In this document: positions 1-64,000 of the stretch, piece after piece
How the letters are laid out: each line of letters opens with the position of its first letter
How positions within the stretch are numbered: position 1 is the first letter of the stretch
NCBI RefSeq assembly: GCF_000020145.1
Contig: NC_010644.1
Span: forward strand, 992,001 to 1,056,000
Length of the DNA stretch: 64,000 nucleotides
DNA from: Elusimicrobium minutum Pei191
GTDB lineage: Bacteria; Elusimicrobiota; Elusimicrobia; Elusimicrobiales; Elusimicrobiaceae
Direction: 5' to 3'
Notes under the pieces: generated by a model
Told to the model about the DNA's origin: nothing
The model's database searches: none
The model's input: only the letters and a program-made list of their open reading frames with translations
Position numbers and translations under genes: made by a program

Positions 1-1
1 T

Positions 2-3000
2 GCCGCCCACAACAGCGCAAACCTTTTTAACAGAATTAACCAATATGAACAAGCCCACGCCACAGCCTCTTATTGCGGCAATTTACAAGGCGGCGGCAGC
101 TTTGCGGACCTGTGCAAACAACTTGTTAAAAACATAGAAGAGCCTGTTTTAGAAGTAACCCACTCCCCTATAGCGCCAGACCCCCAAAACATACAGTATA
201 AACTTGATCTCCGTAACGTAAACACCGTTTACGCCAGAATATATAAAACCACGGAAGAGGAACTTAAAAGTTTTATAAAAAAAGATTCTTATTATTACCC
301 AAACCAATCTTATGACCATTTAAGAAACTTAAAAAAACATGCTTTTGAAAAAGATGTTTTAAAGAAAATAATGTCTAAAAAACCCGTGCGTGAATTCCAG
401 CAAAACGTAAAATATGATAAAAAATATTCTTTCTTAAGAGATGAGGTTTTTAACGCCCCCCAAATTGACGAAAAAGGTCTTTATATCACGCTTATCAGCC
501 GTGATAAAAATTTTAATACGACAACGGCGCCCGTTCTCGCCGCTATATTAAATATTACGGACATTATGATGGCAGCAACAAGCGCGGTTGAGGGCAACCC
601 CAATAATTTCTTATTTGACCTTACCGGCAAAGCAAAATCACCCGAGGCAAATATATTTAAAGTGTATACATTAAACCCCGTAACGGGCGAACCGCTTGAT
701 AATGTAACCGTAAAAGCGTTTTTGGACCACAATAACAGAGTTTCTAATCTTTCCGCCCTTACAAACGCCGAGGGCGTTACAAATTTTAAAGGAGTTATTT
801 CACTCTCTAACTTTTATTCAAATAACTTTAGGCTTGATCCTATTGCCAGGAAAGGCAACTCGGTAGCTTATTTAAACAGCATGCCAAACTTGTCTTACAA
901 CCCGCCCGAACCGTTTGAAATTTTTGTTGAAACCGACCGCGGTATTTACCGCCCCGGGCAAAATGTTGAGGTTAAAGTAACCGTGCTTGAGCGCGTACCC
1001 AGAGGGTTTAAAACTTACTCAAGGCAAACAAAACCCACTATTGAATTAAGAAACGCAAACTATAAACAAATATCCAAAGCAACTCTTACTTTAAATGATT
1101 TCGGTTCAGCTTCTTACAAGTTTACATTGCCTAAAGAAGGGCTTTTAGGCAGTTACAGCATAATAGTTGATTTAAAGGACCCTGCCAGAAATACCTCCGG
1201 AAGCGCGTCTTTTAGCGTTGAGGAATATAAAAGACCTGAATTTGAGGTAACCATTGCCGAGCCTTCCGCCCCCTGGCTTTATGGGGAAAAGGCCGTCGTT
1301 AACGGTACGGCCAAATATTATTTTGGCGGCGGAGCGGCTGACGCTGCTGTTGAATACACGGTATACAGGCAAGATTATGTGCCCTATTTCTTCTGGTGGT
1401 TCAGATGGTACCAACCTTCGGCTAAAGAAGAAGTCGCCCACGGTTTGGTAAAAGCGGACAAGCAGGGTAATTTTAACTTTGACTTTATACCCCAGCCCAG
1501 AGACGCTAAAGACGAAAAAAGCAAATCATCGCGCTTTACGGTTGAGGTTGCGGTGCGTGACGAAGGCGGCAGAACAATAAGCGCAAGCCGCTCTTTCTTG
1601 GCTGCAAAGGAAAGAAATTTCTTTAAAATAGACCTTCCTACAGGTTTCGCTAATGAAAACACCCCTTACAAAGTAGATGTAAGCATGGTTGACATTAACG
1701 GCAACCCTTTAGAAGGCAGCGCGGAATTTGAAGTTTACGGTTTAGAAAATAAATTTGAGGAAAATTCCGTCTCATCCGGCAGGAGAAACAACAGCCCCTC
1801 CTTGGAAGAGGCTTACAAAAATGCTAAGGAAACGGCTAAAGTATTTTCCGTAGCTTTATCTTTTAATAAAGAAAAGCCAACAACGGCAACTATACCCGGC
1901 ATGAAAGAAGGCGTTTATAAAATAAGGTTAAAAGATAAAAACGGCACGGCCGAGCAAAGCGTGATACTCTTAGTTGTATCGGCCAACCCCAAACTTGACC
2001 TGCCTTTAATTACCATAGCAGAACACAGTAAATATTATCCCGGTGAAACGGCAAGAATACTTTTCGGCTCGGGCAAAATTAAAAAAGCGAAATATGTTGA
2101 ATTTTATAAAGACAGCTTTTTGCTGGCGCAAGACACGGTTAAAGAAGGCGGCGCAAGCATTTATAAAGTAAACATTATTAATAACCACAGAGGCGGCATA
2201 GCAATGCGCTGGTTTGCGGTAAGCGATTATCTGACTTTTACGGATGAAATAAATCTGTTAATCCCTAATAACGACAAAGAACTTACTTTAAAAATAAACC
2301 CGCCCAAAAGCGTACTGCCGGGGCAAAAGGTAACTTGGTCTATAGACGTTGCGGATTACCAAAAAAAGCCTGTCAACGCTGAAGCCACGGTTAAGGTGTA
2401 TGACCGCTCGCTTGATTATTACCAAACAAATAATGAGCAGCTTACCCACGCTAATTTATATCCTGCCAGTTCTGACTCCGGATATTACTACCGAAGAGAT
2501 ATATCCAACTCCCAGTTCAATACTTACTTTGTAAACTTTTACACTCCTGAGTTTCTTGACAGGCGTTATATTTCAATAATGCCGCTGCCGCACTTCTTTG
2601 CGGAATATTCTTACAGGAATTATTCTTCCAGAAGTTTAGGCGGCTTGGAAATGAGAAAATCGTTCGCAAAAGCCAATATAGCCGAGGAGTCTGCCGCTGG
2701 TGAGTACATAGACGCAGTGATGGAAACATCCGCGGTTTATGATTCTGACCAAATGAACGCGGCCGCCCCTACCCAGGCTCCCGTAACAACAGGCGCCGCC
2801 GTTGAAATGGATAAAGAAGCAGGCCGTGTTGAGGCCAGGACAGATATGTCAGAAACAGCCTACTTCGGCCCGCATACAAAAATTACAAACGGTAAAGGCA
2901 AGGTAAGTTTTACAATGCCGCAACGGCTTACTTCTTGGAATATAGCGGTTAACGCCATTACTAAGGACGCTCTTTTAGGCACGGTAACAGCGCAAACCGT

Positions 3001-5116
3001 TACAAGAAAGGACCTTATGATACGCCTTGAAACGCCCAGATTTTTCAGAGAGCGTGATAAAGGCCAAATCAAAGGTATTATAACTAACGATACAAACAAA
3101 GACTTAATCGTTAATACAGTTTTATTAGTTAAAGAAGACGGGCAAAACGCCTACTCCGCACTTAATTTAGCAGACACAAGACAAACGGTTACGGTTAAAG
3201 CAAATTCACAAGCGTCTGTCATTTGGGAAGCCGCCGTGGCGGACGGCGCGCGCGTTCTCACACTTACGGCTACGGCAAGGGCGGGACAAGTTTCTGACGG
3301 CGAAGTAAAGGAACTTCCTATACTTCCCAGCAGAGAAAGGCTTGTTGACAGCAAAGTAACTGCCTTAAAAGAAGGCTCCAACACCATAACTTTAGACACT
3401 CTTAAAAAAGACGATCCCACAAGAGAGTATGACCTTATAGCCCTGCAGATTGACCCTAACCTGCTTCTACCCGTAATGAACAGTCTGCCCATGCTGGTGC
3501 AATACCCTTTTGAAAGTTTGTCGTCACTTACGGCAAAATATGTTCCGCTAGCGATTATCAACAACCTGTACCAAAAATACCCGGAACTTAAAAAAGCTGT
3601 AGCCGCTTTACCTAAGCGTGACTCAATTACACCCCCTTGGGAAAACGACAATCCTTCCAGGCAAATGGTTCTTGCGGAAACGCCTTGGATATTTGAGGCT
3701 GAAGGCAAAAAAATTACCTTTGGGCAAATAATAGATATGTTTGATTCCAAACTTGTCGCCAAGTATGAAGGCCAAATGGTTGAAAAGATTTCAAAATACC
3801 AAAATAAAGACGGCGGATTTTCCTGGTTCCAGGGCGGGGAGTCTAATATATTTATGACGCTTTACGTTTTAGACGGCCTTGCCGAAGCCGCCAACCAAGA
3901 CGTTAAAGTACCTGAACAAATGACAAAAAACGCCATGCGGTTCGTAACGCAGACTATTGATGATTACATTAAAAACGTAAAGGACACGGGGGCTTCCCAA
4001 ATAGTGGCAAGCTTGTACGCGTCTTATGTTTTAACATCTTTCCCAAAAGAATGGAAAGAAAGCAAAACCGCATTTGAAAAAGCCAAAGGCTGGATTGAGT
4101 ACGCGTCAAAATATCCCCAGTTCATGACGCCTTTGGGCAAAATTTATGCGGCAAACGTTTATCATAGGTTGGGCGATAAAGCCAATTCGGATAAATATTT
4201 GGACATGGTGCTTGACGCGGTAAAAGTTGACGATACGGTAGGCGCCTATTTCCAACCTGAGGATAAATCCTGGTTATGGTATCACGACACTCTTGAAACA
4301 CACGCTATTACGCTGCGCACTCTTTTAAAACTGCGCCCTGAAAATGAAAAATTAGCCGACGACATGACCAAATGGCTTCTTTTCAACAGGAAAGGCAACA
4401 ATTGGGATTCAACCAAATCAACCGCCAGCGCTATATACTGCTTAGTTGATGTTATGAAAGCAAGAGGAGCGTTTGAATCAAAAACCGCTTATGAAGTTAA
4501 ATGGGGCAATATAAAAGAAACAAAATCATTTGAACCCTTTGATTTCGTAAGCAAACCTTTAAGATATACGGTATTCGGAAGCGATGCGAACAGCACTTTC
4601 CTGGAAGCGTCCGTTAATAAAAAAGGTAAAACCGTTGACTTTGCCTCATTAACTGCGGTTTACTCAACAAACGCTAAGGTTGAGGAATCACCAAAAGGTT
4701 TATTAAACATAAGCAGGCAGTATTTCCTGCGTGAAAAAGAAGGGGCCGTTTATAAACTTAAACCTATAGCGGACGGAGGCGCCGTTAATGTGGGCGATGA
4801 AATTGAAGTGCAGCTTACAATAACAACAAGCAGCCAGTTTGAATTTGTTCATATTAAAGACCCCAGAGGCGCCGGCTTTGAAGCCGAAACGCTGCTCAGC
4901 GGCTGGCAATGGGATTTGCTGCGCCGCTACGAGGAACCTAGGGACAGTTTAACCAACTTCTTTGTGGACTGGCTGCCGCACGGTATTTATACGCTTAAAT
5001 ACAGAATGCGCCCCACAACGCCCGGTGTTTATAAAGTAGGCGCGGCGCAGATGCAAAGTTCTTTCGCGCCGGAATTCGCCGCGCACAGCGCGAATATGAC
5101 AATAACGGTTAAATAA
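2..5116 (+). CDS. alpha-2-macroglobulin family protein, 5' end outside the window
   Basis: The frame is open from base 2, 123 codons before the ATG at 371, so the ATG at 371 is internal and the gene starts before the window; 1704 residues are visible. A macroglobulin MG2-type signature (TDRGIYRPGQ) lies near residue 190 counted from the ATG at 371, followed by several beta-sandwich domains and a C-terminal alpha-helical (thioester-like) domain. Family members sit in the periplasm and are thought to trap proteases. At the usual thioester place (about residue 1041) the sequence reads QYPFESLSSL, without the Cys-Gly/Leu-Glu-Gln motif, so it should not bond covalently, like E. coli YfaS. A strong terminator follows. 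The family call is secure; the role is inferred. Confidence 0.93.
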   Translation, partial: AAHNSANLFNRINQYEQAHATASYCGNLQGGGSFADLCKQLVKNIEEPVLEVTHSPIAPDPQNIQYKLDLRNVNTVYARIYKTTEEELKSFIKKDSYYYPNQSYDHLRNLKKHAFEKDVLKKIMSKKPVREFQQNVKYDKKYSFLRDEVFNAPQIDEKGLYITLISRDKNFNTTTAPVLAAILNITDIMMAATSAVEGNPNNFLFDLTGKAKSPEANIFKVYTLNPVTGEPLDNVTVKAFLDHNNRVSNLSALTNAEGVTNFKGVISLSNFYSNNFRLDPIARKGNSVAYLNSMPNLSYNPPEPFEIFVETDRGIYRPGQNVEVKVTVLERVPRGFKTYSRQTKPTIELRNANYKQISKATLTLNDFGSASYKFTLPKEGLLGSYSIIVDLKDPARNTSGSASFSVEEYKRPEFEVTIAEPSAPWLYGEKAVVNGTAKYYFGGGAADAAVEYTVYRQDYVPYFFWWFRWYQPSAKEEVAHGLVKADKQGNFNFDFIPQPRDAKDEKSKSSRFTVEVAVRDEGGRTISASRSFLAAKERNFFKIDLPTGFANENTPYKVDVSMVDINGNPLEGSAEFEVYGLENKFEENSVSSGRRNNSPSLEEAYKNAKETAKVFSVALSFNKEKPTTATIPGMKEGVYKIRLKDKNGTAEQSVILLVVSANPKLDLPLITIAEHSKYYPGETARILFGSGKIKKAKYVEFYKDSFLLAQDTVKEGGASIYKVNIINNHRGGIAMRWFAVSDYLTFTDEINLLIPNNDKELTLKINPPKSVLPGQKVTWSIDVADYQKKPVNAEATVKVYDRSLDYYQTNNEQLTHANLYPASSDSGYYYRRDISNSQFNTYFVNFYTPEFLDRRYISIMPLPHFFAEYSYRNYSSRSLGGLEMRKSFAKANIAEESAAGEYIDAVMETSAVYDSDQMNAAAPTQAPVTTGAAVEMDKEAGRVEARTDMSETAYFGPHTKITNGKGKVSFTMPQRLTSWNIAVNAITKDALLGTVTAQTVTRKDLMIRLETPRFFRERDKGQIKGIITNDTNKDLIVNTVLLVKEDGQNAYSALNLADTRQTVTVKANSQASVIWEAAVADGARVLTLTATARAGQVSDGEVKELPILPSRERLVDSKVTALKEGSNTITLDTLKKDDPTREYDLIALQIDPNLLLPVMNSLPMLVQYPFESLSSLTAKYVPLAIINNLYQKYPELKKAVAALPKRDSITPPWENDNPSRQMVLAETPWIFEAEGKKITFGQIIDMFDSKLVAKYEGQMVEKISKYQNKDGGFSWFQGGESNIFMTLYVLDGLAEAANQDVKVPEQMTKNAMRFVTQTIDDYIKNVKDTGASQIVASLYASYVLTSFPKEWKESKTAFEKAKGWIEYASKYPQFMTPLGKIYAANVYHRLGDKANSDKYLDMVLDAVKVDDTVGAYFQPEDKSWLWYHDTLETHAITLRTLLKLRPENEKLADDMTKWLLFNRKGNNWDSTKSTASAIYCLVDVMKARGAFESKTAYEVKWGNIKETKSFEPFDFVSKPLRYTVFGSDANSTFLEASVNKKGKTVDFASLTAVYSTNAKVEESPKGLLNISRQYFLREKEGAVYKLKPIADGGAVNVGDEIEVQLTITTSSQFEFVHIKDPRGAGFEAETLLSGWQWDLLRRYEEPRDSLTNFFVDWLPHGIYTLKYRMRPTTPGVYKVGAAQMQSSFAPEFAAHSANMTITVK

Positions 5117-5126
5117 CCAAGCTTTA

Positions 5127-5157
5127 AAAGCCCCGTTCCCAAAGGAACGGGGCTTTT
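5127..5157 (+). terminator. Rho-independent terminator of the macroglobulin gene
   Basis: A 13-bp stem AAAGCCCCGTTCC / GGAACGGGGCTTT closes a short loop and ends in a T run. Confidence 0.9.
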
Positions 5158-5166
5158 TGATATAAT
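5158..5166 (+). promoter_or_regulatory. extended -10 box (TGATATAAT)
   Basis: TGATATAAT ends 6 nt before the ATG at 5173, right after the upstream terminator. No Shine-Dalgarno sequence lies between. The predicted start point coincides with the ATG, so the transcript would be leaderless. No convincing -35 is visible. Confidence 0.55.
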
Positions 5167-5172
5167 ATACAT

Positions 5173-6087
5173 ATGAAAATGAGCAAAAGAATATCTTTTC
5201 TACTCTCTTTTACCGTGCTTAAAGTATCAAGCTGGTTGTTCATTATCCTTCCCTTAAATTTGGGCTGTAAAATAGCTATGCTAGCCTGCGGCGTAGCGGC
5301 AAAAGTAATGAAAAAGCGCTTTGGCCTCAATATGCAAAACATAGCCCGCGTTTTCCCCGAAAAATCACCTGAAGAAGTTTATAGCATTTGCATGGACTCA
5401 TGGAAAAATATGGGCAGGATAATGGTTGAGTTTATAAAAGCTTATAACATGAGTAAAGAAGAGCTTTCAGCGGTTACCGAATTTAAAAACTTCCACTATT
5501 TACAACACCAAATAGATATAGGCCAAGCGGCTATTATACACACGGGGCATTTTCCAAACTGGGAAATATTCGGCATATCCGTAAGCGCGCTAGGAATAAA
5601 AAAAGCCGTTATAGCACAAGGCCAAAAAAACCCATATATAAATAAAGAAATAACCAAAATGCGCTGCGCTTACGGCGGCACGGTTATAGATACGGACAAT
5701 CCGTTTTTTGCCTGCGTAAAATGGCTTAAAAAAGGCAATCTTTTGGGCATTTTATCTGACCAAAACTCTTACAAAAGCGAGGTTTACCGTAAGTTCTTCG
5801 GCCGTTACTGCGCGTGTTCGCCTTTAACGCCGCTTTTATCTTTAAAACTGCAAATACCGGTAATACCCGTGAAATTATATAGGAAAAGCGGCAAATTTAT
5901 TATAGAGTTTTTAGAACCCATCCAACCTGCTGAAAAATACTCGCAGGAAGAAGTTAACAAATTTATAGACGTTTTAAACAAATACTATGAAGATTGGATA
6001 AGGGAAAACCCCTCCGACTGGCTTTGGGCGCATAACAGATGGAAAAGAGAGCATAACGCCCCGCAATACAAGGCTGAACATGAATAA
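5173..6087 (+). CDS. LpxL/HtrB-family lipid A acyltransferase
   Basis: The 304-aa product matches the lysophospholipid/lauroyl acyltransferase family that adds secondary acyl chains to Kdo-lipid A at the inner membrane. An N-terminal hydrophobic anchor (about residues 8-35) is followed by the HTGHFPNWE block, which carries the HX4(D/E) catalytic pair, and by later blocks (SDQNSYKSEV, and a C-terminal WLWAHNRWK) typical of the family. It starts the envelope-sugar cluster and overlaps gmhB by 8 nt. Whether it is LpxL or LpxM cannot be told from sequence alone. A second ATG two codons on (5179) is possible. Confidence 0.85.
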   Translation: MKMSKRISFLLSFTVLKVSSWLFIILPLNLGCKIAMLACGVAAKVMKKRFGLNMQNIARVFPEKSPEEVYSICMDSWKNMGRIMVEFIKAYNMSKEELSAVTEFKNFHYLQHQIDIGQAAIIHTGHFPNWEIFGISVSALGIKKAVIAQGQKNPYINKEITKMRCAYGGTVIDTDNPFFACVKWLKKGNLLGILSDQNSYKSEVYRKFFGRYCACSPLTPLLSLKLQIPVIPVKLYRKSGKFIIEFLEPIQPAEKYSQEEVNKFIDVLNKYYEDWIRENPSDWLWAHNRWKREHNAPQYKAEHE

Positions 6088-6634
6088 AAATAAAATAAAA
6101 GCCGTATTTTTAGACCGGGACGGCACTCTTATATACGAAAAACCGGGGGTATATCTTTCCTCCCCTGAAAAAGTGGTTTTGTATAAATCTTCTATGCCCG
6201 CGCTTAAATTATTAACTAAGCTCGGATATAAAATTTTTATAGTTTCAAACCAGTCGGGCATAGGCAGGGGTTATTTTACCTCCGAACAGGTTGATAAAGT
6301 GCATGAACATCTTAAAAAAATGATAAAACCTTATGTTATTGAGGATATAGTTTATTGCCCGCATGCCCCTTGGCAAACTTGCCTGTGCAGAAAGCCAAAT
6401 CCGATTCTCGGGCAAAAACTCGCAAAAAAATATAATATAGATAGAAGCAAGTCTTTTATGATAGGGGACAAAAAGTCCGATGTCGACTTTGGCATAAATC
6501 TTGGCGCCGTTCCCGTATTAGTGCGCACTGCTAACGGTAATGCGCAAATCAAAAAATACGGTAAAAACATAAAAGCTGCAAAAATAGCGTCAAACCTTTT
6601 AGGCGCCGCAAAATATATAGAGAGCAAAACATGA
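6080..6634 (+). CDS. gmhB: D-glycero-beta-D-manno-heptose 1,7-bisphosphate 7-phosphatase
   Basis: A HAD-superfamily phosphatase of 184 aa. Motif I is FLDRDGT (Asp12, Asp14), motif II SNQSGIGRGYF, and a zinc loop uses Cys93, His95, Cys101 and Cys103 (CPHAPWQTCLC), which is diagnostic for GmhB. Motif IV is GDKKSDVDFG. It removes the 7-phosphate during ADP-heptose synthesis for LPS core. It is translationally coupled to both neighbours (8-nt overlap upstream, ATGA overlap downstream), and the heptose kinase lies two genes on. Confidence 0.93.
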   Translation: MNKNKIKAVFLDRDGTLIYEKPGVYLSSPEKVVLYKSSMPALKLLTKLGYKIFIVSNQSGIGRGYFTSEQVDKVHEHLKKMIKPYVIEDIVYCPHAPWQTCLCRKPNPILGQKLAKKYNIDRSKSFMIGDKKSDVDFGINLGAVPVLVRTANGNAQIKKYGKNIKAAKIASNLLGAAKYIESKT

Positions 6635-7743
6635 AACACTTAATACCGTTGACAACGGTTGTCTTGGCAGTATTTTTAGTAGGCGGATGCACTTGTAACT
6701 GCAAACGCTCAGTCCCACTCCCCCCCGATAATGAAGAAGTTATCATAGAAGAAGTTATAATCTACGAATATAAAACGCCTGAAGAAATTTCCCAATCTCA
6801 AGAAGCAAACCAAACCGCTCACCCTGTAATCGGCGAACCCGCGCAGCAACAGCCCGGGGATGAAAAAAAACAGGATTTTACGCCCGCGTTTTCCTTAACT
6901 CCGTCAACAATAACGCCCAAAGGCAAAGCTGAGGAGTCGTCCAAAGAAACCGTTACCGAAGCTGCCGACCAGAACATACCCAAATCCTATATAAGGGACG
7001 GAAGGCACTTTCACCCTTGGGTAGGAAGAAAATTTATAAAAAACGGACAGGAGCTTCACCCCGCTTTATGGAGTAATGAAAAAATGAAATTCGGCGTACA
7101 TTATGGTTTTGTGCGCGCGGGCACCGCCCATATTTCAACAAAAGGCGTGGTGGAAACGGACTTCGGCCCCGCTTACGTAATAGAAACTTTGGCCAACTCG
7201 GCAAAAGTAATTGACTCTGTTTTTAAAGTGCGCGACATTAACTATTCCTGGATTGAAGTTAACGGAAACTCATCTTTCGGCTATTCGCAAAGCCTGCGCG
7301 AAGGAAGATACGTAAGAGACGAGTGGATAACCTTTGACGCCAAAAATAAAATATTTAGCGGAGTGATGAAGAAAAAAGGCGACCCTAAATTCATTAAGGG
7401 CGAACTGCCCGGCGAAGTGCATGACATGTTAAGCTCTTTATATTTTGTGCGCGCGCAGGACTTCAGCAAAGGCAAAGATTTTATTTTTGATGTAGCCAAC
7501 AGGGAAAAAGTATATCCTTTGGTGGTTAAATTCGTTAAAAAAGAAACCGTTAAAGTGCCCGCCGGCAAATTTAACTGCATTGTGGTTGAACCGCAGTTCA
7601 GGGGCGAAGGCATTTTTATACAACAGGGCAAAAGTTTAAAAGTGTGGATCACGGACGATGAACGCCGCATACCCGTAAAAATGGAGACTGAGGTTTTTAT
7701 AGGCAATGTAAGCGCGTCTTTGGAAGAATATTCTAAAAATTAA
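6631..7743 (+). CDS. DUF3108-domain lipoprotein
   Basis: 370 aa with a lipoprotein signal peptide; the lipobox is LVGGC and Cys20 would be acylated. A low-complexity Glu/Pro/Gln linker (about residues 30-130) precedes a C-terminal DUF3108-like domain (about 150-365), a periplasmic fold of unknown function. The start overlaps the gmhB stop (ATGA), so both are read from one message. Its place between heptose-pathway genes suggests an envelope role, but no activity can be assigned. Confidence 0.8.
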   Translation: MKHLIPLTTVVLAVFLVGGCTCNCKRSVPLPPDNEEVIIEEVIIYEYKTPEEISQSQEANQTAHPVIGEPAQQQPGDEKKQDFTPAFSLTPSTITPKGKAEESSKETVTEAADQNIPKSYIRDGRHFHPWVGRKFIKNGQELHPALWSNEKMKFGVHYGFVRAGTAHISTKGVVETDFGPAYVIETLANSAKVIDSVFKVRDINYSWIEVNGNSSFGYSQSLREGRYVRDEWITFDAKNKIFSGVMKKKGDPKFIKGELPGEVHDMLSSLYFVRAQDFSKGKDFIFDVANREKVYPLVVKFVKKETVKVPAGKFNCIVVEPQFRGEGIFIQQGKSLKVWITDDERRIPVKMETEVFIGNVSASLEEYSKN

Positions 7744-7756
7744 ACAGGTGTTATCT

Positions 7757-8755
7757 ATGAATACAGTAAAAAAAGAAAATCTTAAAAAATTTTTAACCGC
7801 TTTTAACGGTAAAGAAATTATAGTGGTAGGCGATATTATGCTTGACCATTTTATAAAAGGAACCGTAAGCAGAATTTCACCCGAGGCCCCTGTGCCTGTA
7901 GTAAACGTAACAAAAGAGTACTATGTGGCCGGCGGCGCGGGAAACGTGGCCGTTAATTTAGCGGCCTTAGGCGCGAAAGCAACAATTTTATCAGTAGTTG
8001 GACAGGACAGGAGCGGTGAGGACCTTTCTAATTTCCTTTCCGGACAGGGTGTTGACACAAGCTTTGTGGTTTTAGACACTTCCCGCCCGACAACGCAAAA
8101 AATACGTATTTTAGCCGAAAACCAGCAGGTTGTGCGTTATGACAGGGAAAGCAAAAATCCCGTATCTTCCGATATCGGCAAAATATGTATGGAAAACTTT
8201 AAATTTTTAGCTAAAAAAGCTGATGGAGTAGTTATATCGGACTACGGCAAAGGCATGCTTTCGGAAGCGAACATTAAAGCTATTGTTGATATCTGCAACA
8301 AAAACAAGATACCCGTTTGCGTTGACCCTAAGATAGAAAACTTTAAAAAATATAAAAATATTACCTGTATGACGCCTAACACAAAAGAAGCTTTCGAAGG
8401 CATGGGCGTGGCACAGGTTTCTGATGAGAAAGTTCTTTTTGACCTTGGTAATAAAATATTAAAGACATTAAACGCCGTTTCCTTACTTATAACAAGGGGC
8501 GCGGAAGGTATGAGCCTGTTTGAAAAAGAAAAAGGCGGTAAGGTAAAGGTATCCTCCGTTAAAGCAACTGCGCGCGAAGTATTTGACGTTACGGGCGCGG
8601 GTGATACGGTTATATCCGTTTTAACGCTTGCCCTTGCGGCGAAAGCCAGTTTAAAAGAAGCGGCATCATTAGCTAATTACGCCGCGGGAATAGTTGTCGG
8701 CAAAGTAGGTACAGCCACGGTTACGCAGCAGGAAATTTTAAAAGTTCTTAAATAA
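7757..8755 (+). CDS. rfaE1: D-glycero-beta-D-manno-heptose-7-phosphate kinase (HldE N-terminal domain type)
   Basis: A PfkB/ribokinase-fold protein that phosphorylates heptose 7-phosphate at C1. It has the GGAGNVAVNLAALGA block near the N-terminus and the PfkB signature DVTGAGDTVIS with the catalytic Asp near the C-terminus. An in-frame GTG at 7748 is possible, but AGGTG lies 6 nt before the ATG at 7757, so that start was chosen (332 aa). The nucleotidyltransferase half of E. coli HldE is missing, so a separate RfaE2/HldC must lie elsewhere. Confidence 0.9.
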   Translation: MNTVKKENLKKFLTAFNGKEIIVVGDIMLDHFIKGTVSRISPEAPVPVVNVTKEYYVAGGAGNVAVNLAALGAKATILSVVGQDRSGEDLSNFLSGQGVDTSFVVLDTSRPTTQKIRILAENQQVVRYDRESKNPVSSDIGKICMENFKFLAKKADGVVISDYGKGMLSEANIKAIVDICNKNKIPVCVDPKIENFKKYKNITCMTPNTKEAFEGMGVAQVSDEKVLFDLGNKILKTLNAVSLLITRGAEGMSLFEKEKGGKVKVSSVKATAREVFDVTGAGDTVISVLTLALAAKASLKEAASLANYAAGIVVGKVGTATVTQQEILKVLK

Positions 8756-8806
8756 CTTTTACCGGTCTTAACGGCCGCTTATGATTTAATAAAATACAGG
8801 ATAGTT

Positions 8807-9544
8807 ATGGGCGACACAATTATTGTTATTCCCGCGAGGTACGGCTCTACCAGGCTTAAAGCCAAGGTATTGGAACAGCTTGACGGCAAAAGCATTGTTG
8901 AGCACGTTTGGCGCGCCGCTAAAGCGGCCGGCGAAGGCAAAGTTCTTATAGCCACAGAAAGTCCTGTAATCGTTGAGCACTGCGCCAAATTTGGCGCTCA
9001 AGCGGTGCTTACAAGCGAAGCCTGCCAAAGCGGAACAGACCGTATTTACGAAGCGGTTAAAAACGGCAGCGAAGATTACGTGCTAAACTTACAGGGCGAC
9101 GAGCCTTTTGTCAAGCCGCAAACTATTAAAGGCGTTATAAAATTATTAAAAAAAGATTCCAAAATAGATATAGCCACAGCCTGTTACCCTACGTTTAATG
9201 ACGATATTTACAAAAATCCCAATGCCGTAAAAGCGGTGCTTACAAAAGATATGCGCGCGCTTTATTTTTCCCGTTCGGCAATTCCTTATAAAAGAGAACT
9301 GACTGAAGAAACTAAAAAAGCGCCCTATTATATACACTGCGGCATTTACGGTTATAAAAAAACCGCGCTTGAACGCTTTGTAAACCTGCCGCCATCTAAT
9401 TTAGAAAAACTTGAAAAGCTTGAGCAACTGCGCGCTTTGGAAGACGGCATGGTTATTAAATCAATTTTAATTGAAGCTGCAGGGCCCGCTATCGATACTG
9501 CGGAAGATTTAAACGAAGCAAGAAAATATATAAGAAACAACTAA
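8807..9544 (+). CDS. kdsB: 3-deoxy-manno-octulosonate cytidylyltransferase
   Basis: 245 aa, the normal length for KdsB. It activates Kdo with CTP to give CMP-Kdo for lipid A-core assembly. The N-terminal nucleotide-binding motif is IPARYGSTRLKAK, and NLQGDEPF is the conserved acidic metal-binding block. AGGA lies 5 nt before the ATG, and a possible extended -10 (TGATTTAAT, 8782-8790) lies just upstream, so it may have its own promoter. The CTP supplier pyrG follows directly. Confidence 0.93.
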   Translation: MGDTIIVIPARYGSTRLKAKVLEQLDGKSIVEHVWRAAKAAGEGKVLIATESPVIVEHCAKFGAQAVLTSEACQSGTDRIYEAVKNGSEDYVLNLQGDEPFVKPQTIKGVIKLLKKDSKIDIATACYPTFNDDIYKNPNAVKAVLTKDMRALYFSRSAIPYKRELTEETKKAPYYIHCGIYGYKKTALERFVNLPPSNLEKLEKLEQLRALEDGMVIKSILIEAAGPAIDTAEDLNEARKYIRNN

Positions 9545-9626
9545 AACCGCGTTTTTTAAAACCTGTATTTTATAATACGGATAAAAACGTTTGTATATTT
9601 TTATTAAAAATTACAAGGAGAGAAGT

Positions 9627-11192
9627 ATGTCAAAGTTCATTTTTGTTACGGGCGGAGTAGTAAGTTCTTTAGGTAAAGGCATTGCGGGCGCTAGTTTAGG
9701 CAAACTTTTGCAGCTTAACGGTTTTAAAGTAAACATGATTAAGTGCGATCCATATTTAAACGTGGACCCGGGTAATATGAGCCCTTTTCAGCACGGAGAG
9801 GTATTTGTTACCGTTGACGGCGCGGAAACTGATTTAGACCTTGGCTACTATGAAAGATTTTTAGGCGTGCCCACAACAAGGGCTAACACCAACACCGCGG
9901 GCGGCATTTATCTAACGGTTTTAGACAGGGAAAGAAAAGGCCTTTACAACGGCCTTACAGTGCAGGTAATTCCGCATATAACGGACGAAATAAAAAAACG
10001 CTTTACCGCTTTTGAAAAAGATTATGACGTTACCATAATTGAAATAGGCGGCACTGTGGGCGATATTGAAAGTTTGCCCTTTATTGAAGCGGCCAGGCAG
10101 CTTAAGCTTGAACGCCCCAATAAAGTTTTATCCGTACATCTAACTTTAATTCCCTACATCAAAAGCTCTGACGAACTGAAAACAAAACCTACCCAGCACT
10201 CCGTTATTAAACTGCGCGAGCTGGGCATTAACCCCGACATGCTTTTTTGCCGTACGGACAGGCCTCTTTCAGACTCTATAAAGCAAAAAATATCGCTTTT
10301 CTGTTCGGTTCCCAAAGAAGCTGTTATAGAAGCCAGCGATAAAGAGTCTATTTATCTGGTGCCTGAAAACTTTTACAAACAAAACGCCGATAAACAGATA
10401 ATGAAAATGCTAGGCCTTAAACCCAAACAAAAGTTTGACGCCACATGGTTTAACTTTATTAACAAAAACCTTGAACATAAAGAAACGGTTGATATCGCCA
10501 TGGTAGGCAAATATTCGGACCTTAAAGACGCTTACAAATCCGTTAACGAATCATTATTTTTATCAGGCATGAGCAATAAAGTAAACGTTAATATCATTTA
10601 CGTTAACGCCGAGAAGGATAATATTAAAGAAAAACTTGCCAATGTACACGGTATTTTAATACCCGGAGGTTTCGGCCCCAGAGGTATGGAAGGCAAAATT
10701 GAAGCCGTTAAAATAGCGAGAGAATCACATAAACCGTTACTCGGCCTTTGTGTGGGCATGCAGTGCATTTTCCTTGAAAGCGCCAGAAGAGCCGGGCTTA
10801 AAGACGCGGACTCTGCCGAATTTAATACCAAAACAAAAAATCCTGTCATTACTTTAATGGAAAAATATAAAGAAGACAGACCGCGCTGCGGCAACGCCAA
10901 AGTAGAAATTGAAGACGGCAGCAAAGCTTTTGAAGTTTACGGCACAAACAATATTGAGGAACGCCACCGCCACAGATACGCTTTAAACACAAAATATGTT
11001 GACGTTTTGGAAAAAGCAGGCCTTAAGATAAGCGGCTGGTCAGACGAGATTGCCGAAATTGTAGAGCTTCCTACCCACCCCTTCTTTATCGGAGTGCAGT
11101 ATCACCCTGAGTTTGGCTCACGCCCTATGCACCCTCATCCGCTGTTTAGGGATTTTATTAAAGAAGCAAAAAAACAAAAAAATAAAAAATAA
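9627..11192 (+). CDS. pyrG: CTP synthase
   Basis: 522 aa. The N-terminal amidoligase domain begins KFIFVTGGVVSSLGKG, with the P-loop-like SSLGKG. The C-terminal class I glutamine amidotransferase has the nucleophile Cys375 in GLCVGMQ and the His/Glu pair in QYHPEF. It converts UTP, ATP and glutamine to CTP. The frame is open further upstream, but AAGGAG sits 6 nt before the ATG at 9627, which fixes the start. Its place after kdsB fits CTP demand for CMP-Kdo. A strong terminator follows. Confidence 0.96.
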   Translation: MSKFIFVTGGVVSSLGKGIAGASLGKLLQLNGFKVNMIKCDPYLNVDPGNMSPFQHGEVFVTVDGAETDLDLGYYERFLGVPTTRANTNTAGGIYLTVLDRERKGLYNGLTVQVIPHITDEIKKRFTAFEKDYDVTIIEIGGTVGDIESLPFIEAARQLKLERPNKVLSVHLTLIPYIKSSDELKTKPTQHSVIKLRELGINPDMLFCRTDRPLSDSIKQKISLFCSVPKEAVIEASDKESIYLVPENFYKQNADKQIMKMLGLKPKQKFDATWFNFINKNLEHKETVDIAMVGKYSDLKDAYKSVNESLFLSGMSNKVNVNIIYVNAEKDNIKEKLANVHGILIPGGFGPRGMEGKIEAVKIARESHKPLLGLCVGMQCIFLESARRAGLKDADSAEFNTKTKNPVITLMEKYKEDRPRCGNAKVEIEDGSKAFEVYGTNNIEERHRHRYALNTKYVDVLEKAGLKISGWSDEIAEIVELPTHPFFIGVQYHPEFGSRPMHPHPLFRDFIKEAKKQKNKK

Positions 11193-11196
11193 TTTA

Positions 11197-11225
11197 AAAG
11201 GCCCCTGTAAAAAGGGGCCTTTTTT
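11197..11225 (+). terminator. terminator of the envelope-sugar/pyrG cluster
   Basis: The stem AAAGGCCCC / GGGGCCTTT with loop TGTAAAA is followed by a T run. Confidence 0.9.
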
Positions 11226-11332
11226 AACACTTTTATAACAGGCTTATTAACAGGCGCAAGGCATTTGGCTTTCTTTTTAAAAAGGCCAATATTTTTAGCA
11301 GACTTTTTATATAATGTCTAAAAGGAGATTTT

Positions 11333-11806
11333 ATGTCCACAAAATATTTTTTATCTTTTAAAACGCCTGTAGGTATACTTGAGTTAACCTCAAATGACAC
11401 CGCTTTAATAGGAATATACTTCACAAAAACGGTAAAAGAAAGCAAAACGCTGCCGCCAATATTAAAAAGCGCTAAAAAACAGCTGCTTGAATATTTTGAC
11501 GGAAAAAGAAAGGATTTTGATTTACTATTGGACTTTGGAGCAGGAATTTCCCCCTTCCGTCTTAAAGCATGGAAAGAAATGGCTAAAATACCTTTCGGCA
11601 AAACTTATACTTACGGGCAGTTAGCAGCCAAAGCGGGTAACGCAAAAGCATCACGCGCGGCGGGCGGAGCATGTAATAAAAACCCTTTTATGATTGTGGT
11701 TCCTTGCCACCGGGTTTTGGGCTCCAACGGCAGTCTTACGGGTTATGCGGGCGGGCTTAACGTAAAAAAATTCCTGCTTGATTTAGAAGGCATTTCTTAT
11801 AAATAG
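11333..11806 (+). CDS. ogt: methylated-DNA--protein-cysteine methyltransferase
   Basis: 157 aa. An N-terminal RNase H-like domain is followed by the DNA-binding/alkyl-acceptor domain with the PCHRV motif; Cys125 takes the methyl group from O6-methylguanine. The helix motif ASRAAGGACNKNP (usually RAVGxAxxxNP) is present. AAAGGAG lies 6 nt before the ATG, and TATAAT at 11310-11315 is a plausible -10. It is a single-gene unit; a hairpin at 11837-11858 could end it. Confidence 0.94.
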   Translation: MSTKYFLSFKTPVGILELTSNDTALIGIYFTKTVKESKTLPPILKSAKKQLLEYFDGKRKDFDLLLDFGAGISPFRLKAWKEMAKIPFGKTYTYGQLAAKAGNAKASRAAGGACNKNPFMIVVPCHRVLGSNGSLTGYAGGLNVKKFLLDLEGISYK

Positions 11807-11836
11807 CGTTCAAAACTATAAAATTTAAATTAAAAC

Positions 11837-11998
11837 ACCCCGGACTCACACCCGGGGTTTCTTTTGTTTCAAAACTTCGTTTTGTGATTTCACCCAACAA
11901 CAAACAGCAACGCCTCCACAACAGCAAGGCGGAGGGTTTGTGAAATCAGGAGGGTGCCCAACCCCGACTTACGCAGCGGGTATTCCATACTCTCATAA
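11837..11998. repeat. dispersed palindromic element, copy 1
   Basis: About 160 bp that recurs at 21690-21849. It opens with a terminator-like hairpin (ACCCCGG...CCGGGGT, then TTTCTTTT). Next come outer arms GATTTCAC (11886-11893) and GTGAAATC (11940-11947) around inner arms CCTCC and GGAGG. It ends with a conserved tail (ACTTACGCAG, then TACTCTNATAA). The left arm plus 18 nt (26 nt in all) is identical in both copies. No coding potential is seen. Confidence 0.75.
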
Positions 11999-12038
11999 TT
12001 AAATAAATATTAACCCGATAGCGGTTAATACTTATTTT

Positions 12039-12047
12039 TGATAAAAT
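12039..12047 (+). promoter_or_regulatory. extended -10 box (TGATAAAAT) of def
   Basis: TGATAAAAT ends 6 nt before the ATG of def. No Shine-Dalgarno sequence separates them, so initiation is probably leaderless. The inverted repeat TTAACC/GGTTAA at about 12011-12028 lies upstream. Confidence 0.5.
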
Positions 12048-12053
12048 ATATAT

Positions 12054-12584
12054 ATGGCAGTCAGAAGAATAGTTAAATACGGCGAAGATATTTTAAGGCA
12101 AAAACTAAAACCTGTTGATTTTAAGACTTTAGAACCGCAGCTTGACGCCATTTTGCAAGATATGCACGATACCTGCATGTCTTTCCAAGGGGCGGGGCTT
12201 TCAGCCAACCAAATAGGGCTTACGCACCGCATAGCCATGATTTTCATACCCGAAAAAACCCCAAAAGGCGAGGCTCAAAAATTTAAAAGATATGTTGTAA
12301 TTAACCCTGTTATAGTATCAAAAAAAGGCTGCGTTACCGATGAGGAAGGGTGCCTTTCACTTCCCGGCTTATGGGTGGAAATTGAAAGGGCCGAAAGTAT
12401 TGTTGTACACTGTTTAAACGAAAAAGGGCTTCCCGTAGAAATACACGCCAAAGGTTTTTTAGCAAAAGCCTTGCAGCATGAAATTGACCATTTAGACGGC
12501 AAAATATTTATTGACCACGCCGACCCGAAATTAAAACCTGAAATTAAAAAAGAACTTAAAAAACTTTCAAAAAACTGGTCATAA
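12054..12584 (+). CDS. def: peptide deformylase
   Basis: 176 aa. It removes the formyl group from nascent N-terminal Met. All three motifs are visible: GAGLSANQIG (motif 1), EGCLS with metal ligand Cys100, and QHEIDHLDG with His142, catalytic Glu143 and His146. It stands alone, without the usual fmt partner next to it, and is followed by a terminator. Confidence 0.96.
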   Translation: MAVRRIVKYGEDILRQKLKPVDFKTLEPQLDAILQDMHDTCMSFQGAGLSANQIGLTHRIAMIFIPEKTPKGEAQKFKRYVVINPVIVSKKGCVTDEEGCLSLPGLWVEIERAESIVVHCLNEKGLPVEIHAKGFLAKALQHEIDHLDGKIFIDHADPKLKPEIKKELKKLSKNWS

Positions 12585-12610
12585 ATTTTTTATAAACCAT
12601 TAAAAATTTT

Positions 12611-12644
12611 AAAACGTCTTGCAAACACGCAAGGCGTTTTCTTT
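12611..12644 (+). terminator. terminator of def
   Basis: The stem AAAACGTCTTGC / GCAAGGCGTTTT (one G-T pair) is followed by CTTT. The stretch 12645-12816 has small hairpins (for example AAAGC-GCT-GCTTT) but no gene that I can recognise. Confidence 0.8.
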
Positions 12645-12816
12645 AATATTCCCTACTTCTCCCGGCAAGCAAGGGATAACCGTCTGTCTTAAAGCGCTGC
12701 TTTAGCCCGCCGTCACAATAACTAAATTTTCGCGGCAACAATGCTAAAATTCGTAGCGGAAGGCTTTTATATCCGCGTCACGCAGTAAGAGAGAGGGTGC
12801 ACTGTTGAGAAAAGCA

Positions 12817-12843
12817 AAAGCCCCGCAGATTAGCGGGGCTTTT
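12817..12843 (-). terminator. terminator of the FadL-family gene
   Basis: The stem AAAAGCCCCGC / GCGGGGCTTTT with loop AGATTA lies 13 bp past the stop of the minus-strand gene. Confidence 0.85.
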
Positions 12844-12855
12844 AAGCTTTAACAA

Positions 12856-14148
12856 TTATATAACTCTGTTACTTAAGGGGCCGTTTCCAAAAGCGTATTT
12901 AAAGGATAAGCCTATCATGTGGCTTGAAGCGTCTTCATACTTAAACACTGTATTTCCTTTTTCCACGTTTCTGCCGGAAAGGTCGCTTATTAAAACATAT
13001 GAATAAGAAACGTCTATACCCATTCTTTCAGATACGTTATACCCCGCGCCGACGCTGAAGATATTTCTGTCATCTGCAGGAACAAGAGTATCCATATACT
13101 TTTTATTAATAGGGGACTTATCGAAAACATAACCCGCCCTTAAATCCCATGTGGGATTTAAAGAGTATTCAACGCCAAAACCTATGCGGAAAACATCTTT
13201 ATAATTTTTGTTTTCGTTTAAATACGGAGGATTACCCGGCCCGCCCGGCGACTGGCTAAGGTCGTCATAATCAATTTTTAATTGGCTGTAAGAACTCCAA
13301 AAAATGCCCATAATGTTGGCTTCCATGGTAAGTTTATTTGTAGGAGTAAAAGACAAACCGAAGGCCAACTGGTCAGGCAGCGTAAGTGCGGCGGAGGCGT
13401 TACCGTCAAAAGATATAGCGGGAGGAAGCGCCAAGCCTGGGGTTTTTACCCTGCCGGTGGCTACGTGCCTTGTTTTTGTTCTGTAAGTTAAAGCCGCAGC
13501 CCATTTTTCGGCCCAGCCGGGGTTATACAAAACGCCAAAATTTCCGCCCCATGTCGTGGAATTACCGGAAATATCCATTTTTGCGCCGCCGACAAGGTGT
13601 TTCCTTTCCTGAAAATCAAGAAACATAACCTCAAGACCCATAGCGAAAGACAAGTCATCCGTTACTTTAACCGCTAAATTGGGGTTAAAGGAATAAGTCA
13701 TTAAGTCTACCGTATAAGCTTCCCTTAAAACGGTGCCCATTGACCATGTTTCATAATCTTTATATCTGCCGCCAAGGCCATATCTCGGAAAAAAACCTAA
13801 ACCGAAAAAAACATCTTCCCTTAACTGTTGAGTAAGAAAGAAAGCGGGAAGGTAGAATGCGCCTGTTTCCAAATCTCTTTTTTCGGTTCCTATGGTTGTG
13901 GAACCGGATACAATAACTGCCGTTATGCCTGTTTGAAGCTGTGTGCCTTCAAGCTGGGTGATAAGCGCAGGATTAGTGGCTATTGAAGCGGGCTCCGCCT
14001 TGTTGGCCATAACCGCGCCGCCCATGGCATTGCCTCTTGCGCTAAACTCATAAAGAGCAAAACCCGCTGAATCCGCCATGCTGGCAAAAACAAACGGGCA
14101 TATTACAAATACTGCTTTTAACAACTTAAACATATTACTTTTTATCAT
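12856..14148 (-). CDS. FadL/OMPP1-family outer-membrane transport protein
   Basis: 430 aa with a signal peptide (cleavage near ADSA/GFALYE). The mature N-terminus GFALYEFSARGNAMGGA is the plug-region hallmark of the FadL/TodX family, which takes up long-chain fatty acids or other hydrophobic compounds. Alternating beta strands fill the rest. AAGGAG lies 5 nt before the ATG at 14148, which settles the start over the Met five codons on. No fatty-acid degradation gene is adjacent, so the substrate is unknown. Confidence 0.88.
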   Translation of the reverse strand: MIKSNMFKLLKAVFVICPFVFASMADSAGFALYEFSARGNAMGGAVMANKAEPASIATNPALITQLEGTQLQTGITAVIVSGSTTIGTEKRDLETGAFYLPAFFLTQQLREDVFFGLGFFPRYGLGGRYKDYETWSMGTVLREAYTVDLMTYSFNPNLAVKVTDDLSFAMGLEVMFLDFQERKHLVGGAKMDISGNSTTWGGNFGVLYNPGWAEKWAAALTYRTKTRHVATGRVKTPGLALPPAISFDGNASAALTLPDQLAFGLSFTPTNKLTMEANIMGIFWSSYSQLKIDYDDLSQSPGGPGNPPYLNENKNYKDVFRIGFGVEYSLNPTWDLRAGYVFDKSPINKKYMDTLVPADDRNIFSVGAGYNVSERMGIDVSYSYVLISDLSGRNVEKGNTVFKYEDASSHMIGLSFKYAFGNGPLSNRVI

Positions 14149-14354
14149 AAGTCTCCTTTGTATTCAAAAGACACATCATACAGTTATGCTTAACTGTACT
14201 TTTAAATTATACCTTTTTTGAAATAAGGCAATTTATTTTATTTTTAATTACGAACATTCTTAATAAAACTAACTTTTGCAAACAGGGTTTTAATACGCTA
14301 ATTGCCAAGATTACAATGCCTTAGCGTATTTTCGAAAGCAAAATCCCCAAAGAA

Positions 14355-14402
14355 AAAACCCCGCCCAAAAATCCGCGAAAGCGGTTATTTGGGCGGGGTT
14401 TT
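14355..14402 (-). terminator. long hairpin terminator
   Basis: AAAACCCCGCCC / GGGCGGGGTTTT encloses a second stem ending in CCGC-GAAA-GCGG. It follows the minus-strand TPR gene. Confidence 0.85.
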
Positions 14403-14416
14403 AAATGTAAATAAAA

Positions 14417-15046
14417 TTATTTATTTAATTCTTTTAATTTATTTTTAGCAAACGCAGCGAAATAAGTATTAGGAAAACGTGATTCTATTATCTTATAGTC
14501 AGCCGCGGCGGCTTCTTTTTTACCCGCCAGCTCCTGGCTGAGCGCCTTTGTAAGATATACCTGAGCAATAGCGTAGTGCTGCGGATTTTTATTTATAAAA
14601 TCTTCGGCGGTTAGAATGCTTGCCTCATAATCTTTATTTGCCTGATAAGCGGCGGCTAAAGAAATTTGCGCTACGTGGGCAAGTTCTTTATTTTTACCTT
14701 CGGCTACTTTTTTATAAAGAGAAACCGCCTCCGGGTAATTGCCTTGTTCATAGTTATAATCACCCATATAATAGGCGGCGTATAAAGCCGCGTTTGTTTT
14801 GGGATATTTTTCCGTAACAGCGGTTAAATTTTCAGGCTCGCCGAAAAGAATAGCCATAGTCAGCTCTTTCCAAGAATCTTCCTTAATTTTGCTTTGCCTG
14901 TATTCATAAGCGAAAAATCCGCCGATAAAAATAACAATTATAAGCACACCTGCAATTATTATTGTCCTGTGCGCCTGAAAAAATTTAATGAGCCTAACAA
15001 CAAGCCCTGTTACATAATCATGTTCGTGATGAGTTTTGTTTGTCAT
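14417..15046 (-). CDS. membrane-anchored TPR protein
   Basis: 209 aa. A short cytoplasmic N-terminus is followed by one membrane helix (about residues 26-49) and a periplasmic array of tetratricopeptide-type helices (blocks AAYYMGDYNYEQGNYPEAV and AQISLAAAYQANKDYEAS). The layout is like YfgM or YbgF-type envelope chaperone/scaffold proteins, but I cannot assign orthology. The start has no Shine-Dalgarno sequence and lies 6 nt after a TATAAT box. Confidence 0.75.
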   Translation of the reverse strand: MTNKTHHEHDYVTGLVVRLIKFFQAHRTIIIAGVLIIVIFIGGFFAYEYRQSKIKEDSWKELTMAILFGEPENLTAVTEKYPKTNAALYAAYYMGDYNYEQGNYPEAVSLYKKVAEGKNKELAHVAQISLAAAYQANKDYEASILTAEDFINKNPQHYAIAQVYLTKALSQELAGKKEAAAADYKIIESRFPNTYFAAFAKNKLKELNK

Positions 15047-15052
15047 ATGAAA

Positions 15053-15060
15053 ATTATATC
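15053..15060 (-). promoter_or_regulatory. extended -10 box (TGATATAAT) of the TPR gene
   Basis: On the minus strand TGATATAAT is followed by TTTCAT and then the ATG at 15046, the same 6-nt spacing as at 5173 and 12054. Confidence 0.55.
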
Positions 15061-15122
15061 ATATTGGTTTTTTGAGATAAATATACATTATTAACGGATT
15101 TAGGCTTTTCCGAACCCATATC

Positions 15123-15155
15123 AAAACGGGCCCCCAACTAAAAGGGCCCGCTTTT
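15123..15155 (-). terminator. terminator of the CDF transporter gene
   Basis: The stem CGGGCCC / GGGCCCG is flanked by A and T runs, 18 bp past the stop. Confidence 0.75.
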
Positions 15156-15172
15156 AAATTTTAAAAACACTT

Positions 15173-16156
15173 CTAATTACATCTGCCGTTGCAGCTGTTT
15201 TTATGCTCACAAGATTCTATTTGTATTGTTACATGCTCTATACTTGCGTTATCCGCTATTATTTTACGGGCTTCTTCTAAAACTAAGTCCCTGTCGGCGT
15301 CTTCGCTTACTGTAATGTGCGCCGTCAGTACCAAAAAACCCGAAGATATTGACCAAACATGCATATCATGGGCGTCAACAACGCCCTTAATGACACATAC
15401 GGAGGATTTTAAAGCTTCTATATTAATATGCCCGGGAGCGCCTTCTAAAAGGATATTAACCGTTTCGGCAAAAATTTTCCACGCGCTGTATAAAATAAGA
15501 AACGCCACTATAACGCTTATAATCGGGTCAGCTATATACCAGCCGAAAAAATAAATTAACGCAGCGGCTATTATAACGCCTACAGAGCCTAAAATATCGC
15601 CCAACACGTGTAAAAGAGCGCCTTTTACGTTAATATTATCCTTAATTTCCCTTCTTCTTAAAATCATAAGAACCGCTATATTAACCAAAAGCCCTATAAC
15701 GGCGATTATAAACATATATCCGCTTAATATAGGGGCGGGGTTTTGTATTCTTACTACAGCCTCTTTTAAAATAAAAACAGCTATTAAAAATATTGTGATA
15801 GCATTAAAAAAAGCGGCCAACACTTCAAACCTTCTGTAGCCGTAAGTTTTTGTTTTGGTTGCCGCACGCTGCCCCGCTATAACAGCTGTTAAACTAAGGC
15901 CTAAGGCAAACGCGTCGCTAAACATGTGCCCCGCGTCCGAAAGCAAGGCAAGACTGCCCGAAATAAGCCCGCCGGCAAGCTCAACAACCATAAAAATTAT
16001 TATTAAAATAAAACTTATAAGCAACGCTTTTTTGCTTGCGCCCGCACCATGGTCGTGATGGCGGTGCCCGTGCTCGTGGAGAGCATGCGCGTGATGTCCT
16101 TGTTTATGCCCGTGTGAACAGGCACAGACATGTAAATGTTCTTCTTTTTTAGTCAT
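15173..16156 (-). CDS. cation diffusion facilitator (CDF) metal exporter
   Basis: 327 aa, CzcD/ZitB-like. A very His-rich N-terminus (about residues 6-38) probably binds metal. Six membrane helices follow; the transport-site motifs are SDAGHMFSD in helix 2 and HVLGDILGS in helix 5. A cytoplasmic metal-sensing domain ends in a Cys/His-rich tail (CEHKNSCNGRC). It exports Zn, Co or Cd by proton antiport. A terminator (16205-16243) separates it from the upstream TolC-family gene. The metal cannot be told from sequence. Confidence 0.93.
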   Translation of the reverse strand: MTKKEEHLHVCACSHGHKQGHHAHALHEHGHRHHDHGAGASKKALLISFILIIIFMVVELAGGLISGSLALLSDAGHMFSDAFALGLSLTAVIAGQRAATKTKTYGYRRFEVLAAFFNAITIFLIAVFILKEAVVRIQNPAPILSGYMFIIAVIGLLVNIAVLMILRRREIKDNINVKGALLHVLGDILGSVGVIIAAALIYFFGWYIADPIISVIVAFLILYSAWKIFAETVNILLEGAPGHINIEALKSSVCVIKGVVDAHDMHVWSISSGFLVLTAHITVSEDADRDLVLEEARKIIADNASIEHVTIQIESCEHKNSCNGRCN

Positions 16157-16204
16157 ATAATAAAAACCATCCTCTTTTATTATTATAAAAATATATCATG
16201 AATT

Positions 16205-16243
16205 ACGCAAAAAAATAACGACTCTTTAATAAAACGCCGTTAT
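16205..16243 (-). terminator. terminator of the TolC-family gene
   Basis: On the minus strand ATAACG...CGTTAT is followed by seven or more T residues, between the two minus-strand genes. Confidence 0.65.
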
Positions 16244-16274
16244 TATATTTTGGTTTAAAGTTTATAAAAACTGT

Positions 16275-17738
16275 TTATTTTTTTATTTCTTTATCTGTAT
16301 CTTCGGCGGGCTCTTTTTCTACTTCAGGTTTAGCGTCTGAAGGCTCTTCCCCGGGGGCGTGGTCGTACCTTAAACCGCCGCCTAATGTTTTACAAATATC
16401 TACTATAAAATAAAGTTGGTTTCTTAAAGTAAGCGAAAGATCAATATCAGCGTCAAGCGCCCTTCTCTGAATTTCCAGTAAATCCGTAAGCGTTATCTTT
16501 TTAGACAAATAGCTTTTTCTTGCCAAAGTAACGCTTCTGTTAAGCGTTACTACTTCCCGCTCGCGCGTAGCAAGAATTTCATGGTTTATATTGTTTGAAG
16601 TAATTGCGTCATAAGTTTCCTTAAAAGCTTTTTGCACCGTTAATTCATACGTTGAAACCAGTATTCTTTGTTGCGCCTGCAGTTCTTCAAGTTTAAATCT
16701 GTTTCTGCCGCCCTGAAATATCGGCCCTGTTATAATGCCCGCGAAGTTCCATGTGCCTCCGGAGAAAAGCCTTTTCATCGACTCGCTTACCAAAACAGTG
16801 GCCGTAGTAAGCGATATGCTGGGAAAGAACCCCGCTCTTATAACGCCTATGTTGGCGCCCGCTTCATAAAGGTCCATTTCCGCCACGCGTATATCGGGCC
16901 TGTTATGCAGAATGCTTGAAGGCACCTGCGAAAGCATTTTTTCAACAACAGCCATTTTTTCTAAAGGCCTTTCACGCGGTATGCTTTCTTCTATAATCTC
17001 ACGGGCGGAACCGCCTATTAAAGTTGAAAGGGCTGTTTCATTGGCCGACAACGCAATTCTGTACTCAAGATAAATTGCCTTCATATTGTCTTTTTCCGCT
17101 TCCAAACGCCTGAGAGAAAGTTCCGTTGAAGCGTTTTTTAAAAATTTTGATTTATGAAGCGCGATATTATCATCTTTATCTTTTATTGCGGCGTCTATCT
17201 TAGCCAAAATAGAATCATACGCCAAAATAGTAAAATAAGTTTTTGCTACGTCCGCCGTGATAGTAAGACGCACAACGTCTTTTTGCGCTTCTCTGGAAAG
17301 AAGGCGAGCCTTCATAGCCGCCTGTAAGTTTCTTTGCCTGCCCCATAAGTCAATTTCATAGGAAGCGCCTACGCCTGCGGAAAACCTGTTGTTTGTTCTA
17401 ACCCTGTACCCGCCCGAACGCATGCCGCCCACGTTAAAACCTATTTGAGGCATTGAGTTGGCGGAAATAATGCCCGCCTCCGCCCTGGCCATATTAACGC
17501 GCTCAAAAGCTATAACTAAATTTTTATTATATTCAAGGGCGGTTTCTTCAAGCATGTTGAGGGTGGGATCTTCAAAAATTTCCCACCATTTTTCATTGTC
17601 AAAAACGCTGTAATCTTCTATTTTATACTGATTGGGCAAATCAGTTTCGGGCAGCTTATTTTTAGCTGCAAAGTTGCACCCCGCCGCTAATAAAAAAAGT
17701 AAAATAAAAATCTTTTTTAAAACAAAATTTATATTCAT
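16275..17738 (-). CDS. TolC-family outer-membrane efflux lipoprotein (NodT/OprM type)
   Basis: 487 aa. The lipobox LAAGC places the acylated Cys at residue 21. Two outer-membrane-efflux repeats follow, with the family block YEIDLWGRQRN (about residue 128) and long coiled-coil stretches. Such proteins form trimeric exit ducts for RND or ABC pumps. No pump or membrane-fusion gene is adjacent, so it is an orphan. The last 30 residues are a charged Glu/Lys tail, unusual for the family. AAGG lies 6 nt before the ATG. Confidence 0.9.
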   Translation of the reverse strand: MNINFVLKKIFILLFLLAAGCNFAAKNKLPETDLPNQYKIEDYSVFDNEKWWEIFEDPTLNMLEETALEYNKNLVIAFERVNMARAEAGIISANSMPQIGFNVGGMRSGGYRVRTNNRFSAGVGASYEIDLWGRQRNLQAAMKARLLSREAQKDVVRLTITADVAKTYFTILAYDSILAKIDAAIKDKDDNIALHKSKFLKNASTELSLRRLEAEKDNMKAIYLEYRIALSANETALSTLIGGSAREIIEESIPRERPLEKMAVVEKMLSQVPSSILHNRPDIRVAEMDLYEAGANIGVIRAGFFPSISLTTATVLVSESMKRLFSGGTWNFAGIITGPIFQGGRNRFKLEELQAQQRILVSTYELTVQKAFKETYDAITSNNINHEILATREREVVTLNRSVTLARKSYLSKKITLTDLLEIQRRALDADIDLSLTLRNQLYFIVDICKTLGGGLRYDHAPGEEPSDAKPEVEKEPAEDTDKEIKK

Positions 17739-17801
17739 TCTTAACCTTAGATAAAACGTAATATAATATATCCTAATTATATGGTATTGAAAATATAGTC
17801 C

Positions 17802-18482
17802 TTAGTCAATATAACCCGCTTTTTTATTAATTATAAAAAAACTACCGTCAAAATCAATAAGGCCTTCTTTTTTCATATTGGAAAGTTCCCTGCTCATGGC
17901 GCTTCTGTCAATAAATAAAAAATCAGCCAAGTCGGTTTTGGAAAACGGTATAGAAAATTTACTGCCGCCGCTTTCCAATTTCCTTTCATAAAAATAAGAA
18001 AGCAGTTTTTCACGTATAGTACGTTTACATATATGTTCTATTTTGTTATTTAAAAAAACATTTTTTCTGGCAAGTAAAGTAACAAGGTTATTAAGAATTT
18101 TATTTTTCCCCCCGCCTTCATACGTAAGCAAATTGGCAAAACGGAGCATCAGTACGCTGCAATCCATAACCGCCCTTACCGCCACGGGACTGCGTTTTAC
18201 CCCGGCGCAGGCAAGAGCTTCGGCAAAAATATCTCCCCCCGTAACCTCTGCCACTATATTACGCGCTCCGCTCAAATCTTCTTTTATAATATGGCACTTG
18301 CCTTGTGTCAACACACAGATTTCTGTTACCTCTCCCCCCGCGTTTATAATAAAAGAATCTTTTTTATATTTTTTTATAACAGGATACGTTTTTTGTAGAA
18401 AATCTTTTATCTCCGTTTCTGTAAGATTTTTAAATAACACCGTTTTTTTGAGTAAAGTTATATATTCTTGCATAAAAATCAT
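17802..18482 (-). CDS. Crp/Fnr-family transcription regulator, probable regulator of hcp
   Basis: 226 aa. An N-terminal cyclic-nucleotide-type beta-barrel (about residues 25-130) is followed by a dimer helix and a winged helix-turn-helix (KTDLADFLFIDRSAMSRELS). There is no Fnr-type Cys cluster. It is divergent from the ferredoxin-hcp operon, the usual place for an HcpR/NnrR-like regulator of nitrosative stress. The start is uncertain: ATG 18482 or 18473; the GGAGG at 18500-18504 is 17 nt from the first and suits a three-codon ORF (MQQ) whose stop overlaps the ATG at 18482. Confidence 0.85.
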   Translation of the reverse strand: MIFMQEYITLLKKTVLFKNLTETEIKDFLQKTYPVIKKYKKDSFIINAGGEVTEICVLTQGKCHIIKEDLSGARNIVAEVTGGDIFAEALACAGVKRSPVAVRAVMDCSVLMLRFANLLTYEGGGKNKILNNLVTLLARKNVFLNNKIEHICKRTIREKLLSYFYERKLESGGSKFSIPFSKTDLADFLFIDRSAMSRELSNMKKEGLIDFDGSFFIINKKAGYID

Positions 18483-18498
18483 TGTTGCATATGCAACA
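18483..18498. promoter_or_regulatory. perfect 16-bp palindrome, likely Crp/Fnr-type operator
   Basis: TGTTGCATATGCAACA is a perfect palindrome with Crp/Fnr half-site geometry (GTTGC-N4-GCAAC). It lies in the 5' leader of the regulator gene and about 40-47 bp upstream of the expected hcp-operon start point, so it could repress one side and activate the other. Confidence 0.65.
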
Positions 18499-18512
18499 GC
18501 CTCCTTTTGTTT

Positions 18513-18541
18513 ATTGTACTAGACTATAGTTAATAAAGCAA
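18513..18541 (-). promoter_or_regulatory. sigma70-type promoter of the Crp/Fnr gene
   Basis: On the minus strand TTGCTT (-35, 18536-18541), a 17-bp spacer and TACAAT (-10, 18513-18518). Transcription would start near 18506, leaving the palindrome just downstream. Confidence 0.6.
18525..18530 (+). promoter_or_regulatory. -10 box (TATAGT) of the ferredoxin-hcp operon
   Basis: TATAGT has no -35 match at the right distance, as expected for an activator-dependent promoter; the palindrome lies upstream. Confidence 0.4.
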
Positions 18542-18555
18542 TAAAGAGGGTGCGT

Positions 18556-19266
18556 ATGAAAAAAAGAATTATAGAAATTAACGAAGAAAAGTGTGTGGGC
18601 TGCGGAGCTTGCGCTAACGCCTGCGCTCAAGGCGCGATACAAATGGTAAACGGCAAGGCCAAAGTTGTAAGAGAGGATTATTGCGACGGCCTTGGCAATT
18701 GTTTGCCCGCGTGCCCTGTGGGCGCTATAAATTTCAGTGATAAGGAAGTTATGAAAAAAGAAAAAAATAAAGAAGAAATTGAAGTGAAAAAAACAGAAAA
18801 AGAGAAAGAGGTTCTTCCATGCGGTTGTCCGGGCATGAACGTAAAAAAACTTGAACCTAAATCCGAACCTGAGGTTGCGCCAAGCAACGCTGTATTAAAT
18901 TCGGAGCTTTCCCAATGGCCGGTACAATTAAAACTTGTGCCCGCCAACGCGCCATACTTTGACGACGCGCATCTTTTAATAGCGGCCGACTGCGCAGCCT
19001 ACGCCTATGCGAACTTTCATAAAGACTTTATAAAAGGCAAAGTCACCATTATAGGATGCCCTAAACTAGATAATGAGGATTATTCTGAAAAACTTGCTAG
19101 AATAATACAAAATAATTACATCAAAAGTATAACGCTTGTTAAAATGGAAGTCCCGTGCTGCGGCGGGTTAGAAATGATGTTAAAAGAAGCGCTTAAAAAA
19201 AGCGGCGCCATAATACCATGGAGCGTAAAAACAATAACCTTAGACGGTAACATACAAGGAATATAA
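18556..19266 (+). CDS. 4Fe-4S ferredoxin-type protein of the hcp operon
   Basis: 236 aa. The N-terminal domain carries two 4Fe-4S sites (CVGCGACANAC and a second Cys set ending CLPACPVG). A charged Lys/Glu linker follows, then a C-terminal domain with scattered Cys residues (ADCAAYA, GCPKL, PCCGG). Such proteins often sit just before hcp and probably pass electrons to it. GAGG lies 6-7 nt before the ATG at 18556, better than the upstream GTG at 18550. hcp follows after 18 nt. Confidence 0.88.
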   Translation: MKKRIIEINEEKCVGCGACANACAQGAIQMVNGKAKVVREDYCDGLGNCLPACPVGAINFSDKEVMKKEKNKEEIEVKKTEKEKEVLPCGCPGMNVKKLEPKSEPEVAPSNAVLNSELSQWPVQLKLVPANAPYFDDAHLLIAADCAAYAYANFHKDFIKGKVTIIGCPKLDNEDYSEKLARIIQNNYIKSITLVKMEVPCCGGLEMMLKEALKKSGAIIPWSVKTITLDGNIQGI

Positions 19267-19284
19267 AAAAGGAGGAGTGAAATT

Positions 19285-20864
19285 ATGTCAATGTTCTGTT
19301 TTCAGTGCGAACAAACAATGAAGGGAACCGGGTGTACAATACAAGGAGTATGCGGCAAGGACGTGCCTACCGCATTAGAACAAGATAATCTTACCGCCGA
19401 AATGATTAATTTAGCGGCGGCGGTTACTATTTCTTCAAAACACTCAAAAAAAGCTGTTGAGCTTATTATTGACGGGCTTTTTACATGTGTCACAAACGTA
19501 GATTTTGACCATGCTAAAGTAGCCGAGGTAAAAGAAAAGGTGATAAAAGAACGCGAAAAAATACAAAAAGAAAATAATATAACAAGCGTTCTTTATAAAC
19601 CGCAAGATCTTTGGCAGGGCGATACGGACGACAGGTCACTGCGTTCCACGCTTCTTTTCGGTTTAAGAGGCATGTCCGCTTACGCTCACCACGCAAAAGT
19701 GCTCGGCGTTGAAGATGAGGAGGTCAACAATTGGTTTATTAAAGGTTTAAATTCTTTTACACAGAATTTAACTATAGAAGAAAGACTTTCCTTAATAATG
19801 GAATTTGGCAAAGTTAATCTGCGTTGTATGGAAATTCTGGACCAGGCCAACACCGCGGCTTACGGAACGCCCGAACCCGCCAAGGTTACCACAAATATAG
19901 AAAAGGCCCTTTTATTATAATAACCGGGCACGACTTAAAAGATTTAAAAATGCTTCTTGAGCAGACGCAAGATAAAGGAGTAAATATTTATACCCACGGT
20001 GAAATGCTACCCGCGCACGCTTACCCGGAACTAAAGAAATATAAGCATTTAAAAGGCAACTTCGGCACCGCATGGCAAAACCAGCAAAAAGAGTTTTCCA
20101 ATGTACCCGCGCCTATATTGTGGACGACAAACTGCATAATGATACCTCAGGCAAGCTATAAAGACAGGGTTTATACAACTTCCGTAGTGGCTTTCCCCGG
20201 AACCAAGCATATAGAAGCCGACGCTAAAGGACATAAAGATTTTAGCGCTTTAATAGAACACGCTATTAAGCTAGGCGGATATGCAAAAGAACAAAAAATG
20301 ACAGGTATTAACGGCGGCAGCGAACTTACTGTAGGTTTTGGAAGGCAAACGGTTTTAAACGCGGCCGACAAAGTTATAGCAGCTGTTAAAGAAGGCAAAA
20401 TTAAACACTTCTTTTTAGTGGGCGGATGCGACGGAGCAAAACCGGGCAGAAATTATTACACGGACTTTGTTAAAGAAACCCCCAAGGACACTATTATACT
20501 GACCTTGGCCTGCGGAAAATTCAGGTTTAATGACTTAGATATAGGAGATATTGACGGCCTGCCGAGAATAATGGATATGGGCCAGTGTAATGACGCTTAC
20601 GGCGCGATACAAGTTGCCCTTGCTTTAAGCAAAGCGTTTAACTTGCCTGTTAATGAACTTCCGCTTACGCTTGTTTTAAGCTGGTACGAGCAAAAAGCCG
20701 TATGCATTCTGCTTACGTTATTATCGCTTGGCATTACAAATATTTATCTGGGCCCCACGCTTCCCGCATTCTTATCTCCAAACGTGGTAAAGATAATAGT
20801 TGACACTTTCAAACTGCACCCGATAACTACGCCAAAGGAAGACCTAAAAAAAATATTAGGATAG
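19285..20864 (+). pseudogene. hcp: hybrid-cluster protein (hydroxylamine/NO reductase) with a -1 frameshift
   Basis: Two frames together make a full class I Hcp. The first (from 19285, GGAGG upstream) has the CX2CX8CX5C cubane motif at Cys5, 8, 17 and 23 and runs to a stop at 19920. The second carries ITGHDLKDL, YTHGEMLPAH, TTNCI, VGGCDGAKPGR, LACGKFRFND, MGQCNDAYGA and SWYEQKAV, that is, all hybrid-cluster ligands. The join falls at a run of four A (19901-19904); one extra A would restore IEKGPFIIITGHDL. All catalytic residues are intact, so this is either a very recent mutation or a base-calling error. If functional it would reduce NO or hydroxylamine. Confidence 0.85.
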
Positions 20865-20876
20865 AAACAGCACAAA

Positions 20877-20910
20877 AAACAAGCGCTCATTAAAAGAGCG
20901 CTTGTTTGTT
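20877..20910 (+). terminator. terminator of the hcp operon
   Basis: The stem AAACAAGCGCTC / GAGCGCTTGTTT is followed by a T-rich run. Confidence 0.85.
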
Positions 20911-21009
20911 TGTTCCGACATAAAATATTTTACCGAGCGGTAGATTTTTTGCAAAATATATCATATAATATTTATGCAGAATACTTTTGTGTGGGAACAG
21001 GTGCTTATT

Positions 21010-21657
21010 ATGAAAAGATTAGTTTTACTGCTTTTTGCTTTTACTCTGGCCACGACGGTAACAGCGGCTGAAAACCAAAAAGGCGATATACATGTGGGTA
21101 TATTGATATCAACAGCCTATCCGTTCTTAGGAACATGGGGCGGCGAATACTATGTTAACAATTACACGCAGGGAATCAGACATGACGCTAAATTAGGTAA
21201 ATGGAGCGTAGGAAGCGACTTTGAAGTTATATATTTCTTAGACCCCCACTGGGCTGTAGGCCTTAAAACGGGGCATAATGAATTTTTTCAAAGAGTTGCA
21301 AGCGGCGTAGATGAAAGAGTAGGCACTGATATTTTTAATATTATGTTTTTAACCAAATATTACTTTAATCCTAAAGGGAAAATAAAATATTATATGCCTG
21401 TGTCTTTGGGTGTGGCTTTTATTGAAGCAAATATTAATTTAGACAGGAAAGAAGAATTTAACGATATTGGCTTTGCCGCTAAAATAGGTTTGGGGGCAGA
21501 ATATGATTTAACCGAAAGATGGGGTACCGGAGTGGAGCTAAAATACAACCATAATACCTTTAATACAAGAGAAACAACCTTATCCGGCGATATTGTAAAA
21601 CTTTACCCTAGGGCGAATTACTTTTCTTTCGGGGTATCGCTGTTTTACAAGTTTTAA
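21010..21657 (+). CDS. outer-membrane beta-barrel protein, unknown function
   Basis: 215 aa from the ATG at 21010, which opens a clean signal peptide (cleavage near TAA/ENQK). The in-frame ATG at 20974 lies 4 nt after a TATAAT box (20964-20969) and would put 12 polar residues before the signal peptide, so it was not used. The mature part is alternating strands ending in an aromatic residue (LFYKF), the rule for BamA-assembled barrels. It resembles 8-stranded OmpX/OmpW-like barrels. I do not recognise a specific family. Confidence 0.7.
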   Translation: MKRLVLLLFAFTLATTVTAAENQKGDIHVGILISTAYPFLGTWGGEYYVNNYTQGIRHDAKLGKWSVGSDFEVIYFLDPHWAVGLKTGHNEFFQRVASGVDERVGTDIFNIMFLTKYYFNPKGKIKYYMPVSLGVAFIEANINLDRKEEFNDIGFAAKIGLGAEYDLTERWGTGVELKYNHNTFNTRETTLSGDIVKLYPRANYFSFGVSLFYKF

Positions 21658-21689
21658 AAAATTTACAATATAGTTTTATAAATTAAATT

Positions 21690-21849
21690 CCCCAGGCTTA
21701 CGCCTGGGTTTTCTTTATTTCTAAGCTTAGTTTTGCGATTTCACCCAACAACAAACAGCAACACCTCCGCAGCGGTAAAGCGGAGGTGTTGTGAAATCAG
21801 TGGGGAATCCATCACTAAACTTACGCAGAAGATGTTTCGTACTCTGATA
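21690..21849. repeat. dispersed palindromic element, copy 2
   Basis: Second copy of the element at 11837-11998. The leading hairpin is CCCAGGC-TTAC-GCCTGGG followed by TTTTCTTT. The outer arms GATTTCAC (21737-21744) and GTGAAATC (21791-21798) are unchanged. The inner stem CAACACCTCCGC / GCGGAGGTGTTG is perfect here. Confidence 0.75.
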
Positions 21850-21935
21850 AAAAACGGTTTAATTACCCGCGTAAGACAAATTAAAGTTTTTAAAAGCCTT
21901 GATTTTGCCGGGCGCGAATAAATTAAACCGTTTTT
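21850..21935. terminator. long-loop inverted repeat after the AsmA gene
   Basis: 15-nt arms AAAAACGGTTTAATT and AATTAAACCGTTTTT are 56 nt apart and T-rich on both outer sides. It lies 4 bp past the AsmA stop and may end transcription from both sides. The long loop makes a simple terminator less certain. Confidence 0.45.
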
Positions 21936-21938
21936 ATT

Positions 21939-24242
21939 TTATTTTTGGTCAAATTCTTCCGCAGCTTCTTCAGGGGTGGCTACTTCTTCCCCATTATCAT
22001 TATAAAGGCTTACAACGCCGCTTTTTATTAAATTGCTGGCCGGGTTATTTAATAAAGTTCCTTTTAAAAGCGAAGCCACCGAAGAAAGCATACTCATGCT
22101 TCCCTGAGGTTCGTCTATAGTACCACCTATTTTAATGGTAAGAGGCATAATACCTTCTTCCTTATGTCTGCCGGGGGCGGCGTTAACCGTCATTTTTATA
22201 TCTCTTGTGTTAAAGTTCATATCGCCCGCGAGTTTAAACGAAAGCAACTCGGAAACAAAAGAACCTTGTTTTATTGTAGTCTTTCCCCCGTTAAAATCAA
22301 GCGCGGTGGCAAAAATATCAAAATCCATTTTGCCTTTTATTTTATAGCTGCCATCTTCGGAGGAATAATCAATATCTTCCGATTCGTCTTTACTCCCGCT
22401 AATGCCTGTAACAGACGCCACGTTACCCGCCAAACCTTTAAGCACGCCAATAACATTAAGACTGTTAATAACACGGCTTACAACGTTTACGGACATAAAT
22501 AAAACCCTAGTTACGGCGTTAGCGTTTGTAATAGTGTAAATGTCCTTTATCTGTCCGTCAGAAGCGTTTAAGCTCATATTACCGCGCACTTTATCAAGCA
22601 TTATGGTAACATCTTTCATATTGGCTTTAAATTTTACGTTTTCGGCTGAAATAAGCGGCGCGTCTAAACTTTTTACGTCAAAATCAAGTTTAATCCTAAA
22701 AGGCGGCAAGCCCAGTTTTTCCGTGATACGGCGCTGGGTCTGTTCAAGCGATTCTTTTATCTTTTCCTCGGCTTTAGCATCCTCCTTAGCGGACGCAGGG
22801 GCAAACATTTGCTTGCGGACTTCCGCGGTAGGGTTAATAAACAACCGCTGCGCTTTAAAAATCACATCTAAACTGCCTGCCGTATCAGTCATTAAAAATT
22901 TAACCTTTGCATAAAAATCGCGTTTATTAAGCTTGCCTTTAAGCTCGGGCATAGAAATATCTTTTACGCTTTTTATGTTAACCTCGGCGTTTACCTCATT
23001 TAAATCACCCGCCTGCGGTAAAAAAGCGGCTATATCTTTAAAAGCTAAAGCTCCGCTTATGTCATTAGCCTCGGCTTTTAAATCCCATTCCACTGCGCCT
23101 TGCGGCTTATATTCGGCCGCCATAGGCAAAGCGTCAGGCAGTTGAGCTAAAGTAAGCATGCCTTGAGTCTTTATATCATATTCTAAAGTCTGTCCCGCTT
23201 TTAAGTAACCTTCCGCATTTATGTCCGTAAAAACAGTATTTAAATTAAAAGAGTTAATTGTAATTTTTTGCGAGGGCAAATCCACATTTAATGAAGTGTT
23301 TGTTTTAAAAGAAGTTAAATCAAATTCGGGTAAATCAGGAATAATTTCTTTAAAAGACTCAGACACCAATCTGTGCGTTCCCGTATTAAAAACTATTTTG
23401 GGCGCGTTAAAATTTACTATTTTACCTCTTAAGTACAACGAAGAGGTATTAAAAGAGGCTATAAGGTCTTTAATTTCCACAAACGCTTTTTCAAAATTAA
23501 AAGAAGCAAAATCGGCGTTAACGGAAAAACCCACATTTATATCCGCCGCCTCCATATTTTTATACCCAAGTGAAAAAATAGCGTTTAAAGTAATTAGAAA
23601 AGGTTTATCGAAATTAAAATCCTCAACGTCAAGGCCGAGGCTGCTTACATTTATTTTAATATCTTCAACTTCATCCGTAAAAATAATTTGGGAACCGTCA
23701 ATTCTTATTCTTTGAACAAGAAGTTTAATTAACGGCGCGCCGGAAGATGCACTGCCTTGCTGTTTTTTATCCCCCTGTGTTTCGGCGGGTAAAATTCTTT
23801 CAAAATTAAAAACGCCGTTTTTATCTCTTAAAATATTAAGTTTTACCCCTTCAACTAAAACTTTGTTTACGTTAAAACGCCTTTTAAAAACTGACGGGAA
23901 GGAAAGTTTTAAAAGCACTCTGCGGGCAGAGGCTATGTTTTCACCTTCACTTGTAATATAAACATTCTTTATTTCAACGCCGCTAAGGCCAGCCCTTATT
24001 TTTCCTAACTCCAAATCAGCGTTACAATTTTGGGAAACTGCCGCCGTAATTTTATTTTTAATAAAATCAGTAGGCGTCAAATATCTAAGCGTAAGTTCTA
24101 AACATAAAAGAAAAATTATAATAAAAGAAATAACATAAAAAACAATCCTTACAGGTTTTTTGTAACGGTTAAAAAAATCCTTTATTTTAGGGATTTGCTT
24201 TAAAATAAATTTTTTAATTTTTGTATAGTAATTTTTAATCAT
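21939..24242 (-). CDS. AsmA-family protein
   Basis: 767 aa with one N-terminal membrane helix (about residues 29-51) and a very long periplasmic part of repeated beta strands, the AsmA/TamB-like groove fold now linked to phospholipid transport between membranes. The C-terminal block ends in a typical AsmA stretch (NFNTRDIKMTVNAAPG, then IKIGGTIDEPQ). No Shine-Dalgarno sequence precedes the ATG; TATAAT ends 5 nt before it. No partner gene is adjacent. Confidence 0.82.
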   Translation of the reverse strand: MIKNYYTKIKKFILKQIPKIKDFFNRYKKPVRIVFYVISFIIIFLLCLELTLRYLTPTDFIKNKITAAVSQNCNADLELGKIRAGLSGVEIKNVYITSEGENIASARRVLLKLSFPSVFKRRFNVNKVLVEGVKLNILRDKNGVFNFERILPAETQGDKKQQGSASSGAPLIKLLVQRIRIDGSQIIFTDEVEDIKINVSSLGLDVEDFNFDKPFLITLNAIFSLGYKNMEAADINVGFSVNADFASFNFEKAFVEIKDLIASFNTSSLYLRGKIVNFNAPKIVFNTGTHRLVSESFKEIIPDLPEFDLTSFKTNTSLNVDLPSQKITINSFNLNTVFTDINAEGYLKAGQTLEYDIKTQGMLTLAQLPDALPMAAEYKPQGAVEWDLKAEANDISGALAFKDIAAFLPQAGDLNEVNAEVNIKSVKDISMPELKGKLNKRDFYAKVKFLMTDTAGSLDVIFKAQRLFINPTAEVRKQMFAPASAKEDAKAEEKIKESLEQTQRRITEKLGLPPFRIKLDFDVKSLDAPLISAENVKFKANMKDVTIMLDKVRGNMSLNASDGQIKDIYTITNANAVTRVLFMSVNVVSRVINSLNVIGVLKGLAGNVASVTGISGSKDESEDIDYSSEDGSYKIKGKMDFDIFATALDFNGGKTTIKQGSFVSELLSFKLAGDMNFNTRDIKMTVNAAPGRHKEEGIMPLTIKIGGTIDEPQGSMSMLSSVASLLKGTLLNNPASNLIKSGVVSLYNDNGEEVATPEEAAEEFDQK

Positions 24243-24247
24243 AATAT

Positions 24248-24253
24248 ATTATA
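24248..24253 (-). promoter_or_regulatory. -10 box (TATAAT) of the AsmA gene
   Basis: TATAAT, then ATATT, then the ATG at 24242. Leaderless initiation is likely. Confidence 0.45.
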
Positions 24254-24262
24254 TATAATAAA

Positions 24263-24290
24263 AAAACCGCCCCGTTAAAAGGGCGGTTTT
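24263..24290 (-). terminator. terminator of the lipoprotein/M20/PatB operon
   Basis: AAAACCGCCC / GGGCGGTTTT with T runs, just past the PatB-like stop. Confidence 0.9.
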
Positions 24291-24292
24291 TG

Positions 24293-25465
24293 CTATTTAG
24301 CAAAAGCATTTTTTAAGTTATTTAAGGCGCGTTCTAAAGTTGCCCTTGGGCAGGCTATGTTCATACGCATAAAACCGCTGCCGCCCCGCCCGAAAGTTAC
24401 GCCCTTATTAAGCCAAATTTTGGCTTTAGTTAAAAAGAAATTGTTAAGTTCCTCATCGGTCATTTTAAGGGCGCGGCAGTCCAGCCACATTAAATAAGTG
24501 CCCTCGCAAGGAATAAGGTTTATACCACAGTTCATTTCTTCCAAAGTCTTTTTTAAATATGCTTTATTTCCTTCCAAATATTCAAGAAGTTCTTCAAGCC
24601 ACTCCGCGCCGCGGCTGTAAGCGGCCTTAGCGGCCGCTAACCCCATGGCGTTAAGCAAACCATAACCTGTTTTAGCACATTCTTTTTCAAAAGCGGCGCG
24701 CAGATCCGCGTTTTTAGTAAAAGCGTTAGCCGCCTGCAAACCCGCCAAATTAAAAGTTTTTGTAGGAGCCGTGCAGGTAATTGTTATACCAGCCAATTCA
24801 TCGCTTATTGAGGCGAAAACGGTGTGTTTATACGGTTTAAAAACAAGGTCGGCGTGGATTTCGTCCGCAATTACAAGCACGTTATGCTTAAGGCAGATAT
24901 CGCCTAACTTTGCAAGTTCTTCTTTTGTCCACACTCTTCCCACGGGATTATGAGGCGAACATAAAATAAAAAGTTTTACGTCATTTTCTTTAATTTGTTT
25001 TTCAAAGGCTTCAAAATCAATTTCATATTTTTGCCCGTTAAGTTTTAGTTCGTTAACCACAAGTTTTCTGTTTAAAGCGTTTACTATTTGGGCAAAAGGG
25101 TGGTAAACAGGCTGGCATATTATAACGGCCTCATTTTCTTTAGTTAAAGCACGCACGCCCGAGAAAATAGCGTAAACAACGCCGGGCACTTTTGTTATCC
25201 AGCCGGGCATAATTTCCCAGTTAAAACGCTCCTTATACCATTTATAAAGGACTACCGAATAATCAGCCCCGGCGTCGGTATAGCCGAATATGCCGTGCTT
25301 TGCAGTCCGTTCAAGAGCGGAAATAATTTCATCGGACGTTTTAAAATCCATATCGGCCACCCACATCGGTATAACGTCGTCTTTTATTCCGTGGCCCGCG
25401 AAATCATATTTTTCCGCCCCTGTATTTGTTCTGTCATAAACTAAATCAAAATTATATTTCCCCAT
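24293..25465 (-). CDS. MalY/PatB-family PLP-dependent aminotransferase/C-S lyase
   Basis: 390 aa, fold type I. It has the family N-terminus (PMWVADMDF), Asn173 in SPHNPVGRVW, Asp201 in IADEIHADL and the PLP lysine Lys236 in APTKTFNLAG. Members cleave cystathionine or cysteine to pyruvate, ammonia and a thiol, or act as aminotransferases. It is the last gene of an operon, 7 nt after the M20 peptidase, which fits breakdown of imported peptides and amino acids. The exact substrate is open. Confidence 0.9.
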   Translation of the reverse strand: MGKYNFDLVYDRTNTGAEKYDFAGHGIKDDVIPMWVADMDFKTSDEIISALERTAKHGIFGYTDAGADYSVVLYKWYKERFNWEIMPGWITKVPGVVYAIFSGVRALTKENEAVIICQPVYHPFAQIVNALNRKLVVNELKLNGQKYEIDFEAFEKQIKENDVKLFILCSPHNPVGRVWTKEELAKLGDICLKHNVLVIADEIHADLVFKPYKHTVFASISDELAGITITCTAPTKTFNLAGLQAANAFTKNADLRAAFEKECAKTGYGLLNAMGLAAAKAAYSRGAEWLEELLEYLEGNKAYLKKTLEEMNCGINLIPCEGTYLMWLDCRALKMTDEELNNFFLTKAKIWLNKGVTFGRGGSGFMRMNIACPRATLERALNNLKNAFAK

Positions 25466-25472
25466 AAAACAC

Positions 25473-26624
25473 CTACTTTTTATAATTTAAAACTATGTCT
25501 AGAATAATATCCGCCGTTTGGTTAAACATTTTAATATCAAGCCATTCGTTTAATGTATGCATTTGGCGATAACCCACGCCTATTATAGGAGTAAGAAGCC
25601 CCTTGCCCGACAAAATGTTAGCGTCGTAACCGCCGCCGCTTGAATAAGGTTTTATTTTAACGCCGTGTTTTTTAGCCTCGGCCGTAATATGTTTAATAAG
25701 AGGCGAGTTAACCGCTATATCTAAAATAGGGTATTTTAAACCCACTTTAAAATCTATAACGGGTTTTACCATTTTGCCGTTAACTTTTTTTGTAAACTTT
25801 TTTTGAGCTTTTACAAAACAATCTTGCATATGTTTAATTTGTTTTTTAAGGCTTGCAAGGTTGCGGCTTCGCACTTCGCCTTTTAAAAAAAGAGACGGCA
25901 TTACCACGTTGGTGCTTTCCCCCCCGTTAACAACGCCGAAGTTAGCTACTGTAAGTTTGTCTATACGGCCCAGCTGCATTATTGACAAAGCGTAAGCGGC
26001 AACTTCTAAAGCGGAAATTCCTTTTTCAGGCTCAACGCCCGCGTGGGCGGCAAAGCCGGTGATTTCAACGTCAATAGTGTTTGCCTCAGGAGCGCTTACG
26101 GTAAGCTTATCATTGTCTGAACTGTCTAAAATTATACCTTCGCGCCCTTTTAATTTAGTTATATCCAAACCTTTCGCGCCGTACATGCCGTTTTCCTCAC
26201 AAAGAGTAAAAAGCACCGATATCGGCGGATGCGGTATTTTATTTTCCTTTAAAACATTAAGAACTTCAAAAATAATGGCAAGTCCTGCCCTATCGTCCGC
26301 CCCTAAAATAGTTTTACCGCTAGATGTAACTTTGTTTCCTTTTATAACGGGTTTAATATTTTTGCAGGGCTTTACGGTGTCTAAATGCCCGGCTAAAACA
26401 AAAGGCTCGGACTTTATCGTACCGGGTAAAAAGCCTATAACATTGCCTTTGGCGTTTGTGGGAAAGGTTTTGCCCGCGTTATCAACCGTTACTTTACAGC
26501 CAAGGCTTTTAAGCTTTTTTTGGGCGTAAAGCTGCATATTAAGTTCTTCATTGGAAGGGCTTTCGATTTTAACAAGTTCCAAAAAATTGTCCATCATTCT
26601 TTTATAGTTTATTTTTATTGTCAT
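25473..26624 (-). CDS. M20-family metallopeptidase (PepT-like)
   Basis: 383 aa. Zinc-site motifs: GHLDTV (His80, Asp82), GADDRAG (Asp110) and CEENG (Glu143, Glu144). It ends with the long PepT-like C-terminal block (SSGGGYDANIL). Such enzymes release N-terminal residues from tri- or oligopeptides in the cytoplasm. AAGGA lies before the ATG. It lies 9 nt after the lipoprotein gene and 7 nt before the PatB-like gene, in one operon. Confidence 0.9.
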   Translation of the reverse strand: MTIKINYKRMMDNFLELVKIESPSNEELNMQLYAQKKLKSLGCKVTVDNAGKTFPTNAKGNVIGFLPGTIKSEPFVLAGHLDTVKPCKNIKPVIKGNKVTSSGKTILGADDRAGLAIIFEVLNVLKENKIPHPPISVLFTLCEENGMYGAKGLDITKLKGREGIILDSSDNDKLTVSAPEANTIDVEITGFAAHAGVEPEKGISALEVAAYALSIMQLGRIDKLTVANFGVVNGGESTNVVMPSLFLKGEVRSRNLASLKKQIKHMQDCFVKAQKKFTKKVNGKMVKPVIDFKVGLKYPILDIAVNSPLIKHITAEAKKHGVKIKPYSSGGGYDANILSGKGLLTPIIGVGYRQMHTLNEWLDIKMFNQTADIILDIVLNYKK

Positions 26625-26633
26625 ATTTATTCC

Positions 26634-27203
26634 TTATATAGAAGAACACTCTATAACCCGTTCGGTTAAATTGCCGCTTTTGTCATATTCCTGTATAGTA
26701 ATGCTTTCGCCGCCCATACAGCTTGGCTCTAAAGGTTCTTCAGTACTGGGTACGGAACAGGTGCCGTCGTATAAATATCTGCTGAAAGGGTTATCCTCCT
26801 GGGATCCGTAAATATCATTTTCCGCCCCGGGTGCAAAAACTCCGGCAAGGTATTCTGATACCTCAGGCAGTTGTTGCTTTGTAAAATTACAGGTTTTAAT
26901 TACCTGGTTTTCATCCGCGGAGAGCATTGTTTCACTGTAAGCGCATTTGCCGCCGTTACCAGGTTCTATTTGAATAAGCGTGGAAATATCAGTACCAAAA
27001 AAATTTATAGTGTTAACACATTGCGCAGGCTCGCAGGTTTGCAGTTTTAAGGCAAGGCCGCTGCAAGTCACGGCGCCTTCTACGGGCAAAAGTTCCTCTT
27101 CCGCCGATTGGGCGGAGGCAAAAACATCCTTTTGCTCGGCAGGAGCCTCTTTTTCACAGGCGAAAAAAACTAAAACAAAAAACAAGGCAAACAATTTTTT
27201 CAT
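26634..27203 (-). CDS. cysteine-rich lipoprotein, unknown function
   Basis: 189 aa. The signal peptide ends in lipobox FFAC (Cys16). Several further Cys residues are spread over the mature part (TCSGLALKLQTC, CVNT, KCAYS, KTCNF, GTCSV, SCMGG, ECSS), suggesting disulfides. It is the first gene of the operon with the M20 peptidase. I do not recognise the family. An exported peptide-binding role would fit the context but is only a guess. Confidence 0.75.
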   Translation of the reverse strand: MKKLFALFFVLVFFACEKEAPAEQKDVFASAQSAEEELLPVEGAVTCSGLALKLQTCEPAQCVNTINFFGTDISTLIQIEPGNGGKCAYSETMLSADENQVIKTCNFTKQQLPEVSEYLAGVFAPGAENDIYGSQEDNPFSRYLYDGTCSVPSTEEPLEPSCMGGESITIQEYDKSGNLTERVIECSSI

Positions 27204-27311
27204 AGCAATCTCCTCTACAAACCTTTATTTAAGATAATACAAAAAAATAATGCGCCGTTTTAAAATTTGATATATTATTTTAGTTAACCTTATATGGTTA
27301 TTGGAGAAAAA

Positions 27312-28622
27312 ATGACCCAGGAAACAGCAGTTAAACAAAAACAGCCTTCGGGCCTTTATTTACTTTTCGCCACGGAGATGTGGGAAAGGTTCAGCTACTA
27401 CTCTTTAAGAGGTTTGTTCGTTTTATACTTAACAAAAGCTTTAGCTTTTGACGTGCCTAGAGCCACAAGTCTTTACGGCACGTTTACCAGTCTTATATAT
27501 CTTTCGCCCCTTTTGGGCGGTTATATGGCCGACAGGTGGCTCGGTAAAAGAAGTTCTATTATAATAGGCGGCATTTTAATAGCCGCGGGCCAGTTTGTTA
27601 TGGGTACGGGCGGCATAGGCGCCGTTTACGTTGCTATGGGCCTTATTATTTTGGGTAATGGTTTTTTTAAACCCAATATTTCAAGCATTTTAGGCGAAAT
27701 ATATGAAAAAAATGACGTAAGACGAGACGGCGGTTTTACCATTTTCTACATGGGTATTAACCTTGGTTCTTTTTTAGCTAACTTAATAGCCGGCACAATA
27801 GGCGAAAAAGTGGGCTGGGTATACGGCTTTTGGACGGCGGGTTTCGGCATGATTTTAGGCCTTATCATTTTTATCTGGGGTAAAGATAAATTCTTACAAG
27901 GCAAAGGCCACGCCCCCAAACATTACGCAAAAATAGAAAAAGAAGCCGGTAAAGAAGAAGAAAAGAAACCTCTTACCAAACAGGAAATACAAAGAATAGC
28001 TGTTATTTTCATTATGGCGTTTTTCTCAATATTTTTCTTTGTTTTGTTTGAGCAAAAAGGCGCGGCGCTTAACCTTTTGGCTGAACACAGCGTTAACAGA
28101 ACTATATTCGGATGGACAATGCCTACAACCTGGTTCCAGTCTTTTAACCCGTTATTTATTATTTTATTTGCCCCGGTATTTTCAAAAATGTGGATAGGCC
28201 TTTCAACAAAAGGTAAAGAGCCTTCTGTAACGGGCAAATTTTCAATAGCGTTTTGGCTTATAGCCATAGGTTACGCCGTATTGTTAATGGCCGCCATGAG
28301 GCTTGGCCCCGGCATGAAAATGGGTATGATGTGGCTTGTTGCGGCTTACTTCTTTTTTACCATGGGCGAACTTTGTTTATCCCCTGTAGGTCTTTCGCTG
28401 GTTACCAAACTCTCGCCTCCTAAGTTTGTGTCTATAATGATGGGCATTTGGTTCTTAGCCAACTCGGCGGCTAATAAAATAGCCGGCTTCTATTCCGGTT
28501 TTATAGCTTCATGGCCTTTAGATAAGTTTTTCACATGGCTCATGATTATTCCTATAATAGCATCGGTAATCTTGTTGCTGCTGTCTAAAAAAATCAACGC
28601 CTGGATGCACGGCGTAAAATAG
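27312..28622 (+). CDS. POT-family proton:di/tripeptide symporter
   Basis: 436 aa with about 12 membrane helices. It has the PTR2 hallmark near the N-terminus (ATEMWERFSYYSLRG, the ExxER-type site with F-S-Y-Y) and the second signature around INLGSFLANLIAG. GGAG lies 6 nt before the ATG at 27312; an in-frame ATG at 27294 is less likely. It is divergent from the lipoprotein/peptidase operon. A second POT gene lies at 30491-31924. Confidence 0.92.
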   Translation: MTQETAVKQKQPSGLYLLFATEMWERFSYYSLRGLFVLYLTKALAFDVPRATSLYGTFTSLIYLSPLLGGYMADRWLGKRSSIIIGGILIAAGQFVMGTGGIGAVYVAMGLIILGNGFFKPNISSILGEIYEKNDVRRDGGFTIFYMGINLGSFLANLIAGTIGEKVGWVYGFWTAGFGMILGLIIFIWGKDKFLQGKGHAPKHYAKIEKEAGKEEEKKPLTKQEIQRIAVIFIMAFFSIFFFVLFEQKGAALNLLAEHSVNRTIFGWTMPTTWFQSFNPLFIILFAPVFSKMWIGLSTKGKEPSVTGKFSIAFWLIAIGYAVLLMAAMRLGPGMKMGMMWLVAAYFFFTMGELCLSPVGLSLVTKLSPPKFVSIMMGIWFLANSAANKIAGFYSGFIASWPLDKFFTWLMIIPIIASVILLLLSKKINAWMHGVK

Positions 28623-28634
28623 CAAAAGCTTTAG

Positions 28635-28684
28635 CGCCCCGCCAAACCTGTAAAATATTTTACGGCTTTGGCGGGGCGTTTTAT
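28635..28684 (+). terminator. terminator of the first POT gene
   Basis: CGCCCCGCCAAA / TTTGGCGGGGCG around an inner near-palindrome (TAAAATATTTTA), then TTTTAT. Confidence 0.9.
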
Positions 28685-28703
28685 CGTCGTGTTCGGTTTT
28701 TTA

Positions 28704-28745
28704 TTGACTTGTTTGGCTTTTTATGGGAGAATGAAGTTAGCTTCA
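28704..28745 (+). promoter_or_regulatory. promoter and possible operator of the PTS gene
   Basis: TTGACT (28704-28709), 17 bp, GAGAAT (28727-28732), overlapping the inverted repeat TGAAG-TTAG-CTTCA (28732-28745) at the expected start point. The repeat could bind a repressor. GGAG at 28768-28771 is a distant ribosome site (12 nt from the ATG). Confidence 0.4.
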
Positions 28746-28783
28746 CTAATTAACAATCTAATCAAACGGAGATTATACACTTT

Positions 28784-30439
28784 ATGTCTGAAAACGGTAT
28801 TATAAGCAAAGTTTTTACTGTATTGCAAAAAGTAGGCCGTTCGTTTTTCCTGCCCATATCAATTCTTCCCGTAGCCGGGCTTTTGCTGGGCATCGGGGCG
28901 TCATTTTCCAATATGGCAACGGTTGCGGATTACGGCCTTGAAAGTATAATGGGCGCGGGTACGTTTCTCAACTATACTTTTATAATTATGAGCGCGGTGG
29001 GCGGCGCAGTTTTCGCTAACCTGCCTTTAATTTTCGCCATGTCGGTAGCTTTGGGCATGGCCAATGAAGAAAAAGCGGTCGCCACATTATCGGCGGCCAT
29101 TTCTTTTATTATCATGCACGTTACAATAAGCAAAATGCTTTTGTTTACAGGCTATATTCTGCCCGACGGCGCCCTGGCCGAAAAAGTTGTGGCGGGAACC
29201 ATAGGCACGGTACTTGGCATACAATCGCTTGAAATGGGCGTGTTCGGCGGTATCGTGGTAGGCTTGGGCGTGGCCGCTTTACATAATAGATTTTACAAGA
29301 TAGAGTTGCCCGTGTTTTTATCTTTTTTCGGCGGTATAAGATTTGTGCCTATTATATGCACATTTGTGTTTCTTTTGGTCGGCGCAGGTTTCTTTTTTGT
29401 ATGGCCGCCTATACAAAAGTTAATTTTGGCAAGCGGGCAGCTGGTTATTAAATCGGGCTATTTTGGCTCGTTTATTTACGGTTTTATGGAACGCGCTTTA
29501 ATACCCTTCGGCCTGCACCACGTTTTTTATATGCCTTTCTGGCAGACGGGACTTGGCGGAGCGCAGTTAATAGACGGCGTTATGGTATATGGCGCGCAGA
29601 ATATCTTCTTTGCGGAGCTGGCTTCCCCCAACACACAGCACTTTACAATTGAATCGGCCAGGTTCTTAACCGGCAAATACCCATTTATGATAGCGGGTCT
29701 TCCCGGTGCGGCGCTTGCCATGTACCACACAGCTAAAACCCATAAAAAGAAACTTGTGGGCGGGCTTTTGTTCTCAGCCGCTTTAACTTCTTTTTTAACA
29801 GGTATTACCGAACCAATTGAGTTTACATTCCTCTTTGTTGCGCCGGTTGTATTTATTATACACTGCGGCTTTGCCGGCATAGCGTTTGTTCTTACTCATT
29901 TATTACAAATAGCTGTCGGAACCACGTTTTCCTGCGGATTTATAGACCTTACCCTTTACGGTATTTTGCAAGGACACGCGAAAACAAACTGGATGTGGCT
30001 TATACCCATATTTATAGTTTATTTTATAGGTTATTATTTCTTTTTCAGGTTTGTTATAACAAAATGGAATCTTATGACCCCCGGCAGAGAACCTGACGAA
30101 CAAGACACAAAACTTTACACAAAAGCAGATTACCAGGCCAAACAGCAAGACGGTAAAAGTGAAACAACCCCGTCGGCAGCACTGCCCGCTTCTAAAGACG
30201 AGCAGCTTGAAACCATATTACAAGGTTTGGGCGGTAAGGATAATATTGAAAATCTTGACTCTTGCGCCACAAGATTAAGACTTAATGTTAAAGACCCCTC
30301 TTTAGTTAATAAAGATTTATTAAAAAAAGGCGGAGCTTTGGGCGTGCTTTTAAAAGGCAACGGATTACAGGTAGTATTCGGGCCTAAAGTAAGTTCAATC
30401 AAACCTAAGCTTGAAGAATATATAAATAAAATGAGATAG
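28784..30439 (+). CDS. PTS glucose-family EIIBC component
   Basis: 551 aa. A membrane EIIC domain (about residues 1-425, blocks ERALIPFGLHHVFYMPF and LTGITEPIEF) is joined by a linker to a cytoplasmic EIIB domain with the phosphorylated Cys494 in LDSCATRLRL. It imports and phosphorylates a hexose, probably glucose or N-acetylglucosamine. There is no EIIA domain, so EIIA must come from another gene. A single-gene unit. The sugar cannot be fixed from sequence. Confidence 0.9.
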   Translation: MSENGIISKVFTVLQKVGRSFFLPISILPVAGLLLGIGASFSNMATVADYGLESIMGAGTFLNYTFIIMSAVGGAVFANLPLIFAMSVALGMANEEKAVATLSAAISFIIMHVTISKMLLFTGYILPDGALAEKVVAGTIGTVLGIQSLEMGVFGGIVVGLGVAALHNRFYKIELPVFLSFFGGIRFVPIICTFVFLLVGAGFFFVWPPIQKLILASGQLVIKSGYFGSFIYGFMERALIPFGLHHVFYMPFWQTGLGGAQLIDGVMVYGAQNIFFAELASPNTQHFTIESARFLTGKYPFMIAGLPGAALAMYHTAKTHKKKLVGGLLFSAALTSFLTGITEPIEFTFLFVAPVVFIIHCGFAGIAFVLTHLLQIAVGTTFSCGFIDLTLYGILQGHAKTNWMWLIPIFIVYFIGYYFFFRFVITKWNLMTPGREPDEQDTKLYTKADYQAKQQDGKSETTPSAALPASKDEQLETILQGLGGKDNIENLDSCATRLRLNVKDPSLVNKDLLKKGGALGVLLKGNGLQVVFGPKVSSIKPKLEEYINKMR

Positions 30440-30440
30440 A

Positions 30441-30472
30441 AAAAAGCCCCGCTAAAAAGCGGGGCTTTTTTT
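30441..30472. terminator. bidirectional terminator between PTS and second POT gene
   Basis: AAAAAGCCCCGC / GCGGGGCTTTTT with T runs on both strands, between convergent genes. Confidence 0.9.
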
Positions 30473-30490
30473 AACTACAGTAAAAAAGTA

Positions 30491-31924
30491 TTATCTTACG
30501 TCGCCCATCCATCTCTTTACAGGCTTCATAATAACAATAAGTATTATCGAAACCGCCACTGGCGCTATTATAAGCCCGCTGAAAAAAGCCTCATTACTTA
30601 CCACACCGAAATAGCTTGAATAAAAACCCGCCAGTTTATTAGCGGCCGCGTTGGCAAGTTTCCATACGCCCATAAGCGTGCCTACGAGGTGCACCGGCGC
30701 GAGTTTAGTAACAAGCGAAAGCCCCACAGGGGATAAACAAAGTTCGCCTGTAGTAAACACTGCGTAAGCAAGTATTAAATAAAGCATGTTTATTTTTACG
30801 CCGGGCCCCATTTGCATTGAAGCTATTAAAAGAACGCCGTATCCCGCCGCCAAAAGCCACAAGGCCCAAACGAATTTGGTTGGGGTTGAAGGCTCTTTAC
30901 CTTTTTTGGCAAGAGTAAGCCACATTTTGGAAAACAAAGGCGCCAAAACAACCACAAAGAAAGGGTTAACCGATTGGAACCAGGTTGTTAAAAACTCAAA
31001 CTGAAAACCGAATAAATTTACCATTCTATTGGTGTTTTCTTTAGCAAACAACGTTAAAGCCGCGCCTGACTGCTCAAACGCCGTCCAGAAAAATATAACA
31101 AAGAAAGCCATAATAAAAATAACTGCTACTTTTTTCTTTTCCTCGATAGTAAGCTCGGATTTTGCGCTTTGTGTTTTGCTTATTTTATCTTTAATCCATA
31201 AAGCCAAAAGCGTTAAAGCAATTGTAAAAGCGCCTGCCCAAAAACCAAAGTTCCACATAAGGTAAGCTATTGAACCAAAGGTAATAAGATATAAGCCCGC
31301 CTTTTTCCATTCCTCTTTATCAATTTTCACGGGAGCATCGCCCACGCCTTTAAAAAATTTTTCCTTGCCTATTAAAAACACTATAAGGCCCAAAAGCATA
31401 ACTACACCCGCCGTCCAAAAACCGTAACGGTAGCCAAATTTTTCACCCAATGTGCCGCCGATAAGCGGAGCAAAAAAAGCGCCCAGGTTAACAGCCATAT
31501 AAAAATAGGTAAAACCGGCGTCCCTTCTGGGATCGTTTTTACCATATAAGGAGCCTACAAACGTGCTTATGCTTATTTTAAAAAAACCGTTGCCCATTAT
31601 AAGAAGGCCCAGAGCGCTGTAAATCATTCCTATATTTTCAAAACCAAGCATAAACTGGCCCACGGCTATCATAACCGCGCCGGCGATAATGGCTAGTTTT
31701 TGTCCTATAAATTTATCGGCCACATAACCGCCGATAATGCCCGAAAGATATACGAGACTTATAAAAGTGCCGTACATGTTTGAAGCAGCAGACTTTTCTA
31801 TTTTAAGCGCGTAAACAAAATATAAAATTAAAAGCGCCCTCATGGCATAATAACTAAAACGTTCAAAAACTTCAGTCGCGCAAATAAGCCATAGTCCGGC
31901 GGGCTGTTTTTCTTGAATTTCCAT
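30491..31924 (-). CDS. POT-family proton:di/tripeptide symporter, second copy
   Basis: 477 aa, clearly related to the product of 27312-28622 but divergent. The N-terminal signature is ATEVFERFSYYAMRALL and the second one MAVNLGAFFAPLIGG. It has extra hydrophobic segments in the middle (about residues 215-240), giving the 14-helix form common in bacterial POT proteins. AAGGAGA lies 5 nt before the ATG. It is convergent with the PTS gene. Confidence 0.92.
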   Translation of the reverse strand: MEIQEKQPAGLWLICATEVFERFSYYAMRALLILYFVYALKIEKSAASNMYGTFISLVYLSGIIGGYVADKFIGQKLAIIAGAVMIAVGQFMLGFENIGMIYSALGLLIMGNGFFKISISTFVGSLYGKNDPRRDAGFTYFYMAVNLGAFFAPLIGGTLGEKFGYRYGFWTAGVVMLLGLIVFLIGKEKFFKGVGDAPVKIDKEEWKKAGLYLITFGSIAYLMWNFGFWAGAFTIALTLLALWIKDKISKTQSAKSELTIEEKKKVAVIFIMAFFVIFFWTAFEQSGAALTLFAKENTNRMVNLFGFQFEFLTTWFQSVNPFFVVVLAPLFSKMWLTLAKKGKEPSTPTKFVWALWLLAAGYGVLLIASMQMGPGVKINMLYLILAYAVFTTGELCLSPVGLSLVTKLAPVHLVGTLMGVWKLANAAANKLAGFYSSYFGVVSNEAFFSGLIIAPVAVSIILIVIMKPVKRWMGDVR

Positions 31925-32074
31925 TGATCTCTCCTTACTCTAAAAAATCACAATGTTTATATTATACAAAGCCTTACAATGTTTTATAAACTAAAAAAAG
32001 GCCTATAATATAAAACTTACCGCTTAATTTAGTATATTAGAGTTAGTCAAAATTAAAATTTTAAAGGCGGATTT

Positions 32075-32281
32075 ATGAGAAAAGAATATATTGTTTTAAG
32101 CGTTTTAGCCGTATTTTTACTGTTAACGGGATGCGAGCAAAAACCCGAAAATAAAACTCCCCCCAAACCCGTGCAAAACGAGGTTACCAATTACCACTCC
32201 AACCTAAAAAAAGCCGTGGATTCCGCCCGCAACATACAAATACCGGAAAGACAGATAGATGAAAGCGGCAATGTGAAATAA
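32075..32281 (+). CDS. small lipoprotein, unknown function
   Basis: 68 aa. The signal peptide ends in lipobox LLTGC (Cys20). The mature part is 49 residues, Pro/Lys-rich at first and then polar. AAAGGCGG lies before the ATG. It is a single-gene unit between the POT and groEL genes. No family is recognised. Confidence 0.65.
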   Translation: MRKEYIVLSVLAVFLLLTGCEQKPENKTPPKPVQNEVTNYHSNLKKAVDSARNIQIPERQIDESGNVK

Positions 32282-32375
32282 ATTAAATTATGAACAGCTC
32301 TTTCCCGTCAATAAAATATAGTATTTTTTCAGTATTTATGTAATATCTATTTTAAACAAAAGCAATCTTTTATAC

Positions 32376-32415
32376 AAAAAATAAGGCGTGGCCCTATGGC
32401 TACGCCTTATTTTTT
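32376..32415 (-). terminator. terminator of groESL
   Basis: AAAAAATAAGGCGT / ACGCCTTATTTTTT, just past the groEL stop on the minus strand. Confidence 0.9.
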
Positions 32416-32430
32416 GATACTAAAAACAGC

Positions 32431-34059
32431 TTACATCATGCCCATACCGCCCATACCGGGGTGCCCCATGGGGGCCGCGCCCTTTTCCTCAGGAATGTCG
32501 GCTACAAGCGCTTCAGTTAAAAGCACTGTCGCGGCTATTGAGGCCGCGTTTTCAAGCCCTATTCGGACAACTTTAACAGCGTCAACAACGCCGGCTTTAA
32601 TCATGTCAACATATTCGCCGGTGTCAGCGTCAAAACCTTGGTTTCCTTTAGCGTTGCGTACATTTTCAACAACTACGGAACCATCCAAGCCGGCGTTAAA
32701 CGCAATTTGATATAACGGAGCGGTAAGAGCTTTCTTAACGATGTTAATACCTGTCTGTACATCTTCGTTATCGGCTTTTAATTTGCCGACCGCGCCTTCG
32801 CATCTTGTTAAAGCCACGCCGCCGCCTGGGATTAAGCCTTCTTCAACACCCGCTTTTGTGGCGTTTTTAGCGTCTTCAACTTTAGCTTTTTTGGCTTTCA
32901 TTTCCGTTTCTGTAGCCGCGCCTACACTGATAACAGCTACGCCGCCGGAAAGTTTTGCAAGGCGTTCCTGTAATTTTTCCTTATCGTAATCTGAGGTTGA
33001 GTTTTCGATTTGTTTTCTTATTTGTTCGGCTCTCGCTTCAATTTTTTTCTTGTCGCCTTCGCCGCTTACGATTGTGGCGTTTTCTTTATCGATAACAACT
33101 CTTTTTGCTGAACCGAGCATATCTAAAGTGGCTGTTTCAAGCTTCATGCCGCGTTCTTCAGCGATTACCTGGCCGCCTGTTAAAATGGCTATATCTTCAA
33201 GCATTTCTTTGCGTCTGTCTCCAAAGCCGGGGGCTTTAACCGCGCAACCTTTTAATGTGCCTCTAAGCCTGTTAACAACTAATGTGGCAAGGGCTTCGCC
33301 GTCAACGTCTTCGGCTATTATTAAGAAGTTGCGGCCGTTTTTAACAATGCCTTCAAGTAAGGGTAAAAGTTCGTTCATTGAAGAAACTTTTTTATCGGCT
33401 AAAATAATTTGACAGTCTTCCAACACGCATTCCATTCTTTCGGAATCGGTTACAAAATAAGGTGAGATATAACCGCGGTCAAACTGCATACCTTCAACAA
33501 CCTGAAGTTCAGTTGTTGCTGTTTTGCCTTCTTCAACGGTGATAACGCCTTCGTGGCCCACTTTTTCCATAGCTTCGGCAATAAGTTCACCTACCATACG
33601 GTCATTGGCTGAAATTGTGGCGATTTGTGCTTTTTCTTCTTTTGTTTCTACGGGGCGCTGCATTTTTTTAAGTTCTTCTTTAACTGTTTCCACAGCCATT
33701 TCAATACCTTTTTTAACTAAAGTAGGGTTTGCACCCGCTGTAATATTTTTAATACCTTCCGTTAAAATTGCGTGCGTTAAAACGGTTGCCGTTGTGGTGC
33801 CGTCACCCGCAATATCATTGGTTTTTGAGGCGACTTCGCGAATTAACTGCGCGCCCATGTTTTCAAATTTATCTTCAAGTTCAATATCTTTAGCTATTGT
33901 TACGCCGTCGTCAATAATCAAAGGCGAGCCAAACTTCTTTTCCAATACAACGCTTCTTCCTTTAGGCCCTAACGTAACGCTTACAGCTTTTGCAACTTTT
34001 TCAATGCCGGCTTTCATTTTAGCCCTGGCTTCGTCACCATATACAATCTGTTTTGCCAT
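32431..34059 (-). CDS. groL: 60-kDa chaperonin GroEL
   Basis: 542 aa, full length, from [12 protein letters not shown] to the Gly-Met tail (GGMGMM). It has the ATP-site block [14 protein letters not shown] and [10 protein letters not shown]. It forms the double-ring folding chamber with GroES. It is 102 bp downstream of groES in the same operon. GGAG lies about 10 nt before the ATG. Confidence 0.98.
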
Positions 34060-34161
34060 AAAAATCTTTCTCCGTTATTTCTTAGTTATTTGATTAATTG
34101 TTAAATTATTTCCAACTTTAGAATATCCCCGCTTTTCACGGAAAAATCTAAAAAGAAACAA

Positions 34162-34455
34162 TTATTTAATAATACCCAACACATCGTCCTGATGCATGAT
34201 AAGGTAGTTTTTATCGTTAATTTTAACTTCCGTGCCGGAATACTTACCGTAAAGCACTTTGTCGCCTTTTTTAACGTCCATAGGCGCTCTTTCCCCTTTT
34301 TCGCCGAGTTTGCCGGGACCTGCCGCAACAACTTCGCCTTCCATAGGTTTTTCTTTCGCGGTATCGGGTATGATAATACCGCTTTTCATAACTTCACGCT
34401 CAATAGGTTTTACTATTATTCTGTCACCGAGAGGTGCTATATTTACTTCACCCAT
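34162..34455 (-). CDS. groS: 10-kDa co-chaperonin GroES
   Basis: 97 aa. It has PLGDRIIVKPIE, the mobile loop around SGIIIPDTAKEKP and the conserved GDKVLYGKYSGTE. The frame is open to 34470, but GGAGG lies 8 nt before the ATG at 34455, which sets the start. First gene of groESL, behind a CIRCE-type operator. Confidence 0.97.
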   Translation of the reverse strand: MGEVNIAPLGDRIIVKPIEREVMKSGIIIPDTAKEKPMEGEVVAAGPGKLGEKGERAPMDVKKGDKVLYGKYSGTEVKINDKNYLIMHQDDVLGIIK

Positions 34456-34531
34456 AATGTAATCCTCCAATTTAGTTTTGCTTTAAGGCAAAACCTCAAT
34501 ATTTTAAAATTTCTTATCAGGCGGAGCAAAA

Positions 34532-34605
34532 TTAACACTCCTTGCCTGTTAATGCTAATTTAACAAATTTTTCTATTATTGTCAAACTTGAACAAGGAGT
34601 GCTAA
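34532..34605 (-). promoter_or_regulatory. groESL promoter with modified CIRCE operator
   Basis: On the minus strand TTGACA (34580-34585), 17 bp, TAAATT (34557-34562). A 9-9-9 CIRCE (TTAGCATTA-N9-GAGTGTTAA) covers 34532-34558, overlapping the -10 and start point; its left arm is degenerate. A perfect consensus half-site TTAGCACTC lies at 34597-34605, upstream of the -35, and TTAGCACTCCTTG forms a long-range inverted repeat with CAAGGAGTGTTAA. HrcA is the expected repressor. Confidence 0.75.
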
Positions 34606-34684
34606 TTAATTCCGTAATTAAATATCACGTTTGTTTACAAACGGTAAATTTTTTTCTATCATTAAAGCTACAGGAAATTAAGAT

Positions 34685-35200
34685 ATGAAAAAAGGGTTTA
34701 CATTAATTGAATTATTGGTAGTGGTATTAATAATCGGAATACTCGCCGCAATAGCATTGCCACAGTATAACAAGGCTGTGGAAAAATCGCGCGCGGTGGA
34801 AATGCTTAGCAATTTAAGCTCGCTCAAAAAATCCGTGGATATCTTTTTTATGGAAGGCGGCGACATAGACCATTTGGACATTGAAAGTTTATCTATTGAA
34901 ATACCCGGCGCTAAAATATCCGGAAGCACAGGTTTAAATAAAATAGAGACAAGAAATTTTATATACAGAGTGGGCAGAGCTTCCGACAGCACAGGATCGC
35001 CGATTGTAACCGCTACAAGGGTTAGAAACTCAAACACCCTTTACCTTGCAATGCAGTTAACCCCGCCAACACATTCCTGCCATAATACCTGTTGCTGGTA
35101 CACAGCTGCAAATGAATCTTTATGCAAAGCTATCGGCTTTACCGAGACGGCAGCCCAAAGTTGCAGTATAACATCTTTAGGATGCAGTAAATATAAATAA
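34685..35200 (+). CDS. type IV pilin-like protein (PilE type)
   Basis: 171 aa. It has a class III signal: MKKG followed by FTLIELLVVVLIIGIL, with Glu5 of the mature protein. It is processed by prepilin peptidase and assembled into a pilus or pseudopilus. The C-terminal part has two Cys-rich clusters (CHNTCCW, and Cys residues near the end). No pilus assembly gene is adjacent. A weak hairpin (TCCGG/CCGGA, about 35208-35223, then T-rich) could end it. Confidence 0.88.
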   Translation: MKKGFTLIELLVVVLIIGILAAIALPQYNKAVEKSRAVEMLSNLSSLKKSVDIFFMEGGDIDHLDIESLSIEIPGAKISGSTGLNKIETRNFIYRVGRASDSTGSPIVTATRVRNSNTLYLAMQLTPPTHSCHNTCCWYTAANESLCKAIGFTETAAQSCSITSLGCSKYK

Positions 35201-35349
35201 AACTGTCCGGAGTAAAGACCGGAGCTTATTTTATTTCAATACTTAGCTTTGTATTTGCGCGCTACTTCCGTCTTTATTCCGAAAAAGCCGCACGTTAAAA
35301 CCTACCCTTACCCCGGCTTACGTAAGAAAGTTTTTACAATATAATAAAA

Positions 35350-35379
35350 AACCCCCCGGCTTTATAAGCCGGGGGGTTT
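35350..35379 (-). terminator. terminator of the kinase/phosphatase operon
   Basis: AACCCCCCGGC / GCCGGGGGGTT, with TTTTTTATTAT on the minus strand. Confidence 0.9.
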
Positions 35380-35396
35380 ATCAAATATTAAAGGAA

Positions 35397-36218
35397 TTAA
35401 AAAAACATACTTTTAAATTTATACCATTTATCCCCTAAAAAACCCGGGGCGGAAAGAACTTGTATCATAGCGGCGGAAACATTATCTTTACCGTCTTTTT
35501 CATTAGATTTTTTTACAATGGCCTTGCAAATTTTTGTAATAGAAGTTTTGCCTGATTTAGAAATAAACTGCTTTATTTCCTCATCCGTAAGCCCTTTGTT
35601 AACGCCGTCAGAACATAAAAATAAAATATCCCCCGGAGCTATTTTAAACTGTAGAATATCAAACTCAACGTCTTTTTTAATGCCCATAGCGCGCGTAAGA
35701 ACATTTTGCACTGCAGATTTTTCAGCCTGGTTTTTTGTTAAAATACCCCTTTTTACATGTTCCGCCGCCAAAGAATGGTCCGTAGTTACCTGTGAAAATG
35801 CCCCCGCCCTGTACAGATACACTCTGGTATCCCCTATATGAACTATATAAGCGTTATCTGAATCTATCAGCACACAGCTAAGCGTAGTGCCCATAGTTCT
35901 ATACATTTGGTTATCCTGCGCCATTTTATAAACGGTATAGTTCGCATAGTCCGCCGCCATAAGCATTTTTCTTTCTATTTTAGAAAGATCCGGAAGAAAG
36001 TCTTTGGGAAGAGAAATTCTGTTCTCATTTATTTTGTTAAGAGTATCGACAAAAGAACTTATAGCCACATTGCTTGCAACTTCACCCGCGCTGTGCCCGC
36101 CCATACCGTCGGCCACTGCGGCGAAACCAAGGTCAGAAGAAATAAAAACCATATCTTCATTCTTCTCCCTTATTTTACCGATATCACTGTAAGCCGTCAG
36201 TTTTAATCTATATCTCAT
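35397..36218 (-). CDS. PP2C-type Ser/Thr protein phosphatase
   Basis: 273 aa. PPM-family metal-site motifs: NEDMVF near the N-terminus, AVADGMGGH, HIGDTRVYLYR, LCSDGVNKGL and the final DNVSAAMI. It removes phosphate from Ser/Thr residues and is the natural antagonist of the kinase encoded 9 nt upstream in the same operon (PrpC/Stp type). Confidence 0.93.
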   Translation of the reverse strand: MRYRLKLTAYSDIGKIREKNEDMVFISSDLGFAAVADGMGGHSAGEVASNVAISSFVDTLNKINENRISLPKDFLPDLSKIERKMLMAADYANYTVYKMAQDNQMYRTMGTTLSCVLIDSDNAYIVHIGDTRVYLYRAGAFSQVTTDHSLAAEHVKRGILTKNQAEKSAVQNVLTRAMGIKKDVEFDILQFKIAPGDILFLCSDGVNKGLTDEEIKQFISKSGKTSITKICKAIVKKSNEKDGKDNVSAAMIQVLSAPGFLGDKWYKFKSMFF

Positions 36219-36227
36219 AGATTTAAA

Positions 36228-38513
36228 TTATAAATCCTTTCTGGCTATGGTATGAACAACAAAATAAATATTACCCAAAAGCAGTATCAAAACCACTGCG
36301 TATTTAAAAATAAGTGATTCTTCATTATTCATCAACACTCTGGTAAAAGGCAACACGGCGTCATCTTTCCAAACTTCCCTTACCATGGCGCGTTTGCCTT
36401 TTGCCGTATAAATATCGACATATTTTTTAAACGGACTGTCTTTTTCCGCAGAGGCTTTTTTCGGGTCCTCCGAAGTTGCTTCGGCAGTGGATTCAACCAT
36501 TTTAGCTATCCCCAAAAGACCTGAACCAAAATTTAAATCAAGCACAGGTTTACTGAATTGCAGAGCGGGTTTATCCTTAGCGGGAGTAATTTTGCTTATT
36601 TCTTTTGTTTCCATTAATATGTCAACATCAGAATAAACTTTGCCCGATATCATATAACCCCAAACAGCGGCTATACTCATAAAAAGTAAAATAGTGGGTA
36701 AAAGACTGTGGAAAATAAATGTTCTCGGTAAAACCACGGCTATGCAGGACACCGTTAAAAGAACCGCGGAATAGAAAATTAAAGAAACCACAGGATCTTC
36801 CGAAGGCGGAACGTTAAGATCTACAAAAGTTTTACAAAATAATATAGTAAGCAAAACAGCCATTGCGCAAAGTACGCGCATGGGAAAAGAGGGCGTTTTG
36901 CTCATCATAATACCCCAGGCAAACACACCCGTTATAACCATGTATATCAAAGTATAGTCTTGAAAAGACATATTTTCCAACCCGTGGGAAAAAGCCTGCC
37001 CGAATCCGGCGGGAACGTTAAAAAAACCTGCCAGATATGCAAAACCTAAAGCAGCTATCAAAGAAAGCGTATGCCTTGCGTATGCTTTTAAACAAAGCAT
37101 TATAAACATCATTATAAATACGGCAAGCGTAAGCACCGTTATTGAAGGATTGGCGGTAAAAGCGTCCATGCTGGCAAAAAATTTAAAAGAACCAAAAAAT
37201 GTCGCGCTTTCACCCTCCGCTAAAACAGAAGCCGCCGCTTTACCGAAGTTATAAAGCACGTAAGATGAAAACATTGAAATAATAAAAAACACAGGAATAT
37301 GAAATAAAACTTTAGCAAACGCTTTTGGAAGTTTGCTGGTGGAACGTTTTAAACTGCGGGCTTCTTTTTCCAATTTTTTTCTTGTTACTGAAGGATCCTC
37401 TAAGAAGGCAAGGTCCGCCGCGGCCTTGGTTTCCGGTATCGGCGCCGGAGGCGCTTTGGAAGCTTTGCCGCCTGCTCCTATAATTGGCATTCTGGGACCG
37501 GTTGATGTAATAGTATCGGGCTTAAGTTTTTTTATGTTGCTTTGGGCAAACCTTTTAAGCCTTATACTTTCAGTATTGCTGCGTATATTTTCTGGACGCA
37601 CCTTTAAAGGCACTTCCGAACGGATATCTAAAACAGCGTCCGCCCCTCTTTTTATTTTAAATTGCTCTTCTTCACGCATTTTCATTATATGGTCAAGCGT
37701 TTCCTGCGCGCTCTGAAACCTGTCATTAGGTTTTTTGGCCATAAGCTTTTGCACCGTAAGAGAAAGCCATGCCGGAATATCCGACCTTATGTCGCCCGGG
37801 CTGGGAATAGGGTCATTAATATGTTTTTGAATAATATCAATTGAGTTTTTGCCCTTATACGGAAACTGACCCGTTAACATAAAAAACAAAGTAGCGCCTG
37901 CGGAATACAAATCCGCACGGACGTCAATTTCCCCGCCTAAAGCCTGCTCAGGTGAAATAAAATAAGCCGTACCCGCCATTTCCGTTGTTTTAGTGGCGGT
38001 TTTATCTTTTTCAATTTTTTTGGCTATACCGAAGTCAACGATTTTAGCTTCAAGCTTTTCGTTAATTAAAATGTTAGATGGTTTTATATCACGGTGAATA
38101 ATGCCTTTTTCATGCGCTACCGATAAGCCTTTAAGCACGCCTTGGAAAATATTAAGAACAAAACCTATCGGCAAATTGGGCCTTCTGCGGACTATATTTG
38201 AAACCGTGTCGCCGGAAATAAAAGACATTACTATAAAGTAAAGTCCTTTTTCACGGCCTACGTTATATACGTTAACAATGTTGGGGTGGTCAAGCTCGGC
38301 GATAGCACGGGCTTCTGTCATAAAAAGCTCAACGGCCTTTTCATCTTCCGCTAAAGAAGGACTTAAAATTTTAACACAGACAATTCTTTCCAAAGCTTTG
38401 TGTTTAGCTTTATAAACGGCGCCCATGCCGCCCTGCGCTATTTTTTCTAAAATTTCACAGCCGGAAATATCCTGCCCGATTAAAGTGTCTTCTTTTTTTG
38501 TCTCTTCAGCCAT
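36228..38513 (-). CDS. Ser/Thr protein kinase with polytopic membrane C-terminus
   Basis: 761 aa from the ATG at 38513 (the open frame begins at a TTG four codons earlier). A Hanks-type kinase domain spans about residues 17-275: GGMG loop (28-31), Lys48, HRD 140-142 and DFG 160-162, followed by a GTAYFISPEQ activation segment. A Pro/Ala linker follows, then about eight predicted membrane helices (about 415-755). PknB-type kinases usually have one helix and PASTA domains; this layout is different. It is cotranscribed with the PP2C phosphatase. Confidence 0.9.
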   Translation of the reverse strand: MAEETKKEDTLIGQDISGCEILEKIAQGGMGAVYKAKHKALERIVCVKILSPSLAEDEKAVELFMTEARAIAELDHPNIVNVYNVGREKGLYFIVMSFISGDTVSNIVRRRPNLPIGFVLNIFQGVLKGLSVAHEKGIIHRDIKPSNILINEKLEAKIVDFGIAKKIEKDKTATKTTEMAGTAYFISPEQALGGEIDVRADLYSAGATLFFMLTGQFPYKGKNSIDIIQKHINDPIPSPGDIRSDIPAWLSLTVQKLMAKKPNDRFQSAQETLDHIMKMREEEQFKIKRGADAVLDIRSEVPLKVRPENIRSNTESIRLKRFAQSNIKKLKPDTITSTGPRMPIIGAGGKASKAPPAPIPETKAAADLAFLEDPSVTRKKLEKEARSLKRSTSKLPKAFAKVLFHIPVFFIISMFSSYVLYNFGKAAASVLAEGESATFFGSFKFFASMDAFTANPSITVLTLAVFIMMFIMLCLKAYARHTLSLIAALGFAYLAGFFNVPAGFGQAFSHGLENMSFQDYTLIYMVITGVFAWGIMMSKTPSFPMRVLCAMAVLLTILFCKTFVDLNVPPSEDPVVSLIFYSAVLLTVSCIAVVLPRTFIFHSLLPTILLFMSIAAVWGYMISGKVYSDVDILMETKEISKITPAKDKPALQFSKPVLDLNFGSGLLGIAKMVESTAEATSEDPKKASAEKDSPFKKYVDIYTAKGKRAMVREVWKDDAVLPFTRVLMNNEESLIFKYAVVLILLLGNIYFVVHTIARKDL

Positions 38514-38525
38514 ATTACCCCGCAA

Positions 38526-38772
38526 TTTGACATGTATATCAAGTATAGAAATGTTTATTATTAATTATACTATGTTAGCAAGCGTTTTACCGCTGTAATT
38601 TATTTTACAAATCTTTATTATTATGCGTTAAGCGGCTAATAAAACATGAGCCGAAAGGCCCAAAATCTTATAGGCCTTTAGACCCACATTATTAAAAATA
38701 ATGCTAAAGCTATAAAAAATGATATAATGAATTAACCAATTTTAAGGAAGTTAAATTAGAGGTTATAATAAA
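38526..38772. other. intergenic region between kinase and rpmE
   Basis: It holds divergent promoters. Apart from those, a hairpin AAAGGCC-N12-GGCCTTT (38654-38679) without a T run is the only structure I see. Confidence 0.4.
38720..38728 (+). promoter_or_regulatory. extended -10 box (TGATATAAT) of rpmE
   Basis: The same TGATATAAT box as at 5158 and 15053, but here about 44 nt before the ATG, leaving a leader with GAGG at 38759-38762. Confidence 0.5.
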
Positions 38773-39120
38773 ATGAAAGAAAAAATTCATCCCAAATATG
38801 AACAAGTGGAAGTTGTTTGTGCCTGCGGCGCAAAATTTATGACACGCTCCACAATGAAAACAATTAAACTTGACATTTGCTCAGAATGCCACCCGTTTTT
38901 CACAGGCAAACAAAAAATGTTAGACACCGAAGGAAGAGTTGATAAATTTAACAAAAAATTTGCGAAAACAGACGGTAAAATTGTTTCAAGAAAACCAAAA
39001 ACCGAAGTCAAAGCAAAATCCAAAGTTAAACCTGTGGTTAAAATTAAAAAAATAGTTGTAGCGGGCGATGAAAAGAAAGCAGCACCCGTTAAAAAAGCTA
39101 AAAAAGAAGCCGCTAAATAA
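38773..39120 (+). CDS. rpmE: ribosomal protein L31 with a basic C-terminal extension
   Basis: 115 aa. Residues 1-70 are a zinc-type L31: VVCACGAKF and the [12 protein letters not shown] signature give two Cys pairs. The last 45 residues are a Lys/Ala/Val-rich extension absent from typical 65-75-aa L31 proteins; it probably adds rRNA contacts. A terminator follows. Confidence 0.93.
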
Positions 39121-39132
39121 CTTTTTTACAAT

Positions 39133-39164
39133 ACCCCCCCGGGGATAATCCCCGGGGGGGTTTT
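39133..39164 (+). terminator. terminator of rpmE
   Basis: ACCCCCCCGGGG / CCCCGGGGGGGT followed by TTTATTTTT. Confidence 0.9.
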
Positions 39165-39426
39165 ATTTTTAAACCGCCGCTTTAGCCGGGTAAACATAAA
39201 ATACATAATTTTTAAAACACAAAAACGCGCAAGCCCATTATTACGCAGCGACATTATCTGTTAACTCAGGTTAATTAAATTGACAACTCTAATAAACTAT
39301 TTTATTTCATATCAAAATTGATCTTTACTTAACAATAAATACCCCCGCCTTCTCCGCGGTTACGCGCGGGAAATAGCACCAGGTTATTTATATTCCTTTT
39401 TTAAAACAACGGATTTTACTTTTAAA
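39165..39426. other. intergenic region without a recognised gene
   Basis: AT-rich. The stretch 39228-39275 (TTACGCAGCG then TTAACTCAGG) resembles the tail of the dispersed element at 11837 and 21690. A GC-rich hairpin (CCCGC...GCGGG) lies at about 39343-39371. Nothing else can be supported. Confidence 0.35.
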
Positions 39427-39432
39427 ATATAA

Positions 39433-39461
39433 AAAACCGCCAATACAAAATTGGCGGTTTT
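39433..39461 (-). terminator. terminator, copy 1
   Basis: AAAACCGCCAAT / ATTGGCGGTTTT, T-rich on the minus strand after the first OMP gene; repeated exactly at 40941-40969. Confidence 0.9.
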
Positions 39462-39481
39462 TATTTCAGTTTAAGCTAAAA

Positions 39482-40690
39482 TTAGAATCTTATCAGCATG
39501 CCGCCTTGCGCTTTATAAACATTATCTATTGAATGTTCATGGAAGCCGCCTACAGCTACATGAAGTTCAACGTTAGGGTTCATATTGTATTTCGCCATAG
39601 CGTTCGCTTCATAGGAGGTTGAGTCTTTAATATTTCTGTCATTAAAAGCAAAACCGTCTATCGAGAATACAAATTTATCTAAAGCCGCGAATTTCATGTC
39701 AACGCCTAAGTTGCCCACAAAAATATCTTCAAAGAAGAAATCCTGTGTCATTATAGCATTGTTATTAATTTCCTGGCCTACAATAATACCAGGTCTGTAG
39801 TTACCGTATGATCTGAAGTTTTCAGCACGAACGATTGTGCCTCTGGGCGTAAACGCGCCGAGATCAACGGAAGCATCAATTTTAAGTAAGCTGCCTTTAT
39901 CATGATCAAAAGCATCTTCCCCGCCCACGTTTCTGGCATATTCCGCTGATAAGGTGAATATATCAGCGTTAAATGTGCCTTTCGCACCGTAAATGCCTAA
40001 ATATTTTTCAGTAGTACCACTGCTAAAGCTAGAGCTATCGTCATTTCTGAAATTATAAAAGTAACCTTGGGCTTTAAAGTTATCATTTACGTTTGCTTTC
40101 ACATCTAAACCGAGAAGGGTAGCGTCCAAATCCACAGCAGTATCTAATTCTTCAACTTTAGAGTAGATAAAGCCCCATGACACCATTTCACCCGCGTAGG
40201 AGATTACAGCCGCGTCAACTGACTTAGCCTGCCTGTAATCCAACTGTCTTGTATTGTAGTGATTAGGACCAAAATATATTATGGCGCTGTCTTCATCACC
40301 ATAAAACTGGCGGCCTACTTTTGCCTCTAAGCAGCAAAAAAGGTTGCTTAAAACGACATTTGCTTCAATAAGATCAACTTCGTTAAGATAATCCTGAAGT
40401 GAGCGGCCTGTATGGTTTATACCCATATAACTACTGCCCGTGTTTTGGCCCCACATATTGTAGTATGCCATTGTTAAGTTAGCTTTAACATCTTCAGCCA
40501 GGTCAAAATTAAGACCGTAGAGAACTCTGAGTGTAATATTGCTGTATGAACCGCCGGGGCCCATAAATTCTCTGTTAACGGAATCGCCGATGACTTGTAT
40601 CTCACCGGTTGATTTTAAGTTTTTAAGTATATCTGCTTTAGCAGGTACTACTAAAGCAAGGACCAGAAGTAATCCAAGTAATTTCTTCAT
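39482..40690 (-). CDS. outer-membrane channel protein, copy 1
   Basis: 402 aa. The signal peptide is cleaved near VPAKA/DILK, amphipathic strands follow, and the protein ends in MLIRF (terminal Phe), so it is a large beta-barrel. It resembles alginate-export/porin-type barrels, but the family is not certain. It differs from copy 2 at about nine residues, among them Cys versus Asp in the LFCCLEAK block. AAAGGAG lies before the ATG; the promoter is TTGCTT-18-TACAAT (40729-40758). Such duplicated porins are usually abundant surface proteins. Confidence 0.85.
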   Translation of the reverse strand: MKKLLGLLLVLALVVPAKADILKNLKSTGEIQVIGDSVNREFMGPGGSYSNITLRVLYGLNFDLAEDVKANLTMAYYNMWGQNTGSSYMGINHTGRSLQDYLNEVDLIEANVVLSNLFCCLEAKVGRQFYGDEDSAIIYFGPNHYNTRQLDYRQAKSVDAAVISYAGEMVSWGFIYSKVEELDTAVDLDATLLGLDVKANVNDNFKAQGYFYNFRNDDSSSFSSGTTEKYLGIYGAKGTFNADIFTLSAEYARNVGGEDAFDHDKGSLLKIDASVDLGAFTPRGTIVRAENFRSYGNYRPGIIVGQEINNNAIMTQDFFFEDIFVGNLGVDMKFAALDKFVFSIDGFAFNDRNIKDSTSYEANAMAKYNMNPNVELHVAVGGFHEHSIDNVYKAQGGMLIRF

Positions 40691-40728
40691 TACTGTCTCC
40701 TTTAAGTTAAGTTTAACACTACACCCTT

Positions 40729-40758
40729 ATTGTAGAAACTTTTACCAAAGAAAAGCAA
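40729..40758 (-). promoter_or_regulatory. promoter of OMP copy 1
   Basis: TTGCTT (40753-40758), 18-bp spacer, TACAAT (40729-40734) on the minus strand. The -10 is kept in copy 2, the spacer and -35 are not. Confidence 0.6.
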
Positions 40759-40940
40759 GTCTTTTTGAGCAGATTTTCAGCGAAAAGACTTGACAGCAAG
40801 ATATTAATTTATTAACTATGCTTTTTGCAATATTTACTTATTAGATATTAAAAGGTTTTATCTTCTAAAAAAACAAAATAAAATATTGTTTTTTAAAACT
40901 GAAAAGCTGATATTTTTTATATCAAAGTTTAACCATATAA

Positions 40941-40969
40941 AAAACCGCCAATACAAAATTGGCGGTTTT
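40941..40969 (-). terminator. terminator, copy 2
   Basis: Exact repeat of the hairpin at 39433-39461, between the two OMP genes, so each gene is its own transcription unit. Confidence 0.9.
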
Positions 40970-40989
40970 TATTTCAGTTTAAGCTAAAA

Positions 40990-42198
40990 TTAGAATCTTA
41001 TCAGCATGCCGCCTTGCGCTTTATAAACATTATCTATTGAATGTTCATGGAAGCCGCCTACAGCTACATGAAGTTCAACGTTAGGGTTCATATTGTATTT
41101 CGCCATAGCATTCGCTTCATAGGAGGTTGAGTCTTTAATATTTCTGTCATTAAAAGCAAAACCGTCTACCGAGAATACAAATTTATCTAAAGCCGCGAAT
41201 TTCATGTCAACGCCTAAGTTGCCTACAAAAATATCTTCAAAGAAGAAATCCTGTGTCATTATAGCATTGTTATTAATTTCCTGGCCTACAATAATACCAG
41301 GTCTGTAGTTACCGTATGATCTGAAGTTTTCAGCACGAACGATTGTGCCTCTGGGCGTAAACGCGCCGAGATCAACGGAAGCATCAATTTTAAGTAAGCT
41401 GCCTTTATCATGATCAAAAGCATCTTCCCCGCCTACGTTTCTGGCGTATTCCGCTGATAAGGTGAATATATCAGCGTTAAATGTGCCTTTCGCGCCGTAA
41501 ATGCCTAAATATTTTTCAGTAGTACCACTGCTAAAGCTAGAGCTATCGTCATTTCTGAAATTATAAAAGTAACCTTGGGCTTTAAAGTTATCATTTACGT
41601 TTGCTTTCACATCTAAACCGAGAATGGTAGCGTCCAAATTCGCAGCAGTATCTAATTCATTAACTTTAGAATAGATAAAGCCCCATGACACCATTTCACC
41701 CGCGTAGGAGATTACAGCCGCGTCAACTGACTTAGCCTGCCTGTAATCCAACTGTCTTGTATTGTAGTGATTAGGACCCAAATATATTATGGCGCTGTCT
41801 TCATCACCATAAAACTGGCGGCCTACCTTGGCTTCCAAACAGTCAAAAAGGTTGCTTAAAACGACATTTGCTTCAATAAGGTCAACTTCGTTAAGATAAT
41901 CCTGAAGTGAGCGGCCTGTATGGTCTATACCCATATAACTACTGCCCGTGTTTTGGCCCCACATATTGTAGTATGCCATTGTTAAGTTAGCTTTAACATC
42001 TTCAGCCAGGTCAAAATTAAGACCATAGAGAACTCTGAGTGTAATATTGCTGTATGAACCGCCGGGGCCCATAAATTCTCTGTTAACGGAATTGCCGATG
42101 ACTTGTATCTCACCGGTTGATTTTAAGTTTTTAAGTATATCTGCTTTAGCAGGTACTACTAAAGCAAGGACCAGAAGTAATCCAAGTAATTTCTTCAT
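40990..42198 (-). CDS. outer-membrane channel protein, copy 2
   Basis: 402 aa, about 98 percent identical to copy 1 by direct comparison. Substitutions relative to copy 1: Asp to Asn near residue 36, Cys to Asp in LFDCLEAK, Phe to Leu in IIYLGPN, and a cluster in KVNELDTAANLDATILGLD. It has the same signal peptide, ribosome site and terminal Phe. The -10 TACAAT (42237-42242) is kept, but the -35 region has become an AT-rich tract, so expression may differ. Confidence 0.85.
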   Translation of the reverse strand: MKKLLGLLLVLALVVPAKADILKNLKSTGEIQVIGNSVNREFMGPGGSYSNITLRVLYGLNFDLAEDVKANLTMAYYNMWGQNTGSSYMGIDHTGRSLQDYLNEVDLIEANVVLSNLFDCLEAKVGRQFYGDEDSAIIYLGPNHYNTRQLDYRQAKSVDAAVISYAGEMVSWGFIYSKVNELDTAANLDATILGLDVKANVNDNFKAQGYFYNFRNDDSSSFSSGTTEKYLGIYGAKGTFNADIFTLSAEYARNVGGEDAFDHDKGSLLKIDASVDLGAFTPRGTIVRAENFRSYGNYRPGIIVGQEINNNAIMTQDFFFEDIFVGNLGVDMKFAALDKFVFSVDGFAFNDRNIKDSTSYEANAMAKYNMNPNVELHVAVGGFHEHSIDNVYKAQGGMLIRF

Positions 42199-42313
42199 TA
42201 CTGTCTCCTTTAAGTTAAGTTTAACATTACATTTTTATTGTAGAATTTTTTTAAGAATAAAAAACAATTTTTTATTTTTATAAGATAATAAAATTTTTTT
42301 GTAACTGTTGTCA

Positions 42314-42342
42314 CTGACAGCGGAAATTTTTTATGGTATTAT
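42314..42342 (+). promoter_or_regulatory. promoter of the Tyr-rich leader and lyase gene
   Basis: CTGACA (42314-42319), 17-bp spacer, TATTAT (42337-42342). The start point falls on the ATG of the leader ORF at 42350. Confidence 0.6.
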
Positions 42343-42349
42343 ATATCCA

Positions 42350-42403
42350 ATGGAATTAAATAGATTAAACTTTTCTTACCTCTACATCTATTACGGCGCC
42401 TAG
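42350..42403 (+). CDS. Tyr-rich leader peptide (17 aa)
   Basis: The ORF encodes MELNRLNFSYLYIYYGA, with four Tyr in six residues just before the stop. It begins 7 nt after the -10 box, so it would be read from a leaderless message. The TAG stop sits inside the hairpin GGCGC-CTA-GCGCC. The lyase gene starts 104 nt downstream, a layout like tnaC-tnaA. It is either a regulatory leader or a chance ORF; the fit of promoter, Tyr codons, hairpin and a Tyr/Trp lyase favours regulation. Confidence 0.5.
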   Translation: MELNRLNFSYLYIYYGA

Positions 42404-42493
42404 CGCCAACTATATTTTATTGCCAAAAATCCGCAGTTTGCCGTTTTTAAACCACAAAAATCAAAATAATAAAAGTACAGCTTTATTCTGTAC
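42395..42493 (+). promoter_or_regulatory. leader hairpins upstream of the lyase gene
   Basis: Hairpin 1 GGCGC-CTA-GCGCC (42395-42407) overlaps the end of the leader ORF. Hairpin 2 GTACAG-N7-CTGTAC (42475-42493) lies just before the ribosome site GAGG (42498-42501). Neither has a T run, so this is not a classical intrinsic attenuator. Confidence 0.4.
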
Positions 42494-42507
42494 CGTAGAG
42501 GTTATAT

Positions 42508-43947
42508 ATGAACAACATAAAATTTTTTTCACGCAGTAATTTGCCTATTGAAATGCACAAAGTACGCATAGTGCAAAAATTAAACCTTATTCCCATTGAG
42601 GAAAGGAAAGAAAAACTTGCTCAGGCGGGTAACAACACATTTTTACTAAAAAACAGAGACGTGTTTTTAGATATGTTAACGGACTCGGGCGTTAACGCCA
42701 TGAGCGACCGCCAACAAGCCGCCATGCTTCAAGCGGACGACGCCTACGCCGGAAGCGAAAGTTTTGAGCGTTTTGAAGCAAAAGTAAAAGAAATTTTCGG
42801 TACGCCTTTTGTTTTACCCGCCCACCAGGGCCGCGCTTGTGAAAACATAATCTGCCGTACTTTTGTAAAACCCGGAAGCACTGTTCCCATGAACTACCAT
42901 TTTACCACGACAAAAGCACATATTAACCTAAACGGAGGCAAAGTAGTTGAGCTTTTATGCAAAGAAGGTTTTGAGCTTGAAAGTGATTTTCCTTTTAAAG
43001 GCAATATTGATCTTGAGCAGCTTGAAACCCACCTTAAAAAAGGCAACAGTGCTTTTATCCGCATGGAAGCGGGCACCAACCTTATAGGAGGGCAGCCGTT
43101 TGCCTTAAGCAATTTAAAAGCCGTAAAAAAATTGGCCGAAAAATACGGAGCTTTTTTAGTATTAGACGCAAGCCTTCTTGCTGAAAACTTGTTTTTTGTA
43201 AAGAAAAAAGAGTCGGAATACAAAGATAAAACAATACGTCAAATAACCGCAGAGTTTGCCGAAAACTCGGATATAATTTATTTTTCCGCCCGAAAGCTCG
43301 GTTTTGCCCGCGGCGGGGCCATTTGCACAACAAATAAAGAGTTTTATGAAAAAATGAAGGAACTTGTTCCCCTTTTTGAAGGTTTTTTAACATACGGCGG
43401 CATGAGCGTGCGGGAGATTGAAGCCATTACGGTAGGTCTCGATGAAACTATGGACGAGGACGTTATAAGCCAAAGCCCTTTATTTATTGAACATATGGTT
43501 TGCAAACTTAAAAAAGCGGGCGTTCCCGTTGTAACCCCTTCGGGCGGGTTGGGCTGCCATATAAACGCGGGCAAATTTCTGCCGCATTTAAAATCTTCCG
43601 ACTATCCCGCAGGCGCTTTGGCGGCGGCCTTTTATTTAATTTCAGGGGTGAGGGGAATGGAGCGCGGCACCCTTTCCATGGACCGCGACGAAAACGGCAA
43701 CGACGTGCCTTCCGACATGGAATTGCTGCGTCTTGCCTTGCCGAGGCGCGTGTTTACTTTATCACAAGTGGAATATACGGTTGACAGGCTTACATGGCTG
43801 TATAAAAACGCAGGCATAATAGGCGGGTTGGAATTTTTTGACGAACCTAAAATCCTTAGATTCTTCTTAGGTAAATTAAAACCCGTAACTGACTGGCAGG
43901 ACAAACTTTTAACCGCTTTTAAAAAAGACTTTGGCGACAGTTTGTAA
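42508..43947 (+). CDS. tryptophanase/tyrosine phenol-lyase family protein
   Basis: 479 aa, a beta-eliminating PLP lyase. It has the substrate-site Tyr80 in DDAYAGS, PAHQGRACE, GTNLIGGQP (Asn191), Asp220 and the PLP lysine Lys263 in YFSARKLGFARGG. Tryptophanase and TPL release pyruvate and ammonia from Trp or Tyr. The Arg of the DSARFAEN block in E. coli TnaA is Leu223 here, and the Lys before the PLP lysine is Arg262, so this is a divergent branch whose substrate is open. GAGG lies 6 nt before the ATG. A terminator follows at 44026. Confidence 0.85.
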   Translation: MNNIKFFSRSNLPIEMHKVRIVQKLNLIPIEERKEKLAQAGNNTFLLKNRDVFLDMLTDSGVNAMSDRQQAAMLQADDAYAGSESFERFEAKVKEIFGTPFVLPAHQGRACENIICRTFVKPGSTVPMNYHFTTTKAHINLNGGKVVELLCKEGFELESDFPFKGNIDLEQLETHLKKGNSAFIRMEAGTNLIGGQPFALSNLKAVKKLAEKYGAFLVLDASLLAENLFFVKKKESEYKDKTIRQITAEFAENSDIIYFSARKLGFARGGAICTTNKEFYEKMKELVPLFEGFLTYGGMSVREIEAITVGLDETMDEDVISQSPLFIEHMVCKLKKAGVPVVTPSGGLGCHINAGKFLPHLKSSDYPAGALAAAFYLISGVRGMERGTLSMDRDENGNDVPSDMELLRLALPRRVFTLSQVEYTVDRLTWLYKNAGIIGGLEFFDEPKILRFFLGKLKPVTDWQDKLLTAFKKDFGDSL

Positions 43948-43980
43948 TTTTTAAAATTTACTACACCCCGTCTTATTTAA

Positions 43981-44140
43981 GAAGTGAAGCTGCAACATGT
44001 ATAAGCACACTTTAAAATGACGTATAAAAACCCCAGGCTCACACCTGGGGTTTTTGTAAATTTTAAAGCCCCGTTTTTTTGCTTCACCCAAAATTCTTAT
44101 CTTTGTAAAAATTTTAAAGTGCGCTTTTATCGGGGCTTTT
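43981..44140. repeat. interleaved inverted repeats with a diverged copy of the dispersed element
   Basis: Three arm pairs cross each other: GTGAAGC (43984-43990)/GCTTCAC (44081-44087), AAGCACACTTTAAAAT/ATTTTAAAGTGCGCTT, and AAAGCCCCG/CGGGGCTTT. The part 44030-44095 (CCCCAGGCTCACACCTGGGG, then GCTTCACCCAA) matches the start of the elements at 11837 and 21690, so it may be a third, eroded copy. Confidence 0.5.
44026..44055. terminator. bidirectional terminator between lyase and Cys-rich prepilin genes
   Basis: AAAAACCCCAGG / CCTGGGGTTTTT, between convergent genes. Confidence 0.85.
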
Positions 44141-44164
44141 AAAATTAATAAAACATAATTTATA

Positions 44165-45748
44165 TTACACCGCACATAAATATGCTGCTACACCTGTGGG
44201 GAGACATCTTACAATACCTGTAGAAGGTTCTAAATATGGATTCCCATGTTGCTTATTACAACATCTGCAACCGCATTCACTTTCGTTCCACACGGCATAA
44301 GAAGCATTGTTACAATCATCAATTATCGATTGCGGGACTAACGGGCATGGTTTACTTTTACAGCATGCTCCGTCTTCGGTATATTGGACGGTTGTCCTCT
44401 GCTGGCCTATAGGACATGTAATGGGACATGATGTTTTGCATACTCCACCAACAAGGGTTTGCCCTGTGGGACATGTTTTTGCTTTGCAGCACGCTCCGTC
44501 TTCACTGTATTGCGCGGATGTCCTTTCCTGGCCCGTGGGACATGTGGCGGGACACGCTGTTTTACATACTCCACCAACAAGGGTTTGCCCTGTGGGACAT
44601 GTTTTTGCTTTGCAGCACGCTCCGTCTTCACTGTATTGCGCGGATGTCCTTTCCTGGCCCGTGGGGCATGTGGCGGGACACGCTGTTTTACATACTCCAC
44701 CAACAAGGGTTTGTCCGCTGCCGCAGGTTTTGGTTTGGCAACACGCTCCGTCTTCACTGTATTGCACGCTTGTTCTTTCCTGGCCCGTAGGACATGTCGC
44801 AGGACACGCTGTTTTAGCCGTGCAGCATGCTCCGTCTTCATAATATTGGGCACTTGTTCTTTTTTGACCCGTAGGACATGTTGCGGGACACGCTGTTTTT
44901 GTTACGCAGCAGGCTCCGTCTTCATAATATTGTACGCTTGTCCTCTGCTGTCCTGTAGGACACGTTGTAGGACACGCTGTTTTTGATACGCAGCATGCTC
45001 CGTCTTCATAATATTGGGCACTTGTTCTCTTTTGACCTGTAGGACATGTTGCGGGACACGACGTTTTTGATACGCAGCATGCTCCGTCTTCACTATATTG
45101 TACGCTTGTCCTCTGCTGGCCTGTAGGACATGTTGTCGGGCATGATGTTTTGGCTACGCAGCACGCTCCATCTTCCGTATACTGCACGCTGCTTCTTTTT
45201 TGTCCCGTAGGACATGTTGTCGGGCACGACGTTTTAGCTTCACAGCAAGGCCCGTCTTCCGAAAAAAAGTACCCTGTTCTTTTATATCCAGCCGCGCATG
45301 TTGTAGGACACGCTGTCTTCTCACACCCTTTTAAAACATTATCTACCATATCGCAGTCTTTGCCTATACAACACAATGCGCTGTCTTGGTAGCCTTTGGT
45401 TTGAACTATTGAATAATCTAAATCTTTTCTTTTGGCGTACGCCTGAGGGTAAGGATTATCTGAAAGAACATATGAAAAAAGTTTTGTGTCTAACGTGTTT
45501 GTTGTGGAGGTTTTGCCCGCTATTACTTCCCCCAAATCGCTAAACTTTACAGTATAGCCTTTGGCGGTGCCCGTGCCAAGTAAATCCCTGGATTCTTGTT
45601 TGTTCCTTATCTCTGTAAGGATGTCAAAAGCTTCGGCAGCTCTTGAGCGTTCTAACGACTTTCTGTACTGCGGCAAAGCTATAGCCGCTAAAATAGCTAT
45701 TACTAAAACTACCACAGCTATTTCTATTAAGGTGAACCCTTTTTTCAT
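44165..45748 (-). CDS. giant prepilin-like protein with Cys-rich tandem repeats
   Basis: 527 aa from the ATG at 45748 (AAGGAG upstream; the frame is open to 45802). The N-terminus is a class III signal, MKKG/FTLIEIAVVVLVIAIL with Glu5. A pilin-like part (to residue 146) is followed by ten tandem units (147-467). Units 1-6 are 28 aa with two Cys pairs (CPTTCPTGQ...EDGACC), units 7-9 are 42 aa with an added CPTGQTLVGGVC module, and unit 10 is 27 aa. A Cys-rich tail (468-527) closes the protein. Normal type IV pilins have 140-180 aa and one disulfide. The repeats would form a stalk or adhesin outside the cell. Confidence 0.85.
   Translation of the reverse strand: MKKGFTLIEIAVVVLVIAILAAIALPQYRKSLERSRAAEAFDILTEIRNKQESRDLLGTGTAKGYTVKFSDLGEVIAGKTSTTNTLDTKLFSYVLSDNPYPQAYAKRKDLDYSIVQTKGYQDSALCCIGKDCDMVDNVLKGCEKTACPTTCAAGYKRTGYFFSEDGPCCEAKTSCPTTCPTGQKRSSVQYTEDGACCVAKTSCPTTCPTGQQRTSVQYSEDGACCVSKTSCPATCPTGQKRTSAQYYEDGACCVSKTACPTTCPTGQQRTSVQYYEDGACCVTKTACPATCPTGQKRTSAQYYEDGACCTAKTACPATCPTGQERTSVQYSEDGACCQTKTCGSGQTLVGGVCKTACPATCPTGQERTSAQYSEDGACCKAKTCPTGQTLVGGVCKTACPATCPTGQERTSAQYSEDGACCKAKTCPTGQTLVGGVCKTSCPITCPIGQQRTTVQYTEDGACCKSKPCPLVPQSIIDDCNNASYAVWNESECGCRCCNKQHGNPYLEPSTGIVRCLPTGVAAYLCAV
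44348..45310. repeat. tandem repeats of 84 and 126 bp within the prepilin gene
   Basis: Ten in-frame units. The 126-bp units (7-9) are nearly identical in DNA, so recent copying or unequal exchange is likely. Confidence 0.9.
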
Positions 45749-45861
45749 TATTGTTAATGTCTCCTTATTGACATATACATATTCTTGATTAAATAAAACC
45801 ATTTATATGATTTCATTACATAAACGCACAAAACTGCTTTTTTATTGCATTTAACTATAAT

Positions 45862-45897
45862 AAAAAAAGCTCCGCCTTTATAGGCAGAGCTTTTTTT
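45862..45897 (-). terminator. terminator of the OmpA lipoprotein gene
   Basis: AAAAAAAGCTC / GAGCTTTTTTT with one inner mismatch. Confidence 0.9.
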
Positions 45898-45915
45898 GCA
45901 AAAATAATTACTTGA

Positions 45916-46569
45916 TTAGCCTTTGTAGTTTGCTTCCACAGTCTTTTTATCGGCTTTGATGTTGAGGGTTACGCGTCTGTTCTGAGCGCGGCCAGCTGCT
46001 GTGTCATTGCTGGCAATAGGATTGGAAGCGCCGTAACCTCTGTACCCGATGCTGTAGGTTTTAACATTATTTGCGATAAGCTGGTTATATACAGCCCTGG
46101 CTCTGTTTTCAGATAATGTCTGGTTAAAAGAAGCTGAACCGGTTGAATCAGTATGCCCTTCAACCACGATTATGTTATAGGGATATTTTTTAAAAACTTT
46201 ACTCATAGCGGCAATATCGTTAATAGCCTGTGAGGAAAGCTCCGCGCTGCCTGTGGCAAACAAAATATCATTTTTCATAATAACTCTGATACTGCCATCA
46301 GCGTTTCTTTCAACTGTCGCGATAGCGGCAAGTTCTTTTGCCTGTTTATCGTAATAATTGCCTATTCCGCCGCCTAAAGCCGCGCCTGCAAGACCGCCGA
46401 TAATAGCGCCTGTTTCCGCTTTGCCGCCTGTGTTATGAGCGATAACAGCGCCGCCAACTGCGCCTACCGCAGCGCCTGTTGCCGCGCCGATTCCGGTGTT
46501 TTTACCGGGGGTTGTACAGGCAGCTAAAATTAAAGCACCTGCTGCTACTGTTAAAACTATTTTTTTCAT
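45916..46569 (-). CDS. OmpA-family lipoprotein with glycine-zipper domain (YiaD-like)
   Basis: 217 aa from the ATG at 46569 (AGGAGG 4-5 nt upstream; the open frame runs 20 codons further). Lipobox LAAC gives acylated Cys18. A Gly/Ala-rich zipper segment (about residues 27-75) is followed by an OmpA C-terminal domain with VVEGHTDSTGSASFNQTLSENRA, the peptidoglycan-binding block. It anchors the outer membrane to the wall. Confidence 0.93.
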   Translation of the reverse strand: MKKIVLTVAAGALILAACTTPGKNTGIGAATGAAVGAVGGAVIAHNTGGKAETGAIIGGLAGAALGGGIGNYYDKQAKELAAIATVERNADGSIRVIMKNDILFATGSAELSSQAINDIAAMSKVFKKYPYNIIVVEGHTDSTGSASFNQTLSENRARAVYNQLIANNVKTYSIGYRGYGASNPIASNDTAAGRAQNRRVTLNIKADKKTVEANYKG

Positions 46570-46831
46570 ACTTCCTCCTAAATTTATCATACAAATATAT
46601 TTTACATAAATATCTTGTGCGTAACACACATTATTACAACGGCATCCTATATTTATTTATTGCCGTTGTGCCATATGTTTATAGTTATATCCATATAAAG
46701 CACCAAATATATTATAGAAATAAAACCGGCAGTTGTATTTTTTATCTTAAAATCTGAACTTTTTTAACTAAGATTTTTACAAAAGTCTGAAAAAGCATGT
46801 TGATATTATAAGTAATGTAAAATATCTCAGA

Positions 46832-46870
46832 AGCAAAACAAGCGCCTTTACAACAAAAGGAAGTTTTGCT
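46832..46870. repeat. hairpin repeat A upstream of tRNA-Asn
   Basis: AGCAAAAC...GTTTTGCT with inner CCTTT/AAAGG. It recurs 86 bp on. Between the two lies GCCGGG-N8-CCCGGC (46874-46893). The region 46630-47002 holds no gene that I can support. Confidence 0.7.
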
Positions 46871-46909
46871 AAAGCCGGGTAAACCTGCCCGGCGTGTCAA
46901 TAAGTTAAA

Positions 46910-46962
46910 ATATTTTGGCAAAACAAGCGCCTTTACAATAAAAGGAAGTTTTGCTAAAATAT
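46910..46962. repeat. hairpin repeat B upstream of tRNA-Asn
   Basis: Second copy of the hairpin, here with longer arms AATATTTTGGCAAAAC / GTTTTGCTAAAATATT (one mismatch). Confidence 0.7.
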
Positions 46963-47002
46963 TATTGTAGTAATAATTAAAAAAAACAAAAAACAAATTT
47001 AT

Positions 47003-47074
47003 TCCTCGGTAGCTCAATGGTGGAGCATTCGACTGTTAATCGAAGGGTTGCTGGTTCGAGTCCAGCCCGGGGAG
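47003..47074 (+). tRNA. tRNA-Asn (anticodon GTT)
   Basis: The acceptor stem TCCTCGG pairs with CCGGGGA. D stem GCTC/GAGC, anticodon arm TTCGA-CTGTTAA-TCGAA with GTT, T arm GCTGG-TTCGAGT-CCAGC. The 3' CCA is not encoded. A terminator follows at 47087. Confidence 0.95.
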
Positions 47075-47086
47075 CAATTTTGAGAC

Positions 47087-47136
47087 GAGGGATGACAAAG
47101 GGAAGACAACTTTCCATAGTCATCCCTCTTTTTTTT
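47087..47136 (+). terminator. terminator of tRNA-Asn
   Basis: GAGGGATGAC / GTCATCCCTC with an inner GGAA/TTCC, then eight T. Confidence 0.9.
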
Positions 47137-47149
47137 AAGCACGGCTTAA
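47135..47149. other. palindrome at the prophage edge
   Basis: TTAAGC-ACG-GCTTAA lies between the tRNA terminator and the last prophage gene, at or near the phage-host junction. Its role is unknown. Confidence 0.4.
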
Positions 47150-47569
47150 TTATATTAACAACATCTTCTTTAAAAGTATAAAACCAAGAACTATGGATAC
47201 CGCCAAAGCTATATAAAACTTAATTTGGTTCCACCGGATCTGGGTTTTCAGGTTTGTTATTTCGCTCTGATAAATCTGTAAGGATTCTTTGTATGCAGTT
47301 TCCAAGCAAAGTATTGTTTGCTTGGAGTCGGTCAAGGTCTGAGAGGCTTTCTCCTGCGACTTGGCTAACTCCGCCCGCGTACTCTTCAGCTGCGCTTGTA
47401 AGCTCGCTGAATTTGCCTGTAAGGTATTCATTTTCAGCTTCAAGACGTTGATTATAGACTCGGAGTCGCTCAATATCATTTTGTACTGTGGCTGGGGTTC
47501 TGACTGCTGGGCAACAGCCGGAGCCAAAAAGAATAACCCCAAAAAGAACAAGAATAATAATTTTTTCAT
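47150..47569 (-). CDS. spanin-like membrane protein, overlapping out of frame with the lipoprotein gene
   Basis: 139 aa. An N-terminal hydrophobic signal (residues 1-20) is followed by a long coiled coil rich in Gln/Ser/Lys (about 40-115) and a C-terminal membrane helix (FYIALAVSIVLGFILL). It starts 7 nt after the lipoprotein start and shares 350 nt with it in another frame. The layout suits an inner-membrane partner of an Rz/Rz1-like pair, although classical Rz has its anchor at the N-terminus. One of the two frames could be a chance ORF. Confidence 0.55.
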   Translation of the reverse strand: MKKLLFLFFLGLFFLAPAVAQQSEPQPQYKMILSDSESIINVLKLKMNTLQANSASLQAQLKSTRAELAKSQEKASQTLTDSKQTILCLETAYKESLQIYQSEITNLKTQIRWNQIKFYIALAVSIVLGFILLKKMLLI

Positions 47570-47576
47570 TTTTCAT
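47220..47576 (-). CDS. phage lipoprotein, o-spanin (Rz1)-like
   Basis: 118 aa. The lipobox FGSGC gives acylated Cys21. A coiled-coil segment (DIERLRVYNQRLEAENEYL) follows, and the tail is Pro-rich (NKPENPDPVEPN), as in outer-membrane spanins. Its ATG overlaps the endolysin stop (TAATG), so translation is coupled. Almost all of it lies inside the neighbouring 139-aa frame. Confidence 0.6.
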   Translation of the reverse strand: MKNEKIIILVLFGVILFGSGCCPAVRTPATVQNDIERLRVYNQRLEAENEYLTGKFSELTSAAEEYAGGVSQVAGESLSDLDRLQANNTLLGNCIQRILTDLSERNNKPENPDPVEPN

Positions 47577-48031
47577 TACCTTTCCATCCTTATATATTTT
47601 TTACCGTCATATTTCATAACTTCATTTTTATTACCAATGCTAATATGTATCCACTCTTTGCCTCCAGCCTGCTCCAAAATGAGTTGTCCGAAAGTCAGAT
47701 TGCTTTCACGGATAAGATCAAAAATACGAGCAACCCCAATCCCCCGGCAAATAAAGTCTATGGCTTCGCATTTCATATGCTGGCTTGTCTTACTGCCGCC
47801 GATAGATTCATTCAGCTCTGGGCAACGGATGGCAGAGGTTATAATCATAGGCACTCCCAAAACCGTGCGGACTGTCTCTCCGAAGTTTGCCAACTTCACA
47901 AGCTGGCTCATATTTAAAAGGCCATAATTCCAATTTGCCATTACAAACTTTTCATTGCTCGTATTGACCAGCTCTTTAAAGCTGAAATGTGGGGATAGCA
48001 CTTTATTATCTGTTGAGTGTGTATCTGTCAT
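47576..48031 (-). CDS. endolysin, peptidase M15 family
   Basis: 151 aa. It opens with the family block SPHFSFKELV and has zinc ligands in SQHMKCEAIDF (His, Asp) and WIHIS (His), with TSAIRCPELNESIGG between. It cuts peptide cross-links of the cell wall. AAGGAG lies 6 nt before the ATG at 48031; the frame is open ten codons further up, but that start is weaker. It sits between the holin-like and spanin-like genes. Confidence 0.9.
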   Translation of the reverse strand: MTDTHSTDNKVLSPHFSFKELVNTSNEKFVMANWNYGLLNMSQLVKLANFGETVRTVLGVPMIITSAIRCPELNESIGGSKTSQHMKCEAIDFICRGIGVARIFDLIRESNLTFGQLILEQAGGKEWIHISIGNKNEVMKYDGKKYIRMER

Positions 48032-48041
48032 ATCTCTCTCC

Positions 48042-48443
48042 TTATTTACCCGTATTATCAATTCTCATTTTGTCTAAAATTTTATCTATAGCTCCATTGG
48101 TATTGCTTATAGCCCCATTGGTTCTATCTATCGCCTGAAGGATAAGGGTGTGTTCATTTATCATGCGTTCATGTTCCTTGCGTTGTAATCCGCCTATTTC
48201 GTTTTGCTTCATGCCATAGGCTTTTACTTCCTCAACCAGCTTCGCAATAACATCCTGATTACTTTTAATAATTTGCAAATACTCTTTTTCTCTTTGGAGT
48301 GCAGTTTCTCTATCTAGCTTTTCTCGTTCAACCGTTTCCTTGCGCTCATTTTGCACATGCTTCCAATACGCCCACCCTATCGCGCAGGAGATAAGGGCGA
48401 AAATTCCGTTAGTGAGCAAAACATCCTTTGCAAGATTTTCCAT
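48042..48443 (-). CDS. holin-like protein (BhlA/UviB type)
   Basis: 133 aa. An N-terminal membrane helix (about residues 8-27, GIFALISCAIGWAYW) is followed by a highly charged coiled coil (about 30-130). BhlA-type holins have this layout, and the gene directly precedes the endolysin. Functional identity is inferred from position and topology. Confidence 0.65.
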   Translation of the reverse strand: MENLAKDVLLTNGIFALISCAIGWAYWKHVQNERKETVEREKLDRETALQREKEYLQIIKSNQDVIAKLVEEVKAYGMKQNEIGGLQRKEHERMINEHTLILQAIDRTNGAISNTNGAIDKILDKMRIDNTGK

Positions 48444-48463
48444 AGTTAATATCCCTATAAGAT

Positions 48464-48709
48464 TTATCTAAACTGCTCAGAGGCATGCAAGCGGTCTTTT
48501 TCGCTTAGATATGCCTGATAACAATGATCTTCTTGCCAAAAAAAGAGCATATTTACTGACTTATAAAGAAAGAGCCGCCATAATGATTTTTGTTTGCCTA
48601 TCCGAGCATAATAGTAACAGGCGGCCGACATTGTAATGTCCGGGTCGCCGTTCATTAAAGCATTTGCCAACTGATCTAATGCTATGAGTATTTTTATTCC
48701 ATATTTCAT
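48464..48709 (-). CDS. small conserved phage protein
   Basis: 81 aa. The patterns IALDQLANALMNGDPD and MLFFWQEDHCYQAY look like a short protein found near the lysis genes of many Mu-like and other phages; its function is unknown. Its start overlaps the previous stop by 4 nt (48706-48709). Confidence 0.65.
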   Translation of the reverse strand: MKYGIKILIALDQLANALMNGDPDITMSAACYYYARIGKQKSLWRLFLYKSVNMLFFWQEDHCYQAYLSEKDRLHASEQFR

Positions 48710-49260
48710 AATTCTATAGCCTCCAATTCTTCTAAGGTCTCAGCCTTATTTATTTTCTCCTTCAGTTCGCTTGCTTCCTGATGGCATTTATTAGCATGCA
48801 TAGTTAATGCCAAAATAGCCCCCAGAAGCTGTTCCGCAGTCAGTTCTATGGTAGAGTTATCCTTTACAGTCCAAACCACGCTAAAAGGGTGATTTTGCAT
48901 AATACAGATACTTGCTGTCTGCCCGGCAAGTGACAATCGCTGGGCAGAAACAGTATCACTATCAAACACCTTTCCCAAATACTCAAAACCGCCCTGCTCT
49001 TTCTGATCACGCAAAACCTTAACACAAGCAAGTTTATTCTGCCTTGCGTGTTCAAAGAGTTCTTCTTCTGTCGGTTCAGGCATAGGAGCCGACTTGTTCT
49101 TTTCGTCCTCGATAGACTGACATTCAGCACAAAGAACTTCGCCTGCAATAGTATTTTCGTCATTAGCAAGAGTAAGGATATCATCATTAAAAGGCCTATC
49201 CAGTTTTCCTTCAACACTGATTATCGTTTTACAATTTTTACATTTAATAAATTTCAACAT
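48706..49260 (-). CDS. phage protein with zinc ribbon and DUF4376-like domain
   Basis: 184 aa. The N-terminus has two Cys pairs (CKNC, CAEC), a zinc-ribbon-like fold. The C-terminal part (GGFEYLGKVFDSDTVS... through an Ala/Leu-rich helix pair) resembles DUF4376, found in tail-fibre assembly chaperones. It lies right after the fibre gene, as such chaperones do. The fusion of both parts is unusual. Confidence 0.6.
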   Translation of the reverse strand: MLKFIKCKNCKTIISVEGKLDRPFNDDILTLANDENTIAGEVLCAECQSIEDEKNKSAPMPEPTEEELFEHARQNKLACVKVLRDQKEQGGFEYLGKVFDSDTVSAQRLSLAGQTASICIMQNHPFSVVWTVKDNSTIELTAEQLLGAILALTMHANKCHQEASELKEKINKAETLEELEAIEL

Positions 49261-49268
49261 AATAACTC

Positions 49269-50420
49269 CTATTGCATTTGTACAAATAGCTCAAGGCCGG
49301 CGGTACCTGCAATAGCACCACCTACAGAAGTTCCGCCTCCATAGCCGCCAGCACCACTTCCATTGCCACCATTACCGCCAACATTATTATTTGCAGATGA
49401 AGTATTAGTCGTTCCTGCTTGTCCCGCATTTGCAGAAAAATTGTGGGGATTTATTGTGCCACTTTTATATCCTGCAAGTAGACAGCCACCTCCTCCTCCT
49501 CCAGCTGATGTCCCTCCATTACTTGCATTTGCGGTAAAAGAAAAAGTTGTGTCAATTATTAATTCATTGGCATAAATTATCAACCCGCCTCCGCCGTTTC
49601 CGCCGTTTCCGCTTGCTAATGCTCCATTGGCTCCGCCTCCGCCGCCTCCGCCACAAATAGGGTTAATAAACAACAAGCCACTTTTGATTGCAAGAATGAG
49701 CAACTCTTTATTTGCCGCAATGGGAGCCTTCTTAGATGCGAGTACAGCCAATGCGTTTGGCTGATAATGTAACCCATTACCATAATACCCCCCTAATGCC
49801 ATACCCGCAATATTTGATGAAATACTATTCCCGTCTTGCCCACTTGCACCAAATATGCCTCCAAGTAATCCTTTCGCGTTTAAATTTATAGAGCCCGAAA
49901 GCCTGCACTGTCCCTTAACGCTTAAAACAATGGGTTCTTGTAATGTGCTGCCCCAGGTTACCTCTGGATTAAGAGTAAAGTTATTAAATTGATAATATGC
50001 TTTTGTAAAATTACTATTTGCAACAGCTGTTATATCTCCATCAGAACCATCTCCATATAAATAATCCATACCTGTTCCTCCTGAACCGCCCATAGGCACA
50101 ATTTGACTGCCGTTCCATAAATACCATTGACCATCAGCAGTATTAACAAAAGGCATCCTATCTTCTGCAGTTAAAATGCCCTCTGCCGCAAAAGCTAAAA
50201 CCTCTGCGGTTGTAAAGATATTTAAACCTTTAGCATAAAGATTGCCGAAAGGAGCATCTTTTCTGCCAATATCATATCGCATACCTTTATCTACTTTTCT
50301 ATCCGCGCCATAAGGCAATAATCCCTCTATAGAACCGACATCGCCAAAAGAACTATTAAGGTCTTGTGATTTTAAAACTTCATACTTTCTATATGTTTTT
50401 GTTTGTTCTTTTTTTGCCAT
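49269..50420 (-). CDS. tail fibre/adhesin with glycine-rich C-terminus
   Basis: 383 aa. The N-terminal part (to about residue 120) looks like a fibre attachment region. The C-terminal third has several Gly clusters (ICGGGGGGGANGA, GNGGNGGGG, SAGGGGGGC, NNNVGGNGGNGSGAGGYGGG), the pattern of T-even gp38-type adhesins with polyglycine helices. It probably binds the host receptor. It lies 2 nt after the LamG-domain protein gene. Confidence 0.7.
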   Translation of the reverse strand: MAKKEQTKTYRKYEVLKSQDLNSSFGDVGSIEGLLPYGADRKVDKGMRYDIGRKDAPFGNLYAKGLNIFTTAEVLAFAAEGILTAEDRMPFVNTADGQWYLWNGSQIVPMGGSGGTGMDYLYGDGSDGDITAVANSNFTKAYYQFNNFTLNPEVTWGSTLQEPIVLSVKGQCRLSGSINLNAKGLLGGIFGASGQDGNSISSNIAGMALGGYYGNGLHYQPNALAVLASKKAPIAANKELLILAIKSGLLFINPICGGGGGGGANGALASGNGGNGGGGLIIYANELIIDTTFSFTANASNGGTSAGGGGGGCLLAGYKSGTINPHNFSANAGQAGTTNTSSANNNVGGNGGNGSGAGGYGGGTSVGGAIAGTAGLELFVQMQ

Positions 50421-50422
50421 AA

Positions 50423-52666
50423 TTAAACTCCTAAAATTGACCTGTAAGAAAGCCCCATGCCATTGTTATAAAGCATTCGTATTTCTCTGGGAGAAAGCTC
50501 TCTATTCCAAAATTTTATACTTGCTATTTTGCCATTAAAGAAACCTGTTGCTTCAGGAGTGTCCGCAGCACTGGCTTCAGCACCTATAATTAAGTTATTC
50601 TCTACTGAATATGTCATCTTCCCAGCTGCATAAATAGAACCAACGACAACGCCGTCAAGATAGAGTGTAATATCAAAGCCGTTATATACCATAACAACTT
50701 GATGCCAGGCATTAAGCGTAAGGGCATTATTATGGCTGTAAACCGTGTTATACGCGCCGTTTGTATAAACCTGCGCGCCGACACGTCCGCTTGTACTTGC
50801 AAATAAGCCATAACCTCCATTTTGTGTTTTGGATGCTATTTTTTCAGCAATAGGAGCTGCCACGCTCTTATATATCCATGCTTCAATACTGATTTCTTTA
50901 CCAGCCGGGGACAAAGAAGTTGAATAAGGTACGTTTATATAACTAGAAGTCCCATCAAAGACGCCACATAAGCTACCCAAATCAAAGACAGAAGGCATAT
51001 TTTCATAGACCATATTTATAGGACTGCCGCTATTCTGGCGAAGCCTATCGTCACCATTGCCTTGAAACTCCCAGACAGAGACGAGATTTAAAAGGAGCCT
51101 GCTATAGTTTTCCGGGTCGTACTCAATGACTATTAAGCTGGTTTTATTGCCGGAATGCTTAAAATCATACACAACAAAATCGTTATCAAAAGATGCGCGA
51201 ATTGCCCCTATTGGAAGTTCAAGTCTACCTATATCCAATTTTGAAATGTTAAGAATAAAAGTATTATCATTAACCGCGCCTATTTGTTGCACTTTTACGC
51301 GGTCAAGCAGTTTTATAAAAGGACAAAGAGGAATATCTACAGAAAAGGCAAAAAGTTTTTTGCTAAATTTAACGCCCAAATAATTTAAAAGCCCTTGCCT
51401 GTATGCGCTGTTTGTTATTCCAGATACTTTAATCTGTTTATTTGTTTTATATTTCGGGACGGCTAATTCAAACTTTTCCGTGCTTTCTTCCCAGTAAAAG
51501 TTTTCTATAACCCTATTGCTTCCGCTTTCGTAGTCAGTAACTTGTATTTTTCTCTCTGGATAATTACCAAGCTCAATCATGACTTCTTCAGTAGGCTCAA
51601 CTGGTTTAAAATAAAAGTTATTATCTGTATCAACCCCGAATATACTATGCCCTTTGGCAAGGTCTTTTAACACTTCGGATACTTTTGCACCTTGTTCATA
51701 AACCGTATAATCTACTTCGGCATTGTACCCGGCTTTAATATTCGCAAAATCAACTGTAAATAAATCTGTGAAGAAACCACGCGTCATAATGTTATAAACA
51801 AGTTCATTAACGGTCGCGCCGCCAATAGTACCCAGTTCTGAAATGGTTATATCGCTCAACGTCTTAGAATATGAGAAGGCTGTAATATTTTCTATGATAG
51901 CCTGAGTGCCTTTTACCTTTGTCTTTGCACTTCTATCATCAAGTAGCCCATTAAAGAGCACGTCTGAACTGCCCCCTTCAAATAAAACCTCTATTTTTAC
52001 TTTGCTGTTATGCCTTTGGTATCCATGAAATATGCTTTCTTCATTATCCTCATCAGAAAATTCGCCATGAAGATTTAAAAATTTAAGAGAGGCGTTAGAT
52101 TGTTTAACCTCGCCAAATTCCCATGATTTTGTATCAATGCTATCGCTAACGCTGCTTAGGCTATCTTTAAAAGTATATTTCGTTACATCAAGCCAGTTTT
52201 CCTCATAGAAAACGAGTTTTTTTAAACTGATATTACTTATTGAGCCTCTAAAATTATCGCGCCCATAGATATAGAGAATACTATCCCCATTACTGTATAA
52301 ATCAAGAGAAATATGCCCCTGATATGCTTCCGCGCGTACTCTGCGTCCTTCATTTCCTGCAAATACATCTATATCTCCCTGCTGATATTCCAAAACATCA
52401 AACTCTACGCGATACCAAGTGCTTTTAATAATATTGCATGCCTGAGATAAAGAGTTATTATTGCCGCTAGTCCATACAGCCCTATTTTGAGAGGTTAAAA
52501 TGCTTATGCCAGATTGCGCTATCCAGTTATCGGTAGTAGAGAAATCCCTGTTAACCAACAGCTCAATCCCATCATCCACAGGCACAGCCAAACGCCGCTG
52601 AATTGAAAATTTCTTTTTCAGCCCGATTACACTGTCCCTGAGATAGATTTCTTTATTTGTTGGCAT
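50423..52666 (-). CDS. large tail protein with C-terminal LamG-like domain
   Basis: 747 aa. The middle (about residues 150-530) looks like a tail-tip/baseplate hub protein. The C-terminal domain (about 555-735, with CGVFDGTSSYINVPYS, SIEAWIYKS and NAWHQVVMVYNG) is a concanavalin/LamG jelly roll that binds sugars. Another carbohydrate-module-like segment lies at about 35-130 (LVNRDFSTTDNW). Its start overlaps the previous stop (TAATG). Confidence 0.7.
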   Translation of the reverse strand: MPTNKEIYLRDSVIGLKKKFSIQRRLAVPVDDGIELLVNRDFSTTDNWIAQSGISILTSQNRAVWTSGNNNSLSQACNIIKSTWYRVEFDVLEYQQGDIDVFAGNEGRRVRAEAYQGHISLDLYSNGDSILYIYGRDNFRGSISNISLKKLVFYEENWLDVTKYTFKDSLSSVSDSIDTKSWEFGEVKQSNASLKFLNLHGEFSDEDNEESIFHGYQRHNSKVKIEVLFEGGSSDVLFNGLLDDRSAKTKVKGTQAIIENITAFSYSKTLSDITISELGTIGGATVNELVYNIMTRGFFTDLFTVDFANIKAGYNAEVDYTVYEQGAKVSEVLKDLAKGHSIFGVDTDNNFYFKPVEPTEEVMIELGNYPERKIQVTDYESGSNRVIENFYWEESTEKFELAVPKYKTNKQIKVSGITNSAYRQGLLNYLGVKFSKKLFAFSVDIPLCPFIKLLDRVKVQQIGAVNDNTFILNISKLDIGRLELPIGAIRASFDNDFVVYDFKHSGNKTSLIVIEYDPENYSRLLLNLVSVWEFQGNGDDRLRQNSGSPINMVYENMPSVFDLGSLCGVFDGTSSYINVPYSTSLSPAGKEISIEAWIYKSVAAPIAEKIASKTQNGGYGLFASTSGRVGAQVYTNGAYNTVYSHNNALTLNAWHQVVMVYNGFDITLYLDGVVVGSIYAAGKMTYSVENNLIIGAEASAADTPEATGFFNGKIASIKFWNRELSPREIRMLYNNGMGLSYRSILGV

Positions 52667-53460
52667 TACTCGACCTCTTTAAATTTTATGCTGTCTCTTA
52701 ATCCGCTGTTATAATTATTCTCTTTAAAGCGTGGGTTACTATTTCCAACTATAGAGACCTTGATTAAATCTTGAAATCTGTTCGGCCTGCGCTTTAATAA
52801 AAACTGATTCTCATTACCGCCGCAGGGCCATATATACATTTCTGTTCCAATTCTTTGTATAAGTTCAAGCAAGTCTATATCTATCTGTGATAAAGAAAAA
52901 ATATCAAGAGTAAATGACCACGCTTCGCCGCCGTTATATACAAAGCTCTTTTCGTTCTGCAGTTTTAAATCTTCCGTGCCTCTGTTGCGCGTGGGAGTAA
53001 GCTCCTGCGGTTCCTCAAACTGTCCCACTGTTTCAAGCAATAAAACTTCGCCGATTTGCTTCTCATTGTTTACTACAAAGGTTTTACTGCCTGTGATTTT
53101 TATATCCGTTATATCCTCCCTATATGGAAAAGAAAAAAGACTATAAGCATTGTCATCAGCGCGGACCGTTTTAGAAGGAGGTATCGCCGCTGCGCCATTC
53201 AAACTAAGCTGAATATCTGCTATGTTGTGATTTGCTAGATATATGGTGTCGCCAGACATCCCATCTGGGAAATTCCTCTCCCAAAAAACCTGAGTTCCAT
53301 CTGTGCCTTCGCCTTCACTTTGCCAGCCAGTATTAAAATCCCCATTACATGCCTCTGCCGCGTCATCCGAAGCAGATGATGCAGTAGCAGTTCCCCCGAA
53401 ATATAAATTCGCATTATTCCTGCCAAAAAATTTAATGCCGCTAAAGATACACTCGCTCAT
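52666..53460 (-). CDS. tail protein with discoidin-like domain
   Basis: 264 aa. The N-terminal part (TATASSASDDAAEACNGDFNTGW, about residues 24-46, and a matching beta pattern to about 140) resembles F5/8-type C (discoidin) modules, which bind glycans. The C-terminal half is a phage tail fold. It lies between the tape measure and the hub-like gene. Function is inferred from position. Confidence 0.6.
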   Translation of the reverse strand: MSECIFSGIKFFGRNNANLYFGGTATASSASDDAAEACNGDFNTGWQSEGEGTDGTQVFWERNFPDGMSGDTIYLANHNIADIQLSLNGAAAIPPSKTVRADDNAYSLFSFPYREDITDIKITGSKTFVVNNEKQIGEVLLLETVGQFEEPQELTPTRNRGTEDLKLQNEKSFVYNGGEAWSFTLDIFSLSQIDIDLLELIQRIGTEMYIWPCGGNENQFLLKRRPNRFQDLIKVSIVGNSNPRFKENNYNSGLRDSIKFKEVE

Positions 53461-55787
53461 ATAGCCTCCCCGGTCGCTATTGGCGTAAGCCTGCCCTGCG
53501 CTATCATTTCATTCATCCCATCATGTATGCCTGTTATAAGGTTTTCTGATGTATCTCCGATGACATCACCTTCCACTGTCAGATACACGTTGATATCTCC
53601 GCCGCCACCGCTTGATCCTGCAAGCGCAGAAGGGTTGACCATAGCCAGTTCGCCACTTCTTAAACTGGCAGAGAACGGCGCAGGCGTTACTATTTCGCCC
53701 TCGTGTATTCTGGCATCCATATCGTGAGGAACATAGCCAGTACCGACTGCAAGCTGAACACCTGATATTTGAGCCACATTCGCTAACCCCAAAGCGGTAC
53801 TGCTTGCCGCCAGCGCGTATCCCCAAGGTGGAGGGACTGTTGCTATTGCTAAGTTTGCAGCCCTATATGTGTCCATATAAGCCTGCGCGATCGCCGCCGC
53901 TTTTCCTACAGCCGCCAATTCTTTTGTTTTGGCGTTTTGGAAAGTCGCTAAATTTGAGAGAGTTTGTATTTGTGCCTGATATGTTGCGCTGGCATAATGC
54001 GCTTTTAATTCAGCGACGTGCTTTGCTCTTGCAATATCAGCATCACTCGCTATTATCTTTTGTTCTTCCTGCAGAGCATCTATGCTGGCATTATAGGCAT
54101 CAAATTCTTCTCTAATAACTCTTTTTTGTTCTTCCAACTCTCTTATTTTTTCAAGTTCGGCCTGATTTTTACCATCTAATAAAGAGAGTTCTGTATCAAT
54201 AGCAGTCAGTTGAGCATCATAGGCTTTTTGTTGACGAACAATAAGTTCAGCTTGTTCTTCAGCAGTTTCCAGAGCTACTATTTCGCTAATTCGCTTAAAG
54301 CGTTCTTCACGCGCATTAACGATAAAATCATTCATGCGTTTTATTCTGTCTTTTTCCGCCTGCTCGGCTTGCTTGCGGAGTTCTTCTTCTTTTGCGATAC
54401 GATCCTTATCAGCTTTATATGCCTCTTCAGCCGCTTTGACCTGCTCTTGTCCTAGCTTTTTATTTGCTTCTGTATTAGCATTGATACTATCTCTTTGGCT
54501 ATCGAGAACAGATGTCATTTCCTCGTAAAGTCTTATCTGCTCTTTTTTTGCATTCTCATCTTTAATAGTGCTATCAAGAATATCTTTTGCCCCCTGAAGT
54601 GCGGCATCAGAAACCAGTCCTATTTTATTTCCAAACTCTTGAAAACCAACCATTGTAGAGTATATGCCGGCTTTCAATTTCAATACTGCTAACTCGGCAT
54701 ACATAAAACCCTTCACGAAACTTTCAGAAAGAATGTTTGTATTGTCTGTTAGAAAAACAAAAGAATCCGTCAGCCATTCCACAGAAGAGATAAGAAAATT
54801 TGTAAAAAATTTTGCCAACGGTTCAAAGGCTTTGCCTATTGCCTTTGAAAAATCTCCCCATGTTTCCTTAAGAACATTGGTCTTTGTTATCTGGTTATCC
54901 ATGTTCGCGCCGGATAACTGACCGAAGCGAGAGTTTATCGCGCCGAGGATATTTTCAAAGTCTTTTGCCTGATCGCCTGTTTTCTCATATTTAAGGCCCA
55001 GTTTGTTGAGCCCGGCGGTATTACCCTCAGAAGCCTTCAAAACTGTCATCATGGCGGTATTTAGATCCTGATCTAAGCCAATACTAAGCGCGTAGGCGGC
55101 TTCAGTAGCTTGTTTGGCCTTATCTCCATAAAGCCCGAAGTTCGTTGCAAGGGTAAGTTGTTTTAATATGAGGTCATCAGATACGCCGACTGTTTTCTGC
55201 ATCTGGGATGCAAAATTTTTATAATCTTCGATTACATAAGGCGAGGTTATGTGAACATTGCGGAGAGATGCTTCTAAACGATTTAACCCCATTTCGCTTT
55301 CAGCAAAAGCATAAACACTATCTACAACAAACTTGCCTAAATCTTTTATGGCATTTGTAGCCATATTAACAGCTTTTGTTATTAATCCGGCCGCAAGATT
55401 ACTGGCTATCATTGTTGGGTTTAATTGTTTAAATGCCTTATCCAATAAGCCAGTTTCTTTTTTACTTTCTTTTGTTTTATCCGCTAATTCTTCTTGACTC
55501 TTAGAGGCTTCTTTCGTGCTATCAACAACTTCTCCGGTAGCATTTGTTAATGTCATTTCAGCGTCAGCGGCATCTAATGAAGCTAGTTTAACAGAGTCTA
55601 TGTCTCCAGAAAGGCTATTACTCTCTTCTGACAACTTAGATAAAGCGTCGCCAGCACCTTGAGCAGGCTTTTCTACCTGTTCAAGTGCTTTGGTAACATC
55701 TTTAGTAGCATCACTTATTTTCTCTGCTTTTCCAGAGTAATCATCATCTATTGATGCCCTAATTTTAACTTCGTTATCTCCTGCCAT
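53457..55787 (-). CDS. tail tape measure protein
   Basis: 776 aa. The N-terminal region is a long coiled coil; a middle block (about 115-330, including the PTMIASNLAAGLITKAVNMA stretch) has membrane-like helices. Another coiled coil rich in Glu/Lys/Ala (about 400-610) and a Gly-rich C-terminus follow. Length would set tail length. It follows the G/GT chaperone, as in other long-tailed phages, and its stop overlaps the next start (ATGA). Confidence 0.88.
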   Translation of the reverse strand: MAGDNEVKIRASIDDDYSGKAEKISDATKDVTKALEQVEKPAQGAGDALSKLSEESNSLSGDIDSVKLASLDAADAEMTLTNATGEVVDSTKEASKSQEELADKTKESKKETGLLDKAFKQLNPTMIASNLAAGLITKAVNMATNAIKDLGKFVVDSVYAFAESEMGLNRLEASLRNVHITSPYVIEDYKNFASQMQKTVGVSDDLILKQLTLATNFGLYGDKAKQATEAAYALSIGLDQDLNTAMMTVLKASEGNTAGLNKLGLKYEKTGDQAKDFENILGAINSRFGQLSGANMDNQITKTNVLKETWGDFSKAIGKAFEPLAKFFTNFLISSVEWLTDSFVFLTDNTNILSESFVKGFMYAELAVLKLKAGIYSTMVGFQEFGNKIGLVSDAALQGAKDILDSTIKDENAKKEQIRLYEEMTSVLDSQRDSINANTEANKKLGQEQVKAAEEAYKADKDRIAKEEELRKQAEQAEKDRIKRMNDFIVNAREERFKRISEIVALETAEEQAELIVRQQKAYDAQLTAIDTELSLLDGKNQAELEKIRELEEQKRVIREEFDAYNASIDALQEEQKIIASDADIARAKHVAELKAHYASATYQAQIQTLSNLATFQNAKTKELAAVGKAAAIAQAYMDTYRAANLAIATVPPPWGYALAASSTALGLANVAQISGVQLAVGTGYVPHDMDARIHEGEIVTPAPFSASLRSGELAMVNPSALAGSSGGGGDINVYLTVEGDVIGDTSENLITGIHDGMNEMIAQGRLTPIATGEAI

Positions 55788-55794
55788 TTAAACC

Positions 55795-56492
55795 TCATGA
55801 ATTAATCGTTTTTGTTAGTTCTGCTTTTTGTTTATCTAAAGTCTTTTTTGCCATTCCAATACCTTCTTTTGTTCTGGTACCGGCATTAGCTACTGCGCTC
55901 ATTGTTGTCAGCCTATGCATTGAATGCTTGGCATGTTCTTTCTGTATTCCTGAAATAAGCTGATCTATTTCCAGTCTGGTTAAGTTGCCTATCTTGTTAT
56001 AATCCCAACCTAAATTGACTGCGATGAAGTTGACGTTTTCAAGGAGTTTTTTTTTACCTCTTCATCGGACATCTTCATAATTTTTTCAACTTCTACCTTT
56101 TCAGTTACAGCCATCAAGTGTTTAAGAAAACATGCGATTATATAATCGGTACGTTCAATGATATCCCCGGCTTCTTTTTTTCCTTCCTCATTACTTTCAA
56201 GATGCTTTCTAAATTCCACAAAGGACATCTTATCTCGATACTCTTCCGGAGGGAGTCCGGCAAAGACCAATTTAAGGCATGTTTCAATAGACTTGTTTGC
56301 TATATTGGGTACTATATTCCCAACCCTGATGCCTTCATTTTGTAGCCACATTTCTGCAAATACAGAGAAGTTAAGTTCTTTATATTTGCCGTCTATTTTT
56401 ACTTTTGTTTTGTTAAAAATACTGTCAAAGGTATGTTGTTCTATAACTTCTCCTTTAAAATTTTTTATTTGCAATGCGTCTTTTCCTGACAT
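55795..56492 (-). CDS. tail assembly chaperone GT, made by -1 frameshift
   Basis: The shorter frame (G) reaches the slippery site A AAA AAC inside nine A (56047-56055 on the minus strand). A -1 shift there opens 73 further codons (start KKLLENVNFIAVNLGWDYNK, end KAELTKTINS) up to the TGA at 55795-55797, giving 232 aa. No ribosome site or start codon fits an independent gene there. Position just before the tape measure is the standard place for G/GT. Confidence 0.85.
56010..56492 (-). CDS. tail assembly chaperone G (zero-frame product)
   Basis: 160 aa. AGGAG lies 5 nt before the ATG at 56492, better than the upstream in-frame starts that would add a hydrophobic N-terminus. The protein is acidic/helical and ends with STSSQSI shortly after the slippery site. 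It binds the tape measure during tail assembly. Confidence 0.85.
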   Translation of the reverse strand: MSGKDALQIKNFKGEVIEQHTFDSIFNKTKVKIDGKYKELNFSVFAEMWLQNEGIRVGNIVPNIANKSIETCLKLVFAGLPPEEYRDKMSFVEFRKHLESNEEGKKEAGDIIERTDYIIACFLKHLMAVTEKVEVEKIMKMSDEEVKKNSLKTSTSSQSI

Positions 56493-56510
56493 AAAGGCTC
56501 CTATCCAACC

Positions 56511-56538
56511 TTGATTTTTGCTTAAAAATTTGTAAACT
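56511..56538 (+). promoter_or_regulatory. promoter of the plus-strand small gene
   Basis: TTGATT (56511-56516), 16-bp spacer, TAAACT (56533-56538), 6 nt before the ATG at 56545; leaderless initiation is likely. Confidence 0.4.
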
Positions 56539-56544
56539 ATAAGT

Positions 56545-56697
56545 ATGACAAACATACTTTTTACTCTTGTATTACTGGCGATCATAATTCCTTTGATTAC
56601 GATCCCTATTGTGCTTTGTTATAAACTCATATCCTTCGTGTTGGATAATGAAAACAAGTTTGATAACAACGCCAAAAACCACACTATTTTAAACTGA
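56545..56697 (+). CDS. 50-aa membrane protein on the opposite strand (possible moron)
   Basis: 50 codons starting MTNILFTLVLLAIIIPL, with one long hydrophobic helix (about residues 4-33) and a polar Asn/Lys tail. It is the only plus-strand gene candidate in the prophage, with its own promoter and a hairpin terminator (56719-56750) whose T run faces this strand. That makes a self-contained unit between tail genes, the layout of a moron. No family is recognised; a chance ORF cannot be excluded. Confidence 0.45.
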   Translation: MTNILFTLVLLAIIIPLITIPIVLCYKLISFVLDNENKFDNNAKNHTILN

Positions 56698-56718
56698 AAA
56701 ATTTGGTACTTCTAAATT

Positions 56719-56750
56719 AAGGGGATGGGATGTTAAACCATCCCCTTTTT
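56719..56750. terminator. hairpin terminator between small gene and tail tube gene
   Basis: AAGGGGATGG / CCATCCCCTT followed by TTT on the plus strand; on the minus strand the T run is weaker. Confidence 0.75.
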
Positions 56751-56756
56751 ATTTGT

Positions 56757-57617
56757 TTAGCAAGACTGCGCAGGGTATAAAGTCTTAAGGTTATAGACTT
56801 CTCCGGTGCATTGGTCTATTAAAGGCGTTGCTGCAAGTTCTAACTCTGCCCATGCCCTTTCATCCCATGCAAGCGGCAAGCCGCCTACAGAACAGCGAGG
56901 CATATCCAGTACGAACATGGAGCCGTCTGACTGTCTGGGGAATACTACCATGATGCCAACTTCTCTGCCTACGCCGTTTTTACCGACACTCACGCTGTAG
57001 CCGCCATTGTTAGGAGGCCTTACTTCGAAAGAAGCCACATTCCCTGCAGAAACATCTGTGCCGAGTGTAAATTCAAGCCCGATATTCTCAACCTGAATAG
57101 TGCCTTCAGCAGTTGCAGGAAGTTCGGCAATTACTTGACCATTCTCTTCAAGCCATCCAGTAGGACCTTGTGCTAAAGAGCCCATTACTACCACTTGGGC
57201 ATTAACGCCGCTTGAACCGTCAGAGACGATCCTGACTAAAGCGTTGCCAAATGGAAGATTGGATTCTTTACCTGTAATGATGGAAGCTGTGTAGCCAGTT
57301 ACTGTGCCGGAAATGCTTTTGACTGCCCCGACATAGCCATTTGCTTCAGGTGCGTGTTCTTTGGCAGGAGTGTTTTCGTAGGTAACAAACATGCCTTTGG
57401 CAATTTGCCGGGCTGTAACTGTAAAGGAGTTCTCCGGGATACCGTATTCCAACTTAACAGCCCCTTGATAGCTTCCACCATTTAGAGGTGTGGATTCAAC
57501 TGTTCTTTCAAGACCGCCACCTGCGATGACATCAAGAATCATCATAATTTCTTTAGTGTTACGGTCATAGAAAATCACGGCTTCCCCACCATATATGTTT
57601 TGTATTTTTCTGCTCAT
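56757..57617 (-). CDS. major tail tube protein (predicted)
   Basis: 286 aa, mainly beta strands, with Gly/Val-rich stretches. It lies directly before G/GT and the tape measure, the usual place of the tail tube gene in siphoviruses. A terminator-like hairpin follows, which fits a highly expressed structural gene. The identity rests on position and size. Confidence 0.6.
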   Translation of the reverse strand: MSRKIQNIYGGEAVIFYDRNTKEIMMILDVIAGGGLERTVESTPLNGGSYQGAVKLEYGIPENSFTVTARQIAKGMFVTYENTPAKEHAPEANGYVGAVKSISGTVTGYTASIITGKESNLPFGNALVRIVSDGSSGVNAQVVVMGSLAQGPTGWLEENGQVIAELPATAEGTIQVENIGLEFTLGTDVSAGNVASFEVRPPNNGGYSVSVGKNGVGREVGIMVVFPRQSDGSMFVLDMPRCSVGGLPLAWDERAWAELELAATPLIDQCTGEVYNLKTLYPAQSC

Positions 57618-57629
57618 GTTTTTCTCCGT

Positions 57630-57923
57630 CTATTCAAAGTGTGATTCTTTGAACAGTATTTTGTTTGGGCCGACTTTATACTCGTTAGGGATATCGTCAA
57701 AAGGCATCCCCTTCTTAAAAGTAATTGCCTGACCGTTTCTAACAACTGTAAAATTGCTTTTTAGTTTTTTGCCGGACAAATCAATGATTTTACCTTTGAG
57801 AGGTTGAACATCAACATTGAATTTTGTTTCTTCCGGTTTCTTATCGTTGAAATCTGCTTTTACAGACTCTGCTTTCTTTGCGGACACAGCCGCATTTATA
57901 TCTTCTTTGCTCACTTTTGTCAT
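57630..57923 (-). CDS. small phage protein, unknown function
   Basis: 97 aa, Lys/Asp-rich, no membrane segment. It lies between the tail-completion-like gene (57939-58406) and the tube gene. The frame is intact and tightly packed, which is the main support. No family is recognised. Confidence 0.6.
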   Translation of the reverse strand: MTKVSKEDINAAVSAKKAESVKADFNDKKPEETKFNVDVQPLKGKIIDLSGKKLKSNFTVVRNGQAITFKKGMPFDDIPNEYKVGPNKILFKESHFE

Positions 57924-57938
57924 ATATCTATCTCCTTA

Positions 57939-58406
57939 TTAAACAATGCTGCAGGAGAACCTGCAGAGTATTCCGTAAACAACGTGATTGCCTCTTTGCA
58001 TAGCACCTATTTCGCTGTTTTCATACTTCAAGTCAAACAATGCACAATCATAATTCTTGAAGGTGTTTGTTATTGCTTCCTCATATCTATAACAGGCTAT
58101 AGTGTCATCATCTCCGGCTTTGTTTATAGGCATAAGACCTAAAAATACATTGAGGTTAAACACTTTAGCCACCTGCCCTTTATTGCTTCTAGGTTCAATG
58201 CCGTTGGCTTCAATACAAACAAAAGGGGTAATGTTTGATACTTCTAAAAGATTTAATTTAACAGCCTTTTCAGTTACTTCCGGAAGGACTATTCTGTCTC
58301 CGTATCTGCTGTTAATTCTTTGTATTTCACAGTTGAGTTTAGGCTTGATAATATCGTCTCTGACTATAGCTAGCACATCGCCTATATTCTTTGGTCTTGG
58401 ATTCAT
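57939..58406 (-). CDS. phage tail-terminator/completion-like protein
   Basis: 155 aa, alpha/beta pattern. In Mu-type phages a protein of this size (gp37 position) lies after the gpG-like gene and before the tube; tail terminators have similar length. Its start is next to the stop of the gpG-like gene (58407). Assignment is from order only. Confidence 0.55.
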   Translation of the reverse strand: MNPRPKNIGDVLAIVRDDIIKPKLNCEIQRINSRYGDRIVLPEVTEKAVKLNLLEVSNITPFVCIEANGIEPRSNKGQVAKVFNLNVFLGLMPINKAGDDDTIACYRYEEAITNTFKNYDCALFDLKYENSEIGAMQRGNHVVYGILCRFSCSIV

Positions 58407-58922
58407 TTATCTAACCCTCATATTAAGGCCCTTAGCTTTGAACATTGCATTGAAATAGTTGATCAGGATAAGGACAAACTCTTCATTACGCTTAGGACTT
58501 TCAAAAACTATAGGACGAGCAGGATACCATCCTTTGCTATGTCCGTCCTGATGATACCGGGCAAGCGGATTGCTGGAACCAAACTCGGCTTCAGTATCTT
58601 TGATGAGGTTGATATTATTTCCGTCGCCAGTATCTGTGAAACTTTTTCTTAACTTCCCATTCCAAACAAGAGTACCTGCAAGAGGCACTATCTTAGATTT
58701 GATGGCCTGATATTTAGCATTAAGAGGCCTCCAAACAGGGCCGTCAACCATATTACTGTTTACACGTCCGGCTTTATTGGCAAAAATAGCACTCATCCCG
58801 GCTCTAAATTGGTAGCCGAACTGCAAAAGGACGCTCTTCCAGCTTTTGACAGCAATATCGCCCATTCTTTCAAGGACTTTCTTGCTGTTGCTGTCTATGC
58901 TATAAACAACCCTTACAGCCAT
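58407..58922 (-). CDS. virion morphogenesis protein, Mu gpG-like
   Basis: 171 aa. The C-terminal half has the family pattern: GKLRKSFTD, then SSNPLARYHQDGHSKGWYPARPIVF, like the His-x-x-Gly and Pro-Ala-Arg-Pro block of Mu gpG. These proteins complete the head-tail joint. It overlaps the gp36-like gene by 23 nt. Confidence 0.8.
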   Translation of the reverse strand: MAVRVVYSIDSNSKKVLERMGDIAVKSWKSVLLQFGYQFRAGMSAIFANKAGRVNSNMVDGPVWRPLNAKYQAIKSKIVPLAGTLVWNGKLRKSFTDTGDGNNINLIKDTEAEFGSSNPLARYHQDGHSKGWYPARPIVFESPKRNEEFVLILINYFNAMFKAKGLNMRVR

Positions 58923-59310
58923 GCCTTTTGCCTCCTACAGTTAATTTTGTTATGGGAAGCCTCGGAGTTATTAATGATATTTGACCCATACGCAGTTCTT
59001 CAAGTAATGTGTTAGCTTCGTCTTTCAAATCCCTGTTTCTTGCTTCAGGTTTTTGCATATAAGAACTTTTGCCGTCATTCATTATTCCATCTATATCCCC
59101 GGCAACATACTTTGAGCATATTTGCTTGAGTAAACTTAAATCCGAGGCTTCTGTAATTGGTAAAACATAACGCATTCTAAGCACAGAATCTATACGCGCG
59201 GTCCACTCTTCCATAAGGCTGTTAACCTTAACTGAAGATACAGGCTCATCCGCTCCAAACTGGTAATTTTGGAAGAAAGCCTGAACATCGGAAACTGTGC
59301 AATATGCCAT
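58900..59310 (-). CDS. Mu gp36-like protein (DUF1320)
   Basis: 136 aa. It opens MAYCTVSDVQAFF and has the helical core ARIDSVLRMRYVLPI and KQICSKYVAGDI typical of DUF1320, a head-tail connector protein. Mu-type order is kept (capsid, gp35-like, gp36-like, gpG-like). Confidence 0.85.
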   Translation of the reverse strand: MAYCTVSDVQAFFQNYQFGADEPVSSVKVNSLMEEWTARIDSVLRMRYVLPITEASDLSLLKQICSKYVAGDIDGIMNDGKSSYMQKPEARNRDLKDEANTLLEELRMGQISLITPRLPITKLTVGGKRHGCKGCL

Positions 59311-59311
59311 A

Positions 59312-59728
59312 TTATTTACCTGCCTGTTCTTTCAAAACTTCAATTTGTTTTTTGAGGTCTTTCGCCTTAGCAGATCTTTTGTCTTTAAGGTTTGCATACT
59401 TCTCTTCTAAAAGTGCAAGGCCAGACACAGGCTCGGCCGCATGGGTATCTTCCGTAGTTTCAGCCGGGGCAATTGTTTCCTCTGCAGTAGTTTCTTCTGG
59501 TTCCGTGATTTCTACGCTTTCAACAACGCTGGCATCCGCCGGAACTTCGTTGACTTCTTCAACGCTGACAATATCTTCTTTATTAACTTTGGCCTTAACC
59601 ATTAAATAAGGATCTGAAGTTAAGATTTTTAAAAGTTTCTGATCAGCGTCAACCTCTTTTTCCTGCCTTGTGAAAACATGCCCTTCAATAGAGCGTTTGT
59701 TTATCTTTGCAGTAACTATAATTTCCAT
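59312..59728 (-). CDS. phage protein in the Mu gp35 position
   Basis: 138 aa. The N-terminal part (to about residue 60) is compact. It is followed by a Glu/Thr/Ala-rich linker and a Lys-rich helix. The place between capsid and gp36-like genes matches Mu gp35/FluMu HI1506; sequence support is weak. Confidence 0.5.
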   Translation of the reverse strand: MEIIVTAKINKRSIEGHVFTRQEKEVDADQKLLKILTSDPYLMVKAKVNKEDIVSVEEVNEVPADASVVESVEITEPEETTAEETIAPAETTEDTHAAEPVSGLALLEEKYANLKDKRSAKAKDLKKQIEVLKEQAGK

Positions 59729-59777
59729 ATAAATCTCCTATCCTAAATTGGGGCGGCGTGAACCGCCCCAGATTTGT

Positions 59778-60701
59778 CTAACCGTTAACAATTTTGAGAG
59801 CTAACTGAGGGAATGCCCAGCCAGTACCAAAACGAGTATTGGCCATGTACTCTAATTTTAGATGCTTTTTATAGCTTTCGTCATTGAGTGTAGGCAATAC
59901 TATTTCAGGAGCCTTTCTGTTCTGATGGATGATAGGTTTCATAGAAGAACCAGTAAAAACTAAATACCAGTCATTCGGATCAGTCAATAAGGCAGGGGAT
60001 GCAATCTGAGCTCTGTTCTTAAGCACGTTATCCGCACCATTTGCCCCAAATGTAGTTGTCAAAACCTTCTGAGCCACAATTTCAAGTTCAGTAGGTACGA
60101 CAACTAAAAGATTGGCGGCGGATACAGATAAATCGCCATAGAAGGGATTACCTGCATCATTGGGCAGTCTCTTAAGAGCGGCGACAGCCTTTGTGAAGTC
60201 CGCCTCAAACTGGCTGGCGGTTGTGCCGGAGCCTGTTAAGAGGTTGGAGTAAGAGGCTTTGCCGTCTTTGTGGTCGGTAGCAAAGAAGTTAGAACCGTCA
60301 TAAGCAATACCCATTGAAGAGTTATTGCCGTTTTCTAACATCTTGATAACCTGCCTGAGAGGTTTGTTTGCAGCAACCGTACCCAAATCAGAGATACGAG
60401 AAGGGAATAAACCGAGGTTATCGTCCTCCACGTCCTTGCTCTGAATGGTTACGCCCCCGGCAAACTCCTCGTTTTCAATCATGTGGGATTTACCAAGTAT
60501 CTGAGTGTATTTAACCTCATCGATAAACTTGTCTAAATCCGGCAACTGGTTTAAGCCAGTATAGGTTTCGCTGGCGTGAGTGGATGTAACGCTCAATGCC
60601 AACTGGCCCAAAAATCCCATGTCATACTTCTCAATGGCCTGCTGGAATTTGCCCTGCGCCGCTATATTAAGCGCGTCTAATTGTTCTTGTGTAATAGCCA
60701 T
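59778..60701 (-). CDS. major capsid protein, Mu gpT-like
   Basis: 307 aa. It has the gpT pattern: an N-terminal MAITQEQLDAL, a block around SETYTGLNQLPDL, EDDNLGLFPSRI near residue 95, and ATDHKDGKASYSN. Length agrees with Mu gpT (about 305 aa). The gene follows the decoration-like protein. Confidence 0.9.
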   Translation of the reverse strand: MAITQEQLDALNIAAQGKFQQAIEKYDMGFLGQLALSVTSTHASETYTGLNQLPDLDKFIDEVKYTQILGKSHMIENEEFAGGVTIQSKDVEDDNLGLFPSRISDLGTVAANKPLRQVIKMLENGNNSSMGIAYDGSNFFATDHKDGKASYSNLLTGSGTTASQFEADFTKAVAALKRLPNDAGNPFYGDLSVSAANLLVVVPTELEIVAQKVLTTTFGANGADNVLKNRAQIASPALLTDPNDWYLVFTGSSMKPIIHQNRKAPEIVLPTLNDESYKKHLKLEYMANTRFGTGWAFPQLALKIVNG

Positions 60702-60715
60702 ATTATTGGTTCTCC

Positions 60716-61096
60716 TTATTTCGCATAGCCGTCAATGCGGATAGCGTTTGTGGTGTCTTTGACATCTTCTAAGATACCGCAAGCGTCGGTACCCCCAGTA
60801 GTTGCCTTTACTTTGTCATCGCTATCAAAGGCGACGGGTGTGCCAATGTTAGAAACCGCGATGGCGGCAGTAGAAGGTCTTTCAAAGACCCCTGTTTTCC
60901 ATACCTTGACAGGTTCGCCTTCTTTGGCATAGCCGTCAGCTATACCAGCAAAAACTAACCCGGTCGCGGCAGGAACTACTGCGCCTGCGCCGTCATGGCA
61001 CAGTAATGCGCCGAGAAAAATCTCTGCCCCGGCAGTATGGCAAACTAATTCGCCTGATTTTCTGCCGTTATCAATAAGATTGTCTGTTAAAGCCAT
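60716..61096 (-). CDS. head decoration protein (DUF2190-like)
   Basis: 126 aa, small, mostly beta, with Gly/Ala/Val-rich segments (CHTAGAEIFLGALLCHDGAG). Proteins like this sit between scaffold and capsid genes in many phages and coat the head. The call is by similarity of pattern and position. Confidence 0.65.
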   Translation of the reverse strand: MALTDNLIDNGRKSGELVCHTAGAEIFLGALLCHDGAGAVVPAATGLVFAGIADGYAKEGEPVKVWKTGVFERPSTAAIAVSNIGTPVAFDSDDKVKATTGGTDACGILEDVKDTTNAIRIDGYAK

Positions 61097-61110
61097 AGTC
61101 TTTTATCTCC

Positions 61111-61590
61111 TTATTTGGTTTGCTGGGCGGCTTTTGTTTTTTTGAAATCTTCTTCAGATACGCCCATTTTCTTTGCGGTTGCTTTTTCCGTTTCTGTTAA
61201 TTCAACAACAGCACCAGGTTCGCTACTGCCTTTTGCTTTATTGCTTAACACAACAGGCAATTTGGCAAGGTAGCCTTCAAGATCCTCAAGACCTTTAAAC
61301 GCTTTAAGAGTTTCCTCTTTTACCGCTAAAGGAATACGGCCTTCGCCAGCCGCTTTATCAAATGCGGCTTCTTTCTTGGCGTTTACTACTTTTGCCGCTT
61401 CCGCCACCTTTTCAGCTTCAAGGGTTTCAACTTTCGTAGTGAGCTCTGTGTTAGAGGCTGTAAGTTGTTCCTTTTCGGCTTTTAAGGATGTTAATTCGGC
61501 TGTTTTAGCCTCGTTATCTGCTTTAATAGCCACGACATCCATATCAAAGTCGTTCTTTAAAGCCTTGATTGCTTCTTCCTTAGTTATCAT
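61111..61590 (-). CDS. nested scaffold protein (internal start)
   Basis: AAAGGAG lies 6 nt before an in-frame ATG at 61590, inside the protease gene. The 159-aa product starts MITKEEAIKAL and is coiled coil. This matches the Mu I/Z and lambda C/Nu3 arrangement, in which the same C-terminus is also made alone as scaffold. Confidence 0.75.
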   Translation of the reverse strand: MITKEEAIKALKNDFDMDVVAIKADNEAKTAELTSLKAEKEQLTASNTELTTKVETLEAEKVAEAAKVVNAKKEAAFDKAAGEGRIPLAVKEETLKAFKGLEDLEGYLAKLPVVLSNKAKGSSEPGAVVELTETEKATAKKMGVSEEDFKKTKAAQQTK

Positions 61591-62178
61591 TCTTTTCTCC
61601 TTTGTGGTCTTACTGCCTCTGACAGTTTCTAAGTCCACTTTTTTTAAGCTGTATTTTTCTTTTATTTCAGTTGTTAGAATAGCATCGGCAAGGCCATATT
61701 CAATGGCTTCCTCCGCCGATAAGTACAAATCTTTGCCAAATACATCGGCTTTAATCTCTTCCGGTTTTTTGCCTGTGTTCTTTGCAAGAGCCTTAAACAT
61801 GTTATCGTTAAGGATTTGGAATTCTTTGAGTTCCGCTTCAATTTGTGATAAAGGCTCCGCACTATAAAGGGTGCTTAATCTAACTTCGTGTATCATTACC
61901 CTTGAATTCTCGGTAATAAAGCGTTTGCTCCCAGCACTAAATATCAGGGCGGCAGCACTATCAGCTTCTCCGAGGTTAACTGTAATAATCTCACACGGGC
62001 AGGTCGCCATAGCGTCTAAAATGGTAAACATTGCTGTAGCGGAACCGCCAAAGCAATTGACATACATTTTAATAGGCTGATTTGCTCCTATACCCTCAGA
62101 CATCGCTTTAATCTGAGCCACAATATCAGTTGCGGTTTCTTTGCTTATATCCGCTGTTATATAAATCTCTCTATACAT
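61111..62178 (-). CDS. head maturation protease (ClpP-like) with C-terminal scaffold
   Basis: 355 aa. A ClpP-like Ser protease domain (residues 1-190) has nucleophile Ser74 in GEADSAAALIF and His97 in MIHEVR. A coiled-coil scaffold region (about 205-320) follows. It plays the role of Mu gpI. An internal start makes the scaffold alone. Confidence 0.88.
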   Translation of the reverse strand: MYREIYITADISKETATDIVAQIKAMSEGIGANQPIKMYVNCFGGSATAMFTILDAMATCPCEIITVNLGEADSAAALIFSAGSKRFITENSRVMIHEVRLSTLYSAEPLSQIEAELKEFQILNDNMFKALAKNTGKKPEEIKADVFGKDLYLSAEEAIEYGLADAILTTEIKEKYSLKKVDLETVRGSKTTKEKRMITKEEAIKALKNDFDMDVVAIKADNEAKTAELTSLKAEKEQLTASNTELTTKVETLEAEKVAEAAKVVNAKKEAAFDKAAGEGRIPLAVKEETLKAFKGLEDLEGYLAKLPVVLSNKAKGSSEPGAVVELTETEKATAKKMGVSEEDFKKTKAAQQTK

Positions 62179-62341
62179 TTCTTATCTCCTCTATGCTTAT
62201 TTCTTTACCCTCTTTATAGGCTTTTATGTCAGAACAAAGAGGACTGGTTAAAGCAAAATCAAGATGTGTCTTGCATTTCCTTTTGCAAGGAAAGTTCTCT
62301 GTAATTCTAAGGCCATTTTTTGTGTATGTTAAGCTATACAT
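62171..62341 (-). CDS. small Cys-containing phage protein
   Basis: 56 aa, starting MYSLTYTKNG. It has Cys residues in FPCKRKC and PLC. AGGAG lies 4 nt before the ATG, and the stop overlaps the start of the protease gene (AATGTATAG), which supports real translation. It may bind zinc. No family is recognised. Confidence 0.65.
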   Translation of the reverse strand: MYSLTYTKNGLRITENFPCKRKCKTHLDFALTSPLCSDIKAYKEGKEISIEEIRNV

Positions 62342-62348
62342 AAATCTC

Positions 62349-64000
62349 CTAAAATTGCTGAAAGTTTAAATCCACGCCAGATAAATTATCAATATCATCA
62401 GGCATTACTATGCCCGGATACCAGAACACAGGAACCAAGTGGGCGGTGCATCCAAAGTGCTTAGGCGGAAATATCATTCCATACTCAGTACCAAAAGGAG
62501 TAAATGCCCTGCCGTCCAATGTTAAACAATAATCGGTATGCTCATGTGCGTTGCCTAAGACGTAGACAAAATAAGCGATATCTCCGTCATTAAGAGAGTC
62601 TTTGTAATAGGCGCTTTCAGAGGTATTGACAGCTTGAACAACCGTCATATCGGCATCAAGTTCTATCGCATTTCCTTCTGTATAATCGTCAAGGGCCAGT
62701 CCTACTTTGGCTATGATGTTATCAATAGAGAGTCCGCTGTTAGCGTTATTAGTTACTGCATACACAACAGAAGATTTAAGTTTTTTATATTGGTTTTCTG
62801 ATAGCACATTAGCGGTATTAGAAACAAAGGCTCTGAGAGGTATAGGTATATCCTTCCATTCCTCTTCCGGTATGCCTTTATCTTTGCTGTATTGCTTATG
62901 CTTGGACTGCACACCGTTAGCTTTGGTATATTCTTCTGCCCAGAACCAACCCTGACTGCAGAGCCAGCCTATTTTGCGTTTAAGGAGAGATTGATACTCG
63001 GCATAGCTGATGTTATCCAGCATATCTGCAATACCATTAGCCCCTTTTGTCTCAAGATGGCGGCGTGTTTTATAAACTATTTTCTCACTTAAAACTAAAA
63101 GCTGTCCTCTCATAAAGCGTGTGAGGTCATTGACATACATATTAACGCCTTCAACCCATTCATCAGTCTTAGCGTTCTTTAAATTCTTTACAGCCGGGGG
63201 AAATTCCCTTTCTTCATCATCTTCCAGCTCAGGCTCTGCAGGCGGTTCGGATGGAGGCACAGGAGGAGTAGGCGGAGGATTTTTTTTCTGCTTCTCAATA
63301 TTCTCGTTCATTTCTTCATCGGTAAGTTCTCTCATGCCCAGCTTATAGCGGATATCTTGCTCGTCCTGAGGGGTCGTGCTGATGGTTCCGTTAACGATAA
63401 ACTGGTTAATCTTATCAAGGTTAGCCAAAATCTCATCTCTGTTAAAGTTATTACAGATGAGTTCCGGATAATAATCCATAGGCCCCCAGTTAACAAGGCA
63501 GATAGCCTTTAAAATCTCTTTATTAAAGACCTCTTCTATGTAGTTAACCACGGCCTGCTCGGAACGCATGAACATTTTATACTGTGTTTCGCCTACAGAA
63601 TAAGAGCCTGTTCCAGTAGAGCCTAAAGAGAGAAAATTGGCAAGTACGCTATCACGCATTTGTGCGTCCATAGAGAAAACAGTCTCTTTATAAAAAGCGA
63701 CATTTGCCTGAGGATAGATGACATTGAGGTCTACTTTGTTTGAGGTTATCATTCCTACTGATTTATCTTCTGCGACAGCTACTGATATAGCTTCTAAATT
63801 CTTATAATCTTGGCTTTTAGGATCAGCGCTCTTTTCATCAACTTTAAAATGGAAAATACCAGTATTGGCTTTGTTTCCGGCACTATCCCAATTCCTGAGC
63901 TGATTTCTTTTAATCTTATGGACTTCATAGCTGGGTCTGAGCAGGCTGTTGCCCCAGTAATCTTCGCCTTCCTGGTCAAACACAAAGAAAATTAAATCTT
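62349..64000 (-). CDS. portal protein fused to MuF-like head protein, 5' end outside the window
   Basis: The frame stays open to the window edge, so the apparent GTG at 63983 is internal. The N-terminal half is a portal protein (DUF935/Mu gp29-like). A Pro-rich linker (KNPPPTPPVPPSEPPAEP) follows, then a MuF domain with HEHTDYCLTLDGRAFTPF and FPPKHFGC near the C-terminus. In Mu these are separate genes (29 and 30). Confidence 0.8.
   Translation of the reverse strand, partial: DLIFFVFDQEGEDYWGNSLLRPSYEVHKIKRNQLRNWDSAGNKANTGIFHFKVDEKSADPKSQDYKNLEAISVAVAEDKSVGMITSNKVDLNVIYPQANVAFYKETVFSMDAQMRDSVLANFLSLGSTGTGSYSVGETQYKMFMRSEQAVVNYIEEVFNKEILKAICLVNWGPMDYYPELICNNFNRDEILANLDKINQFIVNGTISTTPQDEQDIRYKLGMRELTDEEMNENIEKQKKNPPPTPPVPPSEPPAEPELEDDEEREFPPAVKNLKNAKTDEWVEGVNMYVNDLTRFMRGQLLVLSEKIVYKTRRHLETKGANGIADMLDNISYAEYQSLLKRKIGWLCSQGWFWAEEYTKANGVQSKHKQYSKDKGIPEEEWKDIPIPLRAFVSNTANVLSENQYKKLKSSVVYAVTNNANSGLSIDNIIAKVGLALDDYTEGNAIELDADMTVVQAVNTSESAYYKDSLNDGDIAYFVYVLGNAHEHTDYCLTLDGRAFTPFGTEYGMIFPPKHFGCTAHLVPVFWYPGIVMPDDIDNLSGVDLNFQQF

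What the first reader, a model, noticed from the sequence alone, without database searches (positions are those of the whole stretch)
11837..11998. Dispersed ~160-bp palindromic element with two clear copies
Copies at 11837-11998 and 21690-21849 share a leading terminator-like hairpin, a 26-nt identical left arm, inner and outer stems, and a conserved tail. In copy 2 the inner stem is perfect with changes on both sides, hinting at selection for structure. A diverged start lies at 44030-44095 and a tail-like piece at 39228-39275. It may be a MITE/REP-like element or a structured RNA family.
Basis: seen in the sequence. Interest (0 to 1): 0.6.

Follow-up and report, generated by a model that had tools for sequence, protein, structure and literature searches.

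The report
Orphan IS200-derived mini-transposons beside gene terminators
The repeated 160-base element is the stripped-down, no longer self-mobile remnant of a tiny jumping gene (IS200 type) that settled dozens of times right behind the stop signals of genes in this bacterium, so it is a known kind of thing with an unusually precise landing habit.

Summary
They are neither a structured-RNA family nor classical terminal-inverted-repeat MITEs. Sister genera carry the parent, an IS200/IS605-family IS with one HUH/Y1 transposase (NF033573, 111.5 bits, cut-off 55). Its 3' end matches the element's left end at 35 of 36 bases; its 5' end abuts a terminator, as the element's right end does. One sister genome holds IS, internally deleted IS and elements sharing the 5' end (E=8e-26). 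The elements fit the PATE definition (transposase-less IS605-type derivatives; PMC3119063). Two patterns stand out: a terminator hairpin lies within 14 nt of the junction in 27 of 38 copies, versus 54 of 917 control TTTAT sites; and in 31 of 38 the transposase-sense strand is the lagging-strand template (p=1e-4), as expected for single-strand transposition. No matching transposase is found here and copies are 58-82% identical: old and apparently orphaned. Terminator preference of IS200 elements was not found in my literature searches.

The parts
11830..11998 (-). Copy 1 of the IS200-derived element (strand given = transposase-sense strand of the parent IS; the finding reads the + strand)
   Evidence: L001 in alignment A1; R1 hit E=1.7e-28
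11838..11857 (.). Left hairpin of copy 1 = right-end (3') hairpin of the parent IS; on the + strand it looks like a terminator for the upstream gene
   Evidence: IS 3' end 35 of 36 identical to the element consensus
11886..11947 (.). Central stem (GATTTCA..TGAAATC) with inner hairpin; proposed counterpart of the CCCCAAATCTTC..GAAGATTTGGGG stem that encloses tnpA in the parent IS
   Evidence: correspondence by position and architecture, inferred
11962..11981 (.). Right hairpin of copy 1 = left-end (5') hairpin of the parent IS
12009..12039 (.). Weak terminator-like hairpin beside copy 1 (fails the strict test)
21682..21850 (-). Copy 2 of the element
   Evidence: L009 in A1; R1 hit E=8.2e-28
21851..21937 (.). 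AAAAACGGTTTAATT..AATTAAACCGTTTTT inverted repeat right of copy 2, possibly an interrupted terminator (fails the strict test)
35197..35347 (-).
   Evidence: R1 hit E=1.0e-6, L117, sequence
35352..35376 (.). Intrinsic terminator CCCCCCGGCTTTATAAGCCGGGGGG directly beside copy 3

Best explanation
The element is a transposase-less derivative (PATE) of an IS200-like insertion sequence of the IS200/IS605 family. Read on the finding's minus strand it runs 5'-[terminator hairpin + TTTAT of a host gene]-[left-end hairpin]-[central stem, internal remnant]-[right-end hairpin]-TTTYAT-3'. Shown here: matching ends in transposase-bearing ISs of sister genera, a series from IS to internally deleted IS to element in one genome, insertion next to terminators, a replichore-dependent strand bias, and no matching transposase in this genome. 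Inferred: an IS200-type TnpA once present in this lineage recognised the subterminal hairpins, cut the transposase-sense strand at TTTAT/TTTYAT on the lagging-strand template and inserted the elements behind gene terminators; the enzyme was then lost and the copies decayed. The left hairpin now probably serves as terminator for the upstream gene, since 23 of the 32 left-hand genes that read towards the element stop within 60 nt of it.
For: IS with intact TnpA in sister-genus genomes: L153 (G042) and L135 (G045); L154 (G057) carries a broken tnpA. TnpA is IS200/IS605 family (NF033573 111.5 bits, cut-off 55; PF01797 98.9, cut-off 23) and matches ISHp608 TnpA (2a6m, E=1.4e-16). IS 3' end versus element left-end consensus: score 67 for L153 and 60 for L154, 0 of 1000 shuffles reaching either (largest 26 and 27), 35 of 36 identical for L153. 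G006: IS 5' end versus its elements, BLASTN E=8e-26 and 2e-20; a tnpA lacking roughly residues 19-100 is present there. Seven insertions in one named bin (L184-L190) end exactly at CCCCGGGC..GCCCGGGGAGTTTCAT and then diverge, fixing the 3' boundary. Terminator adjacency: strict test 28 of 38 versus 2.4% of control windows; hairpin within 14 nt of the junction 27 of 38 versus 54 of 917 control TTTAT sites, and 24 of 38 junctions read exactly TTTAT. Strand bias 31 of 38, p=1.2e-4, still 24 of 29 in convergent gene pairs, p=5e-4. The gene on the terminator side reads towards the element in 35 of 38. No TnpA match even at E<=10 in this genome.
Against: The parent enzyme is not in this genome, so mobilisation is inferred from relatives. 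The IS left end is much less similar to the element than the right end: shuffles reaching the score, of 1000, were 0 (L154), 1 (L134), 2 (L155), 20 (L133), 57 (L135) and 63 (L153). For two of the six ISs the right end is also weak (L135, 4 of 1000; L155, 23 of 1000). No clean filled-versus-empty pair was seen: the one site compared (G002) is only about 71-74% identical. Two of seven G006 elements (L166, L169) and the ISs L134 and L155 are not directly next to an obvious terminator (read by eye).
Confidence: 0.93

Rival explanations
1. A structured RNA family (small RNA or cis-regulator) with many copies, each ending in its own terminator.
For: Several hairpins; one inner-stem pair changes on both sides in 10 of 27 copies; in eight sister-genus elements 0 of 500 shuffles reach the observed covariation.
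Against: In this genome the structure is paired 82.5% versus 81.8% in shuffles and the consensus fold keeps only 6 pairs; the only Rfam match in the window is a tRNA; the inner loop is inverted in 7 of 31 copies scattered over the tree; the ends are those of a transposon. Pairing in DNA hairpins can also be kept by transposase recognition or arm correction.
Confidence: 0.03
2. A REP/REPIN-type element moved by the RAYT-like (REP-associated tyrosine transposase) protein that this genome does encode at 650497-650826.
For: It is the only Y1 transposase found in the genome; REPs are also palindromic and extragenic.
Against: The gene is flanked by its own, different palindrome GGGACA..GTGTCCC on both sides; the element's ends match IS200 ends around 143-aa TnpA genes. 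The protein scores 71 bits against a cut-off of 80 for NF047646, so even its class is only probable.
Confidence: 0.02
3. Same IS200-derived element, but the terminator association comes from selection (only harmless insertions survive) rather than from targeting.
For: Copies are old (58-82% identical), so harmful insertions have had time to vanish.
Against: The hairpin lies within 14 nt of the junction in 27 of 38, against 5.9% of TTTAT sites in the same loci; selection for harmlessness would allow any place in an intergenic region. IS copies of sister genomes show the same adjacency where their left end is visible (for example L175, L181, L194).
Confidence: 0.3

Closest known systems
PATEs (palindrome-associated transposable elements) of Haloquadratum walsbyi, PMC3119063 (passages read)
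   Same: No terminal inverted repeats, near-terminal palindromes related to those of IS605-type transposons, too short for a transposase, some clearly core-deleted transposons, numerous in genomes whose IS200-type transposases are mostly or all broken
   Different: Bacterial; parent is a tnpA-only IS200-type element; placed behind intrinsic terminators; no recent insertions seen
IS200/IS605 family, IS200 type (tnpA only)
   Same: HUH/Y1 transposase, subterminal hairpins, short T-rich target 5' of the left end, lagging-strand-template bias (the bias is also stated in PMC7923331, passages)
   Different: The finding's copies have no gene; a preference for a terminator hairpin next to the target motif was not found described
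Group IIC introns
   Same: Insert next to intrinsic-terminator hairpins (stated in PMC7923331, passages)
   Different: Retroelements with a ribozyme and reverse transcriptase; nothing of that kind was seen here
RAYT-mobilised REPs/REPINs
   Same: Extragenic palindromes tied to a Y1-type enzyme
   Different: Different palindrome, different Y1 subfamily

Membership tests
PATE (IS200/IS605-derived non-autonomous element) | Near-terminal palindromes at both ends, related to those of an IS200/IS605-type transposon | tested here: met
   (right end of the IS strongly, left end weakly outside G006)
PATE (IS200/IS605-derived non-autonomous element) | No terminal inverted repeats | tested here: met
   Ends read ATRAAACT.. 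and ..CTCTCATAA, not inverted copies of each other
PATE (IS200/IS605-derived non-autonomous element) | No target-site duplication | tested here: inconclusive
   None evident at the junctions, but no near-identical empty site to prove it
PATE (IS200/IS605-derived non-autonomous element) | Too short to code for a transposase | tested here: met
   114-175 nt
IS200/IS605 family (parent IS) | TnpA of the HUH/Y1 type | tested here: met
   NF033573 and PF01797 over cut-off; HIH motif and the C-terminal Tyr region align with a solved relative
IS200/IS605 family (parent IS) | Fixed short target motif 5' of the left end | tested here: met
   TTTAT in 24 of 38 element junctions, also in IS copies L175, L181, L193, L194
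IS200/IS605 family (parent IS) | Transposed strand lies on the lagging-strand template | tested here: met
   31 of 38 element copies, 24 of 29 in convergent pairs
IS200/IS605 family (parent IS) | Guide bases 5' of each hairpin pair with the cleavage motif (recalled) | tested here: inconclusive
   By eye ATAAA before the left hairpin complements TTTAT in L175, L181, L193, L194, but the element consensus here (GGAACA) does not
IS200/IS605 family (parent IS) | TnpA-dependent movement of the element | not testable with these tools
   needs a transposition assay
Structured RNA family | Covariation clearly beyond shuffled controls in this genome's copies | tested here: not met
   pairs with a change on both sides 13 vs 11.0 (119 of 500 shuffles), covariation score 31 of 500
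RAYT/REP | Palindrome shared with the flanks of the cognate RAYT gene | tested here: not met

The most novel reading that the evidence does not exclude
The TnpA of this IS200 clade recognises a DNA hairpin followed by TTTAT, so that intrinsic terminators, exposed as folded single strands on the lagging-strand template, are its real target: a structure-guided safe-haven strategy in a Y1 transposase, convergent with group IIC introns.
Probability: 0.45. Interest if true: 0.6.

Novelty: new variant of a known kind. Interest (0 to 1): 0.4.

Why it matters
It explains a dispersed repeat of a bacterium from a little-studied group, gives its parent and its target rule, and shows a fossil record of single-strand transposition (strand bias by replichore) in a genome in which the enzyme is no longer found. 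If terminator targeting is active, it offers a simple Y1 enzyme that inserts at hairpin plus TTTAT, useful for asking how such transposases choose targets and how terminators serve as safe sites.

Tried and rejected
Structured RNA: consensus fold, pair counts, Rfam; not supported in this genome. RAYT-like protein as mobiliser: its own palindromes differ. A long autonomous copy in the same genome (ends far apart around a gene): none seen, and no TnpA. Two inverted elements 0.9 kb apart in G006 enclose a gene whose product looks like a lipoprotein (by eye), not a transposase. Core-pattern scan of genome contigs: 0 hits. Target duplication: none evident. Orthologous-site comparison: in G002 the O6-methylguanine methyltransferase and peptide deformylase genes overlap (TAGTG) where copy 1 and its surroundings add about 250 bp here; the divergence is too great to define a clean empty site. 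Of the 30 loci I printed the 28 from other genomes; most weaker ones look like ordinary GC-rich terminators and were not counted as elements. Most of the extra loci were not inspected, apart from the G006 stretches fetched.

The tree used 31 of 38. The end comparison used six ISs (L153, L154, L135, L133, L134, L155). One search was a script whose motif filter was too strict and missed most transposases; one search replaced it.

Full report
What was reported.

Check. Both copies are real and far from chance. The window lies at 992001-1056000 of a single 1,643,562-base contig; from memory this length is that of Elusimicrobium minutum Pei191, which no call confirmed. BLAST gave 27 clear copies; a covariance model (A1; R1) gave 36 at E<1e-5, three of them in the window. 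Conservation begins and ends sharply: ATRAAACT on the left, CTCTCATAA on the right.

Surroundings. At the right end each copy meets a different sequence that is usually an intrinsic terminator: 28 of 38 by a strict test against 2.4% of control windows, while the left side has 1 of 38. Genes are convergent in 29 of 38 and the gene on the terminator side reads towards the element in 35 of 38. In the window the neighbours of copy 1 are an O6-methylguanine-DNA methyltransferase and a peptide deformylase, of copy 2 an outer-membrane beta-barrel and an AsmA/DUF748 protein, of copy 3 an N-methylation-motif (pilin-like) protein and a PP2C phosphatase: no shared function.

RNA or DNA? The named structure is paired in 82.5% of cells against 81.8% in shuffles and the consensus fold keeps 6 pairs. 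One inner-stem pair does change on both sides (A-U 9, G-C 8, C-G 2). Sister-genus elements covary strongly, but hairpins that are transposase substrates would do so as well. The inner loop is inverted in 7 of 31 copies that do not cluster on the tree, which points to repeated DNA-level hairpin events.

The parent. R1 over 100 related genomes found elements with the same left hairpin, a similar right hairpin, a changing central stem and mostly a terminator on the right in sister genera; R2 found more. Scanning the same 100 genomes for Y1 transposases (50 of 100 have one) showed that IS200-like genes of about 145 codons coincide with element-like ends in G042, G057 and G002. Reading these loci gave, in G042, G057 and the sister bins, the order terminator, T-rich target, left-end hairpin, tnpA, AAAGAAACCCCGGGCGTGAGCCCGGGGAGTTTCAT. 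The last part is the reverse complement of the element's left end, 35 of 36 identical for G042 (0 of 1000 shuffles). In G006 the IS left end and two elements align over about 84 nt (E=8e-26 and 2e-20), and the same genome holds an IS with most of tnpA deleted. A scan of named genomes returned 23 loci: Elusimicrobiaceae rumen and gut bins, Candidatus Avelusimicrobium, unnamed bins, and a few distant hosts (Uhrbacteria, Parcubacteria, Peregrinibacteria, Paracaedibacteraceae), which suggests horizontal spread. Seven insertions in one bin fix the right boundary at TTTCAT.

Target and strand. In the IS orientation the junction reads TTTAT in 24 of 38 copies, and a hairpin lies within 14 nt in 27 of 38, against 54 of 917 other TTTAT sites of the same loci. 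GC skew is positive below about 800 kb and negative above, so the origin is probably near coordinate 1. The transposase-sense strand lies on the lagging-strand template in 31 of 38 copies (p=1.2e-4), in 22 of the 27 strongest (p=0.0015) and in 24 of 29 convergent intervals, where gene direction alone cannot explain it.

State of the family here. No TnpA of this kind is found even at E<=10; the only Y1 gene is a RAYT-like protein with its own palindromes. Copies are 58-82% identical on a star-like tree. The family is therefore old and probably immobile. In 23 of the 32 copies whose left gene reads towards the element, that gene ends within 60 nt of it, so the left hairpin probably terminates that transcript; this is inference.

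Known or new. The PATE definition (PMC3119063, passages read) is met on each point tested except target duplication, which is inconclusive. Papers linking IS200/IS605 with terminators were sought (listings only; passages of one paper); none listed appeared to describe a terminator preference for this family. The library lacks most subscription journals, and the genome paper that I looked for is not held.

Doubts. The left end of the IS is poorly conserved between genera, the correspondence of the central stem is by position only, targeting versus survivorship is not settled (I give the strong form of targeting somewhat under even odds), and no transposition was shown.

Noticed in passing
L031 (genome 650497-650826): A RAYT-like Y1 transposase gene bracketed by inverted GGGACA..GTGTCCC palindromes, apparently a REP-RAYT unit distinct from the finding
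   Followed up: partly
A1 columns 96-104; L020, L021, L023, L025, L026, L111, L113: The inner hairpin loop (GCAGCAGCAAGGC type) is present as its reverse complement in 7 of 31 copies scattered over the tree, suggesting repeated loop inversion
   Followed up: partly
L022 (genome 894904-894997): The copy's tail seems partly duplicated in tandem before the right-hand flank
   Followed up: no
L039, L040: A different palindrome (GTCATTCCCGC..GCGGGAATCCAG type) sits inside or beside relatives' elements
   Followed up: no
L173, L176, L177, L178: Close relatives of the IS200 transposase in candidate-phyla bins and a Paracaedibacteraceae bin, with similar end hairpins, hinting at horizontal transfer
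   Followed up: partly
L161/L148: The G006 parent IS has its tnpA cut after about residue 115 and is followed by sequence that looks like another insertion element
   Followed up: no
window 39134-39170: A strong GC-rich hairpin CCCCCCCGGGGATAATCCCCGGGGGGG followed by a T-run, an ordinary terminator
   Followed up: no

What the first reader, a model, noticed from the sequence alone, without database searches (positions are those of the whole stretch)
47150..47576. Two spanin-like genes sharing 350 nt in different frames
One frame gives a lipoprotein (lipobox, coiled coil, Pro-rich tail). The other gives a protein with signal, coiled coil and C-terminal membrane helix. They start 7 nt apart behind the endolysin. 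Nested Rz1 in Rz is known in lambda, but there the start points are far apart and the inner-membrane partner has an N-terminal anchor.
Basis: partly seen in the sequence, partly recalled or inferred. Interest (0 to 1): 0.68.

Follow-up and report, generated by a model that had tools for sequence, protein, structure and literature searches.

The report
Dual-frame spanin pair, inverted inner-membrane anchor
A prophage in a gut bacterium (probably Elusimicrobium minutum) seems to write two different cell-bursting proteins, one for the outer and one for the inner membrane, almost on top of each other in one 430-base stretch read in two frames, with the inner-membrane protein anchored at the opposite end from all well-studied examples.

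Summary
On the minus strand, ORF B (47576-47220, 118 aa: lipoprotein signal, helices, Pro-rich tail) and ORF A (47569-47150, 139 aa: signal peptide, Pro/Gly-free helix, C-terminal membrane helix) start 7 nt apart and share 350 nt in different frames, directly behind an M15 endolysin at the tRNA-Asn end of a ~37.7 kb prophage.

Neither ORF looks like a by-product of the other. Chance of staying open is 1-2e-4 for A given B and 3e-6 to 9e-5 for B given A. A is more gene-like than 2000 of 2000 stop-free synonymous recodings of B (z 3.3-4.6; 19 control out-of-frame ORFs: -2.1 to +1.8). Each start has its own Shine-Dalgarno sequence.

No true homologue of either ORF was found in 341 phylum genomes, IMG/VR, GTDB genomes (A only) or 50,697 phages, so conservation cannot be tested. 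The nearest syntenic prophage carries an ordinary Rz/Rz1-type pair in the same end-of-cassette slot.

Best reading: a two-component spanin with a type I, C-terminally anchored i-spanin, a topology that Kongari et al. 2018 named as possible but excluded from their criteria. No similar pair appeared at 156 other IMG/VR M15 endolysin loci. Spanin function is inferred, not shown.

The parts
47220..47576 (-). ORF B: putative o-spanin. Lipoprotein signal (aa 1-20), lipid Cys21, extra Cys22 and Cys94, predicted helices aa 28-73 and 78-107, disordered Pro-rich tail (PENPDPVEPN)
47150..47569 (-). ORF A: putative type I (C-terminally anchored) i-spanin. Signal peptide with AVA|QQ cleavage site, predicted continuous helix aa 33-138, one Cys (88), C-terminal membrane helix
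47171..47218 (-). C-terminal membrane helix of A (aa 118-133, FYIALAVSIVLGFILL, then KKMLLI); lies beyond the stop of B, so not imposed by overlap; the 23-codon tail has normal coding bias
   Evidence: LLR 0.198 per codon against a gene mean of 0.245
47587..47591 (-). Shine-Dalgarno AAGGA for B, aligned spacing 7
47579..47583 (-). Shine-Dalgarno AAAGG for A, aligned spacing 5
   Evidence: only 4.1% of 195 out-of-frame internal ATGs have a match of 5 or more
47576..48031 (-). Peptidase_M15_3 endolysin (151 aa, ATG at 48031); its stop overlaps the start of B (TAATG)
   Evidence: Pfam E=1.2e-16; PHROG endolysin E=9e-29
48042..48443 (-). BhlA/UviB-like holin candidate (N-terminal TM plus coiled coil), weak family evidence
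   Evidence: BhlA E=0.67, below cutoff; phrog_2429 E=1.5e-5
48464..48709 (-). phrog_3342-family protein of unknown function next to the lysis genes
   Evidence: E=4e-23
47003..47075 (+). tRNA-Asn at the prophage end; its 3' part holds the 14-bp att core TCCAGCCCGGGGAG (47061-47074), repeated at genome position 1076745 beside an integrase-like gene

Best explanation
A and B are both translated and form a two-component spanin for the last step of lysis. B is exported, lipidated on Cys21 and held in the outer membrane with its C-terminus towards the cell. A is exported by a cleaved signal peptide and anchored in the inner membrane by its C-terminal helix, so its long periplasmic helix points to the outer membrane. 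The two chains therefore run in the same direction across the periplasm and together reproduce the anchor polarity of a unimolecular spanin (lipid at the N end, membrane helix at the C end), but split over two proteins written in two frames of the same DNA. Both are produced from one mRNA by two start codons 7 nt apart, each with its own Shine-Dalgarno, B also being coupled to the endolysin stop. After holin and endolysin action they would bundle and fuse inner and outer membranes. Shown here: the ORFs, their non-random openness and coding bias, signals and position. Inferred: translation of both, topology, interaction, membrane fusion.
For: Position directly behind the M15 endolysin at the end of the prophage. 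The syntenic prophage G040 (tail protein 55% identical) and the M15 loci in G023 and G098 have canonical i-/o-spanin pairs downstream of the endolysin (G040 i-spanin phrog_1026 Rz-like E=1.3e-7). P(open) 1e-4 to 3e-6 for each frame given the other; A core has no Pro/Gly in 84 residues (P 0.0003-0.0023); B has excess N-terminal hydrophobicity (P 0.0013-0.0017) and a Pro tail (P 0.001). Codon-bias z for A given B 3.3-4.6 (0 of 2000), for B given A about 2.0 (P 0.027), controls -2.1 to +1.8. Separate SD sites. AlphaFold2 single-sequence model of A: one helix 33-138, mostly pLDDT over 90; of B: two helices plus unstructured tail. Both chains have periplasmic Cys, a feature PMC6139136 proposes as universal in two-component spanins (abstract). 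Weak phrog_13 Rz-like match of A, E=0.036.
Against: No homologue in any collection, so no conservation or dN/dS test. All family matches are below cutoffs. Structure comparison with viral proteins finds nothing. The catalogued i-spanins are N-terminally anchored. The lipobox is not optimal at -3. Statistical tests were chosen after seeing the sequence. The A and B models are single-sequence predictions, and coiled-coil proteins are easily predicted helical.
Confidence: 0.62

Rival explanations
1. Only B is a real gene (an o-spanin or other phage lipoprotein). A is an accidental open frame; T-rich signal codons of B make its N-terminus hydrophobic in the shifted frame.
For: B has the better codon bias (0.093 against -0.030) and the normal GC1>GC3 pattern. 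The IMG/VR provirus record ends exactly at the stop of B and cuts A at residue 116, which suggests the gene caller chose B. Another 118-codon chance frame exists in the window.
Against: A open given B has P about 1-2e-4; A is more gene-like than 2000 of 2000 open recodings of B while 19 control frames show no excess; no Pro/Gly in its core; its tail beyond B has coding bias and a membrane helix; own SD. B would then also lack an obvious inner-membrane partner.
Confidence: 0.17
2. B is the o-spanin, and its inner-membrane partner is the BhlA-like protein 48042-48443 (N-terminal TM plus coiled coil); A is accidental or has another role.
For: The BhlA-like protein has an N-terminal TM and long coiled coil, as i-spanins do, and is adjacent to the endolysin.
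Against: Flank charges (-1 before, +1 after the TM) weakly favour a cytoplasmic C-terminus. In G040, G023 and G098 a similar short TM/coiled-coil gene lies before the endolysin together with a separate i-/o-spanin pair.
Confidence: 0.1
3. Both frames are translated but act in another envelope role, for example A as a regulator of holin action or as a superinfection-exclusion factor and B as a lipoprotein of a different function.
For: No sequence match identifies either as a spanin. A type I protein with signal, coiled coil and C-terminal TM also sits next to an M15 endolysin in an unrelated phage (L102 2052-2483) with no lipoprotein overlapping it.
Against: The presumed diderm host needs outer-membrane disruption (general knowledge); the slot is the spanin slot in relatives; no other lipoprotein candidate was seen in the cassette.
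Confidence: 0.08
4. The two ORFs are expressed partly as one protein: a +1 shift from B into A would join the lipoprotein N-terminus to the C-terminal membrane helix and make a true unimolecular spanin.
For: B plus the A tail has exactly the layout of a u-spanin (layout from PMC6139136).
Against: No stop-type +1 shift site in B; the only -1 heptamers found are at the chance level. A has its own start and SD.
Confidence: 0.03

Closest known systems
Lambda Rz/Rz1 (embedded two-component spanin)
   Same: i-spanin and o-spanin sharing DNA in different frames in the lysis cassette; lipoprotein partner with Pro-rich part; helical inner-membrane partner; Cys in both chains
   Different: Here the o-spanin starts 7 nt before the i-spanin (-0.02 L) and ends at 0.83 L, whereas about 70% of embedded o-spanins start at 0.4-0.5 L (PMC6139136). 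The i-spanin has a signal peptide and a C-terminal anchor instead of an N-terminal one. No sequence similarity.
T1 gp11 unimolecular spanin
   Same: Anchor polarity: lipid at the N end in the outer membrane, membrane helix at the C end in the inner membrane
   Different: Two proteins instead of one; periplasmic parts predicted helical, not mainly beta
Overlapped Rz/Rz1-type pairs of the related prophages G040 (L070), G023 (L008), G098 (L014)
   Same: Slot behind the endolysin in the same bacterial family; overlapping frames
   Different: N-terminally anchored 74-81 aa i-spanins; o-spanin starts about 120-140 nt inside the i-spanin; overlaps of roughly 80-115 nt; unrelated sequences
Type I coiled-coil protein in lysis cassette L102 (2052-2483)
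   Same: Signal peptide, coiled coil, C-terminal membrane helix, next to an M15_3 endolysin
   Different: No overlapping lipoprotein; 22% identity, not significant

Membership tests
Two-component spanin | Outer-membrane lipoprotein (signal plus lipobox) encoded in or near the lysis cassette | tested here: met
   B fits a PS51257-type pattern at Cys21 and lies next to the endolysin; sorting to the outer membrane not testable
Two-component spanin | Integral inner-membrane partner with periplasmic domain, next to or overlapping the lipoprotein gene | tested here: met
   A: signal peptide plus C-terminal TM; periplasmic core whether or not the signal is cleaved; by prediction only
Two-component spanin | i-spanin is a type II protein with N-terminal TMD (criterion of SpaninDB, PMC6139136) | tested here: not met
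   A is type I with a C-terminal TMD; the paper itself says this topology was not considered but could serve
Two-component spanin | Sequence family match to known spanins | tested here: inconclusive
   Only phrog_13 Rz-like at E=0.036 for A; over 40% of known spanin families are singletons
Two-component spanin | Outer-membrane disruption, complementation of Rz/Rz1 defect | not testable with these tools
   needs bench work
Embedded spanin architecture | o-spanin reading frame wholly inside the i-spanin frame | tested here: not met
   B starts 7 nt before A; 350 of 357 nt lie inside A
Unimolecular spanin | One protein with lipobox and C-terminal TMD | tested here: not met
   The two features are in different frames and different ORFs

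The most novel reading that the evidence does not exclude
A new spanin class: a split, u-spanin-polarity pair in which a type I i-spanin and a lipoprotein o-spanin run parallel across the periplasm, both born from one DNA segment by overprinting with nearly coincident start codons.
Probability: 0.5. Interest if true: 0.75.

Novelty: new variant of a known kind. Interest (0 to 1): 0.58.

Why it matters
It would be a concrete candidate for the C-terminally anchored i-spanin that the field named as possible but did not look for (PMC6139136), and so a handle on how some apparently spanin-less phages open the outer membrane. It would show that the direction of the inner-membrane chain is free, which constrains models of spanin-driven membrane fusion (in lambda the two C-termini meet; here the chains would be parallel). 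It is also a case of about 98% overlap of one gene by another with both signal sequences encoded in the same bases, directly testable with frame-specific stops. I found no spanin paper on Elusimicrobiota.

Tried and rejected
Homologue search of A and B in 341 Elusimicrobiota genomes: only self plus weak coiled-coil/signal similarities; for A, L002 is a 184-aa protein with no C-terminal TM and L003 has internal stops; B's hits are at E 0.002 or worse. IMG/VR: only the same provirus. GTDB genome contigs with A: none. Phages by tblastn: tape-measure and other chance matches. Foldseek against viral structures: nothing. NCBIfam and Pfam: nothing above cutoffs. Scan of 156 IMG/VR M15_3 endolysin loci for another lipoprotein plus type I dual-frame pair: 0, against 13 loci with canonical overlapping pairs by the same crude detector. 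Kinship of A with the type I protein of L102: 22% identity and E about 0.06 in a tiny database, not accepted. Frameshift sites joining the frames: only chance-level heptamers. Overlap-aware dN/dS: impossible without homologues; replaced by conditional recoding nulls.

Full report
WHAT IS THERE. On the minus strand the window holds, in transcription order, a small phrog_3342-family gene (48709-48464), a BhlA/UviB-like holin candidate (48443-48042), a Peptidase_M15_3 endolysin (48031-47576), and then two ORFs that share DNA: B (47576-47220, 118 aa) and A (47569-47150, 139 aa). B's ATG overlaps the endolysin stop (TAATG). A's ATG lies 7 nt further on; a TGA in its frame just upstream means it has no earlier start. 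They share 350 nt; the third frame carries 16 stops. The next feature is a tRNA-Asn (47003-47075) whose 3' end holds a 14-bp att core, TCCAGCCCGGGGAG, repeated at genome position 1076745 beside an integrase-like gene, so the prophage is about 37.7 kb.

ARE BOTH FRAMES REAL? With no homologues I used recoding nulls: fix one protein, draw synonymous codons from prophage or host usage, and ask what the other frame looks like. The exact probability that A stays open given B is 1.2e-4 to 2.1e-4, and that B stays open given A is 3.5e-6 to 8.7e-5. Openness is not enough, since the window has another 118-codon out-of-frame run, so I compared qualities after conditioning on openness. The core of A has no Pro or Gly in 84 residues (null mean 5.4-7.2, P 0.0003-0.0023) and higher helix propensity (P 0.0007-0.0047); its N-terminus is more hydrophobic than forced (P 0.011-0.037). 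B has a more hydrophobic signal (P 0.0013-0.0017), better heptad score (P 0.03-0.04) and a Pro-rich tail (P 0.001); a lipobox match alone is common in the null (about 40%) and proves nothing. Codon-bias log-odds: A given B z = 3.3 (prophage usage) or 4.6 (host usage), 0 of 2000 draws; B given A z about 2.0 (P 0.027). Nineteen out-of-frame runs of 60 or more codons inside other genes of the window, taken as controls, give z from -2.1 to +1.8. Both frames score between true genes and shifted frames, as expected of dual coding. The 23-codon tail of A beyond B, which encodes the membrane helix, has near-normal coding bias (0.198 against a gene mean of 0.245). These tests were chosen after seeing the sequence and are not independent of each other.

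STARTS. B has AAGGA at aligned spacing 7 and A has AAAGG at aligned spacing 5; only 4.1% of 195 internal out-of-frame ATGs have a match of 5 nt or more. So one mRNA can plausibly feed both starts, with B also coupled to the endolysin stop (inference).

PROTEINS. A: MKK n-region, 12-residue hydrophobic core, AVA|QQ signal-peptidase I site, then a helix that AlphaFold2 (single sequence) draws unbroken from residue 33 to 138, running into the C-terminal membrane helix, followed by KKMLLI. Whether the signal is cleaved or not, the core is periplasmic and the C-terminus cytoplasmic by prediction. B: signal, Cys21 as lipid attachment, helices 28-73 and 78-107, unstructured Pro-rich end. Periplasmic cysteines: Cys88 in A; Cys22 and Cys94 in B. 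Foldseek against viral models finds nothing.

SLOT. The best syntenic relative, prophage G040 (tail protein 55% identical over 517 residues), carries at the same end of its late region a BhlA-like gene, a lysozyme-type endolysin (phrog_7, E=2.4e-22), a holin-like gene, and a canonical pair: a 77-aa N-terminally anchored i-spanin (phrog_1026 Rz-like, E=1.3e-7) overlapped by a lipoprotein. G023 and G098, whose M15 endolysins are relatives of this one (46% and 39%), have the same kind of pair. So the slot is a spanin slot, the lysis module has been swapped here, and the BhlA-like protein is unlikely to be the i-spanin, because it coexists with Rz-type genes there.

MECHANISM. Holin action releases the endolysin, the wall is cut, and the A-B complex, tethered by lipid to the outer and by a helix to the inner membrane, bundles and fuses the two. 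In lambda the chains are anchored at their N-termini and meet at their C-termini; here both chains would run from outer to inner membrane, like a T1 gp11 u-spanin cut in two. Translation of both, topology, interaction and fusion are inferred.

COMPARISON. Kongari et al. 2018 (PMC6139136) list 528 two-component systems: embedded, overlapped and separated. About 70% of embedded o-spanins start at 0.4-0.5 of the i-spanin length; here the start is at -0.02 and the end at 0.83. Their i-spanins are N-terminally anchored by criterion; [quoted passage not shown] More than 40% of their families are singletons, so lack of homologues does not count against a spanin. By their definitions this pair fails the type II criterion and the strict embedded criterion, and neither ORF is a u-spanin; it works like a two-component spanin but is a new variant. 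Of 156 IMG/VR M15 loci, none has a lipoprotein plus type I dual-frame pair, though the detector is crude. One locus (L102) has a type I coiled-coil protein directly before the endolysin without an overlapping lipoprotein, so type I proteins in lysis cassettes may recur.

LIMITS. No homologue in 341 phylum genomes, IMG/VR, GTDB contigs (A only) or 50,697 phage records; metagenome contigs were not available.

Noticed in passing
19285-20864 (+): Hydroxylamine reductase (hybrid-cluster protein) is split over two overlapping frames: 19285-19920 matches the N-terminal part and 19824-20864 the C-terminal part of TIGR01703. A frameshift mutation, sequencing error or recoding near 19910.
   Followed up: partly
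39482-40690 and 40990-42198 (-): Two tandem, nearly identical 402-aa outer-membrane-type proteins with signal peptides; recent duplication or gene conversion.
   Followed up: no
44165-45802 (-): Type IV pilin-like N-terminus joined to a long array of Cys-rich tandem repeats (CPTTCPTGQ...EDGACC); the repeats also keep long open frames in other frames.
   Followed up: no
46830-46960 (+): Two near-identical copies of GCAAAACAAGCGCCTTTACAA[CT]AAAAGGAAGTTTTGCTAAA in the intergenic space beside tRNA-Asn; a 13-nt part of the motif (GCAAAACAAGCGC) also occurs in inverted orientation further along, in or near the prophage.
   Followed up: no
L032 / G000:C1 about 1170291-1170665: A second M15 endolysin (43% identical) with small membrane-protein genes on both sides lies next to a feoB-like gene in this genome and in two congeners (G078, G079), with no spanin seen downstream: an old, perhaps domesticated, prophage remnant.
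   Followed up: partly
L102 2052-2483 (+): Signal peptide plus coiled coil plus C-terminal membrane helix protein directly before an M15 endolysin in an unrelated IMG/VR phage; no overlapping lipoprotein. Possible second type I lysis protein.
   Followed up: partly
47220 (prophage end in IMG/VR record IMGVR_UViG_642555127_000001): The IMG/VR provirus stops exactly at the stop codon of B and cuts A at residue 116; the true end by att core is about 150 nt further, in the tRNA.
   Followed up: yes
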